From positions 1-46,522 of the forward strand of contig NZ_BMOC01000018.1 in assembly GCF_014646875.1 (NCBI RefSeq): 46,522 nucleotides of DNA, written 5' to 3'. Positions 1 through 46,522 of the stretch are shown here, piece after piece. The stretch comes from Halobellus salinus. GTDB taxonomy: Archaea; Halobacteriota; Halobacteria; Halobacteriales; Haloferacaceae. A program made the translations under genes and the position numbers. The notes beneath the pieces are model-generated. The model had not been told where the DNA came from, did not search any database, and worked only from the letters and a program-made list of their open reading frames with translations. Numbering within the stretch: position 1 is the first letter of the stretch; each line of letters begins with the position of its first letter.

Positions 1-99
1 TCCTCGCCCAAGTCGGGGAGCGGAGACGCAGAAGTAGACCTGCGTGTGAATGGTGGGATGTTGAACGGCGAGAGTCACCGGCCTATTGCTGGTGACTGA
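1..99 (+). CDS. tnpB: TnpB (IS200/IS605 OrfB) C-terminal end, partial
   Basis: Only the last 32 codons and a TGA stop are inside the window; the gene begins upstream of base 1. The tail reads ...DLRVNGGMLNGESHRPIAGD. Haloarchaeal TnpB proteins often end in a similar variable hydrophilic tail after the RuvC-like and zinc-ribbon domains, none of which are visible here. The identification rests mainly on the downstream structure: within about 25 bases a long GC-rich hairpin resembling the right end of haloarchaeal tnpB elements begins. Whether the full gene is intact cannot be seen. It could be another transposase or an unrelated ORF end. Confidence 0.5.
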   Translation, partial: SSPKSGSGDAEVDLRVNGGMLNGESHRPIAGD

Positions 100-111
100 T
101 TGCCGGGAGTC

Positions 112-178
112 CACATCAAAGCCCCACCCTCAAGGACCGAGGCGCGTATGCGCCGAGGGAGTAGGGTGGGGTAGTTTA
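112..178 (+). mobile_element. Right end of a tnpB-type element (hairpin)
   Basis: A 9-bp perfect stem (122-130 with 163-171) encloses a second hairpin (141-145 with 150-154, loop GTAT). The block directly follows the presumed tnpB stop and ends in GTAGTTTAC, which also supplies the TAA stop of the copper ATPase on the other strand. In IS200/IS605 elements the 3' end of tnpB plus the right end encodes the omega RNA, and the adjacent flank supplies its guide. Here that flank would be the 3' end of the ATPase gene (inference). Confidence 0.5.
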
Positions 179-2617
179 CTTCCTGGGAACGAGGCGCCGC
201 CCGGAGTTGAGCACGACCAGCGTGCTGCTCGCTGCCATCGCGAGCGCCGCGAAAAGGGGGTTCAGAAGCCCCGCGGCGGCCAGCGGGACCGCGACAGCGT
301 TGTAACAGAGCGCCCAGACGAGGTTCTGGCGGACCCGCCGGCGGGTTCCGGTCGCGAGGGCGAACAGCGTCGGGACCGGCGCCAGCCGGCCGTCGGCCAC
401 CACCGCGTCCGCAGCGTCGGCGGGGAGGGAGGTGCCCCCCGCGATCGCGACCCCCACGTCGGCGGCGGCCAGCGCCGGCGCGTCGTTCGCGCCGTCGCCG
501 ATCATCGCCACCCGGCCGCGGTCCCGGAGCCGGCGGATCGCCGCCACCTTCCCGTCGGGAGGGAGGCCCGCGAACACCTCGTCGACGTCGGGGTGGTCGC
601 CGAAGGCGGCGGCCGCGGCCTCGTCGTCGCCCGTGAGCACGACCACGTCGCGGTCGCCGTCCGACAGCGCCGCGACAGTGTCCTGCCAGGTAGCCCGCGG
701 TTCGTCGGCCACGACGAACAGCCCCCGACACCGGCCGTTCCATCCGATCAGGACCGGGACCGCCCCGGACGCGGTCGCCTCGGCGGCCCGCTCGGCGTAC
801 CGGTCCGGGATCGTCAGCCCCGCCTCCGCGAGGAGGCCGGGGTGACCCACCACCGTCCGCTGGCCGTCGATCGGCCCGACGACGCCGGTGGGTTCGACTG
901 TCACCGACTCGGCGTCGAGCGCGGGGCTCTCCGTCTCGGGCCGGGCCACGGAGCCCCCGTCGCTCGCGACCGACTCCCGGCGCGGGGTCGGCGTTCCCTC
1001 GTCTTCGGCCGGTGCCACTCCCTCGTCTTCGGCCGTCGCCGCGGCGTCGGCCACGATGGCGTCGGCGACCGGGTGGGTTGCGTACCGTTCCAGCGCCGCG
1101 GCCCGCTCGATCGCCGCCTCGTCGTCGACGAGTGTCTCGCGGACGGTCATACGGCCGCTGGTGAGCGTCCCGGTCTTGTCGATCGCGACCACGTCGGTCT
1201 CGGGCAGGGTCTCGAACAGCGTCCCGCTCGCGACGACGATGCCGTCCTCGGCGGCGCGCTGGACGCCGGCAGCCACCGCGAGCGGCGTGGCGAGCCCCAG
1301 CGCACAGGGGCAGGACACCACCAGTACCGTCAACCCGACCAGCAACGCGCTCGTCGGCGTGCCACCCAGGATCAGCGTCGCTCCCGCCGCGAACACCGCA
1401 ACGGTCACCACGACCGGGACGAACACCGTCGCCAGCCGGTCGGCGAGCCGCTGGACGCCGGGACGGGCGGTCTGGACCGACCAGAGCAGGCCGACGATCC
1501 GGTCGAGCGTGCTGGTGGCGTCCGGGCCGACCTCGACCACCAGCGGCGCGTCGGTGACGATCCCCCCGCCGACGACCTCGTCGCCGGGGCGCCGGGTCAC
1601 CGGCAGCGACTCGCCGGTGACCAGCGCCTCGTCAACGGCCGCGACCCCCTCAACAACGGTCCCGTCGAGCGGGATCCGCTCGCCCGGCCGGACGAGCAGT
1701 TCGGTCCCGGGCGTGACGGCGTCGACCGGGCGCTGCTCGCCGTCCCGGGTGCGGGCCGTCTCGACGCTCGCGCCGGTGAGGTCCGACAGGAGGTCGACCG
1801 CCTCGCGCTTGACCCCGCGCTCGTAGTAGTTGCCCGCCGTGACCGCAAGCACGATCGCGACGGTCACGTCGAAGTAGACGTCGATCCCGCCGAGGACCGT
1901 GATCGCGGAACTGTAGAGGTACGCGCTGACGGCCGCAAGCGACACCAACAGGTCCATGTTGGGCTGTCCGGCCCGCAGGCTGACGTAGGCGCCGCGGAGC
2001 AGCGGGAACCCCGTGTAGAACAGCACGATCGAGGCGAACAGCCAGAGCTGTCCCAAGAGGTAGAGCCGGCCGAACGCCCCGAACTCCACGACCGGCGCGA
2101 ACCCGAAGTGCTGCGGGTAGATGAACAGGACGTACCACACCATCGTCATCATCCCGAAGAACCCGCCCCCGACGAGGAACGCGGCGGTGGGCGACGCCGC
2201 CTCCTGCCGATCCGTGACAGAGCGCTGGCTCGCGTCATACCCCGCGACCGACAGCCGGTCGGCAAGTTCGGAGACTGTCAGCGCGTCCTCGTCGTAGACG
2301 ACCTGCATCGTGTCGGTCGCGTAGCTCGCGGCGGCGGCCTCGATCCCGTCACACTCGGTCGCGGTCGACTCTAAGAACACCTCGCAGGTCGAACAGTGCA
2401 TCCCGTCAACCGAGAGGTACGCGACCTCGCCGTCGGCGTCCGCGACTGTGGTCTCCCGCTCGACGGCCTCGGGATCGGTCTCCGCCGGGTCCGCGTCGTC
2501 GAGTGTTCGTGCGACTTCGAGACACCCACAGCAGCAGTACTCGCCGTCGACAGCCGCGTGGGTGACGGGGTCGGCCGGCAGCGCCAGATCGCAGAGGGTG
2601 CACCCGGACACGGTCAC
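176..2617 (-). CDS. copA: CcoI/FixI-like copper-translocating P1B-type ATPase
   Basis: This 813-aa membrane ATPase exports Cu(I), probably to supply the oxidase encoded next door. Residues 5-45 form a Cys-rich N-terminal metal-binding region (CTLC, then CCCGC) of the type found in CcoI/FixI and related ATPases. A heavy-metal-associated domain follows (about 65-130, HCSTC), then the transmembrane region with the ion-binding CPC motif near residue 435. The phosphorylation motif DKTGTLT is near 478, an HP locus (YATHPVADA) lies downstream of it, and the hinge GDGANDAP is near 705. An acidic Ser/Thr/Glu-rich insertion sits in the nucleotide-binding domain. The GTG start forms a GTGA overlap with the upstream TauE-like gene, so the two are probably translationally coupled. 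The TAA stop lies inside the right end of a tnpB element, so the last residues may have been altered by insertion. Confidence 0.9.
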   Translation of the reverse strand: MTVSGCTLCDLALPADPVTHAAVDGEYCCCGCLEVARTLDDADPAETDPEAVERETTVADADGEVAYLSVDGMHCSTCEVFLESTATECDGIEAAAASYATDTMQVVYDEDALTVSELADRLSVAGYDASQRSVTDRQEAASPTAAFLVGGGFFGMMTMVWYVLFIYPQHFGFAPVVEFGAFGRLYLLGQLWLFASIVLFYTGFPLLRGAYVSLRAGQPNMDLLVSLAAVSAYLYSSAITVLGGIDVYFDVTVAIVLAVTAGNYYERGVKREAVDLLSDLTGASVETARTRDGEQRPVDAVTPGTELLVRPGERIPLDGTVVEGVAAVDEALVTGESLPVTRRPGDEVVGGGIVTDAPLVVEVGPDATSTLDRIVGLLWSVQTARPGVQRLADRLATVFVPVVVTVAVFAAGATLILGGTPTSALLVGLTVLVVSCPCALGLATPLAVAAGVQRAAEDGIVVASGTLFETLPETDVVAIDKTGTLTSGRMTVRETLVDDEAAIERAAALERYATHPVADAIVADAAATAEDEGVAPAEDEGTPTPRRESVASDGGSVARPETESPALDAESVTVEPTGVVGPIDGQRTVVGHPGLLAEAGLTIPDRYAERAAEATASGAVPVLIGWNGRCRGLFVVADEPRATWQDTVAALSDGDRDVVVLTGDDEAAAAAFGDHPDVDEVFAGLPPDGKVAAIRRLRDRGRVAMIGDGANDAPALAAADVGVAIAGGTSLPADAADAVVADGRLAPVPTLFALATGTRRRVRQNLVWALCYNAVAVPLAAAGLLNPLFAALAMAASSTLVVLNSGRRLVPRK

Positions 2618-3429
2618 AGCGGCTGGTAGAAGGGGACGTTCGGATACGGAAGCGCGACGCCGAACAGCATCAGCCCGTGGGCGAGCGGGAGGTAGCCGAG
2701 GACGACGAACACGGCTCCGAGCGCCCGGTGGAGCGTCGTGCGGTGCCCCACCGAGATCGAGCCGATCGCGAGCCCGTAGGCGAGTAGGGTCGGGATCGTC
2801 CCCACTCCGAGGACGCCGAGGACGAGCGCGCCGCGGACCGGGTCGCCCACAACGAGCGCGTAGAGGTACGCCGGATAGAGGATCGGACACGGCAACAGCG
2901 CGTGAACGGCGCCCAGGCCGATGATCTTCGGCGATCCGACGAGCCGGTCGACCCGCGCGGTGAGGACGCCCGTCACGACCCGGAACCCCCGGCCGACGAG
3001 CGGAAGCCCCGTGACGGCGCCGGTGATCGCCGTCCCGCGAACGAGGTAGCCGACCCCGACGGCGACGATCAGGCTGCCCACGACGATCCCGACGCTCCCG
3101 CGGATCGCCGAGGCGACGGGTGTGATCGCCGTCGCCCCGGCGACGAGTCCGCCAACCAGCCCCAACACGCCGCCGACGGCGGCGTAGCCGATTGTGCGCC
3201 CGACGTTGAACAGCCCGTGCTGGCGGACGTCGGCGACGGTGATCCGGTCGCGCCTCCGCGGGTCGCGGTCGGCGGTGAGCCGCTCGGCGTACGTCGAGAC
3301 CAGCGGGCCACACATCCCGAGGCAGTGGGCCCCCGCGAGGAGCCCGATCACGAGGAATAGCAGCAGGTCGGCGTCACTCCCGAGGGCCTCAACCGCTGGC
3401 GTGGCGGCCGCGGTTGTCGGGAACGGCAT
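2614..3429 (-). CDS. TauE/SafE-family (sulfite exporter-like) membrane protein
   Basis: A 271-aa polytopic protein with about six to seven hydrophobic helices. The first helix carries the signature GAHCLGMCGP (about residues 33-42), typical of the HCxGMCG branch of the TauE/SafE (UreH/DsbD-like) family that often accompanies copper ATPases in cbb3 oxidase assembly clusters. A second Cys motif (LLPCPILYPAY) starts a later helix. The paired Cys and His residues suggest copper or thiol handling rather than sulfite export (inference). It overlaps copA by GTGA. Two starts are possible: ATG at 3429, or GTG at 3435, which overlaps the stop of the upstream small gene. The arrangement small protein - TauE-like - Cu-ATPase resembles a bacterial CcoHIS-type maturation unit. 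Confidence 0.75.
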   Translation of the reverse strand: MPFPTTAAATPAVEALGSDADLLLFLVIGLLAGAHCLGMCGPLVSTYAERLTADRDPRRRDRITVADVRQHGLFNVGRTIGYAAVGGVLGLVGGLVAGATAITPVASAIRGSVGIVVGSLIVAVGVGYLVRGTAITGAVTGLPLVGRGFRVVTGVLTARVDRLVGSPKIIGLGAVHALLPCPILYPAYLYALVVGDPVRGALVLGVLGVGTIPTLLAYGLAIGSISVGHRTTLHRALGAVFVVLGYLPLAHGLMLFGVALPYPNVPFYQPL

Positions 3430-3431
3430 CG

Positions 3432-3635
3432 TCACGCGCCGCCGGGCGCCGGATCGTCGGGCTCTTCGGCCGGCGGGTCGTGTGGCGACAGCGCGACCGC
3501 GAGACTCGCCGCGATCACGACGACGTTGACGACGGTCACCGCCGCGACGAGTTCGGAGCCGAGCACGACGAACACGGCCGCCGGCACCAGCGCGAGCAGC
3601 GCGAGCAGGCTGACAGCCCGTGGCGTGAGTTCCAT
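3432..3635 (-). CDS. Small two-helix membrane protein of the oxidase/copper cluster
   Basis: A 67-aa protein with two predicted membrane helices (about residues 8-28 and 30-50) and a short acidic, Pro-rich C-terminus. I do not recognise the family. It heads the minus-strand operon with the TauE-like protein and the copper ATPase and is divergent from the ba3 oxidase operon, so a role as a small assembly or accessory factor is plausible (inference). The ATG at 3635 is preferred over one at 3650: a TATA-like element (TTCAAG on the minus strand) is centred about 27 bases upstream of 3635, fitting a leaderless start. Its stop overlaps a possible GTG start of the next gene. Confidence 0.6.
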   Translation of the reverse strand: MELTPRAVSLLALLALVPAAVFVVLGSELVAAVTVVNVVVIAASLAVALSPHDPPAEEPDDPAPGGA

Positions 3636-3702
3636 ACGGGAGTGATACACCGACTGTTGCTTGAATCGTCGTGCCGTTCTCAGATTCTTGGAACGTGAGC
3701 CG

Positions 3703-3711
3703 CGTATAAAT
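3703..3711 (+). promoter_or_regulatory. TATA box of the ba3 oxidase operon
   Basis: CGTATAAAT is centred near 3707, 28-29 bases before the ATG of the first oxidase gene at 3736, so the transcript is predicted to be leaderless. The 100-bp region between the divergent operons contains both promoters. Confidence 0.65.
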
Positions 3712-3735
3712 CACGCAAACAAGTGAGCGTCGTGT

Positions 3736-3966
3736 ATGAACGAGGGGATGGTTTCGGCCGACGACGGGGCGACACACGGCGACCTCGAACGCAGCGTCTC
3801 GGCGCCGCCGGATCAAGCCGACGTCGATCGGACCCTGTCACACGAGGAGTTCGACCCGAAGGGAACGCTCGCGTTGATCCTGGTGTACTTCGCGATCCTG
3901 GTGGGCATGTGGGTGTTCATGTACTTCGTCGAGTTCCTCGGCAACGGGCTGACGGTGGTGGGGTGA
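3736..3966 (+). CDS. cbaD: ba3-type terminal oxidase small subunit (CbaD-like)
   Basis: A 76-aa protein with an acidic cytoplasmic N-terminus (about 42 residues) and one membrane helix (LALILVYFAILVGMWVFMY, about 46-64). It is the first gene of the oxidase operon. Its size, single helix and position match the small IIa-like subunit of ba3 oxidases, named CbaD in Natronomonas; I assign it by position more than by sequence. The ATG at 3736 fits a leaderless transcript from the TATA box at 3703. An alternative ATG is at 3748. Its stop is six bases before the start of subunit II. Confidence 0.75.
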   Translation: MNEGMVSADDGATHGDLERSVSAPPDQADVDRTLSHEEFDPKGTLALILVYFAILVGMWVFMYFVEFLGNGLTVVG

Positions 3967-3972
3967 TTGCGG

Positions 3973-4479
3973 ATGCACATCCACCAGTACGAGAAGCTCT
4001 GGCTCGGGCTGTCGCTGCTTCTCATCGTCGGGTTCGTCGCGACGGTCACGTACGGGGCCGTCGGCACGCCGGCGATCAGTATGATCGGCGACGACGGTGA
4101 CACCCTCAACCCGAACGCGATCGACGACCACCCGGAGTTCGGTGACCCGGGCGTCGAGAAGGTGGGTGAAAGCGAGTACGCGGCGTACGTCGTCGCCCGA
4201 CAGTTCATGTTCCAGCCGGACCCGATCGTCGTCCCCGCCAACACCACCGTCACGTTCTACGTCACCTCGGCCGACGTGATTCACGGGTTCAGCGTTGTCG
4301 GTACCAACGCGAACACGATGGTCATCCCCGGTGAAGTCGCCGAGTTGACCGTCGAAATCAACGACCCCGGGGAGTACGGTATCGTGTGTCACGAGTACTG
4401 CGGGAACGGCCACCACGGCATGGAGGGGCTGTTGAAGGTCGTTCCGGCGGACGAGTACGACGGGGGTGACGCCGAATGA
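3973..4479 (+). CDS. cbaB: ba3-type cytochrome oxidase subunit II (CuA)
   Basis: This 168-aa subunit accepts electrons from an external donor (probably a halocyanin) at a binuclear CuA centre and passes them to subunit I. One N-terminal membrane helix (about 9-31) anchors an extracellular cupredoxin domain. The CuA ligands are visible: His104 (IHGF), Cys139 and Cys143 (CHEYC), His147 and Met150. The C-x3-C-x3-H-x2-M spacing is the same as in Thermus ba3 oxidase. The ATG at 3973 (MHIHQYEK) is taken as the start rather than the in-frame TTG at 3967. The 3' end overlaps subunit I by ATGA. Confidence 0.92.
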   Translation: MHIHQYEKLWLGLSLLLIVGFVATVTYGAVGTPAISMIGDDGDTLNPNAIDDHPEFGDPGVEKVGESEYAAYVVARQFMFQPDPIVVPANTTVTFYVTSADVIHGFSVVGTNANTMVIPGEVAELTVEINDPGEYGIVCHEYCGNGHHGMEGLLKVVPADEYDGGDAE

Positions 4480-6266
4480 GCACCGGTTCGGGCGCCGCGA
4501 CGTTCGTCGATCGCTACCCGGAGGAGGCGTCGATCGTCCGGCAGGCCTTCTTCGTCGCGTTCGTGGCGTTCGGGCTCGGGGCGCTGTTCGGGGTGATCCA
4601 GGCGCTCCACCGGACCGACATCCTGCGGTTCATTCCGTCGACGGACTACTACACCGTGCTCACCGCTCACGGCGTCCTGCTCGTGATCGTGTTCACGATC
4701 TTCTTCCTCGTCGGCCTGTTCCAGTGGGCGATCACCCGGAGCTTCGACCGGCCGGTCGAAGACATCCGGATCACCAAGGCGTGGCTGGCGCTGATGTCGG
4801 TCGGGTCGGTGGTCACCGGGGTCACGATCCTGCTTGGGTTCGTCGACGAGGTCGGGATCAGCGCCGACGTGCTCTTTACGTTCTACGCGCCGCTGCAGGC
4901 GCATCCGCTGTTCTACGCGGGGCTGGCGGTCTTCCTGGTGGGGACGTGGATCGCCGGCGCCGACTGGTTCCGGTCGTGGCTGGCGTGGAACGCGGAGCAC
5001 CCCGACGACCGAATCCCGCTCCAGGCGTTCGTGGTCCTGACGACCATGTTGATGTGGTACATCGCGACCATCGGCGTCGCGGTCGCGGTGCTGTTCTTCC
5101 TGCTGCCGTGGTCGCTCGGGCTGATCGAAACCGTGAATCCGCTGTTGACCCGGACGCTGTTCTGGTTCTTCGGCCACCCGGTTGTCTACTTCTGGCTCAT
5201 GCCGGCGTACCTACTGTGGTACACCGTGTTGCCGAAGATCGCCGGCGGACGGCTGTTCAGCGACCCGCTCGCGCGGGTCGTGTTCGTGCTCTTCCTGCTG
5301 CTGTCGACGCCGGTGGGGATCCACCACCAGTATCTCGACCCCGGCATCGCTGAGAGCTTCAAGTTCATCGCCATGACCAACACGATGTTCCTGCTGCTGC
5401 CGAGCCTGCTGACCGCGTTCACGGTCGTCGCGAGCGTCGAACACGGAGCCAGACAGCGCGGCGGGACGGGGTTGTTCGGGTGGCTTCGCGCGCTGCCGTG
5501 GCGGGATCCGGCGTTCACCGGGATGATGCTCGCGGGACTCATGTTCGCCGCCGGCGGGTTCTCCGGCATGATCAACGCGGGCATGAACATCAACTACCTC
5601 GTCCACAACACCCTCTGGGTGCCCGGCCACTTCCACCTCACCGTCGGGACCGCGGTCGCGCTCACGATGATGGCGGGGACCTACTGGCTGTGGCCACAGC
5701 TCACCAACCGGCGGCTCTACTCCCGGCCGATCGGGCTGCTCCAGGTGGTCGTCTGGTTCGGCGGTATGGCGCTCATGTCCAACGCGATGCACGTCTCCGG
5801 GCTGTACGGCATCCCGCGGCGAACCGCCGAACCCCAGTATCAGGGGTTCGACTTCTCCACCGCGTTCGGGAGCGTCGCGGAGCTCAACGTCCAGCTCGCG
5901 ATCGGCGGGACGCTACTCTTCGTCTCGGCGCTCCTGTTCTTGGCCAACCTCGCGTTCTCGTGGGGCAATCCCACGACCTCGGGGCTGGGCCAGACGCTCC
6001 CGCCGGCGCTCTCCGGGCCCGACGACAGCCCGCGGGTCCTCGACAACATGCGGCTCTGGGCCGCGATCGCCCTGGTGCTCGTCGCGCTGGCGTACGCGCT
6101 GCCGCTCGGCGCGATCGTCGCCGACAGCGGCCTGTTCGGTCCGGGCGGTGACGCCTATCCCGTCACGGTCGTCCTCAACTCCGTCGCGGTCACCGCAGAG
6201 CGCCTGACGGCCTCGGTGGGTGCCACACTCGCCGACGTCGGCGGCGTGCTGGAGGTGATCCGATGA
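4476..6266 (+). CDS. cbaA: ba3-type cytochrome oxidase subunit I
   Basis: A 596-aa haem-copper oxidase of the B family with about 13-14 membrane helices. It reduces O2 to water at the a3-CuB site and pumps protons. Visible ligands include the low-spin haem His in LTAHGVLL (about residue 64), His234 and the cross-linked Tyr in FGHPVVYFW, the CuB pair His283/284 in GIHHQY, and His385/His387 in VPGHFHLTVG. The helix VI region and overall length match haloarchaeal CbaA. It overlaps subunit II by ATGA upstream and the next small membrane gene by ATGA downstream, so the complex is translated from a tightly coupled mRNA. Confidence 0.93.
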   Translation: MSTGSGAATFVDRYPEEASIVRQAFFVAFVAFGLGALFGVIQALHRTDILRFIPSTDYYTVLTAHGVLLVIVFTIFFLVGLFQWAITRSFDRPVEDIRITKAWLALMSVGSVVTGVTILLGFVDEVGISADVLFTFYAPLQAHPLFYAGLAVFLVGTWIAGADWFRSWLAWNAEHPDDRIPLQAFVVLTTMLMWYIATIGVAVAVLFFLLPWSLGLIETVNPLLTRTLFWFFGHPVVYFWLMPAYLLWYTVLPKIAGGRLFSDPLARVVFVLFLLLSTPVGIHHQYLDPGIAESFKFIAMTNTMFLLLPSLLTAFTVVASVEHGARQRGGTGLFGWLRALPWRDPAFTGMMLAGLMFAAGGFSGMINAGMNINYLVHNTLWVPGHFHLTVGTAVALTMMAGTYWLWPQLTNRRLYSRPIGLLQVVVWFGGMALMSNAMHVSGLYGIPRRTAEPQYQGFDFSTAFGSVAELNVQLAIGGTLLFVSALLFLANLAFSWGNPTTSGLGQTLPPALSGPDDSPRVLDNMRLWAAIALVLVALAYALPLGAIVADSGLFGPGGDAYPVTVVLNSVAVTAERLTASVGATLADVGGVLEVIR

Positions 6267-6478
6267 CCGGGAACCCCCTCCGGATCGAGACGAGCGGCGG
6301 CGTTCTCGTGGGGTTCGTGGTGCTCGCCGTCGTCGTTTTCGAGCTCAGGACGGTTCTGGGCATGCTGTTCGGGATCGACGTCTCCGGGGTCGTCTACTTC
6401 CCGGTGGCACTGGCCGTCCTCGTGGGGCTGCTCGTCGCCGAGAACGCGCTCCGGAGCGTCGGGTCGAAGGAGGGGTGA
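6263..6478 (+). CDS. Small two-helix membrane protein of the oxidase operon (CbaC-like)
   Basis: A 71-aa protein with two hydrophobic segments (about 13-33 and 40-60) and a short basic/acidic tail. It overlaps subunit I by four bases and is followed one base after its stop by the next GTG start. In haloarchaeal ba3 operons a small membrane protein in this position is called CbaC; the assignment here is positional. It may be a structural subunit or an assembly factor. Confidence 0.65.
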   Translation: MTGNPLRIETSGGVLVGFVVLAVVVFELRTVLGMLFGIDVSGVVYFPVALAVLVGLLVAENALRSVGSKEG

Positions 6479-6479
6479 G

Positions 6480-7109
6480 GTGAGCGCACACACCGTGCGG
6501 GAGGGGCTTCCGTCGGGGCTGATCGTGGCCGCGGTCGGTGTCGGGCTTCTGGTGGGGTACACCGCTGCGGTCGATCCGGTCGTCCGGACACCCGCGCAGG
6601 TCGCGTACCCACTGGTGTGGGTCGTCGTGAGCGGAGCGGCGCTCGCGCGGTACGTCGTGCCGGCGATCGCGTCGTCGTCGCTCCCCGCGCTCGCGGTCGG
6701 CGGAGGGTACACGGTCGTGTTGCAGTACACCGCCGGGCTGCTCGGTCCGGGGTCCGCGCCGTCGTCGACCAGCGTCCACCTGGCGCTTCCGGGGTGGGGG
6801 CCCGCCGTCGTCCACACCGGGTCGCTGGTGTCGGTCAGGCTGATCCCGTTTCTCACGATCGGCTACCTCACCCTGGGGGCGCTCGCGGCCGTCGCCCTCG
6901 ACCGGACGTGGAGCGCCTCCGGCCCGGGCGTGCTGGGGCTGTTCGCCTGCGTGTCGTGTACAGCACCCCTGATCGGCGGGGTTGCGGGGTCGCTCGGCGC
7001 CGGGACCGTCGCTACGACGGTCTCACACGCGCAGTATCCGCTGGCCACCGGCGCCTTCCTGGTCTCGGTCGCCGGGTTTGCCTGGCTCCTCCCGACGGCG
7101 GAGCGGTGA
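6480..7109 (+). CDS. Polytopic membrane protein closing the oxidase operon
   Basis: A 209-aa protein with about six predicted helices, starting at a GTG two bases after the previous stop. A Cys pair (GLFACVSCTAPLIGG, about residues 154-168) sits at the start of a helix and recalls metal or thiol chemistry. Similar uncharacterised membrane proteins occur at the end of haloarchaeal ba3 operons. A role in copper delivery or haem/oxidase assembly is inference from position and the CxxC. The gene ends 110 bases before the convergent dolichol-kinase-like gene. Confidence 0.6.
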   Translation: MSAHTVREGLPSGLIVAAVGVGLLVGYTAAVDPVVRTPAQVAYPLVWVVVSGAALARYVVPAIASSSLPALAVGGGYTVVLQYTAGLLGPGSAPSSTSVHLALPGWGPAVVHTGSLVSVRLIPFLTIGYLTLGALAAVALDRTWSASGPGVLGLFACVSCTAPLIGGVAGSLGAGTVATTVSHAQYPLATGAFLVSVAGFAWLLPTAER

Positions 7110-7219
7110 CCGCTGGGGTCCCGGCTCGAGGGTCGGTCACAGCAGTCGACGCGGTCGCGACGCGCCGGGACGATACGCTCCCGCGACGTGTGATGCCACC
7201 ACGGGCACGTGGCGAAGCG

Positions 7220-7861
7220 CTACGCCACCACGGACGCGGTCCCGGTCGCCACCAGCACCACGCTTCCGGCGACGGCCGCCGCAAGCGGGATCGACGCGTT
7301 GTCGTCGACGACATACCCCCGGATCACGGGCGTGAACCCGTCGGCGACGGTCGCCGCCAGCGCGGCCGCGACCGACGCCGCGACGCCGGCCGGAGCGCCC
7401 GCTTCGGGAACCAAAATCGGCACCGAAACCGCGAGACAGACCGCGAACATCGCTCCGAGCGTCCGCAGCCGCTTGGGTTCGCCCGCCTCGCGGGTCGTCG
7501 ACAGGAGCCCCGAGATCGGGTCGCCGATCGTCAGCATCAGCGTCGCCGGGACAGCGACGTGCGGCGCGAACGTCAGCACCACCGCGGTGATGCTGAACAT
7601 GTATAATCCATACCCCGCCACGTTGTCCTGCTCGTACGGGCGGGTGAGTTCGTCGTAGACGGCCCACTCGAACCCGACCACCAGCCGAACGAACTCCAGG
7701 GTCGCCGCGACCGCCGAACACGCAAGCATCACGTGCCCGAACTCCCGCCACGTAACCAACTCCAGGACGTAGAGAAGCGGCAGCCCTGTGCCGCTGGCGT
7801 GGACGAGACGCCGCTTGAACTCGCCGCGTTTGAGCACCTCCGAGAGCGTGGCGAGAAGCAC
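7220..7861 (-). CDS. Dolichol/phytol kinase-like membrane protein
   Basis: A 213-aa integral membrane protein with about six to seven helices, resembling the Sec59/phytol-kinase/CDP-DG synthase-like family. The N-terminal KRRLVHASGTGLPLLYV and the later TIGDPISGLLS and ADGFTPVIRGYVVDDN segments are the conserved polar motifs; the family normally uses a G-D-x-x-(A/S) phosphate-site motif here. It probably phosphorylates a polyprenol (dolichol) with CTP for lipid-linked glycan synthesis; the substrate is inference. It starts at GTG two bases after the stop of glyS and is likely co-transcribed with it. Confidence 0.65.
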   Translation of the reverse strand: MLLATLSEVLKRGEFKRRLVHASGTGLPLLYVLELVTWREFGHVMLACSAVAATLEFVRLVVGFEWAVYDELTRPYEQDNVAGYGLYMFSITAVVLTFAPHVAVPATLMLTIGDPISGLLSTTREAGEPKRLRTLGAMFAVCLAVSVPILVPEAGAPAGVAASVAAALAATVADGFTPVIRGYVVDDNASIPLAAAVAGSVVLVATGTASVVA

Positions 7862-7863
7862 CG

Positions 7864-9654
7864 CTACGAGCCCGCGTCGGTCGTGACGGCGTCGTACGCC
7901 GCGACGAGTCCGTCGAACGACGTGTCGCCGTCCATCACGGCGTCGAGTTCGGTCGACAGCGACTCGACCGGGAGCCGGACCTGCCGCCCGGAGTCGCGCT
8001 CGCGGACAGTCACCGTGTCGGGACCGTCGCCCTCCAGCCCGTCGCGGTCGACGGTGACGCAGAACGGCGTGCCGACCTCGTCCTGCCGGCGGTACCGGCG
8101 CCCGATGCTGCCGGAGTCGTCGTGGGTGACGCTGAACCCCGCCCGCCGGAGGTCGTCCACAATCGCCTCCGCGCGGTCGACGAGTTCGGGGACGTTCGAG
8201 ACCAGGGGGAACACCCCGACGTCAGTGGGCGCGACCGTCGGCGACAACGAGAGGTACGTGCGCGTCTCGTCGTCGACCTCGTCCTCGTTGTACGCGTGCG
8301 CCAGCAGTGTGTACACCGTCCGGTCGACGCCGAAGGAGGGCTCGATCACGTGGGGGGTGATGTGCTCGCCGTTGATCGTCCGCTCCTCGATCCGGAAGCC
8401 GGCGACGTCGGTGTCGACGGTCCGGGTCTCGCCGCCGACGGAGACAGTGACCGTCTCGCCGTCGAACGCCGCGGGGTTGCGGTCGGCGAGTTCTTCGAGC
8501 GCCGAGGCGACGTCCGCCGCCTCGCTGCCGTACTCGGGGCCGAGCACGCTCATGTCCGGGTCGACGACCGCCCGTTCTACGTCCCTCGGCTCGTCGAACT
8601 CCCGGAAGATGGTGAAGTCGTCGTCAGCGTGGTCGGCGTGCTTCGAGAGGTCGTAGTCGCCCCGGTAGGCGAACCCCGCGATCTCGATCCAGTCGCCGTC
8701 GACCTCGCTCTCGGCGTCCCAGCAGTCCGCGGCGTAGTGGGCCCGCTCGCCCGCGAGGTGCTGGCGGAACCGGAACCGATCCATGTCAACGCCCAGCGTC
8801 TCGTACCACTCCTGGGCGATCCCGACGAAGTAGCCGATCCACGGGTCGCCGATCGTCCCCGCGGCGACCGCCTCCCCGACCGTCGTTTCGACGTACTCGC
8901 CGCCGTCATCGTGCTGTTCGGTCGCGGGGTAGAGCGTGACCTCAACGTCGGCGACGCTGTCGAGGTGGGGGTCGTCGCGCTCGGGGTCGACGAACTGCTC
9001 GAGTTCCGCCTGGGTGAACTCCCGGGTGCGGACGATGCTCTTCCGCGGCGAGATCTCGTTGCGGTAGGCGCGGCCGATCTGGGTCACGCCGAACGGGAGG
9101 CTGTTGCGGGCGTACTCCTTGATCCGCGGGAACTCAACGAAGATGCCCTGGGCGGTCTCCGGTCGGAGATACCCCGGCGTCGACGACCCCGGCCCGATAT
9201 TCGTCTCGAACATGAGGTTGAACTGCGTGACGGCCTCGTCGGCGAGGTCGCCGCCGCAGGTGGGACACCGGATGTCGTGGTCGGCCACCAGGTCTTCGAC
9301 CTCCGCGAGCGGAAGCGACTCGGCGTCCTCGATCGGCGTGTTGTCCTCAAGCAGGTGGTCCGCGCGGTGGGACTCCCCGCAGTCGGGACACGCCACGAGC
9401 ATATCGTCGAAGCCGTCGAGGTGGCCCGACGCCTCGAAAACGGGCTCGGGCATGATCGTGGGAGCCTCGATCTCGAAGTTGCCCTCCCGGACGGTGAACC
9501 GGTCGCGCCACGCGTCCTCGACGTTGGCTTTCAGCGCCGCGCCTTGGGGGCCGAAAGTGTAAAACCCCGCCGCGCCGCCGTACGCCTCGGTGGCGCCGAA
9601 AAAGTAGCCGCGGCGCTTTGCGAGCTCCGCGAGCCGTTCGCCCTCCCCGCTCAT
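7864..9654 (-). CDS. glyS: Glycyl-tRNA synthetase
   Basis: A 596-aa class II synthetase of the archaeal/eukaryotic alpha2 type. It starts with the typical LAELAKRRGYFFGATE block. Two CxxC pairs (CPDCGES and CPTCGGD) form the inserted zinc site near residues 90-135. Motif 2 (GRAYRNEISPRKSIVRTREFTQAE) follows, then motif 3 (PSFGVDRTVYTLLAHAY) and a C-terminal anticodon-binding domain that ends in SLSTELDAV.... The ATG at 9654 overlaps the stop of the CBS-domain gene (TGATG); a GTG one codon earlier is also possible. Confidence 0.95.
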   Translation of the reverse strand: MSGEGERLAELAKRRGYFFGATEAYGGAAGFYTFGPQGAALKANVEDAWRDRFTVREGNFEIEAPTIMPEPVFEASGHLDGFDDMLVACPDCGESHRADHLLEDNTPIEDAESLPLAEVEDLVADHDIRCPTCGGDLADEAVTQFNLMFETNIGPGSSTPGYLRPETAQGIFVEFPRIKEYARNSLPFGVTQIGRAYRNEISPRKSIVRTREFTQAELEQFVDPERDDPHLDSVADVEVTLYPATEQHDDGGEYVETTVGEAVAAGTIGDPWIGYFVGIAQEWYETLGVDMDRFRFRQHLAGERAHYAADCWDAESEVDGDWIEIAGFAYRGDYDLSKHADHADDDFTIFREFDEPRDVERAVVDPDMSVLGPEYGSEAADVASALEELADRNPAAFDGETVTVSVGGETRTVDTDVAGFRIEERTINGEHITPHVIEPSFGVDRTVYTLLAHAYNEDEVDDETRTYLSLSPTVAPTDVGVFPLVSNVPELVDRAEAIVDDLRRAGFSVTHDDSGSIGRRYRRQDEVGTPFCVTVDRDGLEGDGPDTVTVRERDSGRQVRLPVESLSTELDAVMDGDTSFDGLVAAYDAVTTDAGS

Positions 9655-10508
9655 CACACCGCCTCCACGAGGTCGACGTCGCGGACGATACCTACGAGTT
9701 CGTCGCCGGCGACAAGCGGGATCTGCTCGATGTCCTCGGTGATCAGCGTCTGTGCGACCGCCATCGCCGGCTTTGTCCGGGAGACTGCGGTGATGTCGTC
9801 GGACATGAATCTCGAAGCGGGCTCGGCGGGGATCTCGACGTTCCGGGTGGGGATATACCGCTTACCCACCGCCTTGATTCCCTCCCACATCCAGTCGTCG
9901 TCCTGGCTGGCGACCGAGTCGCCGGTGTCGTCTTCGCCCTCGACCACGCGGGCGACGTTGATGATGTCGACTTCGGTGAGGATGCCCGCCATCGACCCCT
10001 CGCTGTCGAGACAGACGGTGTAGGGGACGTTCGCGTAGTAGATCTCCCGTTCGGCGACCGGCAGCGGTGTCTCCTGGTGGGTGGTGTTCACGTCTCGTGT
10101 GGCGACGTCGCCGGCGGTGGTGTCGACCACGACCTCCTCGCGAGCGATGGTCCGGATCACGTCGGTGATGGTGATGATGCCGTCGAGTCGGCCGTCGACC
10201 ACCGGGACCCGTCGGGTGCCCGCGTCGACCATCAGCCGTGCCGCCTCCTCGACGGTGGCGTCGGCCGAGACCGTCGGGACCTCACGCATCAGCACCGCGA
10301 GTTGGCCTTCGTCGGGGCGTTCGATCAGCTCCTGCCGGGAGACCAGCCCGCGGTACGCCTCCCCGTCGTCGGTCTGCTTGACGACCGGAACCGAGGAGAA
10401 GCCCCGCTCCTGGAGATACTCCAGCACGTCGTCGCGGGTCCCCGGGAGTTCGGCAGTGACCAGCTCCTCGCGGGGCGTCATCGCGTCGGCAACGTTCATA
10501 CGCGCCAT
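9654..10508 (-). CDS. Four-CBS-domain protein
   Basis: A 284-aa soluble protein made of two CBS pairs: about residues 1-125 (MNVADAMTPREELV..., VSADATVEEAARLMVDAGTRRVPVVDG, then GIITITDVIRTI) and about 135-284 (VPYTVCLDSEGSMAGILTEVDI and ITAVSRTKPAMAVAQTLITEDI). CBS pairs usually bind adenosine nucleotides and act as regulatory sensors; no catalytic domain is attached. It is the first gene of a CBS-glyS-dolichol kinase operon, overlapping glyS. The ATG at 10508 has a TATA-like element (TTCAAAG, centred near 10534) at leaderless distance; ATG 10499 is an alternative start. Confidence 0.85.
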   Translation of the reverse strand: MARMNVADAMTPREELVTAELPGTRDDVLEYLQERGFSSVPVVKQTDDGEAYRGLVSRQELIERPDEGQLAVLMREVPTVSADATVEEAARLMVDAGTRRVPVVDGRLDGIITITDVIRTIAREEVVVDTTAGDVATRDVNTTHQETPLPVAEREIYYANVPYTVCLDSEGSMAGILTEVDIINVARVVEGEDDTGDSVASQDDDWMWEGIKAVGKRYIPTRNVEIPAEPASRFMSDDITAVSRTKPAMAVAQTLITEDIEQIPLVAGDELVGIVRDVDLVEAV

Positions 10509-10898
10509 ACTCCGCCACACCTCTTGTACCCTTTGAAGCCCCAGACGGTCGTGTTTCGGTGAGCGACGACCGACCGGAGAATCGTCGCCGGGCGGGAATA
10601 GAAGCGGCCGCGGCCTCAACGGCGTTGACGGGGGCTGGCGTGTGACCGGGTGAGCGCAGACGCGGGAATTGTATCGGGGCCGGGCCCCGAGGCACTCACC
10701 TCGCTCTTTTGTAGATTCGGCGATGGCGTTGCCGACGGCACGACGTTTCGCAGAACACCGGTCGCGTGAGACATATGTAGTTCTTTGTGGGATATATAGT
10801 CCTACTCTGGCATTTTTTTGAGTAATACCACACGTTCGTTCTTCAGCTCGCCGTGGCGTTCCGACGGGTTTATGTATGAGTGAGACACACTACCAAAC
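10509..10898. other. Intergenic region with AT-rich patch and GC palindrome
   Basis: The region contains the CBS-gene promoter on the left, a perfect GC inverted repeat (CGGGGCC-G-GGCCCCG, about 10675-10689) followed by CTCTTTT, and an AT-rich block (10770-10840) with ATATATAG and a T7 run. A 32-codon ATG ORF (10723-10821, plus) crosses it. No tRNA or rRNA is recognisable. Confidence 0.5.
10869..10876 (+). promoter_or_regulatory. TATA-like box of a 55-aa gene
   Basis: TTTATGTA is centred about 27 bases before the ATG at 10899, predicting a leaderless transcript for the small gene that follows. Confidence 0.55.
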
Positions 10899-11066
10899 AT
10901 GACGCAGAACGTGACGGCGGTGACGGACGCGTCGCACGCCGAGGTTATGGCCTCGGTTGACCCCTCACCCGCGCAGCCGGAGTTCGTCATTGCGGACATC
11001 TCCCGCGACGAGGCGTGGGTATCGATGCCGGCGTCGGAAGCGGCGTCGCTTCACGAGTGGATCTGA
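10899..11066 (+). CDS. Small acidic haloarchaeal protein, 55 aa
   Basis: An uninterrupted 56-codon frame starting MTQNVTAVTDASHAEVMASV and ending in SEAASLHEWI, with TGA at 11064-11066. The C-terminal half (EFVIADISRDEAWVSMP) resembles a short conserved protein I associate with many haloarchaeal genomes, but its function is unknown. The TATA-like element at leaderless spacing and clean haloarchaeal codon use support a real gene. It has no membrane segment or Cys. It lies 145 bases upstream of a small membrane protein gene on the same strand. Confidence 0.7.
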   Translation: MTQNVTAVTDASHAEVMASVDPSPAQPEFVIADISRDEAWVSMPASEAASLHEWI

Positions 11067-11211
11067 CGCCGACTCAGCCGTCGAACCGCGTTCCCGCCTC
11101 GCGTCCGTCGGTCCCGATCCCGACACCGACTGGTTCGGCACACCCCGTCCGACGCAACGACGCATCCGACCCGGCAGAAACGCCGACTGGCCGCTTGGCC
11201 GACACGCCAGC

Positions 11212-11553
11212 GTGAACCGGAGGCTCGTGGTCGCGATCGGCGTGGGCGTCGCCGTGGGGGCGGCGTACTTCGGGCTGCTCGTTCCGGACTGGTTCGTCGC
11301 GCTCGGAGCCGCGACCGTCTACGCCGGCGCAGCGTACCTGTATCTCGCGTCCGACGGTCCGCTCCTGGGATCGTCTCCCCGGTTCGAGGATCGGATCGAC
11401 CGGGTCGGCTACGCGATCGGGGTGTTCGGGGTGAGCGTGAGTCCGCTCGCGTTCGCACAGCACTACGGCGGCGGGACTGCGACGGTCGCGTTCGTGGGGT
11501 GGACGGTGGGCGTGATCGCGTTCGTCCGACTGGCAGCAACAACCGGCGCGTAG
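11212..11553 (+). CDS. Small membrane protein, four helices
   Basis: A 113-aa protein starting at GTG with helices at about 4-22, 24-45, 60-80 and 90-108. The loop between helices 2 and 3 holds a short basic/acidic segment (SPRFEDRIDRVGY). I do not recognise a named family; comparable small membrane proteins are common in haloarchaea. No obvious TATA box lies at 27 bases upstream, so it may be transcribed with the 55-aa gene before it. Earlier in-frame starts extend the frame, but the added sequence is low-quality. Confidence 0.55.
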   Translation: MNRRLVVAIGVGVAVGAAYFGLLVPDWFVALGAATVYAGAAYLYLASDGPLLGSSPRFEDRIDRVGYAIGVFGVSVSPLAFAQHYGGGTATVAFVGWTVGVIAFVRLAATTGA

Positions 11554-11558
11554 GCCGT

Positions 11559-11666
11559 TCACAGCGCGTCGAGAACGACGTCGACGGCCGTTCCGAGAAC
11601 CTCAACACCCACTGATTTCGCCCGGTCGATAAAGCCGCTGTCGTCCGCGTCGTCTGCGTCGGTCAT
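11559..11666 (-). CDS. Possible 35-aa protein
   Basis: A short frame reading MTDADDADDSGFIDRAKSVG... and ending VDVVLDAL. It has an acidic N-terminus and an amphipathic or hydrophobic C-terminus, typical of small haloarchaeal proteins. The frame extends upstream without a stop. No good promoter is visible at leaderless spacing. It lies convergent to the preceding membrane protein gene. It may be a chance ORF. Confidence 0.35.
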   Translation of the reverse strand: MTDADDADDSGFIDRAKSVGVEVLGTAVDVVLDAL

Positions 11667-11780
11667 AGGTTCGGAGTCACCCCCAAACGACGCACCCGTG
11701 GTACTTGTACGCTTGGCGGGTTCCCACACCGACTCACCCCGAACACAGTGTTTTTGTTCGCGTCTCCCGAGTGGGCGGGT

Positions 11781-12200
11781 ATGCAGTACCGCGAGGTTGA
11801 CGCGACCCGGGAGTTCCTGCTTCGACTCGAAACGGGCGCCGACTGGCGCACGGAGATCGAGGAGTTCGCCGACCTCGAAGACATCGACGCGGCGTGGTTC
11901 CAGGCAATGGGTGCGGTCCAGGACGCCGAGGTCTGGTTCTACGACCAAGACGACACGGAGTACCAGTCAGTGCGGTTCGACGAACCACTGGAGGTGGCAG
12001 CCTGCGTCGGCAACGTCGCAGACCTCGGGGGAGAGCGGTTCGCCCACACCCACGCGGTCCTCTCGCGCCCCAGCGGCCAGTCGCTTGCGGGCCACCTCAA
12101 CGCCGCCACCGTGTTTGCGGGCGAGGTGTACCTCCGGGCGTTCGAGGAACCGCTGACCCGGGACCACGACGAGACCACCGACCTGGACCTCTGGCTCTGA
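11781..12200 (+). CDS. PPC/DUF296 domain protein
   Basis: A 139-aa protein matching the PPC (plants-and-prokaryotes conserved, DUF296) fold. The N-terminal strand MQYREVDATREFLLRLETGAD is followed by a helix (TEIEEFADLEDI), the core AAWFQAMGAVQDAEVWFYD, and HTHAVLSRPSGQSLAGHLNA, whose His residues form the family's putative metal site. Prokaryotic PPC proteins are trimeric, often annotated as DNA-binding, with no proven role. A T-rich TATA-like element (GTTTTTG, centred near 11753) fits a leaderless ATG. The TGA overlaps the ATG of polC by one base, so it is translationally linked to the polymerase gene. Confidence 0.8.
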   Translation: MQYREVDATREFLLRLETGADWRTEIEEFADLEDIDAAWFQAMGAVQDAEVWFYDQDDTEYQSVRFDEPLEVAACVGNVADLGGERFAHTHAVLSRPSGQSLAGHLNAATVFAGEVYLRAFEEPLTRDHDETTDLDLWL

Positions 12201-15200
12201 TGCACGCCGACGACGAGCGGTATTTCGAGCGGATCGAAGACCGCCTCGACAAGGCGTTCGACCGCGCCGAGCGCGCAAAGCGGCAGGGCCACGACCCCGA
12301 ACCGGAGGTGGAGATCCCGGTCGCAAGGGACATGGCCGACCGCGTCGAGAACATCCTCGGGATCGACGGTGTCGCCGACCGCGTCCGCGACCTCGAGGGC
12401 CAGATGTCCCGCGAGGAGGCCGCCCTCGAGCTCGTCACCGACTTCGTGGAGGGCGCTGTCGGCGACTACGATGGTCGAGCGGGGAAAATCGAGGGCGCGG
12501 TGCGGACCGCGGTCGCGCTCCTGACCGAGGGCGTTGTTGCCGCCCCGATCGAGGGGATCGACCGGGTCGAGGTCGTGGACGGTGGCGGCGGCACCGAGTT
12601 CGTGAACGTCTACTACGCCGGCCCGATCCGGTCGGCGGGCGGGACCGCCCAGGCGCTCTCCGTGCTGGTCGCGGACTACGCCCGCTCGCTCCTGGGAATC
12701 GACGAGTACCGCGCCCGCGGCGACGAGATCGAACGGTACGCCGAGGAGGTGGCCCTCTACGACAAGGAGACCGGGCTCCAGTACACGCCGAAGAACAAGG
12801 AGACGACGTTCATCGCCGAACACATGCCGATTATGCTCGACGGCGAGGCCACCGGCGACGAGGAGGTCTCGGGGTTCCGTGATCTCGAACGGGTCGACAC
12901 CAATTCGGCCCGGGGTGGCATGTGTCTGGTGCTCGCCGAGGGAATCGCGCTGAAGGCGCCGAAGATCCAGCGGTACACCCGCGAGCTGGAGGAGGTGGAG
13001 TGGCCGTGGCTCCAGGACCTCATCGACGGCACGATCGGGGGGGAATCGGGGGAGGACGGCCACGGGGACCGAGGGAGCGACGCCGACAGCGACGGCGAGG
13101 AGGGGAGCAACGGCGACGCTGCCGACACCGAGGTGTCGACGCCGGCAGGCCCCAGCCGCCCCGATGCCTCCGAGAAATACCTCCGGGACCTGATCGCCGG
13201 CCGACCGGTGTTCGGCCACCCCAGCGCCTCCGGGGGGTTCCGGCTTCGGTATGGCCGGGCGCGGAACCACGGCTTCGCGACCGCGGGGGTCCACCCCGCG
13301 ACAATGCACCTCGTCGACGACTTCCTCGCGACGGGGACCCAGATCAAGACCGAACGGCCCGGAAAGGCCGCGGGGGTCGTCCCGGTCGATTCAATCGAGG
13401 GGCCGACGGTCCGACTCGCAAACGGCGACGTGCGCCGGATCGATGATCCGGAAGCGGCGCTCGCGGTCCGGAACGGCGTCGAGGAGATCCTGGATCTGGG
13501 TGAGTACCTAGTGAACGTCGGGGAGTTCGTCGAGAACAACCACCCGCTCGCGCCCGCGTCGTACGTCTTCGAGTGGTGGATCCAGGACTTTTCGGCGGCG
13601 GGCGGCCCCGTCCAGGCGCTCGAAGACGACCCCGCGGTCGACCTCGAAGCGCCGACGCCCGCGGAGGCCCACGAGTGGGCGACTGCGTACGACTGTCCGC
13701 TTCACCCCGAGTACACCTACCTCTGGCACGACGTATCGGTCGACCAGTTCGTCGGCCTCGCGGCGGCCGTCGAGAACGGGCGGGTGGTCGCACCCGAAGC
13801 CGACGGCGGGGTTGCGGGGGAGCGAGCAAGCGAGCGCGGACCGAACAACGGCGCGGACGACGACCCCGGCGCGACCGACGACGCGCTGGAACTCCCGAAC
13901 GGCGACGCGACCGCGCGCACGCTCGAACGCCTGCTCGTCGAGCACACCCAGCGCGGGGAGACCATCCGGATCCCCGAGTGGCGACCGGTGGTGCGGTCGC
14001 TGGGGTTCGAGGTCGCCGGCGACAGCGCCCGGCTCGAACGGGCGTGGACGGAGTCCGCGCTGTCGGCCGAGGCGCGCGGGTGGGACGACGGCGACAGCGC
14101 GCTGCGGGCGGTCAACGAGGTCGCGCCCTACGAACTCCGGGAGCGCGCGCCCACCCGGATCGGCAACCGCATGGGCCGCCCCGAGAAGTCGGAGTCGCGG
14201 GACCTCTCGCCCGCAGTCCACACCCTCTTTCCCATCGGCGAGGCCGGCGGCAGCCAGCGCGACGTGGGGAAGGCCGCCCGCGCCCGCGACGACGAGGGGC
14301 GGCGCGGCGTCGTTGACGTGCGGGCGGGCGATCGGGTGTGCCCGAACTGCGGCACCCACACCTACCGGACGCGGTGTCCCGACTGCGAGACCCACACCGA
14401 ACCCCACTACGAGTGCGACGAGTGCGGGCAGGTCGTCCGCCCCGACGAGTCCGGGCGGGTCCACTGCGACCGGTGTGATCGTGCGGTCGAGAGCCCCGAG
14501 TGGGTCTCGATCGACATCGGCGAGGAGTACCGCGACGCACTGGAAGCCGTCGGCGAGCGGGAGTCCGCCTACGAGATCATGAAGGGTGTGAAGGGGCTCA
14601 CTTCCGCGGACAAGACCCCCGAACCGATGGCGAAAGGCGCGTTACGGGCGAAAAACGGCGTGACCGCGTTCAAGGACGGCACCGTCCGGTACGACATGAC
14701 CGACCTCCCGGTCACGTCGGTCCGGCCCTCTGAGCTCGACGCGACCGCCGACGACTTCCGCGAACTCGGGTACGAGACCGACGTGGACGGCGAGCCGCTG
14801 GAGTTCGACGACCAGCTGGTCGAACTGAAGGTCCAAGATGTCGTGCTCTCCGACGGCGCCGCCGAGCACATGCTCAAGACGGCGGACTTCGTCGACGACC
14901 TGCTCACGGAGTTTTACCACCTCCCCCCCTTCTACGAGGTCGACGAGCGCGACGACCTCGTGGGGAAACTCGTCTTCGGAATGGCGCCGCACACCTCCGC
15001 CGCGGTGGTCGGCCGCGTGGTCGGCTTTACCTCGGCGGCGGTCGGGTACGCACATCCGTACTTCCACGCCGCAAAGCGGCGGAACTGCTTCCACCCCGAG
15101 ACGAAGGTGTGGTACCGGGACGAATCCGGGGAGTGGCGCCACGACCAGATCGCTTCGCTCGTTGAGGACCGTCTCGATCCCGAATCCGCTGACGAAGACG

Positions 15201-17371
15201 ACTTCGGGACGCTCGTAGAGGAACTCAACGGCGACGTGATGGTTCCCTCCATCACCGAGGACGGCGAGGAGGTGCTTCGGCCCGTTGAGGCCGTGTCGAA
15301 GCACGTCGCGCCGGAGCATATGCTGGAGATAACGACGCGGAGCGGACGGTCGATCACGGTGACACCGGACCACGAGCTACACGTTTTCGACGGTGGCGGG
15401 ATCCGATCGAAACAGGCGAGAGAGATAGACGAGGACGATCACGTGATCAAACCGGCCCACCTCGACAGTATCGAGGCGAGCGAACCGAAAACGTTCGACC
15501 TGCTGTCGGAGTTCGTCGACTCACCGGTGATCGGCAATGATCGACTGATGATCAAGGGGCTTGAAAAAGAGGCACTCTACGATCTGTTCACTGATCGACT
15601 GGCCGACGGTTGGGATGGCCGCTTCTACCCGCTACAGAGCACCGCCGAACATCTCGACCTCACGAAGAAAGGGCTGAGCAACCACCTCTATCGCGGGAGC
15701 ATCCCCGCAGAGATCCTGCTGGAGTTCTTCGATTCGGCCGAGGCGATGCTGGAGTTCGTCCCCTCCGACGTGCGACTCGGTGTGAAACGCGATTCGTCCG
15801 AGATCGACAGGACGATTCAACTGACCGAGCACGTTGCTACGCTGCTCGGATACTACGCGGCCGAGGGGTTCGCCCGCAAACAGGACACCCCGAAGGGGAC
15901 TATCCACCAGGCGACAATACGCGGAACGGAGGCGGAGGCGCGAGACTTCTACGTTGACGTGCTCGGGGAGGAGTTCGGCGTCGAACCATATCGCGAGGAT
16001 CACGCGAAAGTGACAGTGTCGAGTCGACTGCTCCACGCGTTCTTCGACACCGTCCTCAACGCCGGGGTGTACGCGCACACCAAACGGGTTCCGGACTGCA
16101 TCTTCGATGCACCGGAGTACATCATTGGCGCGTATCTGAGCGGCTACTTCAGCGGTGACGGCTCCGCTGACAAGGCAACCCCACGAGTCACCGCGAACAC
16201 AGTGAGCCCGGAACTCAAATCGGACCTGCTCGCGCTGCTCACCCGTCTCGGGATCAGCGGACAGGTGAATGACCGTCCTCAAGTCCTCCTTCGGGAGCAG
16301 TTCCCCGAATGCTACGACAAGGACGACGAGTCACTATCACGTCCTGGTTTCGAAATCTCCGTCTCGGGAGACGACGTTGTCCAGTTTGCCAGACAAGTCG
16401 GATTCCACCTCACCCGGAAGGATCGGACGCTTCGCGGGCACACGTTCGATAGAGAAGCGGATGGGCGAATTCCGTACTGCTACGACGGTGGGACGGACAA
16501 CTATTTTATCGACCCGGTCGACGGAATCGAGTACGTCAGCGACACACCTGAGCACGTCTACTGTCTCACCGTCGAAGATACCCACTCCCTCGTTGCGAAT
16601 GATATGTCAATTCGTCAATGCGACGGCGACGAGGATTGCGTGATGTTGCTCATGGACGGCCTGCTGAACTTCTCGAAGCAATATTTGCCGGATCAACGCG
16701 GCGGTCGGATGGACGCGCCCCTCGTGATGTCCTCCCGGATCGACCCCAGCGAGATCGACGACGAGGCGCACAACATGGACGTGGTCCGGCAGTACCCCCG
16801 AGAGTTCTACGAGTCGACGCAGGAGATGGCCGACCCCGACGGGGTCGAGGAGGTGATCCGGTTGGCCGAAGAGAGCGTCGGTACCGACGACGAGTATCGG
16901 GGATTCGACCACACCCACGACACCTCCGACATCGCGCTCGGTCCGGACCTCTCGGCGTACAAGACCCTGGATTCCATGAAAGACAAGATGGACGCCCAAC
17001 TGGAGCTCTCCCGGAAGCTCCGCGCGGTCGAAGAGACCGACGTGGCCGAGCGGATCATCGAATACCACTTCCTCCCCGACCTGATCGGGAACCTCCGGGC
17101 GTTTTCCAGACAGGAGACCCGGTGTCTCGACTGCGGGGCGAAGTATCGGCGGATGCCGCTGACCGGCGACTGTCGAGAGTGCGGCGGTCGGGTGAACCTC
17201 ACCGTCCACCAGGGGTCAGTGAACAAGTACATGGACACCGCGATCCGCGTCGCCGACGAGTTCGGGTGTCGAGAGTACACCAAACAGCGTCTGGAGGTCT
17301 TAGAACGCAGCCTCGAGTCGGTCTTCGAGAACGACAAAAACAAGCCCACGACGTTTGCAGACTACATGTGA
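12200..17371 (+). CDS. polC: PolD DNA polymerase large subunit DP2 (intein-containing)
   Basis: A 1723-aa precursor of the catalytic subunit of archaeal family-D polymerase, about 1212 aa after intein removal. It opens with the usual MHADDERYFERIEDRLDKAF. An acidic Gly/Asp/Ser-rich insertion lies at about residues 279-325 and a second near 535-560. A four-Cys-pair zinc region (CPNCGTHTYRTRCPDC...) begins at residue 714. The catalytic motif N-C-D-G-D-E-D-C, which carries the two metal-binding aspartates of the double-psi beta-barrel site, is split by an intein between Asn962 and Cys1474. The second zinc module (CLDCG...CRECGG) begins near residue 1642. It overlaps the PPC gene (TGATG). Its partner DP1 is at 42493-44187. 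Confidence 0.96.
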   Translation: MHADDERYFERIEDRLDKAFDRAERAKRQGHDPEPEVEIPVARDMADRVENILGIDGVADRVRDLEGQMSREEAALELVTDFVEGAVGDYDGRAGKIEGAVRTAVALLTEGVVAAPIEGIDRVEVVDGGGGTEFVNVYYAGPIRSAGGTAQALSVLVADYARSLLGIDEYRARGDEIERYAEEVALYDKETGLQYTPKNKETTFIAEHMPIMLDGEATGDEEVSGFRDLERVDTNSARGGMCLVLAEGIALKAPKIQRYTRELEEVEWPWLQDLIDGTIGGESGEDGHGDRGSDADSDGEEGSNGDAADTEVSTPAGPSRPDASEKYLRDLIAGRPVFGHPSASGGFRLRYGRARNHGFATAGVHPATMHLVDDFLATGTQIKTERPGKAAGVVPVDSIEGPTVRLANGDVRRIDDPEAALAVRNGVEEILDLGEYLVNVGEFVENNHPLAPASYVFEWWIQDFSAAGGPVQALEDDPAVDLEAPTPAEAHEWATAYDCPLHPEYTYLWHDVSVDQFVGLAAAVENGRVVAPEADGGVAGERASERGPNNGADDDPGATDDALELPNGDATARTLERLLVEHTQRGETIRIPEWRPVVRSLGFEVAGDSARLERAWTESALSAEARGWDDGDSALRAVNEVAPYELRERAPTRIGNRMGRPEKSESRDLSPAVHTLFPIGEAGGSQRDVGKAARARDDEGRRGVVDVRAGDRVCPNCGTHTYRTRCPDCETHTEPHYECDECGQVVRPDESGRVHCDRCDRAVESPEWVSIDIGEEYRDALEAVGERESAYEIMKGVKGLTSADKTPEPMAKGALRAKNGVTAFKDGTVRYDMTDLPVTSVRPSELDATADDFRELGYETDVDGEPLEFDDQLVELKVQDVVLSDGAAEHMLKTADFVDDLLTEFYHLPPFYEVDERDDLVGKLVFGMAPHTSAAVVGRVVGFTSAAVGYAHPYFHAAKRRNCFHPETKVWYRDESGEWRHDQIASLVEDRLDPESADEDDFGTLVEELNGDVMVPSITEDGEEVLRPVEAVSKHVAPEHMLEITTRSGRSITVTPDHELHVFDGGGIRSKQAREIDEDDHVIKPAHLDSIEASEPKTFDLLSEFVDSPVIGNDRLMIKGLEKEALYDLFTDRLADGWDGRFYPLQSTAEHLDLTKKGLSNHLYRGSIPAEILLEFFDSAEAMLEFVPSDVRLGVKRDSSEIDRTIQLTEHVATLLGYYAAEGFARKQDTPKGTIHQATIRGTEAEARDFYVDVLGEEFGVEPYREDHAKVTVSSRLLHAFFDTVLNAGVYAHTKRVPDCIFDAPEYIIGAYLSGYFSGDGSADKATPRVTANTVSPELKSDLLALLTRLGISGQVNDRPQVLLREQFPECYDKDDESLSRPGFEISVSGDDVVQFARQVGFHLTRKDRTLRGHTFDREADGRIPYCYDGGTDNYFIDPVDGIEYVSDTPEHVYCLTVEDTHSLVANDMSIRQCDGDEDCVMLLMDGLLNFSKQYLPDQRGGRMDAPLVMSSRIDPSEIDDEAHNMDVVRQYPREFYESTQEMADPDGVEEVIRLAEESVGTDDEYRGFDHTHDTSDIALGPDLSAYKTLDSMKDKMDAQLELSRKLRAVEETDVAERIIEYHFLPDLIGNLRAFSRQETRCLDCGAKYRRMPLTGDCRECGGRVNLTVHQGSVNKYMDTAIRVADEFGCREYTKQRLEVLERSLESVFENDKNKPTTFADYM
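15086..16618 (+). other. Intein in polC with LAGLIDADG homing endonuclease
   Basis: An in-frame 511-residue insertion (precursor residues 963-1473). The splice junctions are KRRN/CFHPETKV and SIRQ/CDGDEDC. Block A begins with Cys1, block B is GRSITVTPDHELHVF with the expected Thr and His, and block F is VYCLTVEDTHSLVAND. The last residue is Gln, not Asn, and the penultimate residue is Arg, not His. A terminal Gln is known from a Pyrococcus PolII intein, which still splices. Two dodecapeptide motifs, LLGYYAAEG (near 1215) and LSGYFSGDGS (near 1313), mark a homing endonuclease with both acidic residues present, so it may be active. Local GC is lower than in the flanking extein. Confidence 0.93.
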
Positions 17372-17687
17372 GTCGACCGCCGCGCCCGTCTACACCGACG
17401 CGACGTCAACGACCGACGCGACGTCAACGACCGACGCGACCGACGCTCCGTTCCGGGAGATCGAGGCCGCGATCGAGCGGGCGCCTGAAGCGGGGGTCCT
17501 CGCGGTCGAGAGAGAGGCCGCCGGGCTGTGCACCTTTGCCGAGCGCCGGGACCGTCCGGTGGTCTGTGTCGCGTGCGTGACGGCCGAGATGGGTCGCGGC
17601 GAGGGGGGTGACGCCGACGGGAGCACGGCCGCCCTGGAGGTGGTCGGCGCCGTGCTCAACCCGTGGGACGGGGAGGCAACCGAGTGA
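17355..17687 (+). CDS. Hypothetical protein overlapping polC
   Basis: A 110-aa frame overlapping the last 17 bases of polC; TTG at 17355 is the only start available before the conserved-looking core. The core (FREIEAAIERAPEAGVLAVE, GLCTFAERRDRPVVCVACVT) looks like folded protein with three Cys, and ends ALEVVGAVLNPWDGEATE. The N-terminus contains a repeat DATSTTDATSTTDATDA made by an 18-bp tandem duplication. I do not recognise the family. It is probably co-transcribed with polC. The true start is uncertain. Confidence 0.5.
   Translation: MQTTCESTAAPVYTDATSTTDATSTTDATDAPFREIEAAIERAPEAGVLAVEREAAGLCTFAERRDRPVVCVACVTAEMGRGEGGDADGSTAALEVVGAVLNPWDGEATE
17394..17439 (+). repeat. 18-bp tandem repeat, 2.6 copies
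   Basis: The unit ACCGACGCGACGTCAACG occurs twice in full with a 10-base third copy. It lies in the N-terminal coding part of the gene after polC and encodes D-A-T-S-T-T. Confidence 0.85.
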
Positions 17688-17961
17688 CCGCCCGCAGTTC
17701 CCGACCGACACGAGTGCGTGTTTCGTTACGCGATAGCCGGCCGGCAAGCCGCCCTCGGATGAGAGTCCCGCGAGTGAAACGAGCGGGCGGGACATCGATG
17801 GGCGCGCCGCGTCTGTCGAACGACACCGGGCCCCTCGAGTCGAGACCGCGGGGGTTTCGGAGGTCGTCTCCCCTTCCGTGTGTACCGACTCCACTCCGAA
17901 CTGCGCAGTATCCGACGCGCGGAGCGAGGATATATTCGCCTCGGCACCGAATCGTAGGGCA
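17688..17961. other. Intergenic region before the HAD gene
   Basis: About 270 bases without a convincing gene. The only clear signal is ATATATTC near 17930-17936, a TATA box about 28 bases before the GTG at 17962. Confidence 0.45.
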
Positions 17962-18675
17962 GTGACCGGAAGTCGAGACGGCGGGATGGATGGAGACACC
18001 GCGACCGACAGCAGCGCTGCGGAGTTCGCGGTGCTGTTCGACATGGACGGCGTCCTGCTGCGGGGCCGTGGCACCGATCCGGCGGTCCACGCCCGGGCGC
18101 TCGACGACGTGCTCGAAGCGCGCGGGATGGAACTCGCCGAGGAACACCGCGCGGCACTGTCAATGTATGAGTACACAGACGCGTTCGTTGAGGCCTGTAC
18201 GGACGTCGGCGTCGACCCTGGGGTGTTCTACACGGCTCGCGAAGAGCGCAGTGCGGCGCGCACCGTCGAGCACGCCGCCGGCCGCGACCTCTTCGACGAC
18301 GTCGACGCGCTGGGTCGGCTCCCGGAGCGGGCGGCGGTCGGCCTCGTCAGCAACAACTACCACCGGACGGTTGAGTTCGTTGTCGACACCTTCGGGCTCA
18401 CAGCCTTCGATATCGCCCGCGGCCGCGAACTCGGCCCCGTGGGGTTCAGCCGGCGGAAACCCGAGCCGTACTACCTCGAAGAGGCGCTCGGGGACCTCGG
18501 TGCGACGGACGGCATATACGTCGGTGACCGCGAGACCGACATCGTCGCGGCCCATCGCGCCGGGCTGGACAGCGTGTTCGTCCGTCGAGAGCACAACACC
18601 GACGTCGAACTCGGCGTCGAACCGACAGTCGAGGTCAACGGGTTGGCCGAGGTCGTCGACGTGGTCTGCGAGTAG
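17962..18675 (+). CDS. HAD-superfamily hydrolase (phosphatase-like)
   Basis: A 237-aa haloacid dehalogenase-like hydrolase. Motif I is FDMDGVLLRG (nucleophile and acid Asp), motif II is GLVSNNY, the motif III Lys is in RRKPEPYYLEEAL, and motif IV is YVGDRETDIVAA. A small alpha-helical cap lies between motifs I and II, so it is a subfamily I phosphatase of unknown substrate, resembling phosphoglycolate phosphatase-like proteins. GTG 17962 is chosen because it is at leaderless distance from the TATA box; ATG 17986 (MDGDTATDSS) is a good alternative. Its stop is four bases from the convergent sulfatase-like gene. Confidence 0.82.
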   Translation: MTGSRDGGMDGDTATDSSAAEFAVLFDMDGVLLRGRGTDPAVHARALDDVLEARGMELAEEHRAALSMYEYTDAFVEACTDVGVDPGVFYTAREERSAARTVEHAAGRDLFDDVDALGRLPERAAVGLVSNNYHRTVEFVVDTFGLTAFDIARGRELGPVGFSRRKPEPYYLEEALGDLGATDGIYVGDRETDIVAAHRAGLDSVFVRREHNTDVELGVEPTVEVNGLAEVVDVVCE

Positions 18676-18679
18676 CCGG

Positions 18680-20224
18680 TCACTCCAGATAACCGAGGTT
18701 CCGGAGCCGCTTTTGGGCCTCGTCGTCCATCTCCTCGACCGCATCGTCGGAGACATCGTCGGCGAGTGCGTCGGTCCACGCCCCGCCGGTCGCGGACTCG
18801 AACGCCGACAGCACCGACTCCGTCTCCGCAACCGTGGGGTCGTCGCCGTCCGCAAGGGTGTCGGTCTCGCCCGGATCCCTGTCAAGCCGGTAGGCCTCGT
18901 CGTCGATCCGGTCGATCCGGATGTACTTCGCGTCGACCCGGCGCGCCGCGCGCATCCGGGCGTAAAACCGGGAGTCGGCCGGGAGGTCGATTCCGGCAGC
19001 GGCGGCCTTCTCTTCGAGTTGGGTCAGCTCCACCACCGGCCGGGAGTACTCCACAAACGCGTACGCGCCGTCGCCGCGCTGGCCGGGGTCGCGGTCGGAC
19101 GCAGGGAGGCCGTCGAACGCGCGGTAGTCGTCGGCGACCAGCGACCGTGTCGGATCCGGCGGAACCGCGCCGTCGACCGTTGCGGGGTCGTCGCTCGACA
19201 CGCCCAGGGCGTCGAGAACGGTGTGGTACAGGTCCAGAAGCTCCACTTGATCCCCGCGCCGGTCGGCGTCCAGGTCGGGGTGTTTGACCAGCAGCGGGAC
19301 GTTGATCAGGGGGTCGTAGACGCAGAATTCGTGACCGTAGAGGTCGTGTTCGCCGTGCAGTTCGCCGTGGTCCGCACACACCACAACCATCGTGTCGTCC
19401 CACCTCCCCTCCGCCTTCAGCCAGTCGAACAGCCGCCCGAGCTGGTCGTCGATGTGGGCGATCTCGGCGTCGTAGAGCCCGCGGATAGCGTCCCACTCGT
19501 CGTCGTCGATGTCGCGGGCACCCGAGTTGTACTCCTTGGAGTTTTGACACACGGTTTCGGAATCGACGCCGGGCGCGAACTCCGCGGCGAACTCCTCGGG
19601 CGGGTGGTACGGCAGGTGGGCGTCCATGAGGTTGATGAACGCAAAGGATCGGTCCGCGTCGTTGACGAACGCCATCGTCCGGTCGATCACCGCGGGCGTC
19701 TTCGAGTCAGCTGTGCCGCCGCCGGCGAGGTACTCGTGGGCAGTGTTGCCGAGGCTCACGAGTTTGTCCGCGACCGCCCGGAGCGACTCGTTGTCGTTCA
19801 TGGTCTTCCACGCGCGGGCCAGCGGCCCCGACAGGAACTCTCCGGGCATGATCTCAAAGAAGTTGTCATACTCATCGAACCCGTCTGTGAGGTGGGTATA
19901 CGGGGTGATCCACGCGTTCGAGGAGTAGCAGGCGGTGTCGTACCCCGCCGCCGACAACGTCTCCGCGAGCGTGGTCGCACCCTCCAGGTAGGGGTTCTCC
20001 TGGTCGGCGCCGTGCTGGGACGGATAACGGCCGGTGAAAAGCGAGGCGTGAACCGGGAGCGTCCAGGGGGCGGGCGCGACCGCCTGGTCGAAGACCGTCG
20101 CTTCCGCGGCGAAGTCGGCGAGGTTCGGCGTCGTCGGACGGTCGTACCCGTACGGTGTCAGCCGGTCCTTCCGGACCGTATCCATCACCACGAAGAGGAC
20201 GTTTTCGGGCGACTCCGTGCTCAT
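18680..20224 (-). CDS. Sulfatase / alkaline phosphatase-superfamily hydrolase with Thr nucleophile
   Basis: A 514-aa member of the sulfatase fold. The N-terminal metal site is VLFVVMDTVRKDRLTPYGY (Asp15). The segment that in true sulfatases carries (C/S)-x-P-x-R reads PWTLPVHASLFTGRYPS, so the nucleophile position is Thr55 and the Arg is His. That pattern is like phosphoglycerol-transferase and LTA-synthase relatives and argues against a formylglycine sulfatase. The distal metal motif VVCADHGELHGEH is intact. No signal peptide is present, so it is probably cytoplasmic. ATG 20224 has a TATA-like CTCTTTG at leaderless distance. It could act on phosphate or sulfate esters, for example on glycans or lipids. 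Confidence 0.8.
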   Translation of the reverse strand: MSTESPENVLFVVMDTVRKDRLTPYGYDRPTTPNLADFAAEATVFDQAVAPAPWTLPVHASLFTGRYPSQHGADQENPYLEGATTLAETLSAAGYDTACYSSNAWITPYTHLTDGFDEYDNFFEIMPGEFLSGPLARAWKTMNDNESLRAVADKLVSLGNTAHEYLAGGGTADSKTPAVIDRTMAFVNDADRSFAFINLMDAHLPYHPPEEFAAEFAPGVDSETVCQNSKEYNSGARDIDDDEWDAIRGLYDAEIAHIDDQLGRLFDWLKAEGRWDDTMVVVCADHGELHGEHDLYGHEFCVYDPLINVPLLVKHPDLDADRRGDQVELLDLYHTVLDALGVSSDDPATVDGAVPPDPTRSLVADDYRAFDGLPASDRDPGQRGDGAYAFVEYSRPVVELTQLEEKAAAAGIDLPADSRFYARMRAARRVDAKYIRIDRIDDEAYRLDRDPGETDTLADGDDPTVAETESVLSAFESATGGAWTDALADDVSDDAVEEMDDEAQKRLRNLGYLE

Positions 20225-20338
20225 ACCCACCCCTCGCGGCGACGAAGGCAAAGAGCCACCGGTCCCGAGTCGACAGGTCAAACACTCACGGGAGGAGGAG
20301 TCGCAAGAACGGGATCTTCGGGAGCGCTGGCGTCCCGC

Positions 20339-20701
20339 TCAGAACGGTGCCTGCGGCCCTTCGTCGCTGCCGGCATCATCTGTGGTCTCGCCGGGGAACG
20401 AGGGGGACATCCCGCCCTCGTCGTGGCCGCCACCGCCGCCCATCCCGGTGTCGGCGTGGACCGTCTCGATCTCGGGGATCTCCTTGACCATCCGGCTTTT
20501 GATCGCCTGGATCGTCATCGGGGAGATGCCGCACCCCGAACACGCGCCGCCGAGCATGATCGTGACCTCGCCGTCCTCGCGGTCGAGGTGCTGGATCGCG
20601 GCGGAGCCGCCGTGCATCTGGATCTGTGGGAAGTTCCGGCGCAGGAAGTTCGTGATCCGCTCTTTGAGGTCGTCGTCGCCACGTGCAGTGTCAGCACTCA
20701 T
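20339..20701 (-). CDS. NifU C-terminal domain Fe-S scaffold protein
   Basis: A 120-aa NifU-like protein. The NifU C-terminal domain spans residues about 8-85, with the cluster-binding CSGCGIS (Cys54, Cys57) preceded by VTIMLGGA. A Gly/Asp-rich acidic tail follows. Such proteins assemble or carry a labile Fe-S cluster for delivery to apo-proteins. ATG 20701 has a TATA-like TCTAAGCC at leaderless distance. It is probably a single-gene transcript. Confidence 0.9.
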   Translation of the reverse strand: MSADTARGDDDLKERITNFLRRNFPQIQMHGGSAAIQHLDREDGEVTIMLGGACSGCGISPMTIQAIKSRMVKEIPEIETVHADTGMGGGGGHDEGGMSPSFPGETTDDAGSDEGPQAPF

Positions 20702-20907
20702 ACGACACAGTTCGGCGGCAACGGGCTTAGACCTTTGGTTCGGTGTGATCGGTAGTGTTCGGATAAGCTGGTGACCCTGTGACCACCTCGAAAGCCCCCG
20801 TTCAGTCCCGCCCACATCGGCTGGCTAACCGGCCGCCGCCGGCCGGGGCTCTCGAGGTGTCTCCAGTCGCACCGCCCTACTCTGAACACTGCCGGTGTGA
20901 TCCCGCC

Positions 20908-21231
20908 TCACTCCCCGTCGGCCACCCCGAATACGTTCCGAAGCTGTTCGCGGAGTTCCTCGACGTAGGCATCGAGTGCTGCCGACAGCTTCTCGTCGTC
21001 AACGACGATTGCGGTCACCCGGTCGGCGGGGTCATCGGGGAGTTCGATCCGGAACGCCCCGTCGTCGTAGAACGGTTCCGACTCGTTGAGGATCTGCTGG
21101 TCGATCGCGTGGATCAGTTCCGAACCGTACCGCTCGCTCATCGCCTCGAAGGCGTTCTTGTACGCGCGCTGGAGCTCAGGAAAGTAGTGGACGTACTTGT
21201 CCTCAAACCGCTCGGGGTCGAACTCGGTCAT
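20908..21231 (-). CDS. DUF5783-like haloarchaeal protein
   Basis: A 107-aa acidic soluble protein beginning MTEFDPERFEDKYVHYFPEL, followed by two helices and a short beta region (FRIELPDDPADRVTAIVVDD), ending in a helix EELREQLRNVFGV. I associate this pattern with the haloarchaea-specific DUF5783 family, of unknown function. The ATG at 21231 is supported by a TATA-like TTTGTACC at about 25 bases upstream. The gene is divergent from the CNNM-like transporter. Confidence 0.7.
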   Translation of the reverse strand: MTEFDPERFEDKYVHYFPELQRAYKNAFEAMSERYGSELIHAIDQQILNESEPFYDDGAFRIELPDDPADRVTAIVVDDEKLSAALDAYVEELREQLRNVFGVADGE

Positions 21232-21338
21232 ACGTGTACGTGGCCGGCGCCGGTACAAACCGGTTTTGTCCGGGAGCCGGACCGGGCGGCCCGGTGCGCG
21301 TCGCTGCATACTTGATTCGGCCGGCTGATCAACGGGGT

Positions 21339-22427
21339 ATGAACGGCCTCGAAGTCGCCCTCCGGCTTCTCGCCGGGGTCGGATTGATTCTGGCGAACGG
21401 CTTCTTCGTCGCCATCGAGTTCGGGCTCACCCGGGTGCGGCAGTACGCCGAATCGGAGTTCGACGAACCGGGGCTCCGCCGAGGGTGGGAGATGACCGAC
21501 GACTTGGAGATCTACCTCACGAGCTGTCAGGTGGGCATCACCGCCTCTAGCATCGCGGTCGGGATCGTGGCCGAACCCGCGTTAGCGTCGCTGTTCGAGC
21601 CATACTTCCAGGCAACGGCACTGGCGTCGGTCGGCGCCGGCGGGATCGTCGCCTTCCTCATCATCAACCTCCTCCACCTCACCCACGGCGAACAGACGCC
21701 CACATACCTCGGCGTTGAGCGCTCGAAATTCGTGGTCCGGTACGGCGCCACCCCGTTGTACTGGTTCGCGAAAGCCATCGCCCCGATCATCGCGATCGGC
21801 GACGGGGTGGCGAAGGCGACGCTCAAACTGTTCGGCGTGGATATGACTGGCGCGTGGCTGGGCGCCGAGACCGACTCCATCGAGACGCGGGCGGACCTCC
21901 GGCACGAACTCGGGTCGGTACTCGACCGCGGCGACGTGCCAGAAGACCGGCGCGAGGAGGTTATCAATGCTCTGGCCGTGGGTGATCGGGCGGTCCGGGA
22001 GGTTATGACACCCGTCGGCGAGGTGGTGTTTCTGTCCACCCAGGAGTCGATGTCGGAGAACCTCCGCCGAATCGGATCCAACCCCCACACCCGGCTGCCG
22101 CTGGTCGGGGCGGAACCGTCGGACTTCCGCGGGATCGTCTACGTCCCCAGTGTGATCGACCACATCGACGACCTCCGGGAAGGGGACGCAACGTTCGGCG
22201 ATATTGCGGCGCCGCCGATGACGCTGTCCGATTCAACGCCGATCAGCGAGGTGGTCGACCGGTTCCAGGTCGAACACCAGGAACTCGCCTTGGTCGTTGA
22301 CGACGGCGAGGTGGCGGGGCTGGTGACCGCGACAGACGCCTTCGAGGCGGTGGTGGGTGACCTTGAGGACCCGCTCGACACCGAACTGGGAACACAGCGG
22401 GGAGGCGGCGCCGACCCCGCGGCGTGA
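21339..22427 (+). CDS. CNNM/CorC-like transporter (DUF21 + CBS pair)
   Basis: A 362-aa membrane protein. The DUF21 transmembrane domain (about residues 1-190) opens LLAGVGLILANGFFVAIEFG and includes the family motif YLTSCQVGITASSIAVG. A CBS pair follows (about 215-335: VMTPVGEVVFLSTQESMSENL, then ALVVDDGEVAGLVTATDAFEAVVGD). Family members transport or sense Mg2+ and other cations. The usual C-terminal transporter-associated (CorC_HlyC) domain is missing: after the CBS pair only about 25 residues remain. A TATA-like GCATACTTGA near 21310 supports the ATG. Confidence 0.88.
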   Translation: MNGLEVALRLLAGVGLILANGFFVAIEFGLTRVRQYAESEFDEPGLRRGWEMTDDLEIYLTSCQVGITASSIAVGIVAEPALASLFEPYFQATALASVGAGGIVAFLIINLLHLTHGEQTPTYLGVERSKFVVRYGATPLYWFAKAIAPIIAIGDGVAKATLKLFGVDMTGAWLGAETDSIETRADLRHELGSVLDRGDVPEDRREEVINALAVGDRAVREVMTPVGEVVFLSTQESMSENLRRIGSNPHTRLPLVGAEPSDFRGIVYVPSVIDHIDDLREGDATFGDIAAPPMTLSDSTPISEVVDRFQVEHQELALVVDDGEVAGLVTATDAFEAVVGDLEDPLDTELGTQRGGGADPAA

Positions 22428-22485
22428 GGACGAACGCGTCGTCCCCCGTACAGTTCGCCGTCGGTGCTGGCGCCGTCGAGGATTC

Positions 22486-22565
22486 ATACTGTCGGCTATA
22501 GTCGCGTGACGTATTTCGACACCCCGGGGTGTCGAAAATCTTCACGTAGTTATAGCCGACAGTAT
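22486..22565. repeat. 80-bp near-perfect palindrome, possible miniature element
   Basis: The outer 15 bases (ATACTGTCGGCTATA) are a perfect inverted repeat of the outer 15 on the right. The central 12 bases of each arm (TTTCGACACCCC, mirrored) also pair perfectly about the axis at 22525/22526, with a partly matching stretch between. It lies 59 bases after the CNNM-like gene, next to a mobile-element scar. It could be a MITE, a paired end of a deleted IS, or a strong terminator/cruciform. Confidence 0.75.
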
Positions 22566-22819
22566 CAGGAGGGGAATCCGTGCGCTTGCATCCGGAAACC
22601 CGTACTCAGCAGGGAGCGCCAGTGCTGATCACCCCGTCCCGTTCGATGTCTGGTCCCGATACAGATGGACATTGCCCGAGGCGTGACAGTGCGTGGAACA
22701 ACCCCGATTTGGTACCCGGGACCGACAGTGGCTTGTTTGTCCTCCAGTTCCCCCGAGATCCCGATTCTGTATAGCGATATAGTATATACGGCGGTCCGGC
22801 AGACGGTGAAACGCCGATC
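22566..22819. other. Gene-poor scar
   Basis: No convincing gene. An AT-rich stretch (22768-22793, with ATAGTATATAC) precedes the tnpB remnant. Short ORFs on both strands have no recognisable motif. Confidence 0.4.
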
Positions 22820-22911
22820 AGCGGTAGAGAACGCGGGACGCGGTTGGTGTTACACGCGCTCGCCAAGCACGTCGTTGAGCAGTGCATCGCCCACGGGGTT
22901 GGTCGCATCGC

Positions 22912-24353
22912 CATTCGTTCTAGTTTAGTGGCGGTCAAAGCCGAACTCACCTCGTTCAACCTGCTCACGTAACCGATCTCTGTGTGGATTTGGATTTCGT
23001 GATGCCCACAGCAACAGCTCGTCCAAATCCGGCAGTTCGTAGCCCAGCTCAATCATAAGATACAGCTGGATCAGATGAGCGTGGCGTTCAACGGCTAGCG
23101 AACAGCGACGGCGAGGGAGCCGCGACGCCGACGAGTCGGCGTCCGCGGCAGCCTCTACCTTATGCTGTCTTGTCTCAATCGACCGTAACTCATCCACGAT
23201 AACACGACTCATCATCAACGAAATCGCCGCCATGATGATCAGCGCCTCGATAATGTAGGCGTCGGTCGTCTTGATCTCGTCCAAGCCGAACCGCGACTTC
23301 AACTCCTTGAACAGCAGTTCGACCTCACAGCGCGCCCGATAGAGCTGCGCGATATCGGGCGCACTGTACTCCTCACGCGCCAGATTCGTCAGATAGAGAT
23401 GGTACTCTTCGCTCTCCTCATTCCGCAGCCCGACCAGTCGAAACGTCCGGGTCGAGCTGGCGCCCGACCCTCGCTTGCGATCGAACGAGAGCGTGATGCG
23501 GACATCGATCTCTTGTCGCTGCAGGTCGTCGAGGACGGCCTGCAGCGACTCCCCTTCCAGCGAGATACTGTTTCCCCGCCACGTCCGCAGTTCTTCGATG
23601 ATCTCGAAGTTCGCGTCCTCCTTGACGCGGGAGACGAACCACCCGCCGTTCTGGTCGATTCGGTCGAACAACCAGAAATCGTAGAAGCCTAAATCAAGCA
23701 GTATGAGGGCGTCAGCTACCCACTCTCCGGTGGGTAGCTGACTCCGTTCGTGGGTTGTTCCATCAGTTGTACGGAACCGTGTTGGAAGACCTGTCGAGAG
23801 TGACTCCGTGAGGTGGAGCTTCAGTTCAGCTTGGTCTTCGCCAGTTGCTGCGTAGACATCAGCGGCGTCCTGGTACAGCGAAACGATGGTCGCGTCAGCA
23901 ATGAGGACGTCTCGAAATCGTTCGAGACGTCCGTTCAAGTCGGTTCGTCCGGTATCGAGATTCTCGATGGCATCATCGAGAATCTCTCGAAGGAGTGCAA
24001 CGAAGCCCGGTTCGAACCAGTCGTGGAATGCTGCGTAAGAGAGTTCGTCGCAGTCAGCCATCTCGACGTAGCGGTCGAGAAACGCTTGCAGAGAGCGGTC
24101 TGAGCCAGCAGCGAAGCCAAACGAGAGCGTGTAAAACAGCGCAACGATGTCGAACTTCCGCTCACGCTCAACGAGATTCGTTGCGCGAGCGCGCTCGCGC
24201 AACTCATCAGAGGGAAACGCTCTTTGAATTCGGTCAACAACTACCGAGTCCGGTGGAGAGTACACACTTCCCACCGGGTTCCTCGACCGGGTAGTTGCGA
24301 CGATATCTAATCAGCAGATAGCGACAGGATTCTCCACTAAACTAGAACGGATG
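22912..24353 (-). mobile_element. IS4-family (ISH8-like) insertion sequence
   Basis: About 1442 bp. The ends are inverted repeats: the left end reads CATTCGTTCTAGTTTAGTGG and the right end, on the other strand, CATCCGTTCTAGTTTAGTGG (one mismatch). Each end is flanked by the same 10 bases, GTCGCATCGC (22902-22911 and 24354-24363), a target duplication. Exact boundaries can slide by 1-2 bases. It carries one transposase gene and sits inside a tnpB remnant. Confidence 0.9.
22925..24274 (-). CDS. IS4-family transposase (ISH8-like)
   Basis: A 449-aa DDE transposase. The first Asp is in VLIADATIVSLY, the second in ALILLDLGFYDFWLFDRID, and the Y-(2)-R-(3)-E-(6)-K signature of IS4 elements is YRARCEVELLFKELKSRFG, containing the catalytic Glu. 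It fills the element from about 13 bases inside the left end. No frameshift or internal stop is seen and both ends and the target duplication are perfect or nearly so, so it may be active and recently inserted. The start is taken at 24274 (MGSVYSPPDS). Confidence 0.92.
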   Translation of the reverse strand: MGSVYSPPDSVVVDRIQRAFPSDELRERARATNLVERERKFDIVALFYTLSFGFAAGSDRSLQAFLDRYVEMADCDELSYAAFHDWFEPGFVALLREILDDAIENLDTGRTDLNGRLERFRDVLIADATIVSLYQDAADVYAATGEDQAELKLHLTESLSTGLPTRFRTTDGTTHERSQLPTGEWVADALILLDLGFYDFWLFDRIDQNGGWFVSRVKEDANFEIIEELRTWRGNSISLEGESLQAVLDDLQRQEIDVRITLSFDRKRGSGASSTRTFRLVGLRNEESEEYHLYLTNLAREEYSAPDIAQLYRARCEVELLFKELKSRFGLDEIKTTDAYIIEALIIMAAISLMMSRVIVDELRSIETRQHKVEAAADADSSASRLPRRRCSLAVERHAHLIQLYLMIELGYELPDLDELLLWASRNPNPHRDRLREQVERGEFGFDRH

Positions 24354-24840
24354 GTCGCATCGCCATCGGTGAGTTGAGCGATGTTCGAGAGGACGAGAAC
24401 GGCGAGTCTCGGAACTGGGGGAAGCGTGGGAACAAGAAACTTCACGGGTGGGAATTCGACCGCTTCACCCGCTTGCTCGGATACAAAGCGGAAGAACACG
24501 GCATCCTCGTGAAGTACCTCGGGGTCAAGCCCCGAGACACTCGCCTTGATATTCTGTAGACCGTACAAGCAAGCGGGACACGAGCAAGACGTGTTCGTGC
24601 TGTGGTCGAAAGCGTGGTGCGAATCGTGTGAAGCGTGGATTGTACGTCTGTGAGTCGTGTGGTGCGACGATGAACGCAGACGTGGATGGAGCGGTGACTA
24701 TCCGCAGAAAGATAACTCAGAGTCCTCCAACGGAGGATATGAGTAACGGTCGTTTGGCACGGCCAGTAGCTTTCCCGTTCAACCAAACCTCGGGGCGTTT
24801 CGCACCGAGCGAACAGGCGAGTTGCAAAGCTTAATATCCC

Positions 24841-24882
24841 AACGCTCGGGGTTCATCCAGCTTTAGCCGGAGGAGGATGTCA
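24841..24882 (+). mobile_element. Right-end remnant of the tnpB element
   Basis: Just after the tnpB stop, AACGCTCGGGGTTCATCC is followed by a short imperfect hairpin and GGAGGATGTCA. The same GAGGATGTCA ending occurs on the minus strand after the hairpin at the window's right edge, suggesting related elements. Confidence 0.5.
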
Positions 24883-25387
24883 ATTTGTGCGTGTATCATC
24901 AGGTACTTCCAACGGTCTGTTGCTGTACGGTGCGGTTTCGCTCGTCTCGGGGCTACTGGCTCCGAGTACGTGGACAACCGCGGGAGCCATTCTATGACAC
25001 GCTCGTTACGGCTGTCGAGGGCAGTCAGCGTAGTCCAGCCAGTGGTACGCCCCGGAAACACTGTCGCTGATGCCGAATTCGCCGAAGAACGGACAGCGTC
25101 GCAGCCAGCGTGACCACGGACGCGTCGAGCGCGACGAACACGGCCGATGAGGCTGTCCGACGCCACCACCCCAATCTCTCCGCGCGGTGGCTCGGTCTAT
25201 GGCTGGGGCTCCAACGCCGGGGTGCCTGTCGTCTTCGCTATCGGGACCGTACCCGGGGGCGGCGACCCCATCAATCGTATTTCGATATATAGAATAGGCC
25301 TACAGCGATTTCGACGTATTCCACGGAGTCCGTGAGGCGGACGCGGACCGACCATAGGAGGGACATCGACACCGCGTGAGCCGCCCG
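24883..25387. other. Gene-poor debris after the tnpB scar
   Basis: About 500 bases without an intact gene. A 36-codon stretch (24887-24997, plus) reads like the end of a membrane protein (NGLLLYGAVSLVSGLLAP) and may be a remnant. An AT-rich patch (25275-25300, TTTCGATATATAG) lies near the end of the Zn/Mn transporter operon. Confidence 0.4.
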
Positions 25388-26422
25388 CTACTTGTCGTCT
25401 CCGCCGTCGGATGTCGCGGCCGTCGCGGCCGAGACGGCCCTGTCGGGGGTTCGTCGCCGGCGGGAGACGTATCGACGGCCCCGGACGCCGGCTTTGATCG
25501 CCGCGTAGATCCCGATCGCGACGAGGACGATGGTTCCGCCGGCGGCGATATCGTACAGATACGAGAGCGTGACCCCGGTCGTGGTCGCGAGAAGGCCGGC
25601 ACAGGCCGCTGCCCCGATGGAGCGTTTGAACCCGCGGACGGACGTCGCCGCGGCGACAGGGATCACCAGCATCGCCGCGACCAGGATGACACCCATGATC
25701 TGCATCGCGCCGACGACGACGCCCGCCGTCAGCACTGCCAGCAGTTGGTTGTAGCGGGTGACGGGGAGGCCGGCGGCACGGGCGCCGACCTCGTCGAACG
25801 TCACGTAGACGAGTGGGCGGTACGCGAGGGTGACAGCGGCCGTCACCACCACACCCATCACCAGCAGGATCGCGGCGTTCGTTCGCGAAACCGTCGCGAG
25901 CGACCCGAACAGGTAGGCGTTGATCCCGACCGCGATCCCCCCATCGGTCGCGGTCACGAGCACGCTCCCGACCGCGAACGATCCCGTCAGGACGATGGCA
26001 AGGGAGGTGTCGCGGTACGCGCCGGCGTAGTCGACGAGGGTCTGCACGAGCAGCGCTGCGACGGCGGCCACGAGCAGGGCTGTCAGTAACGGCGCGACGG
26101 TGACAGAGAGCGTGGCGTTCACGAACAGTCCCGCAGCGACACCGGCGAACGCCGAGTGTGCGAGCGTATCACCGATCATCGCCACCTCCCGGTGAACCAG
26201 AAAGCTCCCGACGAGGGGGCCGATCACGGCGATGCAGAGCGCGGCCAGGTAGGCCCGCTGCATGAACGGGGACGCCAGCATATCGATCCCGCTGAGTCCG
26301 GCCAGGAGGTCGAGTCCCGCACCCCACACGTCGTCGAGGAGGAAGCGCACTATCCCGTCGACGGAGCCGACCTGGCCGAACACGGACGGAGTGGCCGGTC
26401 CGGGAGAGAGGAGTGTGGTCAT
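25388..26422 (-). CDS. Zn/Mn-type ABC transporter permease (ZnuB-like)
   Basis: A 344-aa membrane permease of the ABC-3 family with about eight to nine helices. The family features FLVHREVAMIGDTLAHSAFAG (about 77-97) and the region MGVILVAAMLVIPVAAATS are present. The C-terminus is a basic, then acidic cytoplasmic tail. Its ATG overlaps the stop of the ATPase gene by one base (TGATG). Together with the ATPase and the His-rich binding protein it forms a high-affinity zinc or manganese importer; the metal cannot be decided from sequence, though the long His-rich loop favours zinc. Confidence 0.9.
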   Translation of the reverse strand: MTTLLSPGPATPSVFGQVGSVDGIVRFLLDDVWGAGLDLLAGLSGIDMLASPFMQRAYLAALCIAVIGPLVGSFLVHREVAMIGDTLAHSAFAGVAAGLFVNATLSVTVAPLLTALLVAAVAALLVQTLVDYAGAYRDTSLAIVLTGSFAVGSVLVTATDGGIAVGINAYLFGSLATVSRTNAAILLVMGVVVTAAVTLAYRPLVYVTFDEVGARAAGLPVTRYNQLLAVLTAGVVVGAMQIMGVILVAAMLVIPVAAATSVRGFKRSIGAAACAGLLATTTGVTLSYLYDIAAGGTIVLVAIGIYAAIKAGVRGRRYVSRRRRTPDRAVSAATAATSDGGDDK

Positions 26423-27159
26423 CAGTGATGGTGGTGGACGAGGGACTGAGAGCCGCCGTACGCGTCGGCCAGCGCGTCGGTTTCGACGAACGTCTCGGGA
26501 TCACCGTGGAAGAACAGTTCGCGGTTGAGACACGCGATCTCCGAGGCGTGTGTCGTGACGACCCCGATGTCGTGTTCGATGAGAACGATGGTGATGCCCT
26601 CGCGGTTCAGGTCGTGGAGGAGGTCGTAGAAGGCCTCGCGAGACTCGGCATCGACGCCGACGGTCGGCTCGTCGAGCGCGAGGAGGTCAGCCTTCGACGC
26701 GAGCGCCCGCGCCATGAACGCCCGTTGGCGCTGCCCGCCCGAGAGCCGGCCGATACGGCGATCGGCGAGGTCTCCGATCTCGACCCGCTGGAGCGCGGTG
26801 TCGACAGCGTCGCGATCCGCTCGTGTGAACCGGCTCGCCAGTTTGTGTGGATACCGCCCCATACGGACCGCCTCCCTGACGGTGATCGGCATCTCCCCGT
26901 TCGTGGTCGCCACGTCCTGTGGGACGAATCCGATCCGTCCGCTGTGCCTCGACTCGTGTGCGGGGTCGCCGAACAGCGTCACCGACCCGCTGTCGGGGCG
27001 GCGGAGTCCGATCATCAGCTCGAGCAGCGTCGTCTTGCCCGACCCGTTCGGCCCCACGAGGCCGAGGAACTCGCCCTCCTCGGCGTCGAGCGAGACCCGA
27101 TCGACGACTGGGCGGTCGCCGTAGGAGAAGGTGGCGTCGCTGACTTCGAGGAGTGCCAT
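26422..27159 (-). CDS. Zn/Mn-type ABC transporter ATPase (ZnuC-like)
   Basis: A 245-aa ABC ATPase. Walker A is GPNGSGKTT (about 36-44), the Q-loop is FVPQDV, the signature is LSGGQRQR (139-146), Walker B is LLALDEPTVG (159-168) and the H-loop is VLIEHDIG. The last four residues are His (LVHHHH), a natural metal-binding tail. The ATG at 27159 lies inside the 3' end of the binding-protein gene, which has lost its expected stop and reads on for 47 codons in another frame. Translation of this gene may therefore be affected. Confidence 0.92.
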   Translation of the reverse strand: MALLEVSDATFSYGDRPVVDRVSLDAEEGEFLGLVGPNGSGKTTLLELMIGLRRPDSGSVTLFGDPAHESRHSGRIGFVPQDVATTNGEMPITVREAVRMGRYPHKLASRFTRADRDAVDTALQRVEIGDLADRRIGRLSGGQRQRAFMARALASKADLLALDEPTVGVDAESREAFYDLLHDLNREGITIVLIEHDIGVVTTHASEIACLNRELFFHGDPETFVETDALADAYGGSQSLVHHHH

Positions 27160-28319
27160 TGTGCGTTGAGCGCGCGTGTTATCGTCGGGAGATTGACGCT
27201 TTTCATCACCTCGACGTAGCCCCACTCCTCGTCGTCCCACTCGTCGGTGAGTCCCGGCATCGCAGTCAGGGGCAGCACCGCCTCGGCGTCGGTCGCCTCG
27301 ACGAGTTGGTCCGCGGCCTGCTGTGACTCGAGCGGATCCGCACAGATGTACTGGAGATTGTGCGTCTCGATGACGTCCTGGGCACGCTCGATGTCCCGCG
27401 GTGTCGGACGGTCGTCGGGCGAGACGTTCGTCAGCGCCTCGACTGTCACCCCGTAGCGGTCGCCGAAGTACTGTACCGAGTTGTGGCCCGCAACGAGGAC
27501 GACCCCCGTCGACGCGTCGGCGACGACCGATTCGAGCCGCTTGTGGAGGGTGTCGAGTTCGTCGCGGAAGGCCTCGGCGTTCTCGGCGTACGCGTCCGCG
27601 TTGTCGGGGTCGATGTCGGCGAGTGCCTGTCGGACGTTCCCCGTTGCCGACTCGACCCGAAGTGGATCCATCCAGAAGTGGGGGTCCGCTCCGGAGCCGT
27701 GGTCGTGGCCCGTTTCGGTGTGGTCGCTGTCGTGGTGCTCTTGGGTGTGGCCGTCGTCGTGACTCTCTTGGGTGTGGCCGTCGTCGTGACTCTCTTGGGT
27801 GTGGCCGTCGTCGTGACTCTCTTGGGTGTGGCCGTCGTCGTGACTCTCTTGGGTGTGGCCGTCGTCGTGACTCTCTTGGGTGTGGCCGTCGTCGTGGCTT
27901 TTCTCGGTATTCTCACCGTCGTGACCACCACCGGCCGCCAGAAGGTCGAGTCCCGCACTCACGTCGACCGCCGACACGTCCGGACTGTCGGCTTCGAGGT
28001 CGGTTTTGATGTCGTCGACCCAGGGCTGGAAGCTGGGCATTCCGTGGACGAGCAGGTCGGCGTCGCGGATGTCCTCACGGACGCTCGGCCCGGGCTCCCA
28101 CCCGTGGCCGTGCTGGCCGACCGGAACGAGCAGATCCGTCGCGGCCGCCTCGCCGGCGACGCGATCGGTGATATCGCCGAACACGAAGAAGGATGCCCGC
28201 GCTGTCGTCGTGCCCGACTCCGACCCGGAAGTGGTTCTGCTGCCTGTACACCCGGCGAGTATCCCCGTCCCCGCCGTCCCCGCAGCCATAGACAACAGCT
28301 GCCGCCTGGAGAGTTTCAT
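27015..28319 (-). CDS. Zn/Mn-binding ABC lipoprotein (ZnuA-like), stop codon lost
   Basis: A 434-aa frame. The N-terminus has a twin-arginine signal (SRRQLL) and a lipobox LAGC, so it is a Tat-exported lipoprotein. Cluster A-I metal-binding residues are visible: His in GQHGHGWEPG, His in DPHFWMDP, and AGHNSVQYF. A His-rich loop with six copies of SHDDGHTQE lies between the first two. The natural end should be near Gln387 (VNLPTITRALNAQ). Instead the TGA expected in an ATGA overlap with the ATPase start is TGG, so the frame runs 47 more codons (Trp388 onward) in an Arg/Ser-rich sequence that is only the ATPase gene in another frame. Confidence 0.88.
   Translation of the reverse strand: MKLSRRQLLSMAAGTAGTGILAGCTGSRTTSGSESGTTTARASFFVFGDITDRVAGEAAATDLLVPVGQHGHGWEPGPSVREDIRDADLLVHGMPSFQPWVDDIKTDLEADSPDVSAVDVSAGLDLLAAGGGHDGENTEKSHDDGHTQESHDDGHTQESHDDGHTQESHDDGHTQESHDDGHTQESHDDGHTQEHHDSDHTETGHDHGSGADPHFWMDPLRVESATGNVRQALADIDPDNADAYAENAEAFRDELDTLHKRLESVVADASTGVVLVAGHNSVQYFGDRYGVTVEALTNVSPDDRPTPRDIERAQDVIETHNLQYICADPLESQQAADQLVEATDAEAVLPLTAMPGLTDEWDDEEWGYVEVMKSVNLPTITRALNAQWHSSKSATPPSPTATAQSSIGSRSTPRRASSSASWGRTGRARRRCSS
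27738..27899 (-). repeat. Six-copy 27-bp tandem repeat encoding a His-rich loop
   Basis: Six head-to-tail, nearly identical 27-bp units each encode S-H-D-D-G-H-T-Q-E inside the binding protein. A related degenerate unit (HHDSDHTE) follows. The near-identity at DNA level suggests recent expansion by slippage. Confidence 0.95.
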
Positions 28320-28343
28320 CTGTAGATATTAAATTTGGATGTG

Positions 28344-28350
28344 GATATAA
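28344..28350 (-). promoter_or_regulatory. TATA box of the metal ABC operon
   Basis: On the minus strand TTATATC is centred about 27 bases before the ATG at 28319. The surrounding 28320-28385 is unusually AT-rich for this genome and contains partly symmetrical TAATGGTAAGGTTATTA, a candidate binding site for a metal-responsive repressor (inference). Confidence 0.55.
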
Positions 28351-28448
28351 TAACCTTACCATTAGATACTAGTACAGTTATTAAATCGGGCGTTCGGAGG
28401 TCGGTGGGCCGGCGGAGCCGAGTCGAGTGCACCAACCGCCTCCGGAGT

Positions 28449-29903
28449 TCACCCGTCGGACACCTGTTCACCGACGATTCGGTCGGCCTCGGCGACGAAC
28501 TCCGACCGGGTCCCCGATGGGATGGTCGCGCCGGCCGCGACGTCGTGTCCGCCGCCGTCGCCGCCGACCGCGCGGGAAGCGTCGCGCATCACCGCCGACA
28601 GGTCCAGTCCCTTCCGGACGAGGGTGTGGGTCCCGCGGGCGCTGACTTTCACCTCGTCGTCGGACGTCTCGGCGAACGCGAGGATCGGGATGTCGCCCCG
28701 GATCTCGGAGGTTCCGACAGCCATCCCCGCCACGATGCCGACGATGGTTTCGCGGATTCGCGTGCCGGCGTCGAACCACTGCACGTTGGTCTCGACGGTC
28801 GTGCCCTCAGAGGTGACCCACTCGATGCCCTCCGAGAGGTTCCGGCGGTGGTTCCGGAGGAGTGTCCGCGCCCGGTCGAGCGCGTCGTCGCGGTCGCCGA
28901 GACACACCGCGAGACCGACGTCCGCACGTTCGTACCGGGCGGTCGCGTTCAGGAGCGTGGAGAACTCGCTGACGTCTCTGAGCTCCGTTCCGGGCTCTTC
29001 GTCGGTCAGCGTATAGGTGGTGCCGACCAGGTCGTCGATACGGGCTGCGGGGACGCCGGAGGCGATTGCGCGCTTCACCAGCCCGCTCGCGACGGTCTGG
29101 CGCTCGGCCATCGTGAGGTCGACCCACCGGCGCCACTCGCCGTCATCTTGCAACTCCAGATCCAACCCAGAGAGAAACTCCACCGCGCCCGCTTGGTCGT
29201 TCGTGATCCCCGGGATCCGGACGTCGCTGGCGTACTCCAGAAGCTTCGGGAGCGGTCGGGTCTGGCGACCGTAGACGAGCAGGTCCGTCGCCTCCTCAAC
29301 GACGCCGGCGGCGACGCCCTCATCGACGATCCGCTGGTTCGCGCCCGAGAGCCCACCGTCGGTGGCCTGCATGTCACCGGTCGCCCCGACGACCGCCAAC
29401 CCCGCGAGGTCGCGGTTGTCGCCGCCGGGGGGTTCGAGTGCGCGGGCGAGGGCGTAACTCGCGCCGGCCCCGGAGAGTTCCGACGCGCCGTCGAGCCCGA
29501 ACAACAGCGGGTTGAGGTGGTGATCGGGGTCGTCGCTCCCGTCGGGGAGCTCCGCGGGCTGGTGGTGGTCGACGACGACGGGCGTGAACGCCCCGGCGTC
29601 AGCGTAGGGGGCGATCAGGTCGAGTTGACCGCTCCCGAAGTCGGTGAAGAGTACCGTCCCGTGGTCGGTCGCTGCGATCCGCTCGATCTCGCTGGCGTCC
29701 AACTGCTTCGCGAACACGGTCTCGAAGGGGATCTCCGCCCGCCGGAGCGCCGTCGCCGCGACGGCGGCGCTCGTCAACCCGTCGGCGTCGATGTGCGAGG
29801 CCAGGAGGACGGAATCGGCGTCACGGAGCCGGTCCGCGCACGCCGCCGCCCGTTCGCGGAGCGCCGGGACGGGCCCGTCGGTGGTCGTCGTGTCCGCGCT
29901 CAT
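28449..29903 (-). CDS. RecJ-like DHH-family single-strand exonuclease
   Basis: A 484-aa DHH/DHHA1 protein. The N-terminal metal motifs are SHIDADGLTSAA (Asp39, Asp41), LFTDFGSGQ and VVDHHQP (Asp112-His113-His114), followed by VVGATGDMQA. The DHHA1 domain has the C-terminal GGDGGGHDVAAGATIP, which holds the GGGH motif. It is probably a 5'-3' ssDNA or RNA exonuclease of the archaeal RecJ/GAN type; haloarchaea have several paralogues and I cannot tell whether this is the GINS-associated one. A palindromic GATTTAAATC centred at 29930 is the TATA element at leaderless distance. Confidence 0.88.
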   Translation of the reverse strand: MSADTTTTDGPVPALRERAAACADRLRDADSVLLASHIDADGLTSAAVAATALRRAEIPFETVFAKQLDASEIERIAATDHGTVLFTDFGSGQLDLIAPYADAGAFTPVVVDHHQPAELPDGSDDPDHHLNPLLFGLDGASELSGAGASYALARALEPPGGDNRDLAGLAVVGATGDMQATDGGLSGANQRIVDEGVAAGVVEEATDLLVYGRQTRPLPKLLEYASDVRIPGITNDQAGAVEFLSGLDLELQDDGEWRRWVDLTMAERQTVASGLVKRAIASGVPAARIDDLVGTTYTLTDEEPGTELRDVSEFSTLLNATARYERADVGLAVCLGDRDDALDRARTLLRNHRRNLSEGIEWVTSEGTTVETNVQWFDAGTRIRETIVGIVAGMAVGTSEIRGDIPILAFAETSDDEVKVSARGTHTLVRKGLDLSAVMRDASRAVGGDGGGHDVAAGATIPSGTRSEFVAEADRIVGEQVSDG

Positions 29904-29959
29904 ACCCGACGGTGGGTCGTTCTCGGATTTAAATCCACGTTCGGGTTGGCCCCGGAGCC

Positions 29960-30721
29960 TCACTCGTGATACGTCGGCGCCGCTTCCTCCACGACCGCGG
30001 TCGCAAGCGCCTCAAACGTCGCGTTCTCGGGGACGACGTCGACCCGGATCCCGTAGTCGGCCGCGGTCGCCCGGGTCGGCTCGCCGATGGCGCCGACGAT
30101 CGCCCGGTTCAGCCCCCCGACGGCTTCCTCGCGGACGCCGCGCTCGTCGGCCGCGTCGAGGAAGTTCTCGACGGTGAGCGAGGAGGTGAAACAGACTGCG
30201 TCGAGTTCGCCGCCCGCCGCCATCACCGTCGACTGGCCGGCGCCCTCGGGGCTGTCGAGGCGGTAGAGGACGGTCTCGGTGACCTCGGCACCGGCGTCTG
30301 CGAGCCCGTCGGTCAGGGTGTCGCTGCCGTGGTCGCTGCGAGCGACCGCGACGCGCTTGCCGCCGACGTCGTCGTCGAGCGCCGCGACGAGTCCGGACGA
30401 GGAGTACTCCTCCGGAACCAGATCGACCGTCCACCCCGTGTCTCGGGCCGCGGCAGCGGTCTTGGGGCCGATACACGCCAGGGTGGCGTCACCCGGCGAC
30501 CACCCCACGTCGGCGAGGAGTTCGACGCCGGTCTTGCTGGTGAGGACGACGACAGCGGGATCCGATCTGGAGTCGGCGTCACCGGGGACCGCACCAGTTG
30601 ACTCGACCGCGAGCATCGGGTCCGGGACCGGCGTCGCGCCCAGCGAGTCGAGCAGTTCCACGGCCGCCGCCATCCGCTCATCGTCGGGGCGAAAGACCGC
30701 GACGCGGACATCCCGGGTCAC
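29960..30721 (-). CDS. hemD: Uroporphyrinogen-III synthase
   Basis: A 253-aa two-domain protein. The N-terminal half begins VAVFRPDDERMAAAVELLDSLG and has VVVLTSKTGVELL; the second half has LVPEEYSSSGLVAAL, DAVCFTSSLTVENFL and IVGAIGEPTRATAADYGI. These are typical HemD blocks despite the family's low conservation. It cyclises hydroxymethylbilane to uroporphyrinogen III. The GTG start overlaps the stop of the SUMT gene (GTGA), placing it third in a hemC-SUMT-hemD operon. Confidence 0.9.
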   Translation of the reverse strand: MTRDVRVAVFRPDDERMAAAVELLDSLGATPVPDPMLAVESTGAVPGDADSRSDPAVVVLTSKTGVELLADVGWSPGDATLACIGPKTAAAARDTGWTVDLVPEEYSSSGLVAALDDDVGGKRVAVARSDHGSDTLTDGLADAGAEVTETVLYRLDSPEGAGQSTVMAAGGELDAVCFTSSLTVENFLDAADERGVREEAVGGLNRAIVGAIGEPTRATAADYGIRVDVVPENATFEALATAVVEEAAPTYHE

Positions 30722-31527
30722 GCGTCGGTCGCCCCCGTGTCGCCGTCCGGGCGGTCACGCAGGAACTCGAGCACCCGCTTGCGGGTCGCTGCGACCTCGC
30801 CGATCACGGTGATCGCGGGCGGGTTGATCCCCTCGGCGTCGCGGACCGCGACGATGTCGTCAAGCGTTCCCGTTGCGACCGTCATGCCGGGCCACGTCGC
30901 GCGCTCGACCAGCGCCACCGGAGTGTCCGGATCCATCCCGGCCGCCCGGAGCGCGGCGGTGTACTCGGGGAGTTTGCCGACACCCATCAGGACGACGATG
31001 GTGCCGCCGGTGGCCGCCAACGCGTCCCACTCGACCGCCGACTCCGTCTTCGTGGGGTCCTCGTGGCCCGTGACGAAGGAGACCGAGGAAGCGTGGTCGC
31101 GGTGGGTGACCGGGATCCCCGCGACCCCGGGACCACCGACGGCGGAGGTGATCCCGGGGACCACCTCGAAGGGGATGCCCTCGCTCGCGAGGTGTTCCAT
31201 TTCCTCGCCGCCGCGGCCGAAGACGAAGGGATCGCCGCCTTTCAGCCGGACGACGTGGTTGCCCGCCCGGGCGAGTTCGACCAGGCGGTGGTTGGTGTAC
31301 TCCTGTGGCGTCCACTCGCCACCGGCCCGCTTGCCGACGTCTTCCCGCTTCTCGTCGGGGATGGTGTCGAGGACCTCCGGGCCGGGGAGCTTGTCGTGGA
31401 GCACCACGTCGGCGTCGTCGAGCAGGCGCCGGGCCTTCACCGTCAGGAGTTCCGGGTCGCCGGGGCCGCTGCCGACCAGCGAAACCACCCCGACCGCGTT
31501 GTCGTCCGCTGTGGCATCGTCGCCCAT
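30718..31527 (-). CDS. cobA: Uroporphyrinogen-III C-methyltransferase (SUMT)
   Basis: A 269-aa SAM-dependent methyltransferase that makes precorrin-2, the branch point to sirohaem, cobalamin and the archaeal alternative haem route. Visible motifs are VGSGPGDPELLTVKA, VRLKGGDPFVFGRGGEE, VPGITSAVGGPGVAGIPVTHR and the C-terminal PPAITVIGEV. It is the CobA type without a fused CysG domain. Start ATG 31527 (MGDDATADD) is listed; GTG 31533 would give a GTGA overlap with the hemC stop. It is in an operon with hemC and hemD. Confidence 0.93.
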   Translation of the reverse strand: MGDDATADDNAVGVVSLVGSGPGDPELLTVKARRLLDDADVVLHDKLPGPEVLDTIPDEKREDVGKRAGGEWTPQEYTNHRLVELARAGNHVVRLKGGDPFVFGRGGEEMEHLASEGIPFEVVPGITSAVGGPGVAGIPVTHRDHASSVSFVTGHEDPTKTESAVEWDALAATGGTIVVLMGVGKLPEYTAALRAAGMDPDTPVALVERATWPGMTVATGTLDDIVAVRDAEGINPPAITVIGEVAATRKRVLEFLRDRPDGDTGATDA

Positions 31528-31529
31528 CG

Positions 31530-32636
31530 TCACTCCTCCGCGGCCTCGCGCGCCTCGTCAATCAGGTCGGCGGCGCCGCGATCCGCGAGCGACGCTGCGA
31601 ACGACGCGGCCGCACTCACGTGGTCGTCGACCGGGAGGTCCCGTTTGTCGGCGACCTCCCGCGCCCCGTCCCCGGAGAGCACTCGGGCGGTCACGTGGAC
31701 GTACGACCCCTGGAGGGTGGCGTAGACGCCGATCGGCGCGATGCACCCGCCACCGAGCTCCGAGAGCACCGTCCGCTCGACGGTGGTCTCGACCCGGGTT
31801 CGCGGGTGATCCACCGACTCACGAACCCGGTCGACGGCGTCGCCATCGTCACGAGTTGTGACCGCGATCGCGCCTTGGCCGGGCGACGGGACGAACGTGG
31901 TTGGGTCGAGCCGCTCGTACTCGAGTCGATGGAGGAGGCCGGACCGCCGGAGCCCAGCCTCCGCGAGCACGATCGCGTCGTACTCGGTCCCGGCGTCGCG
32001 TTCGAGCGCGCGACGCTCGATCTCCGCCAGTCCGTCGAACCACGCCTCGACCGACTGGTCGAACTCGGGCGCGTCGTCAGTGTCGTCGCCCTCGTCGCCG
32101 TCCGACTCCGCTTCCTCGGCGTCGATCCGCCGCTCGTGTTCGGCCTGCAACCCCGTCGCCAACAGCTTCTCGACCCGCGTGTCGACGTTGCCGCGGAGGG
32201 GCTCGACGGTCAGATCCGGCCGCTCGGCGAGGAGTTGCGCCTTCCGTCGGAGCGACGAGGTCCCGACGACCGCGCCGTTCGGCAGTTCCGACAGCGACGC
32301 GCCGCCCGGGGTCACGAGCAGATCCGCCGCCGCCGCCCGCTCGGGCACACCCGCGACGACGAGATCCGGCGGGAAGTCAGTGGGCATGTCCTTCATCGAG
32401 TGGACCGCGGCGTCGGCGTCGGCCGCAAGCACCTCCTCGTCGAGCGCGCGGACGAACGCCCCGGTTCTGCCCAGCCGGTGGATGAGATCGTCGGTGATCC
32501 GGTCGCCGCGCGTCTCCACCTCGTGGAGTTCGACCTCGAAGCGACGGTCCACGAGCGCCTCACGGACGCTTGCGGCCTGCCGAAGCGCCAGGTCCGAACC
32601 CCGCGTCGCCAGTCGGAGGCTCCCGCGAGTAGTCAT
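31530..32636 (-). CDS. hemC: Hydroxymethylbilane synthase (porphobilinogen deaminase)
   Basis: A 368-aa enzyme that polymerises four porphobilinogens. It starts with LRLATRGSDLALRQA; AVHSMKDMPTD, GTSSLRRKAQL, LRGNVDTRVEKL, and PGQGAIAV follow. The dipyrromethane-cofactor Cys is Cys298 in ELGGGCIAPIGVYA. An acidic insertion (about 175-200, EEAESDGDEGDDTDD) is a haloarchaeal adaptation. TATA-like TCTTTTC centred near 32664 supports the ATG. It is the first gene of hemC-SUMT-hemD. Confidence 0.95.
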   Translation of the reverse strand: MTTRGSLRLATRGSDLALRQAASVREALVDRRFEVELHEVETRGDRITDDLIHRLGRTGAFVRALDEEVLAADADAAVHSMKDMPTDFPPDLVVAGVPERAAAADLLVTPGGASLSELPNGAVVGTSSLRRKAQLLAERPDLTVEPLRGNVDTRVEKLLATGLQAEHERRIDAEEAESDGDEGDDTDDAPEFDQSVEAWFDGLAEIERRALERDAGTEYDAIVLAEAGLRRSGLLHRLEYERLDPTTFVPSPGQGAIAVTTRDDGDAVDRVRESVDHPRTRVETTVERTVLSELGGGCIAPIGVYATLQGSYVHVTARVLSGDGAREVADKRDLPVDDHVSAAASFAASLADRGAADLIDEAREAAEE

Positions 32637-32715
32637 TAGCAGTGTGTCGGCGGCGACGGGTGAAAAGACCACTTCTTCGGGGTCGCCGGTCCCGCGGCGC
32701 CGCAACGTCGCCGCC

Positions 32716-33327
32716 TCAGGGCGTCCCGACCGCGGCGTGGCGCTTGTAGAGGTAGTAGATCGCCATCACGAAACTCAGCGTGAACGCGCTCAGCACCACC
32801 GTCGCCAGCGCGGCCAGCCCCCACACCAAGGGGTCGGGGGTCCACGACGCGTCGGAGGCTGCGACCGCGCGGGCGTCGACGTACGTCGCGATCGGAAACA
32901 GGAGCGTGAGCACCAGCCCAACGAGTCCGAGGCCGAGCACGACCACGAACAGCAACCCAACCCCGATGAGGCCGCCGTCGATCCCCAACCCGAAGCCAGC
33001 CAGCGCGACCACCGCGAACAGCACCCCGAGCACGACGCCGACAACGACGTACACCGGCACGGCGGCGATCCAGTACCACCACCGGGAGTCCACCCCCGGA
33101 CGGGGGAGCAGGTCGCCGAGCGGGTCGTCGAACTCGGACGTGCCGGCGTCGTCGCCGACGCCGCCCCCGGGCGGTGTGTCCGTGTGGTCGGCGGGGCCGC
33201 CGCGCCCGGACTGCTTGTGAACGTCGCGGTCGGCGCCCGGCGTCGGGTCGGCGCCCGGCGTTGAGTCGGCGTCCCGGCCGTCCCCGTCGGGCGCGGCGGG
33301 CGGGTCGTCGCGTGGAGGGCGGGTCAT
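32716..33327 (-). CDS. Membrane protein with disordered acidic N-terminus
   Basis: A 203-aa protein. The first about 80 residues are Pro/Gly/Asp-rich and probably disordered, including a short repeat STPGADPTPGADRD. Four hydrophobic helices follow (about 85-110, 113-140, 143-160 and 170-195). I do not recognise the family, though such genes commonly lie between hemC and hemL in haloarchaea. TATA-like GTTTTTGT near 33355 is at leaderless distance from the ATG. Confidence 0.65.
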   Translation of the reverse strand: MTRPPRDDPPAAPDGDGRDADSTPGADPTPGADRDVHKQSGRGGPADHTDTPPGGGVGDDAGTSEFDDPLGDLLPRPGVDSRWWYWIAAVPVYVVVGVVLGVLFAVVALAGFGLGIDGGLIGVGLLFVVVLGLGLVGLVLTLLFPIATYVDARAVAASDASWTPDPLVWGLAALATVVLSAFTLSFVMAIYYLYKRHAAVGTP

Positions 33328-33396
33328 ACGTTCGGTTTCGCCGGTATCGTACAAAAACTCGGGGGAGTGGCGTCGCGGGATGTACGGACAGCCTCG

Positions 33397-34773
33397 CTAC
33401 AGCACTTCTTTGTACGCCTCCAGCGTCTCCTCGATGTCCTCGTCGGTGTGGGCGTAGGAGACGAACTGCGACTCGAACTGGTTGGCGGTGAGGAAGATCT
33501 CCCGCTCTTGCATCTCCTGCCAGAAGATCCGCTCCCACCGTTCGGCTTCGGCGTCGGCGACGTCCGCGCCCGTCTTGGGGCAGTGGTCGTACTTCGCACA
33601 CGACTCGCGCTGGCGACACCCCGCCTCGCAGACGTCGAGGGAGTGATCCTCGCTGTCGGCGTCGCTCCCGCTGTCGCCGTCGACGGGCGCGCCACGCCGA
33701 GTAAAGACGGTCTTGAACATCGAGTCGGTGCCGACCACCGTGTACGACGGCGCGCGGTCGGCGAGGATGTCGGTGATCCCGCGGCGGAGCCGGTCGGCGA
33801 GGCGGTTCACGTGGTCGTAGACGTCGTTCTCGGCGGCGTAGTTCAGATACTCGTACCCCGCCGCCATCGTCACCGGGTGCCCCGAGAAGGTGCCCGACTG
33901 GAACACCTCGCCGGCGGGTGTGAACTCTTCAATGATCTCCGCGCGCCCGCCGATGGCGCCCACGGGGAACCCGCCACCGACGATCTTGCCGAATGTCGTC
34001 ACGTCGGGGGTTACCCCCAATTTCCCCTGGGCGCACTGGAGGCCACCGACCCGGAAGCCGGTGATGACCTCGTCGAAGATCAGGAGGGCGCCGTGGGCGT
34101 CGGTCAGCTCCCGGAGGCGTTCGTGGTAGCCGGCGACCGGGTGGACGATGCCGGTGTTCCCCAGGATCGGTTCCGTGAGGACCGCAGCGATGTCGTCGCC
34201 GTGGGCCTCGAAGACGTCCTCGACGGCGCCGGCGTCGTTGAACGGAACCGGGATGGTGTGCTCGGCGAACGACGATGGGATGCCGGGAGAACTCGGCATC
34301 GCCCCCTCGGGGTCACCCTCCACCAGCGTCGACTCCTGGGCGCCGTGGTAGCCACCCTGCATCACCACGATCTTTTCGCGGCCGGTGTAGCCGCGAGCGA
34401 GCCGCACCGCCGACACCGTCGCCTCGGTCCCGGAGTTCACGAATCTGGTCATCTCGACAGAGGGAACGTGGCGAGCGACGAACTCCGCGAGTTCGACTTC
34501 GACCTCGGTCGGGGCACCGTACATCGGCCCCTCGGAGGCGTACGACTGGACCGCCGCCTGGACCGGGTCCGGCGGGTCGTGACCGTACAACAGCGGGCCG
34601 TACCCCATCACGTAATCGAGGTAGCGGTTCCCGTCGGCGTCAACGACGTAGGCGCCATCACCGTGGTCGATGAAGAACGGGTACGGGCGTGTTGCCCGCA
34701 CAGAGGAGTTGACACCGCCGGGGATGACCGACAACGCCCGATCGTACAGCGCCCGCGACTCGTTGTGGTTCAT
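33397..34773 (-). CDS. hemL: Glutamate-1-semialdehyde 2,1-aminomutase
   Basis: A 458-aa PLP enzyme that makes 5-aminolaevulinate from glutamate-1-semialdehyde. It starts [21 protein letters not shown]-site blocks are [30 protein letters not shown] and the Schiff-base Lys263 in [14 protein letters not shown]. An insertion with four to five Cys (about 390-410, [17 protein letters not shown]) is seen in haloarchaeal HemL and may bind metal (inference). TATA-like CCCTTTTG near 34800 is at leaderless distance. It works with hemB, hemC and hemD in this window. Confidence 0.95.
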
Positions 34774-34848
34774 ACGCGGTGGTTCGACCGAGCGTCAAAA
34801 GGGCTTGTTGCTTCGGACGGGGGGATGGGACACCCCGATACCGGCCGG

Positions 34849-35613
34849 TCACTCGCCGTCGAGCCACCGGACCGCGGCCGACGCCTCCTCGTCCGTGCCG
34901 GAGTCGCCGTCGCCCGACCGCGACGCGAACCGGTCGGCGAGCAGGAGGGCCACGGCGTCGTGGAGCGCGTGAATCGCGATCAGCACGGGCAACGACCGGA
35001 ACTGGAGGTACAGCAGGGTCGTCACCAGCGCGGGTTGGGCGATCCGGGCGACCGCGTGGCGGTCCCAGGTGTCGCCGAGGTGGCCGACTGCGAACGCCGC
35101 AAACCCCACCCCGCCGGCGAGCGGTGCGCTCCCGGTGAGCGCGAGCAGTCGCTCGATCGCGTACCCGTGAAACGCGGCTTCCTCGGTCGCGCCGGCGGTG
35201 ACCGCGACGAACAGGCGCTCGGGGACCGATAGCGCCGCGAACGCCCCCAGCCCCGCAGCGAGGCTGTCGCCGCGGTCGCCGACGCGGGCCCACACGGGCG
35301 CCGACAGGACGTTCAGCCCCACCAGCACAGCCACCCCGACCCCGACCTGTTGGAGCGCGACCGCCGGCGACTCGATCCGCCACCCGATCCACGCGAGCGA
35401 GCGGCCCTCGGCGGCGAGCAGGGCGAGAAGACACACCGGGATTGCCCACTTCCAGGCGTGTTCCCGGAGGTCGGTCGCGGCGGGGCGCGTGCGCTCGGCG
35501 GACCGCGCGGAGTCGGGGCGCCGCGCCCGGATCGCCCGGCGTGCGCGGTTGAGCAGGCGGAACCCGACGAGCGCGACCACGAGGCCGGCGGCGGTGAACG
35601 GAGTGAGTTCCAC
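34849..35613 (-). CDS. CPBP-family intramembrane protease-like protein
   Basis: A 254-aa membrane protein with about six to seven helices. The CPBP (CAAX protease/bacteriocin processing) motifs are present in order: TEEAAFHG (Glu144, Glu145), a second His region VGHLGDTWDRH, and HALHDAVALL. The usual motif 1 is EExxxR; here the Arg is replaced by His149, so activity or family placement is uncertain. GTG 35613 is preferred because it begins at a natural membrane-protein N-terminus; GTG 35670 would add 19 hydrophilic residues. The gene stands alone after hemL. Confidence 0.7.
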   Translation of the reverse strand: MELTPFTAAGLVVALVGFRLLNRARRAIRARRPDSARSAERTRPAATDLREHAWKWAIPVCLLALLAAEGRSLAWIGWRIESPAVALQQVGVGVAVLVGLNVLSAPVWARVGDRGDSLAAGLGAFAALSVPERLFVAVTAGATEEAAFHGYAIERLLALTGSAPLAGGVGFAAFAVGHLGDTWDRHAVARIAQPALVTTLLYLQFRSLPVLIAIHALHDAVALLLADRFASRSGDGDSGTDEEASAAVRWLDGE

Positions 35614-35875
35614 ACCGGGAGTCGCGGCTCCCTGTGGTTTGTTTCTGTTCGTCCGCGCGCGGTCGGTCACGCTGGGGAGCGCGCCCCCCAGTCCCGCCGT
35701 TCGGCCGTGTCGCTCGGTCGTTGCGGCGGCCCGGAGGGGTGGCCCATCCGGGCTCGGGGTCGGTTAGACGCCCTCGTGGGGGCGCTCTCGCCAGGCGGCA
35801 GCGGGTCGGTTGGCCACCGATCGCCCGAACGCTGCCGCGGTGTCGAACCGCGCCAGGAGGTTGTCGCCGACAGCG

Positions 35876-36334
35876 TCACTCCGCGCGGACGAAGGTGACC
35901 GGGCAGGGGGCGTTCAGCATCACGTCCTGGGCGGTGGAGCCAAAGACCGCCTTTCCGGTGGGCGACCGGCGGCGGCCGCCGACCACCAGCAGGTCCGCGC
36001 CGAGGTCCGACGCGGCCGTGACGATCTCGCCGCCCTGGTTGCCCGCGTCGCTGATTCGGCCGTGCCAAGAGTGCGTGAGCCCCGCGGCGTCCACGGCGTC
36101 GCCGAGTTTTCGGATCGTCACGTGTCGTTTTGCGACCTCGTCGGGCGAGACCTCGTCGGCGGCGTCGATGTCGAGTTGGCCGCGGATCCGGTCGTACTCG
36201 TCGGTCTCGAAGACGTGAACCAGCCTGATCGTCGCCCCTGCCGGCCCCGCGAGGTCGGTTGCGGCCTCGACGATCTCCTCCAGTCTGTCCTCGTCGCCGC
36301 TCCCGACCGCAACAACCACTGTGTCGAGTCCCAT
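35876..36334 (-). CDS. Universal stress protein A-family protein
   Basis: A 152-aa Usp-fold protein. It begins DTVVVAVGSGDEDRLEEIVE, the central ADLLVVGGRRRSPTGKAVFG carries the G-x2-G-x9-G(S/T) nucleotide-binding motif, and it ends ...NAPCPVTFVRAE. The family responds to stress by binding ATP or other ligands; the partner is unknown. The TATA box TTTTATGT on the minus strand (36359-36366) is at leaderless distance. Confidence 0.92.
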   Translation of the reverse strand: MGLDTVVVAVGSGDEDRLEEIVEAATDLAGPAGATIRLVHVFETDEYDRIRGQLDIDAADEVSPDEVAKRHVTIRKLGDAVDAAGLTHSWHGRISDAGNQGGEIVTAASDLGADLLVVGGRRRSPTGKAVFGSTAQDVMLNAPCPVTFVRAE

Positions 36335-36583
36335 ACCACCGATTTATCCGCCCATAATACATAAAATCGGGAGGTGGTCGCCCTCCGGCAAGCGGGTCCG
36401 ATCGCGGTCGGCTGCGCTGACGCCGACCGGGAAGCAAGCCGCGAGCGGAGGGTTCCGAGGTTCGCTCGCACTGAGAGTACTCGGTATCAGGGTTGATCTC
36501 GACGGTGTCACCGGTGAGAAAACAGTGCCGCGCGTCCGGACGCCGAGCGCCGGGGTGTCGCCTCTCAAACGGCCGACGGGGCG
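36335..36583. other. Intergenic region between the Usp and amt-glnK transcripts
   Basis: About 250 bases containing the Usp promoter (36355-36366) and no supported gene. A minus-strand frame through it has no start or motif worth annotating. Confidence 0.5.
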
Positions 36584-36943
36584 TTAGACCGCGTCGGGGC
36601 CGGTGTTGCCGGTTCGGATCTGCTGTGCGGACTCCACCGGGAGCACGAACACCTTCCCGTCGCCTTTTTCCCCCGTCTGGGCACCCTCGGCGATCGCATC
36701 GACGACGTCTTCGGCGGGAATATCGGCGACCACACACTCGATTTTTACTTTCTCGTGGAGGTCAACGGTGTACTCTTCGCCGCGCCACTGCCCTTTTTTC
36801 GCGGGCTGTGAGCCCCGCCCCGATACGTTCGTCACCGTCAGCGAGGGTGCCCCCGCTTCCGCGAGTGACTCTTTGACGTCCGCGAGTTTGTCCGGCCGGA
36901 TGTACCCCATCACGAGTTTGATTTCGGTGCTGTCGTTACTCAT
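36584..36943 (-). CDS. glnK: PII signal-transduction protein GlnK
   Basis: A 119-aa PII protein with [20 protein letters not shown], the T-loop [21 protein letters not shown]-like region with Tyr58 conserved, and C-terminal [19 protein letters not shown]. It senses 2-oxoglutarate and nucleotides and blocks the ammonium channel when nitrogen is plentiful. It overlaps the amt stop by 8 bases (ATGAGTAA), so the two are translated together. Confidence 0.95.
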
Positions 36944-38336
36944 CGGTGGTCACCTCCGCGTCCGCGACGGGCTCCCCGCCGTCGGTCTGGACGTCGCCGC
37001 CGTCGGTGGCGATACCCTCGCGGTTCTGGTTCGGAACGAATTCGGGGTAGACCGACACTCCGTGTTCGCTCTGGTCGAGGCCTTCCTCCTCTTCCTCCTC
37101 GGAGACGCGGAGCCCGAAGAGGACATCCGCGATCTTGAACGCCGCGATGGTGGCGAGGACCGTCCACGTGCCAACGACCGCGACGCCGACGACCTGCATA
37201 ACTACCTGGTCAACGCCGAGGAACGTGTACCCGCCGGAGGCGGTGACGCCGAAGAACGGGATCAGGATGGTCCCGATCGCGCCCGCAGAGCCGTGGACCG
37301 CGAAGACGCCACACACGTCGTCGATCTTCAGCGAGTCGACCACCCACCGGTAGGTCGGCAGGACCAGGGCGCCGGCGATGCCGCCGAGGATGACGCCGCC
37401 CCACCACGTGACGTGCGGGACCGCGCCGGTGACCGCGACGAGACCGGCGAGCAGCCCGTTTGCGGCCCACAGCGGGTCGGGCTTACCCTGCCAGGCGGAG
37501 GACACGAGCATGGCAGCGATGCCGCCCGCACCCATCCCGAGCGTGGTGTTCAACACGACCTGTCCGAGCGCGCCGCCGTTGAACGCGACCGCGCCGTCGC
37601 TGGCCGCGAGCACAGTCGCCTGGGTGCCGACGTTAAAGCCGTACCACCCGAACGCCAGGAACAGCGTGCCGAGGACGGCCAAGAGCATAGAGTGGCCCGG
37701 GATCGCCTGTGAGTCACCGTTCGAGTCGAACCGGCCCGTCCGCGGGCCGACCATCTTCGCGCCGACCAAGCCGGCCATCCCGCCGCACATGTGGACGATG
37801 GTCGCGCCGGCGAAGTCGAGGTAGCCGACGCCGATGATCTGACCGAGGTAGCCGGCGCCGGAGACCAGACCGCTGCCGCCCCACGCTACCCCCGGCATGG
37901 CGGGGTAGATGATCGCGGTCATGGCCGCCGCGACGAAGACGTACGCCTTGTAGCTCATCCGGCCCGCGACCGCGCCGGAGACGATCGTCGCCGCGGTCAT
38001 AGCGAACACCGCGCCGAAGAACCACCCGATGTAGGCGGTCGGGTCGTTGATGTACGCGAACGCGCCGCCGATGCTGAGCGGGACGTCGGGGGTGGTCAGC
38101 ATCCCGACGATCGACGTGAACGCCGCCCCCACGATGAAGAACACCAGGACGCCGAGCGTCCAGTCGGTCATGTTCTTCATGAGGACGTTCCCCACGTTCT
38201 TCGCCCGCACCTGCCCCGCCTCGAGCAGCGCGAACCCCGGCTGCATAAAGAAGATCAGGAAACAGACCACGAGGATCCAGACGTTGTTGACGCCGTTGGC
38301 AACCGCGGTCGGATCGAGCTGTAAGGGAATCACCAT
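36936..38336 (-). CDS. amt: Ammonium transporter
   Basis: A 466-aa Amt/Rh channel with 11 predicted helices. It starts [21 protein letters not shown]; the family blocks [31 protein letters not shown] and [13 protein letters not shown] are present. The twin pore His pair is represented by His in IVHMCGG and in AVHGSAG. A soluble acidic C-terminal tail follows helix 11. The partner PII gene overlaps it. Unlike most genes here it has no TATA at leaderless distance: the clear TATA (minus 38431-38438) implies a leader of about 70 bases. Confidence 0.96.
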
Positions 38337-38672
38337 ACAGCCACCTCACCCGATGAACGTTTGTCCGATGGTGCGCCGATTCCGCAGTGGTTTGTGGTTC
38401 GAATCACGGAGAAACGCCAGGTACTGATAGTATATAAATTTTGGAGTTGATTTCGTCCAAAATACGTTGGGGTATCCAGACGTTCGTATGATTTGGTGAA
38501 TAATATTAGGTGTATAAGGTGAACGATCGCCGAACAGCCACACGGACTGTGTGAGATTAGTGGACGAACGTTCAAGCAAATACTGCCAGTACGGTCGGGT
38601 TCAGTCGCGCGCGGGTGGGTGTGGGCGCGTGGTCGGTGGGGGCGGCGCCGGTGGACCGCCAGCCGGACCCGG
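38337..38672. promoter_or_regulatory. amt promoter region and hemB downstream gap
   Basis: It contains the AT-rich minus-strand TATA box TTTATATA (38431-38438), about 98 bases upstream of amt. Further upstream are GGTGAATAATATTAGG, a small hairpin CACAC-GGACT-GTGTG (about 38539-38553), and a perfect 8-bp palindrome GAACGTTC (38566-38573), with a related GAACGTT half-site near 38355. These may be nitrogen-regulator sites (inference). No gene is seen. Confidence 0.5.
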
Positions 38673-39653
38673 CTACAGCCGGTCGGCGAACGTCTCGGCG
38701 AAGTAGGTGACAATCAGGTCCGCACCCGCTCGCTTCATCGCGAGCAGCGACTCGAGGGCCGCCGCCTCAAGATCAAGCCACCCCTTCTCGGCGGCGGCGT
38801 GGAGCATCGCGTACTCCCCGGAGACGTTGTACGCCGCTACGGGGTGGCCGAACTCCCGGCGGACCGCGCTGACGATGTCCAGATACGCCAGCGCGGGTTT
38901 GATCATGAGGACGTCGGCGCCCTGCTCGACGTCGAGTCGGACCTCCCGGAGCGCCTCCCGGGCGTTTCCGGGATCCATCTGGTAATGCCTCCGGTCGCCG
39001 AACGCCGGCGCCCCGTCGGCGGCGTCGCGGAACGGCCCGTAGAACGCGCTCTCGTACTTCGCGGCGTACGACATGATCGGCACATGGGCAAACCCGGCGT
39101 CGTCGAGACCCTCCCGAACCGCGCCCACCATCCCGTCAGTCATCGAACTCGGCGCGACCATGTCCGCGCCCGCCTCGGCGTGTGAGACCGCGGTCTTCGC
39201 GAGCAGCCGTAGTGTCTCGTCGTTCCGGACGGTCAGCGTCGGGTCGGCGGCGGCGGCGGATTCGACAACCCCGCAGTGGCCGTGGGTGGTGTACTCACAC
39301 AAGCACACGTCGGTAATCACGTACGCGTCGGTCTCGGCGGTGATCCGGCCGACCGCCGCCTGAACGACACCGTCATTCGCCCACGCGCGCGTCCCACGTT
39401 CGTCTTTGGACTCGGGGATCCCGAACACCATGACCGCTTCGACGCCGGCCGCCCGGAGTTCGGCCACGCGGTCGGCCGCCTCGTCCACCGGCACGCGTTC
39501 CTGTCCGGGCATCGACTCGATCGGGACGCGGTCGTCGGCGGTGGCGTCGACGAACACCGGGGCGACGAGGTCACCGGCGTCGAGACCGACCTCGGTGACG
39601 AGCTCCCGGATGCCGTCGCGGCGGAGCCGTCGGGGTCGGTGTGTGAGGTTCAT
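38673..39653 (-). CDS. hemB: Porphobilinogen synthase (ALA dehydratase)
   Basis: A 326-aa enzyme condensing two 5-aminolaevulinates. The N-terminal THRPRRLRRDGIRELVTEV is followed by APVFVDATADDR. The metal site is the Cys-type DVCLCEYTTHGHCG, so it is zinc-dependent. The catalytic lysines are Lys199 (SYAAKYESAFYG) and the Schiff-base Lys252 (MIKPALAYLD). ATG 39653 has TATA-like ACTTTTTT centred near 39680. It stands apart from the other hem genes. Confidence 0.95.
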   Translation of the reverse strand: MNLTHRPRRLRRDGIRELVTEVGLDAGDLVAPVFVDATADDRVPIESMPGQERVPVDEAADRVAELRAAGVEAVMVFGIPESKDERGTRAWANDGVVQAAVGRITAETDAYVITDVCLCEYTTHGHCGVVESAAAADPTLTVRNDETLRLLAKTAVSHAEAGADMVAPSSMTDGMVGAVREGLDDAGFAHVPIMSYAAKYESAFYGPFRDAADGAPAFGDRRHYQMDPGNAREALREVRLDVEQGADVLMIKPALAYLDIVSAVRREFGHPVAAYNVSGEYAMLHAAAEKGWLDLEAAALESLLAMKRAGADLIVTYFAETFADRL

Positions 39654-39773
39654 ACCCCGTACTCGGGAGCGAGCGGAAAAAAGTCGCTCGTGTCGGCGGG
39701 GCTCGCGTTGTCGGCGTGACCGCAACAACACGGAGCGAAACTGGTTTGTGCGGGTCAAGGGTACTCCGTAGCG

Positions 39774-40295
39774 ATGTGGCCCGCTCCCGCTCTCCAGGTC
39801 GACGCAATGCCCCCGCGGCTGCTCGCGTTGCTCGAATCCGAGTGGGCCTTCCTCGCGCTTTTCGGCGTGTTCGTCCTCGAGGGCGCGATGCTGATGTATT
39901 TCATGCCCAGCGAATTCATCGTGCCGGGGTCGCTGTTGTTGCTCGGTGACGGCGCGCTCGTGCCCGTGGTCGGCGTCGCGGTACTGGGCGCAACGGTGGG
40001 CCAGTTCGCGCTGTTCAAACTCGCAAAGCGCGGCGGCCGGGAGTACCTCCTTCAAAAATCCTGGTTCCGGATCGAGGAGTCGAAGCTCGACCGGTTCGAC
40101 GGGTGGTTCCAGCGGTGGGGACCGGTGGTCGTCCCCGTGAGCAACGCGCTGCTTTTCACCCGCGGGATGCTCACCGTCCCGGCGGGCTTTGCGGGGATGG
40201 GCGACCGACGGTTCGTGGTGCTGTCGGCGGCCGGAACACTGATATTCGAGGTCGCACTGGCCGGGTTGTACCTCTACGCGGGGACACTGCTGTGA
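39774..40295 (+). CDS. DedA/SNARE-associated (VTT domain) membrane protein
   Basis: A 173-aa protein of the DedA/VTT family, short for it, with four to five helices. The motif FVLEGAMLMYFMPSEFIVPG and the later ALLFTRGMLTVPAGFAGM region match the conserved E...P and R-G-x3-P blocks. DedA proteins affect lipid scrambling and proton homeostasis. ATG 39774 is chosen; 39807 is an alternative. The stop lies in a tandem duplication (40278-40341). Confidence 0.75.
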   Translation: MWPAPALQVDAMPPRLLALLESEWAFLALFGVFVLEGAMLMYFMPSEFIVPGSLLLLGDGALVPVVGVAVLGATVGQFALFKLAKRGGREYLLQKSWFRIEESKLDRFDGWFQRWGPVVVPVSNALLFTRGMLTVPAGFAGMGDRRFVVLSAAGTLIFEVALAGLYLYAGTLL

Positions 40296-40341
40296 GCGAC
40301 GTGGGGACGCTGCTGTGAGCGACGTGGGGACGCTGCTGTGG
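40278..40341 (+). repeat. 23-bp tandem repeat over the DedA-like stop
   Basis: Two full and one partial copy of a 23-bp unit (GGGGACGCTGCTGTGAGCGAC core). The first copy carries the natural TGA of the DedA-like gene and the second repeats it in non-coding sequence. Confidence 0.9.
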
Positions 40342-40397
40342 GGCACCCGGAGCGACGTCCGGAGGCTTTTTCGAGGTACGACGCCTGTAGTCCGCGT

Positions 40398-41147
40398 ATG
40401 AGCGACTTCGACGCCGAGGCCGAGCGGGAGCGGCTTCGGGAGAAGTACGAGGCAGAGGAGGAGAGCCGAAAACAGACTCAGCAGATGAGCGAACTCCTGC
40501 TGAAGGGGGCGACGATGACGAACCGCCACTGCGGGGAGTGCGGGTCGCCCATCTTCCAGTACGAGGGCCAGGAGTTTTGTCCGAACTGTCAGCACGCGAC
40601 AGGGGCGGACGCCGGGACCGAAGCCGGAGCGGACGCCAAGGACGGACGCGAAACGGATGCCGGGAGCCAAGCGGGCATAGACGCCGAGGACCCGGCTGGC
40701 GCCGACCCGGCAGCCGCGAGTGGCGGGGCCGACACCGGCGGGGCGGGCGCAACCGATTCGGTCGCCGAAACCGGCGGGGCGGGCGCAACCGATTCGGTCG
40801 CCGAAACCGGAGCGGGTGCGGGCCCGGAAACGAGGGTGACGGCCGAGGGCACGCCGTCAAACGGCGTCGCCGACGCGGGTGCCACAGTCTCTCCCGGACG
40901 GGACCGCACCGTCGGGAGGGGAACCGCCGTCGCGCCGGCCGCCGGTGATCCAGCGACCACCGAGCGACCGGCGGCGGGGAACGGGGGTGCGCCGGCGACC
41001 CGGCGGACCGCCCGGGAGTCGCTGCTCGCGGCGCTGACCAGACACGCCCAGCTGGCGGCCGACACCGACGAGCCGCAGCGAGCGAGCGACCACCTGACGG
41101 CGGCGCGGGAGGCCGCGGCCGCGCTCGAGGAACTCGACGGGTCGTAG
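40398..41147 (+). CDS. SSSCA1/Auto_anti-p27 zinc-ribbon family protein
   Basis: A 249-aa protein. Residues about 1-70 form the Sjogren-syndrome/scleroderma autoantigen p27-like module: a charged helix (ERERLREKYEAEEESRKQTQQ), then MSELLLKGATMTNRHCGEC and a zinc ribbon C-x2-C...C-x2-C (HCGECGSPIF, EFCPNCQ). A long low-complexity Gly/Ala/Asp linker follows, including a 36-bp duplication encoding TGGAGATDSVAE twice. The last about 55 residues form a helical region (ESLLAALTRHAQLA...). Function in archaea is unknown. ATG has TATA-like CTTTTTCG near 40370. Confidence 0.82.
   Translation: MSDFDAEAERERLREKYEAEEESRKQTQQMSELLLKGATMTNRHCGECGSPIFQYEGQEFCPNCQHATGADAGTEAGADAKDGRETDAGSQAGIDAEDPAGADPAAASGGADTGGAGATDSVAETGGAGATDSVAETGAGAGPETRVTAEGTPSNGVADAGATVSPGRDRTVGRGTAVAPAAGDPATTERPAAGNGGAPATRRTARESLLAALTRHAQLAADTDEPQRASDHLTAAREAAAALEELDGS
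40734..40805 (+). repeat. 36-bp tandem duplication in a linker
   Basis: Two identical 36-bp copies (starting ACCGGCGGGGCGGGCGCAAC) lie in the zinc-ribbon protein's linker, with a short degenerate third start. Confidence 0.9.
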
Positions 41148-41203
41148 CCGGCCGCCACCGCCGTCGGTTCCGTCCGGCGTCGATCCCGCGTCGCGGGCGA
41201 CGG

Positions 41204-41235
41204 TTTAGGTGACACTAGTGTCGCCTGAAATATAT
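41204..41235 (+). promoter_or_regulatory. Large palindrome overlapping the TATA box of the CDGSH gene
   Basis: GACACTAGTGTC (41211-41222) is a perfect 12-bp palindrome. Symmetry continues outward: 11 of 13 pairs match over 41204-41229, with TTTAGG on the left and CCTGAA on the right. Its right edge overlaps the TATA box AAATATATC (41229-41236), which sits about 27 bases before the ATG. This is the geometry of a repressor site; the TAGG/CCT arms recall DtxR-family operators, but the regulator is not identified. Confidence 0.65.
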
Positions 41236-41259
41236 CCGCGTGCGGTCCCGAAAGAACGT

Positions 41260-41487
41260 ATGGCACGCGAAGTTACCCACGACGCCACCGGCCCGACACC
41301 GATCGACCCCGACGACCACGACGGCGACATCTACGTCTGTTCGTGTGGGCTGTCGGACGACGAGCCGTTCTGCGACGGCTCCCACGCCGTCACCGCCGAC
41401 GAGGAGGATGGAGTCACGTACAAATACGAGAACGACGACGACGAGGAGCCCCGGCACGCGGTCGACTCGCTCGAGTACGACGAGTGA
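41260..41487 (+). CDS. CDGSH iron-sulfur domain protein
   Basis: A 75-aa acidic protein. The 2Fe-2S binding motif is CSCGLSDDEPFCDGSH, giving ligands Cys27, Cys29, Cys38 and His42. Such proteins carry a redox-active, labile cluster and take part in iron or redox homeostasis. The C-terminus (TYKYENDDDEEPRHAVDSLE) is an acidic tail. A leaderless start is predicted from the TATA box. Confidence 0.92.
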   Translation: MAREVTHDATGPTPIDPDDHDGDIYVCSCGLSDDEPFCDGSHAVTADEEDGVTYKYENDDDEEPRHAVDSLEYDE

Positions 41488-41523
41488 ACGGCACGCGGCT
41501 CCGATCGGGGGTCAGCTCCCGGT

Positions 41524-42402
41524 TCACGCCGCGATCAGTCCCGCCAGCCGCAGTCTGATGTAGCCGAGATACGGGATGCGGAGCCGCGCGGTCCCGCGGA
41601 CCCACTCGGGTTGCACCGGCCCGGCGATGTTCGACGCCTGGTCGTACCGGGCGTTGGCGTCGCCCTTCGTGATGAACCCGTCGTGCGGTGCGGGGCAGTT
41701 CGAGAGCGACTCGCAGTCGTCGGCGTTCAGGTACGCCGGGTCGGCCCGGTCGTACCAGTTTTCACCCGCCTCGACGCGGAAGTGCGCCCGGTGGATGATC
41801 GGCGAACCCGCCCGGTCGGGCGGGTCGTAGATGATCACCGACCCGTTGCCGTCGAAGCTCCGGTAGCCCTCCTGGGTGCCGACCTCGACGGTGACGATCC
41901 CCGCCTGGGCGTAGCCGGGGGTGAACCGCTCGGGGTCGGTGACGAAGATCAGGTCACCACGCTGCATCTCGGGTTCCATACTCCCGCTCTCGACGGCCAC
42001 CATCGGGGGCCAGACTCCGCTGATCGCAAACAACAGGAGCCCGACCGCGAGCACCCCGATGGCGCTGTAGAGCGTCTCCCGGATGAACAACAGCGGCCCA
42101 CTGCGGGCCGTCCGGAACCGTGTGAGGAAACGTTCCTCGCGCCCGGCGGCCCGTGATCCAGGCTCCGGAGTGGGGGGCGTCTCGGACTCTCGGTGGGAGT
42201 CGGAAGCGCGTGTGGAACGGCTGCGGCCGTCGCGACCGTGATCGCCGGAGTGCCCGTCGACGTCGCGACCACGGACCCCGTCGCCGTCGTGTCCCAGTGG
42301 GGACGACCCGTCGGGACGGTCGCCGGAGGCGGGTCGGGGCTCCGGCGAGCCGTCCCGGTCGTCGTCGGAGGGGGCGTTCGGGTCGCCCGACTCGTCCGTC
42401 AT
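41524..42402 (-). CDS. Signal peptidase I, archaeal Sec11 type
   Basis: A 292-aa protein. The first about 90 residues form a long charged, low-complexity cytoplasmic segment rich in Asp, Arg and Ser. A membrane helix (about 110-132) precedes the catalytic region: nucleophile Ser141 in VESGSMEPEMQRGDL, His204 in PIIHRAHF, and Asp248 in FITKGDAN. Ser-His-Asp in place of Ser-Lys marks the archaeal/ER type, which removes signal peptides of Sec substrates outside the cell. A C-terminal hydrophobic stretch (about 278-292) may be a second membrane anchor. Confidence 0.92.
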   Translation of the reverse strand: MTDESGDPNAPSDDDRDGSPEPRPASGDRPDGSSPLGHDGDGVRGRDVDGHSGDHGRDGRSRSTRASDSHRESETPPTPEPGSRAAGREERFLTRFRTARSGPLLFIRETLYSAIGVLAVGLLLFAISGVWPPMVAVESGSMEPEMQRGDLIFVTDPERFTPGYAQAGIVTVEVGTQEGYRSFDGNGSVIIYDPPDRAGSPIIHRAHFRVEAGENWYDRADPAYLNADDCESLSNCPAPHDGFITKGDANARYDQASNIAGPVQPEWVRGTARLRIPYLGYIRLRLAGLIAA

Positions 42403-42492
42403 CAGGCGGTTGTTCTGCGCCGCCGCGTTTCAACCTTCTGGGCTGTCGCCCGGTGCAGTACGCTTTTCTACGCCAGCCCCGTTCGCAGCGGT

Positions 42493-44187
42493 GTGCCGTT
42501 GGAGACGCCGGTTCGCATCGTGACAGAGCTCGCTCGACGCGGGTACAACGCCGAACAGGAGGCGGTGACGCTGCTTTCGGGCGCCGGGGTCCCCGAACAC
42601 GCGGTCGAGGCGGTCGTCGACCACGCTGCCGACGACGCGCTTCGGATCACCGCCGCGGACGTTCGGGCCGCCCTCGCGGAGTCGGGTGCGGACGAGGATC
42701 GGTCCGCGAACGGAACGGCTGGCGGGTCGGCTGCGGAGGCTGCGTCAGGCGAGACCGCACCCCGGACCGACCCCGACGAACACCCCTTCGTTTCAACTGG
42801 AGATCAGTCGTCTGAAACGGTCGGGGCCGGCGACAAAACCGGACTCCGGGATGGATCAGAAACCGTGGCGGAGACGGCCGACAGTATACCACCCGGGGCC
42901 GTCGAGGAAGCCGCCCGCGGGTCGGCCGCAGACGCCGCAGATGCCGTGGACCGGACCGCCGACCCGTCGCTCCGGTCGCTCGACATCGTCGGCGACGTGA
43001 CCGGCCGGAGTACCGGAACCGGTGAGTACGGCGACTTCGTGACGGTGTTCAGGGACCGCTACGAGAAGCTCTCGAAACAGCTCCGTGGGCGGGTGAACCA
43101 CCGGCCCACGGAGGCGATCGGGTCGATGAGTGGGGGAAGCGACGCCGCGATCGTGGGGCTCGTCAACGACATCCGGTCGACGAAGAACGGCCACTGGATC
43201 GTCGAACTCGAAGACACCACCGGGACGTTCCCGTGTCTCGTTATGAAGGACCGCAAGTTCGCTGGCCTGGTTGAGGAACTCCTGCTTGATGAGTGCGTCG
43301 CGGTCGAGGGGACGCTGTCGGACGACGGGGAGATCGTCTTCGTCGATTCCATGTACTTCCCCGACGTGCCGCGGACGCACACGCCGAACACCGCCGACAG
43401 GCACGTCCAGGCCGCGTTGGTGTCGGACCTCCACGTCGGGAGCCGGGAGTTCGAGGCCGGCGCGTGGGACCGCTTCGCGTCGTGGCTCCATTCCGAGGCG
43501 GCCGCCAGCGTGGAGTACCTCCTGATCGCGGGGGACATGGTCGAGGGCGTCGGGGTCTATCCCGGCCAGGACGAGGAACTCGACATCGTCGACATCTACG
43601 ACCAGTACGAGGCCTTCTCCGAGCGGCTGAAGGACGTCCCCGGCGATATGGAGGTCGTGATGATCCCGGGGAACCACGACGCGGTCCGACTCGCCGAACC
43701 CCAGCCGGGGTTCGACGAGACCCTTCGCGACATCATGTCCGCCCACGACGCCCGGATCACGGGGAATCCTTCGCTGGTGACCGTTGAGGGGGTGAACGTG
43801 CTTATGTACCACGGTGTCTCCCTCGACGAGGTCATCGCGGAACTCCCGGAGGAGAAAGCCAGCTACGAGGAACCACACAAGGCTATGTATCAGCTCCTGA
43901 AGAAGCGCCATGTCGCGCCGCAGTTCGGCGGGAAGACGCGACTGGCGCCCGAAGAACGGGACTACCTCGTGATGGAGGAGGTTCCGGACGTGTTCCACAC
44001 CGGACACGTCCACAAGCTCGGGTGGGGGAAGTACCACAACGTTCTCGCGGTCAACTCCGGGTGCTGGCAGGCCCAAACCGACTTCCAGAAGTCGGTGAAC
44101 ATCGATCCCGACGTGGCACACGCGCCGATCCTCGACCTCGACACCCTCGATATGACGGTCCGGAAGTTCGCGTACTCGTCCGGGTGA
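42493..44187 (+). CDS. polB: PolD DNA polymerase small subunit DP1
   Basis: A 564-aa subunit with 3'-5' proofreading exonuclease activity and partner of polC in this window. After the N-terminal helical domain (about 1-55) comes a long acidic, Ser/Ala/Asp-rich linker (about 56-185), then an OB-fold (about 205-300). The calcineurin-like phosphodiesterase domain has all metal motifs: SDLHVGS (from 311), AGDMVEG (348), GNHD (393-396), YHGVS and GHVH (504-507). So the nuclease is probably active. GTG 42493 fits a leaderless start from CGCTTTTCTA near 42466. Its stop lies in a tandem duplication shared with the convergent gene. Confidence 0.95.
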   Translation: MPLETPVRIVTELARRGYNAEQEAVTLLSGAGVPEHAVEAVVDHAADDALRITAADVRAALAESGADEDRSANGTAGGSAAEAASGETAPRTDPDEHPFVSTGDQSSETVGAGDKTGLRDGSETVAETADSIPPGAVEEAARGSAADAADAVDRTADPSLRSLDIVGDVTGRSTGTGEYGDFVTVFRDRYEKLSKQLRGRVNHRPTEAIGSMSGGSDAAIVGLVNDIRSTKNGHWIVELEDTTGTFPCLVMKDRKFAGLVEELLLDECVAVEGTLSDDGEIVFVDSMYFPDVPRTHTPNTADRHVQAALVSDLHVGSREFEAGAWDRFASWLHSEAAASVEYLLIAGDMVEGVGVYPGQDEELDIVDIYDQYEAFSERLKDVPGDMEVVMIPGNHDAVRLAEPQPGFDETLRDIMSAHDARITGNPSLVTVEGVNVLMYHGVSLDEVIAELPEEKASYEEPHKAMYQLLKKRHVAPQFGGKTRLAPEERDYLVMEEVPDVFHTGHVHKLGWGKYHNVLAVNSGCWQAQTDFQKSVNIDPDVAHAPILDLDTLDMTVRKFAYSSG

Positions 44188-44240
44188 GTCGGTGTCAGCT
44201 CACTCGTCCGGGTGAGTCGGTGTCAGCTCACTCGTCCGGG
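44174..44240. repeat. 28-bp tandem repeat between convergent genes
   Basis: Two full 28-bp copies and an 11-base third copy. The first contains the TGA of polB (44185-44187); the junction after the second supplies the TGA of the convergent GNAT-like gene (44228-44230). Confidence 0.9.
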
Positions 44241-44671
44241 TCGAACCGGTACCGCGTGGTCGAGTCGCCGTCGAACCGTGGCCCCGACCCGACCGCGGTG
44301 AACCCCGCGGCCTCGGCGGCCGCAGCGGCGTCGGCGTCGGCGTCGGGGACCACGAACGCCACGTCGAACCCCTCGCGCACCGCGAACCGGACGGGCTCGG
44401 CGAGGAGGTGTTCGGCCGCGTCGGGGTCACCGGCGAGTTGCGTCACGTGGACGGTGGCGTCCCTGACGTCGAAGGCCACGAACCCGAGAACGGACTCGGC
44501 GTCGTCGTCGGTCGGGGTGTCGGCGTTGGGGCCCGGGTCGCCGGGGCGGTCGACCGCGATCCGAACCGTCCGGTCGTGGATGACGTTCCGGACCGCGTCG
44601 GCGGGGAAGCCGGCGATGGCTCCCAGGGTTTCGGCGTCGTCCTCGACTGCGTCCCGTACCGCTACGTCCAT
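44228..44671 (-). CDS. GNAT-like acetyltransferase family protein
   Basis: A 147-aa protein with a GNAT-like layout: N-terminal VAVRDAVEDDAETLGAIAG, then strands SVLGFVAFDVRDATVHVTQL, a helix (DAAEHLLAEPVRFAVREG) and FDVAFVVPDAD...GFTAVGSGPRF. The acetyl-CoA loop Q/R-x-x-G-x-G/A is not clear, so catalysis is uncertain. The TATA AATTTAAG on the minus strand (44695-44702) is centred 27 bases before the ATG. Confidence 0.65.
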   Translation of the reverse strand: MDVAVRDAVEDDAETLGAIAGFPADAVRNVIHDRTVRIAVDRPGDPGPNADTPTDDDAESVLGFVAFDVRDATVHVTQLAGDPDAAEHLLAEPVRFAVREGFDVAFVVPDADADAAAAAEAAGFTAVGSGPRFDGDSTTRYRFDPDE

Positions 44672-44835
44672 ACGTGTGTATTCGGCCGACGAGACTTAAA
44701 TTACCACTCGACCCCGGCGGCCGGCGGTGGTGTTGGTTCGCTGCCACGTCACGGCGGAGCGGCGGGGCGGAGCCGCGAGAACTGCGGGGACGACGCCGAA
44801 TATCGGCAGTCGGCGACGGCGGCGACGGGAGACAA

Positions 44836-44844
44836 GATTTTACA
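44836..44844 (+). promoter_or_regulatory. TATA box upstream of aspartate kinase
   Basis: GATTTTACA is centred at 44840, 28 bases before an ATG at 44868, which opens a short upstream ORF, and 66-78 bases before the aspartate kinase start. Confidence 0.6.
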
Positions 44845-44867
44845 CCCCCCCCGCGCTATCATCGGCC

Positions 44868-44927
44868 ATGACACAGCACCGCTTGCGGGGCGGACCCGTT
44901 CGTCGATGGGGGGGCCAGTGCGCGTAG
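44868..44927 (+). CDS. Possible 19-codon upstream ORF (leader) of aspartate kinase
   Basis: MTQHRLRGGPVRRWGGQCA ends at TAG (44925-44927). Its ATG lies exactly where a leaderless transcript from the TATA box would begin, and its end overlaps the aspartate kinase start region in another frame. It may couple translation or regulate lysC, or it may reflect a +1 difference in the G7 run at 44908-44914: one extra G would fuse it to the kinase frame. Confidence 0.4.
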   Translation: MTQHRLRGGPVRRWGGQCA

Positions 44928-46096
44928 TTGCGAAGTTCGGTGGAACGTCGTTGGGGACCGGGGACCGGATCAACCGCGCCGCCGACTCCATCGCGGCGGC
45001 GGTCGAAGCGGGCCACGAGATCGCGGTGGTTGCGAGCGCGATGGGCAACACCACCGACGAACTCTTAGAGGAGATCGAGTTCGAGGCCGAGGATCGGGAT
45101 CGCGCGGAGATCGTCTCGATGGGCGAACGCACCAGTGTCCGGATGCTCAAGGCCGCGCTGGCCGCCCGGGGGATCGACGCCGCCTTCGTCGAACCCGGCG
45201 GCGACGGGTGGCCGATCATCGCCAACGACCTCGGGGAAGTCGACGTCGAGGCGACCACACGACGCACACAGGAGCTTGCGGCCGACCTCGATGCGGTCGT
45301 CCCCGTGATCACCGGCTTCCTGGCACAGAACCACGCCGGCGAGATCACCACGCTCGGCCGCGGCGGCTCCGACACGACAGCGGTCATGCTCGGTCGGTAT
45401 ATAAACGCCGACGAGGTCGTGATCGTGACCGACGTTGAGGGCGTTATGACCGGCGATCCGCGGGTGGTTGAGGGCGCGCGCAACGTCGGCCGGATCACGG
45501 TCGACGAGCTGCGGAACCTCTCGTTCCGCGGGGCAGAGGTGGTCGCTCCCTCCGCGCTGTCGTACAAGGACGACGGGTTGGGCGTCCGGGTGGTCCACTA
45601 CCAGCACGGCGACCTCCTCACCGGAGGAACGCTCATCGAGGGCGAGTTCGAGAACCTCATCGACATGCAGGAGGCCGCCCTGTCGTGTATCACCGTCGCC
45701 GGGCGGTCGCTCCGGAACAGCCCCGGGATCCTTGCGGATCTCTCGCAGGTGCTCCGTGACGCCGGGGTCAACATCGACGCGGTCGCCTCGGGGATGGACT
45801 CGGTGACGTTCTACATGAGCGAGGAGCGATCGAAGGAAGCCGAGAACCTGCTGCACTCGAAGGTGGTCGAAGACCAGACGCTGTCGTCTGTCACCGTCGA
45901 GGACAGGATCGCGGTCATTCGGGTGACCGGCGGGGAACTCCCCAACCGACCCGGGGTGATCCTCGACATCGTGCAGCCGATCTCGGAGGCTGGAATCAAC
46001 ATCCACGACGTCATCACCTCCGCCACGTCGGTCGCGGTCTTCGTCGCGTGGGACGACCGCGAGCAGACCCTCAATATCGTGCAAAACGAGTTCTGA
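44906..46096 (+). CDS. lysC: Aspartate kinase
   Basis: A 396-aa enzyme phosphorylating aspartate, the first step to Lys, Thr, Met and diaminopimelate. The kinase domain starts VRVVAKFGGTSLGTGDRINR, with SMGERTSVRMLKAAL, PVITGFLAQN and TTLGRGGSDTTAVML. Two ACT domains follow (about 265-325: ITVAGRSLRNSPGILADLSQVL; 335-396: VTGGELPNRPGVILDIVQPIS), so it is probably feedback-inhibited. ATG 44906 is listed; GTG 44918 (MRVVAKFGG) is the start expected from relatives. Confidence 0.95.
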   Translation: MGGPVRVVAKFGGTSLGTGDRINRAADSIAAAVEAGHEIAVVASAMGNTTDELLEEIEFEAEDRDRAEIVSMGERTSVRMLKAALAARGIDAAFVEPGGDGWPIIANDLGEVDVEATTRRTQELAADLDAVVPVITGFLAQNHAGEITTLGRGGSDTTAVMLGRYINADEVVIVTDVEGVMTGDPRVVEGARNVGRITVDELRNLSFRGAEVVAPSALSYKDDGLGVRVVHYQHGDLLTGGTLIEGEFENLIDMQEAALSCITVAGRSLRNSPGILADLSQVLRDAGVNIDAVASGMDSVTFYMSEERSKEAENLLHSKVVEDQTLSSVTVEDRIAVIRVTGGELPNRPGVILDIVQPISEAGINIHDVITSATSVAVFVAWDDREQTLNIVQNEF

Positions 46097-46455
46097 GCCG
46101 GCTGGGAGCCGTTGGGACGGCTCTGCCGAGTTCCGGAGCGGCCGCGACCCGGATCCGCCGGAGCGGCCCCGGCTGTACGGGCGGGACAAACCGACTGCCC
46201 GAGGCGGTTCACCCCACGATGTCGCCGGCACAGGCGGTCCCATCGACCGATGGGAGGTCTTCCAGGGCGGCGTTGGGCGCGATCAGGTTCGGGTGGATGT
46301 CGGAGACGGCGGGGGCTCGGATGTCTGCGAGCGGGTCGCGACGGTCAGAAAGCCGCCATCGTCTGCGGGCGGGAGCGTGTGGCTGGTATCATGGTTTCGT
46401 GGACGGCGCTGGCCTGCTCGCCGGCCACAGATCTCTCGGCGTCGACGGCTGGCAA
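46097..46455. other. Gene-poor stretch with a possible gene fragment on the minus strand
   Basis: No intact gene. A 59-residue minus-strand frame (46209-46388), lacking a start, reads PLADIRAPAVSDIHPNLIAP and ends ...VDGTACAGDIVG. It looks like a truncated C-terminus of an unknown protein. Confidence 0.35.
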
Positions 46456-46492
46456 TGACATCCTCCCCGGCGTGAACGCCGGGGTTTCCTCA
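46456..46492 (-). mobile_element. Right end of a tnpB-type element entering from the right
   Basis: An 8-bp stem CCCCGGCG (46465-46472) pairs with CGCCGGGG (46477-46484), loop TGAA. On the minus strand it is followed by GAGGATGTCA, the same ending as the remnant at 24841-24882. The tnpB gene itself would lie beyond the window on the minus strand. Confidence 0.55.
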
Positions 46493-46522
46493 CGCTGGGG
46501 GTATCGCTTACCCGCCCACGGA

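Follow-up and report, generated by a model that had tools for sequence, protein, structure and literature searches.

A probable stop codon loss between the binding-protein and ATPase genes of a znu-type operon in Halobellus salinus

Background

In a metal-import operon of Halobellus salinus, the reading frame of the binding protein runs across the start codon of the ATPase gene and ends well inside it, which raises the questions of whether a stop codon was lost here, which base changed, and what this would mean for translation of the ATPase. The operon lies in the window analyzed in this study (the whole stretch of 46,522 nt, contig 18 of the draft genome), for which a previous interpretation made without database searches (the sequence-only reading) had proposed a lost TGA stop, an altered translational coupling, and a coincidence with transposon debris. 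In H. volcanii, strict coupling was reported for nine of nine overlapping gene pairs and de novo initiation at downstream operon genes was argued to be unlikely (Huber et al. 2019, PMC6728339), while reinitiation was near zero at spacings of 22–23 nt and overlaps longer than 8 nt were rare (Huber et al. 2023, PMC10666635). The constructs described in the excerpts of both papers considered here comprise positive spacings and premature stops, with no long overlaps among them. In a model of how unidirectional overlaps arise when stop or start codons are disrupted, lengthening of the upstream gene at its 3′ end was the commoner route (Fonseca et al. 2013, PMC3887535), and a class of "3′ extensions" (class iii), with a mean of 121 bp, made up 68 of 715 long co-directional overlaps and was regarded as errors or unconserved cases (Palleja et al. 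2008, PMC2478687). A limited literature search for stop loss in archaea returned no paper.

Methods

Homologous loci were gathered from genome contigs (20 loci) and from 99 relatives, 170 genomes of the family, and 60 additional stretches. The resulting 142 loci were reduced to 110 distinct haloarchaeal junctions (window included) by removing 25 duplicates and seven further loci, five without a usable ATPase or binding-protein end and two of bacterial origin. Except for the Haloarcula rara plasmid (L044), 287 plasmid records were left out of the junction survey. Ancestral states were obtained by parsimony on two tree topologies and read at the node beside the window.

Results and discussion

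The znuA-znuC-znuB-type operon (28319..25388, minus strand) encodes, in this order, a binding protein, an ATPase, and a permease. The first is a ZnuA-family metal-binding lipoprotein of 434 residues (27018..28319, minus strand, stop at 27015..27017; ORF 28319-27015), with a ZnuA domain (Pfam PF01297, E-value 1.2e-53, 182.7 bits against a cut-off of 29) and a twin-arginine, lipobox-like N-terminus (RRQLL...LAGC); its residues 1–386 align with the relatives, and its scores are below every NCBIfam equivalog cut-off. The ZnuC-like ATP-binding protein (26422..27159, minus strand, 245 aa, ATG at 27159; PF00005, 1.2e-32) aligns with relatives over its full length, and its stop shares 1 nt with the ATG of the ZnuB-like ABC-3 permease (25388..26422, minus strand; PF00950, 3.7e-53) in a TGATG, which leaves the operon's second junction in its normal form. 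The three genes in a single operon, a His-rich loop, and the fold matches are those of ZnuABC-type importers (PF01297, PF00005, PF00950), from which the binding protein differs by 48 additional C-terminal residues. Foldseek matched the modelled protein to B. subtilis YcdH (2o1e), AdcA (7jj8), ZnuA (1pq4), and AztC (5w57), and much of the modelled core fits ZnuA-type structures, at a mean AlphaFold pLDDT of only 62.8 (15 sequences). Positions H70, H72, H214, H279, D328, and E331 were invariant over 15 binding-protein sequences including that of the window. At the nearly invariant E381, the window protein has Thr instead, which fits a mild relaxation at the C-terminus.

The His-rich loop suggests zinc as a substrate. 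It is encoded by a 27-bp tandem repeat (27696..27896, minus strand, 7.4 copies, 91% matches) with the His/Asp-rich unit DDGHTQESH, and the loops of relatives differ in length and unit (six residues in L044, five in L040), as if loop length were set by repeat slippage. Upstream of the binding-protein ATG, an AT-rich stretch (28320-28395) holds a TATA-like TTATTATA some 34 nt ahead of the start codon, an arrangement that would fit a leaderless transcript; in the H. volcanii znu1 operon, a transcription start site is reported 4 nt before znuA1 (PMC8155600).

At the first junction, the binding-protein frame is open for 434 codons and crosses the ATPase ATG (27159, minus strand). Codon 386 encodes Ala, codon 387 (27159..27161, minus strand) is CAA (Gln) and shares its last A with the A of the ATPase ATG, and codon 388 (27158-27156) is TGG (Trp388). 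The frame now ends at its first in-frame stop, a TGA at 27015..27017 (minus strand), 142 nt beyond the A of the ATPase start, so that the two genes overlap by 145 nt with the stop counted. Codons 388–434 (27018..27158, minus strand) thus form a 47-residue tail in the +1 frame of the ATPase gene. Both the proposed stop loss and the origin of the tail in another frame of the ATPase gene are supported, as relatives end near residue 386 and the first stop available here is that at 27017-27015.

Nothing comparable was found among the relatives. The alignment with orthologues that the sequence-only reading had proposed as a check returned an overlap longer than 4 nt in none of the 109 distinct haloarchaeal relatives, leaving the window alone among the 110 junctions. 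When start codons were chosen heuristically, these fell into 4-nt overlaps (41), TAATG (8), TGATG (8), spacings of 0–20 nt (3), genes farther apart (33), junctions without a nearby start codon (16), and the single value of –145 of the window. For relatives with an ATPase identity of at least 71% (n = 32), the offset was –1 in 14, –4 in 14, 0 in one, and +74 in one, and in two a start was not found nearby. Taking the aligned ATPase start as the reference gave an overlap of at most 4 nt with the binding-protein stop in every relative. Close relatives stop no more than a few residues from position 386 of the window protein, and a bacterial match (L048) has a longer binding-protein C-terminus, yet its stop precedes the ATPase gene. 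On these alignments, the C-terminal extension is private to the window sequence.

A private feature seen once calls for weighing a sequencing or assembly error, in which case the organism itself would have TAA (or TGA), the consensus base would be wrong, and the biology would be unchanged. The genome is a 3.07 Mb draft in 54 contigs, and error and unconserved reality are described as indistinguishable in the 3′ extension class (Palleja et al. 2008, PMC2478687). Such an error would have to be a wrong substitution rather than a homopolymer indel; the genome is 99.26% complete with 0.3% contamination and the remainder of the operon is intact, although one wrong base is compatible with all of this. 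We consider an error unlikely, and the doubt that remains concerns whether the CAA base is real, given the single sequence of the species behind it. Neither the binding-protein nor the ATPase gene has internal stops, and their terminal branches do not exceed those of their sisters in length (0.091 against 0.067–0.16 for the ATPase, 0.25 against 0.21–0.33 for the binding protein), as expected if the stop loss was recent. Apart from the near-invariant Glu381, no position fixed in the relatives is lost in the window. Intact genes on normal branches are thus compatible with a recent or tolerated stop loss, and for the same reasons we rejected decay of the operon into pseudogenes.

By its ATPase, the window belongs to a six-member clade (support 92/94; branching inside the clade is poorly supported) together with Halonotius, the uncultured archaeon A07HR67, the Haloarcula rara plasmid, and the genomes G055 and G032. 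Four of these five companions have a TAATG junction with a TAA stop, and the fifth (G032) has ATGA one codon later. The closest relatives mostly read GCA-TAA-TGG, with the 1-nt TAATG overlap, where the window reads GCA-CAA-TGG; the alignment of 10 junctions has no gaps there, and against the A07HR67 junction GCATAATGGC the T is the sole difference. The nearest ATPase (L039, 87% identity) has TAATGGC and thereby the same Ala second codon as the window. For the first base of codon 387, parsimony favored T over C at a cost of 2 against 4 on one topology and 2 against 7 on the other, and for the first base of ATPase codon 2 it favored G over A (2 against 3, and 3 against 5). Most likely, the lost stop was therefore codon 387 itself (27159-27161), changed from TAA to CAA by a single T-to-C transition at 27161.

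The sequence-only reading was right that one base change suffices, but it had placed that change elsewhere, in an ancestor ending NAQ-TGA within an ATGA overlap, where an A-to-G change in ATPase codon 2 turned TGA into TGG at Trp388. The junction of Haloarcula mannanilytica (outgroup L032) is exactly CAATGA and 4-nt overlaps are common (41 of the 110 junctions), so that a two-step path via ATGA, the –4 form seen in L032 and in the close relative L020, is possible. This path requires more changes, as the line would first have to go through CAATGA, and it conflicts with the TAATG of four of the five closest ATPase relatives, with the Ala codon in common with L039, and with the T and G reconstructed beside the window, the latter indicating that the G of ATPase codon 2 is not the mutation. 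We regard it as quite improbable. With the stop most likely lost at codon 387, reads covering 27156-27158, the proposed check, would examine the wrong codon.

The explanation we prefer, with a probability of roughly 0.65, is that the stop was lost recently and without adaptive value, and that this loss disrupts the termination-reinitiation junction with the ATPase. The ancestral Halobellus operon would have had, by parsimony, the usual TAATG stop/start overlap between the two genes, and one T-to-C transition would have converted its TAA into CAA (Gln387), a mutation that we take to be real and recent. Ribosomes translating the binding-protein gene would then pass the ATPase start in another frame and stop 142 nt after its A, the protein gaining Gln and 47 residues that were not selected for. 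ATPase synthesis would presumably be lowered, because termination would have moved away from the ATPase start, the site at which haloarchaeal ribosomes reinitiate. The operon resembles the haloarchaeal termination-reinitiation pairs (PMC6728339, PMC10666635) in that many relatives have TAATG, TGATG, or ATGA and its second junction is TGATG; unlike them, its first junction has the 145-nt overlap in place of the defining short one. The suggestion that coupling could be changed is thus supported as an expectation, with the stop far past the ATPase start and the short overlap gone.

There is a slim chance that the stop-loss allele is real and that the ATPase is still translated, even with ribosomes passing over its start in another frame. 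If so, haloarchaea would not need a stop/start overlap to initiate translation within an operon, which would contradict the strict coupling reported for H. volcanii. A rescue of the ATPase start by a Shine-Dalgarno motif was tentatively rejected: no GGAG or GAGG is visible within the preceding 20 bases (a GAGG lies about 50 bases upstream), and this absence says little, since a loose SD-like pattern matched in 47 of the 110 junctions. As for the cell's zinc supply, the genome yielded no ZnuA homologue other than the binding protein; there is one strong and one weak (30 bits) ABC-3 match, and one ZIP protein exceeds its cut-off while another falls below. With the weak second ABC-3 match and a ZIP protein that exceeds its cut-off, the cell may not depend on the znu operon alone for zinc.

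The tail itself has the features of out-of-frame reading. With a codon score trained on 11 gene segments of the window, which include parts of the binding-protein and ATPase genes, its value per codon was –0.40, which falls among those of +1-frame windows of the window's genes (mean –0.25, 5–95% –0.52 to 0.07, n = 232) and lower than in-frame windows (mean 0.28, 5–95% –0.10 to 0.52); ATPase codons 1–48 and binding-protein codons 340–386 scored 0.44 and 0.30. Past the 110 distinct ATPase starts, the median open length of the same frame is 16 codons, with quartiles of 7 and 46; in five cases, the frame was still open where the retrieved sequence ended. An open length of 46 codons recurs among them, so the 47-codon length of the tail appears unremarkable. 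It is mostly Ser/Arg-rich and contains the peptide SATPPSPTATAQSSIGSR. Its nine Lys/Arg, lack of Asp/Glu, and pI of 12, on a protein with a mature-core pI of 4.3 whose gene is undecayed, could be taken to indicate a basic extension kept by selection, e.g., for binding to the S-layer or membrane or for tuning the coupling. We rejected a functional tail as hardly credible, because it is unconserved, its composition is accounted for by the out-of-frame reading, a Pfam search of it found no family match, and the AlphaFold model is of low confidence (residues 401–434, pLDDT < 50).

The suggested link to transposon debris was not upheld. An IS4-family transposase ORF (NF033592, 267 bits) lies between perfect 14-bp inverted repeats TTCTAGTTTAGTGG (22918-22931 and 24334-24347), and the element (22918-24347) looks complete. 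Its end at about 24347 lies ~2.8 kb away from the junction, beyond the permease and ATPase genes, and this distance, together with the gapless junction alignment, led us to reject a link between the transposon and the stop loss. The adjoining sequence (24353-24740, plus strand) gave a sub-threshold Pfam match to PF07282 (E-value 0.012) and, judged by eye, resembles a decayed TnpB/IS605-type gene. The window ATPase branches with A07HR67, Halonotius, and the Haloarcula rara plasmid (81–87% identity) in the tree and not with the six copies from its own genus (72–76%), which suggests that the operon (25388-28319) was transferred between genera.

Conclusions

Read as a stop loss, the junction belongs to the known unidirectional overlaps that arise by 3′ extension and is an ordinary kind of event. 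The binding protein is longer at its 3′ end than its orthologues, the ATPase is of similar length, and the proposed change is a point change in a stop codon, all as described for such overlaps (PMC3887535; class iii in PMC2478687), with no essential difference; the present case allows the ancestral junction to be reconstructed base by base. Apart from what it offers as a test of coupling, the case would be an ordinary mutation or error. It would provide a clean, private example of a long same-strand overlap arising by stop loss with an inferable ancestral form and, as the affected gene is the sole ZnuA homologue detected in this genome, in a lineage with reported dependence on stop/start overlaps, a simple test of overlap-dependent downstream translation.
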